A stretch of DNA of 11,869 nt from a bacterium (lineage in GTDB: Bacteria; AUK180), in NCBI GenBank assembly GCA_030622125.1, contig JAUXGM010000066.1, forward strand, positions 1 to 11,869, in the 5' to 3' direction. Positions 1 to 11,869 of this stretch are shown here, piece after piece. How positions within the stretch are numbered: position 1 is the stretch's first letter; every line of letters begins with the position of its first letter. A program made the position numbers and the translations under genes. The notes under the pieces were generated by a model. That model ran no database searches, was not told the origin of the DNA, and saw nothing but the letters and a program-made list of their open reading frames with translations.

Positions 1-252
1 AAAAGAGCATACAGTATTATTTATTATGGAACTGTAAGGAATAGAGAAAAATTTCCATCCCTGACGATAAGACCTTATATACAGGCGTTTGATTATAAGA
101 TCAAGGATTATTCAAATGATTATATCTATTTTCAAATAAAAGCAATAAGGGATGCCGGCATCGATCAATTTACATTGTGGGGAATGAATTTTAAAGACCT
201 TGAATTGACAAAAGATTCGGTTCCCACGTCTGTCATTCTGAGGGAGCGATAG
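1..252 (+). CDS. C-terminal fragment of a putative glycoside hydrolase (PF13200/DUF4015-like)
   Basis: Reading frame 1 is open from the window edge to TAG at 250-252 (83 codons), so only the C-terminus is seen. The fragment contains TIRPYIQAFDYKIKDYSND followed by IYFQIKAIRDAGIDQFTLWG. This is the ending I associate with PF13200 putative glycosyl hydrolases, where an R-P-x-hydrophobic-Q-x-F-D strand is followed by an amphipathic helix and D-A-G-x-D-x-hydrophobic-x-L-W, closing a TIM barrel. Substrate and cell location cannot be told without the N-terminus. The last residues (SVILRER) are encoded by a TGTCATTCTGAG-type dispersed repeat that also supplies the stop codon, so the original C-terminus may have been replaced. 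The family call rests on one short motif region and is moderate. Confidence 0.6.
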   Translation, partial: KRAYSIIYYGTVRNREKFPSLTIRPYIQAFDYKIKDYSNDYIYFQIKAIRDAGIDQFTLWGMNFKDLELTKDSVPTSVILRER

Positions 253-268
253 TGACACGAAGAATCTA
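231..268 (+). repeat. TGTCATTCTGAG...GAAGAATCT dispersed repeat, copy D1
   Basis: The stretch starts TGTCATTCTGAGGGAGCG and ends CACGAAGAATCT. From memory, this is a common intergenic repeat type in many uncultured bacterial genomes, with a TGTCATTCTGAG start, a purine-rich variable middle and a GAAGAATCT end. The first 22 bases lie inside the upstream coding region and contain its stop codon. Related degenerate copies lie at 506-541 (opposite orientation) and 551-607. Confidence 0.6.
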
Positions 269-309
269 CAAAAAAAGAGGTTAGAGGTTAGTGAAAAACA
301 ATATTAAAT

Positions 310-358
310 TCCGTTCCAAACAAAAGAGGGACATTACCTCATCAAACGGATTTTTTTT
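310..358 (+). terminator. Candidate intrinsic terminator inside the repeat
   Basis: An outer stem TCCGTT (310-315) pairs with AACGGA (345-350) and is followed at once by eight T residues (351-358). An inner stem GAGG (326-329) pairs with CCTC (337-340) across a 7-nt loop. This fits a rho-independent terminator for the gene ending at 252. The inner stem belongs to the dispersed B block, and the outer stem and T tract are not conserved in the right-hand copy, so terminator use would be local. Confidence 0.45.
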
Positions 359-360
359 GT

Positions 361-490
361 TGAGATGTGTCCCGGATTCTTCCTTAGATAACGATAAACC
401 ACCCGAGAACAATATAGCCAAGGAAATAGAATGAGATGTGTCCCGGACTTTTCCTTAGATAACGATAGACCATCCGAGAACGATATTACC
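361..490 (+). repeat. Two tandem A units, 71-bp period
   Basis: Unit 1 begins at 361 and unit 2 at 432. Both carry TGAGATGTGTCCCGGA, CCTTAGATAACGATA and CCGAGAAC, and about 52 of 59 aligned positions are identical. A second tandem pair with a 72-bp period lies inverted at 5463-5587. The shared core in one member of each pair, reading TCGTTATCTAAGGAAGAATC in the right-hand orientation, is identical. Confidence 0.75.
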
Positions 491-505
491 GGTTCGATAG
501 GAAGA

Positions 506-607
506 AATTCCTGGATACTTCGGCTAAAGCCTCAGTATGACGGGAAAAAGTGTAATTCAGAGCACTTTACTTTGTTCAGCACAGGCTTTGTGAAGAATCC
601 ATCTTTA
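506..607. repeat. Degenerate TGTCATTCTGAG-type repeats, copies D2 and D3
   Basis: D2 (about 506-541) reads TTCCTGGATACTTCGGCT then CCTCAGTATGAC, the reverse orientation of the TGTCATTCTGAG family. D3 (551-607) reads TGTAATTCAGAGCACTTTAC then TTCAGCACAGGCTTTG and TGAAGAATCCATCTTTA, a decayed forward copy. They fill the space just before the CPBP protease gene, and D3 ends only 11 nt before that start codon. This may explain why no promoter or Shine-Dalgarno is visible there. Confidence 0.5.
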
Positions 608-618
608 GACCTTGGAAT

Positions 619-1329
619 ATGAGATTATTACGGGGTAAACCCCCTCATAATGACTTCGTCATTTTTGTAAGTGTTTTACTTGCACTTTTGGCGGGTATTT
701 CTATATTTATTGGTCTTAAAATAATATCGAGTATTACGATTACTTTGATCATATATTATGGTTTTATATGTGTTTTCATACCCGTATTCGATCTTCTTGT
801 TATTAAAAGATACAATATTAAAAAATCTCTGGATTTTTTAGGGTTGAAAAATTTTAAAAGGTCTCTCTTACCTGGAATGATCATCGGTATAGTTTTACTT
901 TTCAGTATACTCGTATTCTTTTTTGTGTTCCATAAATTTATCATTGATGGTGGTAAAATAAACATATTACTCGGTAATTGGGGATTGGATAAAAAATACA
1001 TGATCGAATTTTTGTTTTTTATGATAGTAATGAATTCAATTGTGGAAGAAATATGGTGGCGCGGATATATATTTCAAAGATTTTTAAATTCAATGTCAAA
1101 AATTTCTGCTGTTCTTATTACATCAGTTTTTTTTAGTATCCATCACTTTATTACCACTACAAATATATTCTCATTGACTTACGGATTCCTTTTCACATTC
1201 TTGATATTCCTTTCCGGAATATTTTGGGCTTTTATTCGGATCAAATTTAGATCACTTTATCCTAATATAATAAGTCATATGTTGTCCGATCTCGCCATAA
1301 TGGTCGTGTATCTGAAATTTGTAAATTAA
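619..1329 (+). CDS. CPBP-family intramembrane metalloprotease (CAAX prenyl protease 2/Abi-like)
   Basis: A 236-aa polytopic membrane protein with the CPBP (PF02517) signature. Motif 1 is EExxxR at E143-E144-R148 (NSIVEEIWWRGYIF). Motif 2 is FxxxH around F171-H175 (SVFFSIHHF). The last motif is HxxxD at H220-D224 (NIISHMLSDL). The Glu and His residues are the predicted metal-binding and catalytic set. Hydrophobic segments lie near residues 12-34, 36-62, 83-106, 127-142, 160-178, 184-207 and 216-234. Bacterial members include Abi-type proteins and proteases of unknown substrate, so the substrate cannot be inferred. The ATG at 619 has no evident Shine-Dalgarno (CTTGGAAT precedes it), and no other in-frame start keeps the first helix. 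Both flanks are dispersed repeats. The coding DNA is AT-rich, like the next gene. Confidence 0.85.
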   Translation: MRLLRGKPPHNDFVIFVSVLLALLAGISIFIGLKIISSITITLIIYYGFICVFIPVFDLLVIKRYNIKKSLDFLGLKNFKRSLLPGMIIGIVLLFSILVFFFVFHKFIIDGGKINILLGNWGLDKKYMIEFLFFMIVMNSIVEEIWWRGYIFQRFLNSMSKISAVLITSVFFSIHHFITTTNIFSLTYGFLFTFLIFLSGIFWAFIRIKFRSLYPNIISHMLSDLAIMVVYLKFVN

Positions 1330-1397
1330 GGAATACGGGAATAAGGGAAATGCAGAGGATAGAGGCTCGAGGTTAGAGGTTAGTGAAGAGAAAACAA
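1330..1397 (+). repeat. Repeat patch: heptamer-like F block plus C block
   Basis: Just after the CPBP stop codon, GGAATACGGGAATAAGGGAA (an F-type block, the reverse of CCTTATTCCC) is followed by AGAGGATAGAGGCTCGAGG and then TTAGAGGTTAGTGAAGAGAA. The C part has a 7-bp periodicity (GAGGTTA/GAGGATA). It aligns, inverted, with 5671-5718, sharing the reverse of TTGTTTTCTCTTCACTA. No terminator hairpin is seen after the protease gene. Confidence 0.6.
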
Positions 1398-1423
1398 GAG
1401 AAAAAGGAAATAAAGAAAAAAAT

Positions 1424-1452
1424 TTGATATTTGATAAAAAAAATGATATAAT
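1424..1452 (+). promoter_or_regulatory. Strong sigma70 promoter with extended -10, for the 1481 gene
   Basis: The -35 box is TTGATA (1424-1429), the spacer is 17 bp, and the -10 box is a perfect TATAAT (1447-1452) preceded by TGA, an extended -10. A second TTGATA lies at 1431-1436 but its spacing is too short. The start of transcription is expected near 1459, giving a leader of about 22 nt. Confidence 0.7.
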
Positions 1453-1480
1453 ATAAAATAATGTAATAAAAAAAGGGGAG

Positions 1481-3190
1481 ATGAGAAAAAGATCCGTATT
1501 TTACTTATTAGGTGTATTGGTTTTCTGTGCTTTTATATATAGCTTTAGAATAAAAGCAATAGTTGACATCAATATAAATTGGATATTTATTATTATTACA
1601 TGCATGATGTATATTGTGGTGGGAGCATTGCAATTTCCGGTTGGTAAGGGTATAAATCTTTCTTTAATATCTTTTTTCATGGTAGTTGCTATCTTTTCAT
1701 TTGGTAATTTTTATACATTTATTTTAATTATGCCGACAACATTTATCTATAAAAAACTACACTTTTTAATATACCAGAAAAGATCGGGAAAAAAGATGGA
1801 AAATTCTACTCTCGATAGTTTAAATACCACGATCATAAGAATTATTGATATTGGTTTTTATTGCCTTATGATCTATGTTCTTCATCTAAAATTTGATTTT
1901 AATTTTAGTGTAAATGAAATAATAAATATAAATTTATTGGCACTTTTTGTTTCTATTTTCAATATTTTCGCTTTTTTTCTTAAAGAAAATCAAATTCGGT
2001 TTAAAAATTTATATCGCGCCTGGCTTAGTTCATTAATAGCTTGGGTACTTCTTTCTAATATGGCTTATATAGTACTTCATTTTTATCAAAGGCGGATATA
2101 TTTTCCGATCCTAACAGTATTTTTGATGATATTGATAACTAATTATTTTATCTTTGTTATTACTGAAAAAAATTATGCTCTTCATACTATGAAAAAAAAT
2201 CAGACGATTTTGAGTAGTATTAAAGATATAAGTATAAAAACAAAAAACAGCAATGATTTTTTCAATACTATAAATCATTATTTGGTAGTTAGAAAAATAA
2301 CCGATCTTTTTCTATTACTAAAGGAAGACGATACAGGTTTATCAATTGTTTATAACTCTACTGGAATAGACATTAAAAATAATATAAAACTCTTCAATGG
2401 GAAATTGGTAGGACTTAAGAATCTTTTGGTAAAATTAAAATATATAAAATCTCAAGTTATTAAATTGGATTTCAAAAATGAGCATTGTTTTTTCATTTAT
2501 ATAATGAGCGATGAAGTAAAACAGCAAAATATTGATTATCTTAATTTAACAAGAAATATATTGGCGGTATATGAAAATATATCATTAAAAGAAGAATTGC
2601 GAAAAAGTAATAATAAACTGCAAACAATAAATGATAAGTTCATAAAACAAAATACAATGGTTGAAAACTTTGTTGATCTTTTTGATAATAATGTAAAGAA
2701 TACATTAACCACCATTTATGGGAAATTTAATTTTATTATAAAAGGAAATATGGGACAGGTTAATAAAGAAATAAGGGAATCTTTGGGAAATATTGCAAAA
2801 AAAATAGATGCATTACTTCTCACGATAGAGATACTTAAAAATTTTATTAAGGGTAATGAAGTTCAAATAAGGTTTACTCATTTCCCCATTGAAAAAATTA
2901 TCACAGAGCTTTGTATTAATAAAAATATTGATTGTGAATATAAAAAAGGAACAAAATGGTTTACAGATCACGAAAAACTTCTTTTTGTTTTGCGCTACAT
3001 AATTTCAAATATTCAAAAAGCCGGAGGGAAGATTTCAAAAATAACCTTTCAAAATAAAATTATTACGATTAAGAATAACTTATATAATAATTTGGAAGTT
3101 TGCTCTGACAACAAGAACATAGAATGTATAATTACAAATGCAATCCTCTCTGCCCCGGGAAAAAATTTTGAGATTGTGCTTAGCTATTGA
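1481..3190 (+). CDS. Membrane sensor protein with degenerate histidine-kinase module (pseudo-kinase candidate)
   Basis: The 569-aa protein has an N-terminal membrane half (hydrophobic segments near residues 7-21, 32-53, 58-90, 116-136, 149-167, 180-200 and 206-227). A mixed alpha/beta, possibly GAF-like region follows (about 240-362), then a charged helix likely to be coiled coil (about 362-392). The next part resembles a DHp helix: VDLFDNNVKNTLTTIYGKF (398-416) lines up with the H-box pattern SHELRxPLTxIxG, but the phospho-acceptor His position is N403 and the Pro position is T408. A remnant of the ATPase domain follows: TDHEKLLFVLRYIISNIQKA (495-514) resembles the N-box with N510 kept, but no DxGxG or GxGxG glycine box follows and the domain is cut short. 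I infer a signalling protein that cannot phosphorylate itself in the usual way. GGGGAG directly abuts the ATG with no spacer; no better in-frame start exists. Coding DNA is strikingly AT-rich (two sampled lines are about 17-25% GC). Confidence 0.7.
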   Translation: MRKRSVFYLLGVLVFCAFIYSFRIKAIVDININWIFIIITCMMYIVVGALQFPVGKGINLSLISFFMVVAIFSFGNFYTFILIMPTTFIYKKLHFLIYQKRSGKKMENSTLDSLNTTIIRIIDIGFYCLMIYVLHLKFDFNFSVNEIININLLALFVSIFNIFAFFLKENQIRFKNLYRAWLSSLIAWVLLSNMAYIVLHFYQRRIYFPILTVFLMILITNYFIFVITEKNYALHTMKKNQTILSSIKDISIKTKNSNDFFNTINHYLVVRKITDLFLLLKEDDTGLSIVYNSTGIDIKNNIKLFNGKLVGLKNLLVKLKYIKSQVIKLDFKNEHCFFIYIMSDEVKQQNIDYLNLTRNILAVYENISLKEELRKSNNKLQTINDKFIKQNTMVENFVDLFDNNVKNTLTTIYGKFNFIIKGNMGQVNKEIRESLGNIAKKIDALLLTIEILKNFIKGNEVQIRFTHFPIEKIITELCINKNIDCEYKKGTKWFTDHEKLLFVLRYIISNIQKAGGKISKITFQNKIITIKNNLYNNLEVCSDNKNIECIITNAILSAPGKNFEIVLSY

Positions 3191-3202
3191 TAGGTAAGTA
3201 AA

Positions 3203-3288
3203 CGGAGAGGGCGGGATTCGAACCCGCGTGCCTTTGCAGACAAGACGATTTCGAGTCGCCCCCGTTACAACCACTTCGGTACCTCTCC
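3203..3288 (-). tRNA. tRNA-Ser(CGA)
   Basis: The minus strand folds as a class II tRNA. The acceptor GGAGAGG/CCTCTCC is followed by discriminator G, as usual for serine. The anticodon loop is CTCGAAA, with anticodon CGA at 3251-3253 reading UCG. A long variable arm has stem TGTCT/AGGCA, and the T arm is GCGGG-TTCGAAT-CCCGC. CCA is not encoded, so a CCA-adding enzyme is needed. Its 3' end lies 12 nt from the stop codon of the converging gene at 3190, with no obvious terminator between them. Confidence 0.93.
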
Positions 3289-3292
3289 AAAA

Positions 3293-3366
3293 TACGCCTA
3301 AGGAGATTTGAACTCCTGACCTTTGGAACCGCAATCCAACGCTCTATCCAGCTGAGCTATAGGCGC
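3293..3366 (-). tRNA. tRNA-Arg with anticodon GCG
   Basis: A complete cloverleaf is visible on the minus strand. The acceptor is GCGCCTA/TAGGCGT with a G1-U72 wobble and discriminator A. The D stem is GCTC/GAGC with GGA in the loop (A20), the anticodon stem is TTGGA/TCCAA around loop TTGCGGT, and the T arm is AGGAG-TTCAAAT-CTCCT. After U33 the anticodon is G34-C35-G36 (3330-3332), which reads CGC/CGU. A20 and C35 are known arginine identity elements. Most bacteria use A34 (anticodon ACG, deaminated to inosine by TadA), so G34 is unusual. CCA is not encoded. tRNA-Ser follows 4 nt downstream, so the two are probably co-transcribed. Confidence 0.9.
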
Positions 3367-3376
3367 ATAAAAATAT

Positions 3377-3405
3377 ATTTAAACAAATTTTTGCTTTTTT
3401 TTCAA
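3377..3405 (-). promoter_or_regulatory. Possible promoter for the tRNA-Arg/tRNA-Ser pair
   Basis: Read on the minus strand, TTGAAA (3400-3405) is followed by a 17-bp spacer and TTAAAT (3377-3382), which is preceded by TGT (an extended -10 form). Transcription would begin near 3370, 4 nt before the tRNA-Arg 5' end. The surrounding DNA is almost pure A/T, so chance matches are likely. Read-through from glgP, whose stop codon lies 57 nt upstream of the tRNA, is the alternative. Confidence 0.35.
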
Positions 3406-3423
3406 ATTTTATTTTACAAAAAA

Positions 3424-5154
3424 CTAATCAAAGTATGCGGAAAGGACATACTGATAAACCATTCTATGCGTGCTGAAAAATGAACCGTTAAATCCAATTG
3501 TGTTCTGCATTATTTTTAACCATTCTTTCCTTTTTTCATAGTATGTTGGAATGATCTTTGTTTCCAGTTTTGAGTACAGGGTTTCTAATTCCTCTGTTTC
3601 TTCTATTTTTATATTCTTATATATCATTTCTCTTTCACCGATTGACCAACCCGTTACATCCTCAACATGTCCTTCAAGCCACCAACCATCAAGTATACTT
3701 AGATTTGGAACACCGTTTACACTCGCTTTCATTCCACTTGTGCCCGATGCCTCCTTTGGCGGTTGTGGATTATTAAGCCATATATCTACACCGGGAATGA
3801 GTAATTGAGCAGTTGGAATATCATAATTTTCAAGATAAATTACATTGATAGTTTCACTTAACTCCTTCATTGTTTTTCTTATCTTCCTAATAATTTTCTT
3901 CCCTTCCGTATCGTTTGGATGAGCTTTTCCAGCAAAAATAACCTGTATAGGTCCGACACTTTCTACGATCTTTTTGATTCGTTCAATATCGGTAAAAAAC
4001 ATATATGGTCTTTTGTAGGCAGTAATCCGTCTTGCAAAACCTATTGTAAATGAATCCGGATTGAAATTAACTCCGTACTCTTCCTTTATATGCTCAAACA
4101 ATCTTTTTTTATTTTCACAATGAGCATTCCATATCTCGTCCGGTGGAATACTGAACACACTTCTCAATGTATAGGGATCGTTCCGCCATCCTTTCAAATA
4201 TTTATCAAAAAGATCCTGAGTTGCCGGAGAAGTCCAAAAAGCAGAGTGAATACCATTTGTAATAGAACTTATATTATAACCGGGAAACATCTCTCGTGAT
4301 ACCTCCGAATGTTTCTTTGCAACGCCATTTACATACTTGCTGCTATTTAAAGCAAGAAGGGTCAAATTAAGATTATCATTTTCACAGATCGCATCAATTT
4401 CATTTTGTGTGAGATATCCTCTTAAAAATTTTTCCACAAGTTCTTTTTTGAATTTATCATGACCGGCAGGAACAGGAGTATGAGTGGTAAATACACATCT
4501 ATTATGCACTCTTTTTTCAATTGCATCATTGAACATATCCCAATTTGATTGTCCTACAAGGTCTTTTCTTAGTTCAAGGGTTAAAAGGGCGGAGTGACCT
4601 TCGTTCATATGATATTTTTCAATATCATAGTAACCTAATTTCTTTAACATTCTATAGCCACCAATTCCAAGAATGATCTCCTGTAAAAACCTATAACATT
4701 TATCACCTCCGTAAAGACAATCCGTTATGTGTCTATCCTCTTCATCATTTTCAATAATATTAGTATCCAAAAGAAATATTGGAACTATATGTCCCGTAAC
4801 ACCTTTTAGGTCATATTTCCATGCCTTGATATAGATCACTTTTTCCGCAACTTTGACAGTTACCCTTTCTCTTAATTCGGTAAAATATTTATTCCTATCC
4901 CAAACATAAGGCTGTTCTATCTGATTATCATCATCATCAAATTTTTGAATAAAATAGCCTTTATTTGAAACAAGAGTTACACCGAGGATCGGTACTTCAA
5001 GATCTGCACAGGATCTAAGAGTATCTCCGGCAAGAACGCCCAAACCACCGCTATAGGTTGGGATTTCTCCATGAAATCCTATTTCCATACTAAAATATGC
5101 CACTCTTATCTCATCTTTATTGCTAATTCTAAATTTTTCTACTGCATTCTCCAT
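3424..5154 (-). CDS. glgP: Alpha-glucan (glycogen/maltodextrin) phosphorylase, short GT35 form
   Basis: The 576-aa protein is a GT35 phosphorylase of the short type (TIGR02094-like), without the long N-terminus of E. coli GlgP/MalP. It releases glucose-1-phosphate from alpha-1,4-glucans with phosphate and pyridoxal phosphate in the cytosol. Visible motifs are RVAYFSMEIG (17-26), SGGLGVLAGD (35-44), HMNEGHSALL (182-191), FTTHTPVPAGHDKF (222-235), GFARRITAYKRP (372-383, phosphate-site R375/R376/K381) and EASGTSGMKA (468-477), where K476 should carry PLP. The start is well supported: GAGG (5162-5165) lies 7 nt before the ATG, with a promoter just upstream. It is the first gene of its transcript; the tRNA pair lies 57 nt downstream on the same strand. 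No other glycogen gene is in view, so whether the substrate is stored glycogen or imported dextrin is open. Confidence 0.93.
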   Translation of the reverse strand: MENAVEKFRISNKDEIRVAYFSMEIGFHGEIPTYSGGLGVLAGDTLRSCADLEVPILGVTLVSNKGYFIQKFDDDDNQIEQPYVWDRNKYFTELRERVTVKVAEKVIYIKAWKYDLKGVTGHIVPIFLLDTNIIENDEEDRHITDCLYGGDKCYRFLQEIILGIGGYRMLKKLGYYDIEKYHMNEGHSALLTLELRKDLVGQSNWDMFNDAIEKRVHNRCVFTTHTPVPAGHDKFKKELVEKFLRGYLTQNEIDAICENDNLNLTLLALNSSKYVNGVAKKHSEVSREMFPGYNISSITNGIHSAFWTSPATQDLFDKYLKGWRNDPYTLRSVFSIPPDEIWNAHCENKKRLFEHIKEEYGVNFNPDSFTIGFARRITAYKRPYMFFTDIERIKKIVESVGPIQVIFAGKAHPNDTEGKKIIRKIRKTMKELSETINVIYLENYDIPTAQLLIPGVDIWLNNPQPPKEASGTSGMKASVNGVPNLSILDGWWLEGHVEDVTGWSIGEREMIYKNIKIEETEELETLYSKLETKIIPTYYEKRKEWLKIMQNTIGFNGSFFSTHRMVYQYVLSAYFD

Positions 5155-5174
5155 ATTACAACCTCATTTACTTC

Positions 5175-5203
5175 ATTATATTAAAATATTCATATTTTTG
5201 CAA
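5175..5203 (-). promoter_or_regulatory. Sigma70 promoter of glgP
   Basis: On the minus strand, TTGCAA (5198-5203), a 17-bp spacer and a perfect TATAAT (5175-5180) lie 20 bp before the ATG. The predicted start near 5168 leaves a leader of only about 13 nt, just enough for the GAGG ribosome-binding site. Confidence 0.65.
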
Positions 5204-5219
5204 GAGAATAGTTTTTTTT

Positions 5220-5304
5220 GTTTTCGGAGTATTATCTTCTGAACCTTTGAAATGGATCCGGGACACAGTCTTGGGACACACGATGCAAGCAACGTATGTC
5301 CCGC
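5220..5304. repeat. Partial A unit and GGGACA/TGTCCC palindrome
   Basis: This starts the 0.55-kb gene-free stretch between glgP and citF. TTTTCGGAGTATTATCTT (5221-5238) resembles the stretch after block B2 (5398 on). ATCCGGGACACAGTCTTG (5255-5272) matches an A-unit end at 5498-5515. GGGACACACG (5273-5282) and CGTATGTCCC (5293-5302) form a 10-bp inverted repeat with one mismatch and a 10-nt loop. Confidence 0.55.
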
Positions 5305-5336
5305 TTGTTTTCTGAATTTGTATTTGTCTTTTTTTT

Positions 5337-5370
5337 CATTGTCCATTGTCCATTGTCCATTGTCAATTGT
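5337..5370 (+). repeat. Heptamer tandem array (GTCCATT)n
   Basis: Three perfect GTCCATT units (5341-5361) are followed by a variant GTCAATT (5362-5368), and the array is preceded by a partial unit. Heptamer arrays of this kind are known as short tandemly repeated repetitive (STRR) sequences in cyanobacteria and, from memory, also occur in other phyla. Confidence 0.75.
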
Positions 5371-5376
5371 ATTCGG

Positions 5377-5460
5377 TAATGTCCCTCTTTTATGGCTTTT
5401 CGGAGTTTTATATTATTTTACTTATTGCCTTATTCCCTTATTTCCTTATTGCCTTGTTTA
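5377..5460 (+). repeat. Block B2 followed by CCTTATT-type heptamers
   Basis: TAATGTCCCTCTTTT opens the block. After a variable stretch, TATTATTTTACTTATTGCC and then TTATTCCCTTA follow. The same series occurs at 5611-5671 and, in part and inverted, at 302-336. The final part (5421-5455) is a loose tandem run of CCTTATT/CTTATTG units of 7-8 bp. Confidence 0.65.
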
Positions 5461-5462
5461 TA

Positions 5463-5718
5463 CTGTTCTCGGGAGATATATCGTTATCTAAGGAAGAATC
5501 CGGGACACAGTCTTATTCTATTTTCTTGGTTATATCGTTTTCGGGAAGTATATTGTTATTTAGGGAAGAGTCCGGGACACATCTCAACTTTAAAAATCAG
5601 AAAGTTGAGGTATGTCCCTCTTTTGTGGGGGTGCGGAATTTAATATTATTTTACTTATTGCCTTATTCCCTTGTTTTCTCTTCACTATCCTCCAACCTCT
5701 ATCCTCTAACCTCTGTAT
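5463..5718 (-). repeat. Right copy of the composite element (inverted: A-A-B-F-C)
   Basis: Inverted A units occupy 5463-5514 and 5530-5587 (72-bp period, each with CTAAGGAAGA/TTAGGGAAGA then TCCGGGACACA). Then come the palindromic A/B junction, block B3 (5609-5650), the heptamer-like F block (5655-5672) and block C (5671-5718, TTGTTTTCTCTTCACTA then CTCTATCCTCTAACCTCTG). Order and orientation mirror 277-490. The element ends 4 nt before the citF stop codon. No gene is seen in 5155-5722: the open frames there run through repeats and lack recognisable domains. Confidence 0.7.
5574..5618. repeat. Long palindrome at the A/B junction
   Basis: Arms GGGACACATCTCAACTTT (5574-5591) and AAAGTTGAGGTATGTCCC (5601-5618) pair over 18 bp with one mismatch and one G-U pair around a 9-nt loop. 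The inner 9 bp (CTCAACTTT/AAAGTTGAG) are perfect. The matching place in the left element (328-373) keeps the outer arms with a different, longer loop. It has no T tract fitting a terminator in either direction. Confidence 0.8.
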
Positions 5719-5722
5719 TTTC

Positions 5723-7285
5723 CTATTTCTCAACCACCTGTTTTATCGTATCTATGATCGTACCGTCACGGTATTCAATAAAGCCACAAATCTTATCTGT
5801 AAATTCAAACATCTTGGGATTGTTTGTGATAATTTCAACCTTTTCTCTTAATTGGTGAATATCTTTTATGGGAAGACCTTTTCCTTTAAGATTTTCCATC
5901 AGATCCTTCCTTCTTGGATTTATTGCTATTCCTCTTTCCGTAACAAGTATATCCACGGTTTCTCCCGGTGTAATAACAGTATTTACTTTATTTACAACCG
6001 TTGGGATCCTTGAGCGAAATGATGGAGCAACTATTATGGTAAGTTTCGCAGTAGCCGCAGTATCGGAATGCCCGCCCGATGCTCCCTGTGCATAGCCGTG
6101 AGAATCAACTAATACATTTACATTAAAGTCGGTATCAATCTCATAAGCAGCAAGAACAACAACATCAAGGTTATTTATTATTGCTCCACTGTTAAATGGG
6201 TTTGCATAAAAATCAGCATTTATCTCAATATGATCATCATTTTCAAGAAGGGATGAAACCACACCCTTATCAAAGCTCTGGACATCAAACATCTTTTTAA
6301 AAAGTCCTCTTTTATAGATATCAACGATATAACTTGAAATACCACCGATAGCATAAGAACCGATAACTTTTTTTTCCTCCATTATATCTGCAAGATACTT
6401 TGCTGTGGCAAGCGATGCACCGCCGGCACCTGTTTGAAAAGACATTCCCTCTCTGAAATAGCCGGAATTATAGATAACATTGGCAGCATTCTCTGCAATA
6501 ACAAGATCAACAGGGTTGTTTGTGAGTCGTGTGGAGTCGCTTCCAATCTTATCAGGATCACCCAATCTATCAATTTTAACAACATAATCTACTTGATATT
6601 GGGGGATTGAGATCGGTGTATTTGGATAATCAACAAGATTATCGGTTACGGCAATAACACAATTCGCATATTGAGCATCGACCATTGCATATCCAAGTGA
6701 ACCGCAAGCGGAAGGACCTCTTACTCCGTTGAGATTACCCTCTTTATCGGATGAAGGGGCACTGATAAATGCAACATCAATCTTGACCTCACCTGTCTTT
6801 ATTGCCCTTGCTCTTCCACCATGAGACCTGATTACAACCGGAATATCCATTTTGCCACGGCTGACAAATTTTCCTAATTCACCACGAAGTCCGGAAGTAA
6901 ATATTTTTTTGACAACACCTTTTTCAACATATTCATATAGATTTTGATGTGCCCTTGTTAAAGAACTTGAAAAGATGGTAAGATCTTTAAAGCCCATTTT
7001 ATCAAGTGTTTCCACGACCTTCATTAGTAAAAAATCACCACCTCTAAGATGATGATGAAATGAGATCGTATCACCGTTTTTCAAACCGGATCTTTCTATT
7101 GCCTTTTCAAGAGAACTTACGAGTTTATTTCTTTCTGGAAGATATGTTCTGATCTTAGTGGGCGTCAATCTTAAATCCTCTTTTTGTAGATTCTTTATTC
7201 TTTTAAAAGCTCCCTTATAGGGGATTAACTTACCTAAATTCTCAACATATTCGGGTATGTCTATGCCTAATTGATTTTTCATCAT
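5723..7285 (-). CDS. citF: Citrate lyase alpha subunit (citrate:acetyl-ACP transferase)
   Basis: The 520-aa protein matches CitF in length and motifs. CitF swaps the acetyl group on the CitD thiol for citrate, making citryl-ACP and acetate. Landmarks are SFHHHLRGGDFLLMKV (75-90), SHGGRARAIKTGEV (154-167), GVRGPSACGSLGYAMVDAQY (187-206), QTGAGGASLATAKYLA (284-299), DSHGYAQGASGGHSDTAATA (394-413) and TERGIAINPRR (449-459), all consistent with the family and its CoA-transferase-like fold. It is the last gene of the operon, 6 nt after citE. AGGAG lies 4 nt before the first ATG and 7 nt before a second ATG in tandem (7280-7282), so translation may start at Met2. The stop codon abuts the dispersed repeats; no terminator is visible. 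Confidence 0.95.
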   Translation of the reverse strand: MMKNQLGIDIPEYVENLGKLIPYKGAFKRIKNLQKEDLRLTPTKIRTYLPERNKLVSSLEKAIERSGLKNGDTISFHHHLRGGDFLLMKVVETLDKMGFKDLTIFSSSLTRAHQNLYEYVEKGVVKKIFTSGLRGELGKFVSRGKMDIPVVIRSHGGRARAIKTGEVKIDVAFISAPSSDKEGNLNGVRGPSACGSLGYAMVDAQYANCVIAVTDNLVDYPNTPISIPQYQVDYVVKIDRLGDPDKIGSDSTRLTNNPVDLVIAENAANVIYNSGYFREGMSFQTGAGGASLATAKYLADIMEEKKVIGSYAIGGISSYIVDIYKRGLFKKMFDVQSFDKGVVSSLLENDDHIEINADFYANPFNSGAIINNLDVVVLAAYEIDTDFNVNVLVDSHGYAQGASGGHSDTAATAKLTIIVAPSFRSRIPTVVNKVNTVITPGETVDILVTERGIAINPRRKDLMENLKGKGLPIKDIHQLREKVEIITNNPKMFEFTDKICGFIEYRDGTIIDTIKQVVEK

Positions 7286-7291
7286 TATCTC

Positions 7292-8167
7292 CTATTTTCC
7301 TAATTTAGAAATAGTAATGATCTTTTCAGCTCTTTTAACAACGGGCGGATCGATCATTTTTCCTCTTAAAGCAATAACTCCTTTTCCTTCTTTTAATCCC
7401 TTATCATAAGTCTCAATAACCTCCTGTGCCCATAATATTTCTTTTTCGGTCGGCGTAAAAATTTTATGGATCGGTTCAATTTGCCTTGGGTTGATCACTG
7501 CTTTTCCCGTAAAACCCAATTTTTTTATTAGCCTTGTTTCTTCAATCAGTCCATTTTTATCGTTGATATCTGCAAATATTGTATCAACTGCATCAATTCT
7601 TGCCGCTTTTGCCGCCATAACGATCCTTGATCTTGCCCAGAGGATCTCTTCACCTGATTTTGTCTTTGCAATACCCATATCCGCCGTTAGATCCTGTCCA
7701 CCAATAGTAATTGCATTAACCCTTACAGAAGATGTAGCGATTGAAAAAGCATTCTCAACACCGAGTGCGGTTTCTATCATAGGATGGATATTTATTGTTC
7801 CAATTGCAATTTCGTTCTCTTTTTCATATTTTCCTATCAATTTTGCAAGTTTATCTACATCTTCAGCTCTATTTGTTTTGGGCAGCCTTATTGCCTGTAA
7901 CTTCTTTGCTGCTATGATTTCTTTTACATCATCCTCAAAATACGGTGTATTTAATGGATTTACTCTAACGGTAATTTCAATGTTCTCATAAGCACGATAT
8001 TTTATCATATTTGAAACAAGATCCCTTGCAGAATCTTTTTCGGAATGTGGAACGGAATCTTCAAGATCAAATAAGACCGAATCTGCTCCGAAGATATCGG
8101 CAATTTGCAACATACCGGGGTTATTACCAGGAATATAAAGCATAGTTCTTCTAAGTCTAATTTCCAT
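7292..8167 (-). CDS. citE: Citrate lyase beta subunit (citryl-ACP lyase)
   Basis: The 291-aa protein is CitE, of the HpcH/HpaI aldolase superfamily. It cleaves citryl-ACP to oxaloacetate and acetyl-ACP. Motifs are LRRTMLYIPGNNPGML (5-20), ADSVLFDLEDSVP (28-40), VRVN with R68, the Mg-binding pair E132 (MIETALG) and D159 (GGQDLTADMG), and the C-terminal GKAVINPRQI (221-230). Length agrees with the family (about 290 aa). The first 11 nt of the gene overlap the end of citD, and GAGGAG inside citD serves as ribosome-binding site, so translation is likely coupled. Stand-alone CitE-like proteins can have other roles (malyl-CoA or citramalyl-CoA lyases), but tight linkage to citD and citF makes the lyase subunit call firm. 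Confidence 0.95.
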   Translation of the reverse strand: MEIRLRRTMLYIPGNNPGMLQIADIFGADSVLFDLEDSVPHSEKDSARDLVSNMIKYRAYENIEITVRVNPLNTPYFEDDVKEIIAAKKLQAIRLPKTNRAEDVDKLAKLIGKYEKENEIAIGTINIHPMIETALGVENAFSIATSSVRVNAITIGGQDLTADMGIAKTKSGEEILWARSRIVMAAKAARIDAVDTIFADINDKNGLIEETRLIKKLGFTGKAVINPRQIEPIHKIFTPTEKEILWAQEVIETYDKGLKEGKGVIALRGKMIDPPVVKRAEKIITISKLGK

Positions 8168-8426
8168 TTTTAGCTCCTCTCAATAACGCTGTCTTTAACC
8201 TTGCTTTAATAGTTAGGTTCATTGCCCCATTATCCTGGATCTTCACATAAACCCCGTTAATTTTTCTCATTTCTAATTCGTTTAAGATCAATGACCTTAT
8301 TTCCTCGGTATGTTGGGAACTGACAGAAGATTCAACTTCGATCTTTATTTCATTAAACGGTTCAACATAAACCATCAAATCACTTGATTCGAGGCTACCA
8401 GCTTGTGACTTTTTATTGATTTCCAT
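8157..8426 (-). CDS. citD: Citrate lyase gamma subunit (acyl carrier protein)
   Basis: The 89-aa protein is CitD, the carrier of the phosphoribosyl-dephospho-CoA prosthetic group. The diagnostic AGSLESSDLMV stretch (9-19) contains S14, equivalent to the modified serine (Ser14 in Klebsiella), and the C-terminal DNGAMNLTIKARLKTALLRG (64-83) is typical. It sits 27 nt after icd, with GAGGAA about 9 nt before the ATG, and overlaps citE. The carrier is useless without prosthetic-group synthesis (CitG), attachment (CitX) and acetylation (CitC). None of these is in the window, so they must lie elsewhere if the enzyme is active. Confidence 0.93.
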   Translation of the reverse strand: MEINKKSQAGSLESSDLMVYVEPFNEIKIEVESSVSSQHTEEIRSLILNELEMRKINGVYVKIQDNGAMNLTIKARLKTALLRGAKNGN

Positions 8427-8453
8427 AGATATAAATTCCTCTGTTCCAAATTC

Positions 8454-9704
8454 TTACTTTGTTTTTATATTTTCAATAATTTTATCGGCAAATTCGGAGC
8501 ACTTTACTTCTGTTGCTCCTTCCATTAATCTGGCAAAATCATAAGTTACGGTCTTATTTAAAATCGTTGCTTCAAATGCATTCTCAATAATTCTCCCAAC
8601 CTCTTTCCATCCCAGATGTTTAAGCATTAAGACAGATGACATAAGAATTGAACCGGGATTTACCTTGTCCTGCCCTGCATGCTTAGGTGCGGTTCCGTGA
8701 GTGGCTTCAAACAATGATATACCTGTTAAATAATTGATGTTACCACCTGGTGCTATACCAATTCCGCCAACCTCAGCCGCCATTGCATCCGAAGCATAAT
8801 CTCCGTTTAAATTCATTGTAGCAATAACATCGTATTCTGCCGGTCTTGTAAGAATTTGTTGTAAAAAGGCGTCAGCAATTACATCTTTGATAATTATTTC
8901 ATGTCCATTCTTTGGATTAATTATCTTCTGCCATGGTCCGGCATCAATTGTAGTACCGCTAAATTCCTCTTTTGCAACTTCGTACCCCCACTTTCTAAAT
9001 GCTCCTTCGGTAAATTTCATTATATTTCCTTTGTGGACAAGTGTAACTGATTTTCTGTTATTTTCAATGGCGTATTGAATTGCTGCCCTTACCAATCTTT
9101 TAGAACCGTCCTCAGAGATAGGTTTAATTCCAATACCGGAATCCTCTTTTATATCAATATCAAATTCGTCTTTTATGAATTTAATCATTTTCAATGCTTC
9201 ATCGCTACCATCTTTCCACTCTATACCGGCATAAACATCCTCAGTGTTTTCCCTGAAAACTACCATATCAACAAGTTCCGGATGTTTAACAGGGGATGGA
9301 ACACCCTTAAACCATCTTACCGGTCTTAGACATACATAGAGATCAAGTACTTGTCTTAATGTAACATTCAAACTTCTGAATCCACCACCAACCGGAGTAG
9401 TCAACGGTCCTTTTATTGAGACTTTATATTCTTTAATTGCCTCAATTGTTTCATTGGGAAGATATTCATTATAAATTTTATTTGCTTTTTCTCCCGCATA
9501 TATTTCCATCCATTCTATTTTTTTTTCACCGTCATAAGCTTTTTCTACGGCGGCATCCACTATTTTTATCATAGCCGGTGTTATATCCGTTCCAATACCA
9601 TCACCTTCTATAAAAGGTATAATGGGGTTGTTCGGCACATTTATTTTACCATTTTCAAAGATAATTTTTTTACCATTTTCGGGTATTTTATACTTGTATT
9701 CCAT
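8454..9704 (-). CDS. icd: Isocitrate dehydrogenase, NADP-type, homodimeric
   Basis: The 416-aa protein closely follows E. coli Icd (offset 3 residues). It interconverts isocitrate and 2-oxoglutarate plus CO2. Substrate-site motif RSLNVTLRQ (110-118) includes S111, equivalent to the Ser113 regulated by AceK in E. coli. Also present are [11 protein letters not shown] (121-131), [12 protein letters not shown] (152-163), [14 protein letters not shown] (223-236), [15 protein letters not shown] (300-314) and [19 protein letters not shown] (334-352). Coenzyme residues K341, V348, Y388 and R392 match the NADP set K344/V351/Y391/R395; Y345 of E. coli is replaced by H342. NADP use is therefore likely but not proven. 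It starts 2 nt after the acn stop codon, and its AAAGGAGA site lies inside the end of acn, so the two are translationally coupled. The pairing with citrate lyase allows a reductive role. Confidence 0.95.
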
Positions 9705-9706
9705 AA

Positions 9707-11641
9707 TTATTCTCCTTTATTATGTTTTTTTACAAATTGAAGTTTTCCACCCTCTTTCAGTATTGCTACTTGATTTGTTGTGAGGGTATGGATAAGCTCA
9801 TATTCCTTGCCTTTTGTCAGATTTTTCATCTTTATGGGCTGCTCATTAAGGTTAGCAACATCTATCTCAAGTCCGTCATCTTGATCAATGGTATCATAGT
9901 CGGCTTTATTTTTAAATTCAAGCGGAACTATACCGAAATTGATAAGATTTGCAAGATGAATTCTTGAAAAAGATTTTACAACAACCGCTTTAATGCCGAG
10001 GTATGACGGTGCAATTGCAGCGTGTTCTCTTGAAGAACCCTGACCATAGTTTTCTCCGCCAACAATAAATCCGCCTTTCTTTTCCATTGCTCTATCATAA
10101 AATTTTTCATCAAGCACCCTGAATACAAATTTTGATATTTCCGGAATATTTGATCTGAACGGAAGTATCTGAGCACCAGCAGGCATAATATGATCTGTTG
10201 TAATATCATCACCTACTTTTATTAATACTTCACCGACAAGTTTATCGGACAAAGCATCTTTTAATGGTAACGGTTTGATATTCGGTCCTTTTACAATTTT
10301 AACTTTTTGTGCCTCTTCAATCGGTAACGGTGGAATGATCATTGAATCATCTATAATGAATTTCTTCGGTAATTTGACCTTGAACGGCTTTATGCCCAAT
10401 TTTCTCGGATCAGTTAGTTTTCCAGTAAGCATACATGCTGCGGCAACCTCGGGAGATGTCAGATAAACACTCGCAGATTTTGTTCCGCATCTGCCTAAAA
10501 AATTTCTATTGAATGTTCGGACAGATATCTCATCACTACCGGGTGCAAATCCCATTCCAATACAGGGACCGCAAGCAGATTCAAGTATTCTAACACCCGC
10601 TTTAACAAATGATTTGATCCAGCCTTCTTCTGAAAGTTGCGCTAATATTTGTCTTGAACCGGGTAATAATCCCGCACTGATATGGACAGCAACCTTTTTG
10701 CCTTCAAGCATCTTTGCTACTGTTACAATGTCAGAATAAGAAGAGTTGGTACAGGAGCCTACAATAACTTGATCAACCGTTTGCCCTTCGACTTCGGAGA
10801 TCGGGGCAATATTACCGGGTGAATGAGGTTTTGCGACCATCGGTTCTATCTTGGACAGATCAACATCAACTGTTTCATCATAAGAAGCTTCGGAATCGGC
10901 ACCCAGGTTTATCCAATCTTTTTCTCTTCCCTGCTTTTTTAAATATTCAAGTGTGATCTTATCAGATGGGAAAATAGATGTAGTAAGTCCCATCTCCGTT
11001 CCCATATTGGTAATTGTTGCTCTTTGCGGAACATTAAGCGTTTTTAATCCTTCGCCGGTATATTCAAATACCTTGCCCCTGCCTCCTTTTACACCATATT
11101 TACTTAAAAGATAAAGTGCAACATCCTTTGCACCGACAAAGGGTTGTAACTTACCCGTAAGATGAATATTGACAATCTCCGGCATCTTAATGGAATAGGG
11201 TTGACCCGCCATTGCAAGAGTAACATCTAAACCACCGGCACCAATTGCGATCATTCCCATTCCTCCACCTGTCGGTGTATGGGAATCGGAACCGATCAAT
11301 GTTTTTCCCGGCACATCAAATCGTTCCAAATTTACCTGATGGCATATTCCGTTTCCGGGTCTGGAATAGTAAATGCCATACTTTTTAGCAATACTTCTCA
11401 GATACTTGTGGTCATCTTGATTCTTGAAATCAGCTTGAAGCATATTGTGATCCGCATAACTTGTGGCTCTCTCCGCTTTCACTCTGTTCAAACCAAGAGT
11501 TTCAAATTCAAGATACGCCATTGTACCGGTTGCATCCTGTGTTAAAGTGTGATCAATTTTAATAGAGATCGGTTTTCCAACCTCCATTTCACCTTTAACA
11601 AGATGGGTTTTTAAAATCTTTCTTGTAAGATTATTACCCAT
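9707..11641 (-). CDS. acn: Aconitate hydratase (short, Aquifex-type aconitase)
   Basis: The 644-aa aconitase matches the short type (TIGR01342-like, about 640-660 aa) rather than AcnA or AcnB of E. coli (about 890 and 865 aa). It interconverts citrate and isocitrate through cis-aconitate with a [4Fe-4S] cluster. Cluster ligands are C297 ([12 protein letters not shown]) and C357/C360 ([11 protein letters not shown]). Active-site motifs include [14 protein letters not shown] (117-130) and the swivel-domain [20 protein letters not shown] (528-547) with S537/R538. [10 protein letters not shown] (482-491) opens the swivel domain. AGGAGG lies 5 nt before the ATG, a very strong site. It is the first gene of the acn-icd-citDEF operon, expressed from the 11696-11723 promoter. 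The exposed cluster fits an anaerobic lifestyle. Confidence 0.95.
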
Positions 11642-11670
11642 AAAATCCTCCTATTAAAAAAAATAACGCA

Positions 11671-11690
11671 TTATTTAATTACTTAAATAA
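11671..11690. promoter_or_regulatory. Perfect 8-4-8 palindrome at the acn transcription start (candidate operator)
   Basis: TTATTTAA (11671-11678), four central bases, then TTAAATAA (11683-11690) form a perfect inverted repeat. It covers the predicted acn start of transcription (near 11689) and the early leader. A second palindrome, AAATAA-CGCA-TTATTT (11661-11676), overlaps it. A repressor site or a leader hairpin is possible, but the A/T-only composition makes chance symmetry fairly likely. Confidence 0.35.
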
Positions 11691-11695
11691 ATTCA

Positions 11696-11723
11696 ATTAT
11701 AACAAAAATATTTTGGATGTCAA
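11696..11723 (-). promoter_or_regulatory. Consensus sigma70 promoter of the acn-icd-citDEF operon
   Basis: On the minus strand, TTGACA (11718-11723) and TATAAT (11696-11701) both match consensus perfectly with a 16-bp spacer, and TGT before the -10 adds an extended -10 form. The predicted start near 11689 gives a leader of about 48 nt. The long A/T tract upstream (11724-11760) could act as an UP element. No internal promoter is evident in the operon. Confidence 0.75.
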
Positions 11724-11763
11724 GCAAAAAATAAAAAAAAAATAAAAAAATAAAAAATACCTC

Positions 11764-11792
11764 TTGATTTATATTTATTTTTTTGATACAAT
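11764..11792 (+). promoter_or_regulatory. Divergent promoter for the gene at 11798
   Basis: TTGATT (11764-11769), a 17-bp spacer and TACAAT (11787-11792), preceded by TGA, form an extended -10 promoter. The -10 box ends 5 nt before the ATG at 11798, so transcription would begin at or next to the start codon. It is divergent from the acn promoter, with 40 bp between their -35 boxes. Confidence 0.55.
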
Positions 11793-11797
11793 AAAAA

Positions 11798-11869
11798 ATG
11801 AAAATAAACGATATTATTTACATTGTTCCCAAAGATACTAAATATCAGGCAATCTTTCATTCAGTTGTA
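11798..11869 (+). CDS. N-terminal fragment of an unrecognised protein
   Basis: ATG at 11798 opens 24 codons that run off the window (MKINDIIYIVPKDTKYQAIF, then HSVV). I do not recognise the family. The fragment shows a hydrophobic strand (IIYIV) after a charged start, has no signal peptide, and looks cytosolic. There is no Shine-Dalgarno, and the promoter geometry suggests a leaderless message. Further in-frame starts cannot be judged because the gene is cut. Divergence from the acn operon leaves open a regulatory link, but nothing in the fragment shows one. Confidence 0.5.
   Translation, partial: MKINDIIYIVPKDTKYQAIFHSVV

Follow-up and report, generated by a model that had tools for sequence, protein, structure and literature searches.

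The two repeat copies that face each other in an 11,869-nt stretch of bacterial DNA (the window; contig C152 of G000, a draft genome of 2.08 Mb in 192 contigs) are probably independent members of a lineage-specific, intergenic repeat mosaic that a TIRYT-type transposase has probably spread in trans, their inverted layout being coincidental. An earlier note on the window had described blocks in the order C-B-A-A on one side of a 5-kb gene block and A-A-B-C in inverse orientation on the other. This order is present, and copy 1 and copy 2 are alignable throughout: the local alignment of 295-481 (+) with 5652-5465 (-) scored 202, compared to a maximum of 32 among 300 shuffles. The repeat arms are 80-89% identical across 60-100 bp, and the longest exact tract common to both copies is 31 bp. 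Self-comparison of the window also reproduced the A-unit periods of 71 and 72 bp. Copy 2 exceeds the extent first given to it and runs from ~5255 to 5720, with a further hairpin module (5273-5302), a CATTGTC array (5337-5370) and a truncated second B block (~5379-5454). Moreover, a third, partial copy, consisting of the C block, lies at 1339-1431, within the supposed 5-kb unit. The features are as follows.

270-291, plus strand: C block of copy 1, a run of GAGGTTA heptamers at the left edge, like the microsatellite that precedes many arrays.
295-327, plus strand: B block of copy 1, AAAACAATATTAAATTCCG...AAAAGA, seen in the pair alignment and in column conservation from ~72 nt before the first A unit.
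328-373, plus strand: hairpin of copy 1, in which GGGACAT...GTGTCCC feet enclose a stem-loop that varies; the consensus fold shows compensatory pairing.
366-490, plus strand: two tandem A units of copy 1, 71-bp period, TGTGTCCCGGAYTCTTCCTTAGATAACGATA...
1339-1431, plus strand: third, partial copy, C/microsatellite block, 81% identical over 93 nt.
5255-5320, minus strand: second hairpin module (hairpin proper 5273-5302), AAAACAAGCGGGACAT...GTGTCCCAAGACTG.
5337-5370, no strand: CATTGTC heptamer array.
5379-5454, minus strand: truncated second B block with a run of the octamer AATAAGGG.
5463-5581, minus strand: two tandem A units of copy 2, 72-bp period.
5574-5618, minus strand: hairpin of copy 2, with a different stem in which AACTTT pairs with AAAGTT.
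5619-5720, minus strand: B and C blocks of copy 2, ending just ahead of the citF stop codon (5723).

The window copies belong to an abundant family, as the last of three options in the earlier note had envisaged. BLASTN with copy 1 returned 60 matches genome-wide, while pattern searches allowing up to 3 mismatches revealed at least 140 copies of the A-unit core in the whole draft (none with the reversed pattern as control) and 97 genome-wide copies of the second hairpin module. At least 86 arrays are present in the 2.08-Mb draft. Within the fetched stretches we mapped 82 arrays that together hold 115 A units, 80 of them situated between predicted genes and 43 no further than 400 bp from a contig end; the repeat counts are lower bounds because the arrays evidently break the assembly at contig ends. 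Orientation and spacing were sampled on contigs already known to bear copies, so that densities are biased, and the count of 140 is independent of this sample. The chance of finding two or more arrays in an 11.9-kb window is 9%. Adjacent arrays less than 6 kb apart on the same contig form eight inverted pairs (including the window pair, 5.0 kb apart) versus four direct ones, and random placement of 86 arrays predicts at most ~19 such pairs, ~9 of them inverted, an upper bound because contig breaks are ignored. We also considered the direction of arrays relative to genes as a cause of the inverted pair and rejected it: the upstream gene points towards the array in 37 cases versus 24, a weak tilt that is not significant.

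These numbers bear on the proposal that RecA or a recombinase flips the segment 490-5463 and thereby alters expression of the enclosed genes. The arms are indeed inverted and have 31 identical bases in common, but inverted pairs at such spacing are about as frequent as random placement predicts, and the arms are just 80-89% identical over 60-100 bp. Many other copies contain the A-unit core too, so that recombination would not be confined to the window pair. Furthermore, the block uses both strands for its genes and contains a further partial copy. We consider an inversion switch extremely improbable.

Nor does the gene content single out the segment. It comprises a gene for a CPBP-type protease, a 569-aa ORF, tRNA-Ser, tRNA-Arg and the glycogen phosphorylase gene glgP, the two tRNAs being the sole Rfam matches; no transposase or integrase was found within the 5-kb block, in agreement with the first description. 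The 569-aa ORF (window 1481-3190), previously called a pseudo-kinase, is sensor-kinase-like by architecture only and has no match in Pfam or NCBIfam; the N-terminal half of its product is hydrophobic. The idea of an insertion, with the repeats as the borders of a composite transposon or island, could draw on the gene order, which is not common to relatives, glgP and the CPBP gene lying on separate contigs in three same-family genomes. Yet the content (CPBP protease, tRNAs, glycogen phosphorylase) is ordinary, integrase and transposase are absent, a partial repeat copy lies inside and most arrays are solitary between unrelated genes, all of which makes an insertion highly improbable. A conserved 5-kb block was not seen in relatives. 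The block is nothing special and its boundaries do not mark a unit; the inverted arrangement around the CPBP gene, the membrane ORF, the two tRNAs and glgP is a coincidence. Beyond copy 2, at window positions 5723-11641, the genes for three citrate lyase subunits (alpha, beta and acyl-carrier) adjoin those for isocitrate dehydrogenase and aconitase, and all share one orientation. In a related genus, a AATGGACAATTGACAATGGACAATT heptamer satellite of the same kind as that at window 5337-5370 lies upstream of glgP (L075 3310-3345; G004 C6).

The building blocks of each array are a microsatellite edge, a B block and a hairpin on constant GGGACAT/GTGTCCC feet, together with between one and six 71-bp A units in tandem. 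When arrays were aligned on the first A unit, conservation extended from about -72 to about +64, and inverted outer ends were not found. The conserved order is AAAACAATATTAAANTCCG, a short variable stretch, AAAAGA, the hairpin GGGACAT(N)ACCTCA...TGAGRTGTGTCCC, GGAYTCTTCMTTAGATAACGATA and the remaining A unit; outside this core, GAGGTTA heptamers or AATAAGGG octamers form runs that differ in length. As the outer ends vary with these microsatellites, a target duplication is not definable. The hairpin middle occurs in several variants (ATCAAACTGATTTTTTTTGTTG, AACTTTCTGATTTTTAAAGTTG, AACTTTGGATATTTTAAAGTTG and a longer one, 71 nt including the feet), and in the second module feet of this kind, GCGGGACAT...GTGTCCCAAGACTG, enclose other middles. 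Modules also combine with each other: one array carries a complete hairpin nested inside another hairpin, and in hybrid pieces half of a hairpin is fused to a different module. The hairpin consensus folds with 17 pairs, of which three loop-proximal ones swap from U-A to A-U with pairing kept in 5 of the 12 distinct sequences. Relative to shuffled sequences, the fold of the copy-2 hairpin is clearly stable (z = -4.98), whereas copy 1 gives a weaker signal (z = -1.93) and no stable fold is seen for the A unit alone (z = +1.17).

Folding with compensatory changes would also be expected if the repeats acted in RNA, as 3'-end hairpins that stabilise or terminate transcripts. The first A unit lies at a median of 169 bp from the upstream neighbour, and same-direction gene contexts are (+,+) in 12 cases versus (-,-) in 4, both of which are in line with such a role. 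On the other hand, divergent contexts are also common (9 of 39), the repeat matches no Rfam family, and the 235-bp element was not matched in any of 59 other genomes, among them four from the same family, which argues against a core role. We judge an RNA function as the reason for the repeat to be unlikely; a by-effect of the arrays on transcripts is possible, and the weak tilt in array orientation noted above (37 vs 24) could hint at a role in transcription.

Any mobility would act in trans according to the earlier note, and a candidate source resides elsewhere in the genome. G000 contains four genes of 280-299 aa with a Y1 transposase domain (PF01797) over cut-off, all of which also score, though below cut-off, against the NCBIfam model for REP-associated tyrosine transposases. 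Signs of a C-terminal helix-turn-helix accompany the domain: HTH_23 is over cut-off in one gene (2.8e-6), the gene on contig C172 has a Bac_DnaA_C match under cut-off (2e-5), and the signals are weaker in the remaining Y1 genes. Each gene is bracketed by inverted repeats that contain GGGAC and are perfect or near-perfect; compared to the GGGGWSAS consensus, GGGGACGG (three genes) and AGGGACAC (one gene) have one mismatch each. The C172 gene (L064) has the ends TTAGGGACACACCTCGC and TTAGGGACGCCCCTCGC. Y1 genes of related genomes are bracketed in the same manner, mostly by GGGAC-type ends where a 14/14 inverted repeat was found. By comparison, none of 85 non-transposase control genes has a 14/14 inverted repeat, the sole 14/14 controls being three of the same Y1 genes. 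The other three Y1 genes of G000 (L061, L062 and L063 on C73, C140 and C141) have perfect GGGGACGGTGGT inverted repeats and lie between unrelated housekeeping genes; single GGGGACGGTGGT copies occur elsewhere too, at L085 2193 and 11676. A fifth region of G000, C122:4733-5218 (L183), matches the C172 transposase weakly, at 24% identity (E 1e-7).

The ends of the C172 gene resemble the feet of the arrays. A weight matrix built from the array feet scored them at 22.7 and 19.5, compared to 6.6 for the ends of the other Y1 genes, and we rejected the three GGGGACGGTGGT-ended genes as partners of the arrays on this ground. Of the 304 GGGAC sites that lie in 467 kb once arrays are masked, five score highest: both C172 ends, two leftover array pieces and one coding site. 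The coding site, C172:2735, was considered as a further transposase-linked foot and discarded, as it is part of the coding sequence of a neighbouring gene. The C172 gene itself has an array as a neighbour, a few kb away. The likeness covers just ~12 nt, the foot common to the arrays and the C172 ends, and the A unit has no counterpart at the transposase gene. Mobility in trans, as proposed by the earlier note, has thus gained a candidate, the C172 transposase, with ends that match hairpin feet elsewhere in the genome.

Could the repeats nevertheless be classical MITEs that a DDE transposase mobilises, GGGACA/TGTCCC being their terminal inverted repeats? The element is short, non-coding, abundant and endowed with an inverted repeat, as such a family should be. 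Against this, the conserved span (about -72 to about +64 relative to the first A unit) lacks the outer terminal inverted repeats of MITEs, no target duplication can be defined, and the feet match the ends of a resident Y1 gene. We therefore regard a DDE-driven MITE family as improbable. From the label "abundant MITE-like element" given to the repeat at the outset, the abundance and a candidate trans-acting transposase with matching ends can be retained, and the strict MITE definition cannot; a BIME or REPIN array is the closer likeness.

Spread in trans by the C172 transposase, our preferred reading, finds its nearest description in the TIRYT/TIRtron set (PMC3733652). Di Nocera et al. (2013) described TIRYT genes flanked by GGGGWSAS repeats and families of TIRs dispersed in dimers or clusters (PMC3733652), and Quentin et al. 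equated this set with subclass 2.1, in whose vicinity they found no REP-like sequences (PMC6006769), a point against our reading. Here as there, a Y1 transposase has inverted repeats starting with GGGGAC or GGGAC, and related repeat copies are dispersed as hairpins and clusters; the C-terminal helix-turn-helix of TIRYTs is matched here by the signs described above. The Y1 genes probably belong to TnpA-REP subclass 2.1. Unlike TIRtrons, the dispersed elements of G000 also have microsatellite edges, a B block and 71-bp A units in tandem, and just ~12 nt of them recur in the transposase ends.

Other known systems are similar in part. A RAYT gene lies between inverted REPs of a kind that is plentiful throughout its genome (Nunvar et al. 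2010, PMC2817692), and REPINs are hairpin doublets in which compensatory changes occur (Bertels and Rainey 2011, PMC3116915). As in REPINs and RAYTs, the elements described here combine conserved inverted ends with a variable middle whose pairing is kept by compensatory changes, are abundant, intergenic and lineage-specific, and accompany a transposase flanked by the same inverted sequence (here over ~12 nt). By contrast, the GTAG/GTRG/CGTC tag outside the stem of REPs is absent here, the GGGACAT/GTGTCCC feet being themselves paired, and the transposases appear to be of the longer type that carries an HTH, near whose genes REP-like sequences were not detected (PMC6006769). With BIMEs (described in PMC2817692) the arrays share the mosaic of hairpin modules, tandem growth and hybrid forms, whereas A units run head to tail in one orientation and not as alternating palindromes.

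Relatives offer a view on the age of the parts. An orthologue of the C172 transposase with 66% identity and perfect TTAGGGACACACCTCGC ends on both sides is present in G002, a member of another genus (C235; L170 / L182), and the locus is the same in both, with a GTPase-like gene on one side and a short ORF on the other. In the 66 kb of G002 that were examined no array-type hairpin was found, and the foot pattern occurs at about control level in the 59 other genomes. Since G002 has the transposase and its ends and lacks arrays, the transposase alone is not sufficient for their formation. Judged from these sequences, transposase and ends appear older than the dispersed arrays, and the arrays appear to have expanded in the G000 lineage or to have been lost in that of G002. 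Apart from this, G002 has ~210-bp direct repeats with GTTTCAATTCAGGGACTTTTGTCCCG and TTAGGGACATTACCTTA at the end of contig C60 (L181 1640-2061).

On the basis of the shared feet, we hypothesize that the C172 transposase binds single-stranded GGGACAYACCTC feet, a step for which the proposed recognition of REPs by RAYTs (PMC2817692, PMC3116915) would be a precedent, and that it may move or remodel hairpin modules in trans. Loss of the gene between its two ends could yield a miniature resembling the 27-nt hairpin GGGACACACCTCTGCGAGGAATGTCCC that is present on contig C8. A units and microsatellites might then grow by slippage or by recombination/unequal exchange. The feet alone do not explain the spread of the A unit, because it has neither a stable fold nor a counterpart at the transposase gene. 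With slightly less than even confidence, we propose that a long, HTH-bearing TIRYT from a subclass without a reported REP-like partner, conserved in position across two genera, has in one of the lineages generated a very abundant mosaic repeat, in which hairpins nest within each other and have the TIRs of this transposase as feet.

The claim of a bracketed 5-kb block can be dropped, and the finding framed in that way is ordinary. For the genome itself, the arrays help account for the 192 contigs of the draft, as about half of the mapped arrays lie at contig ends. For the wider family, the repeats provide a further test system for the co-evolution of domesticated Y1 transposases and short hairpin repeats, the value of which lies in the presence of the same gene at the same place in two genera and the amplification of the repeat in just one genome.
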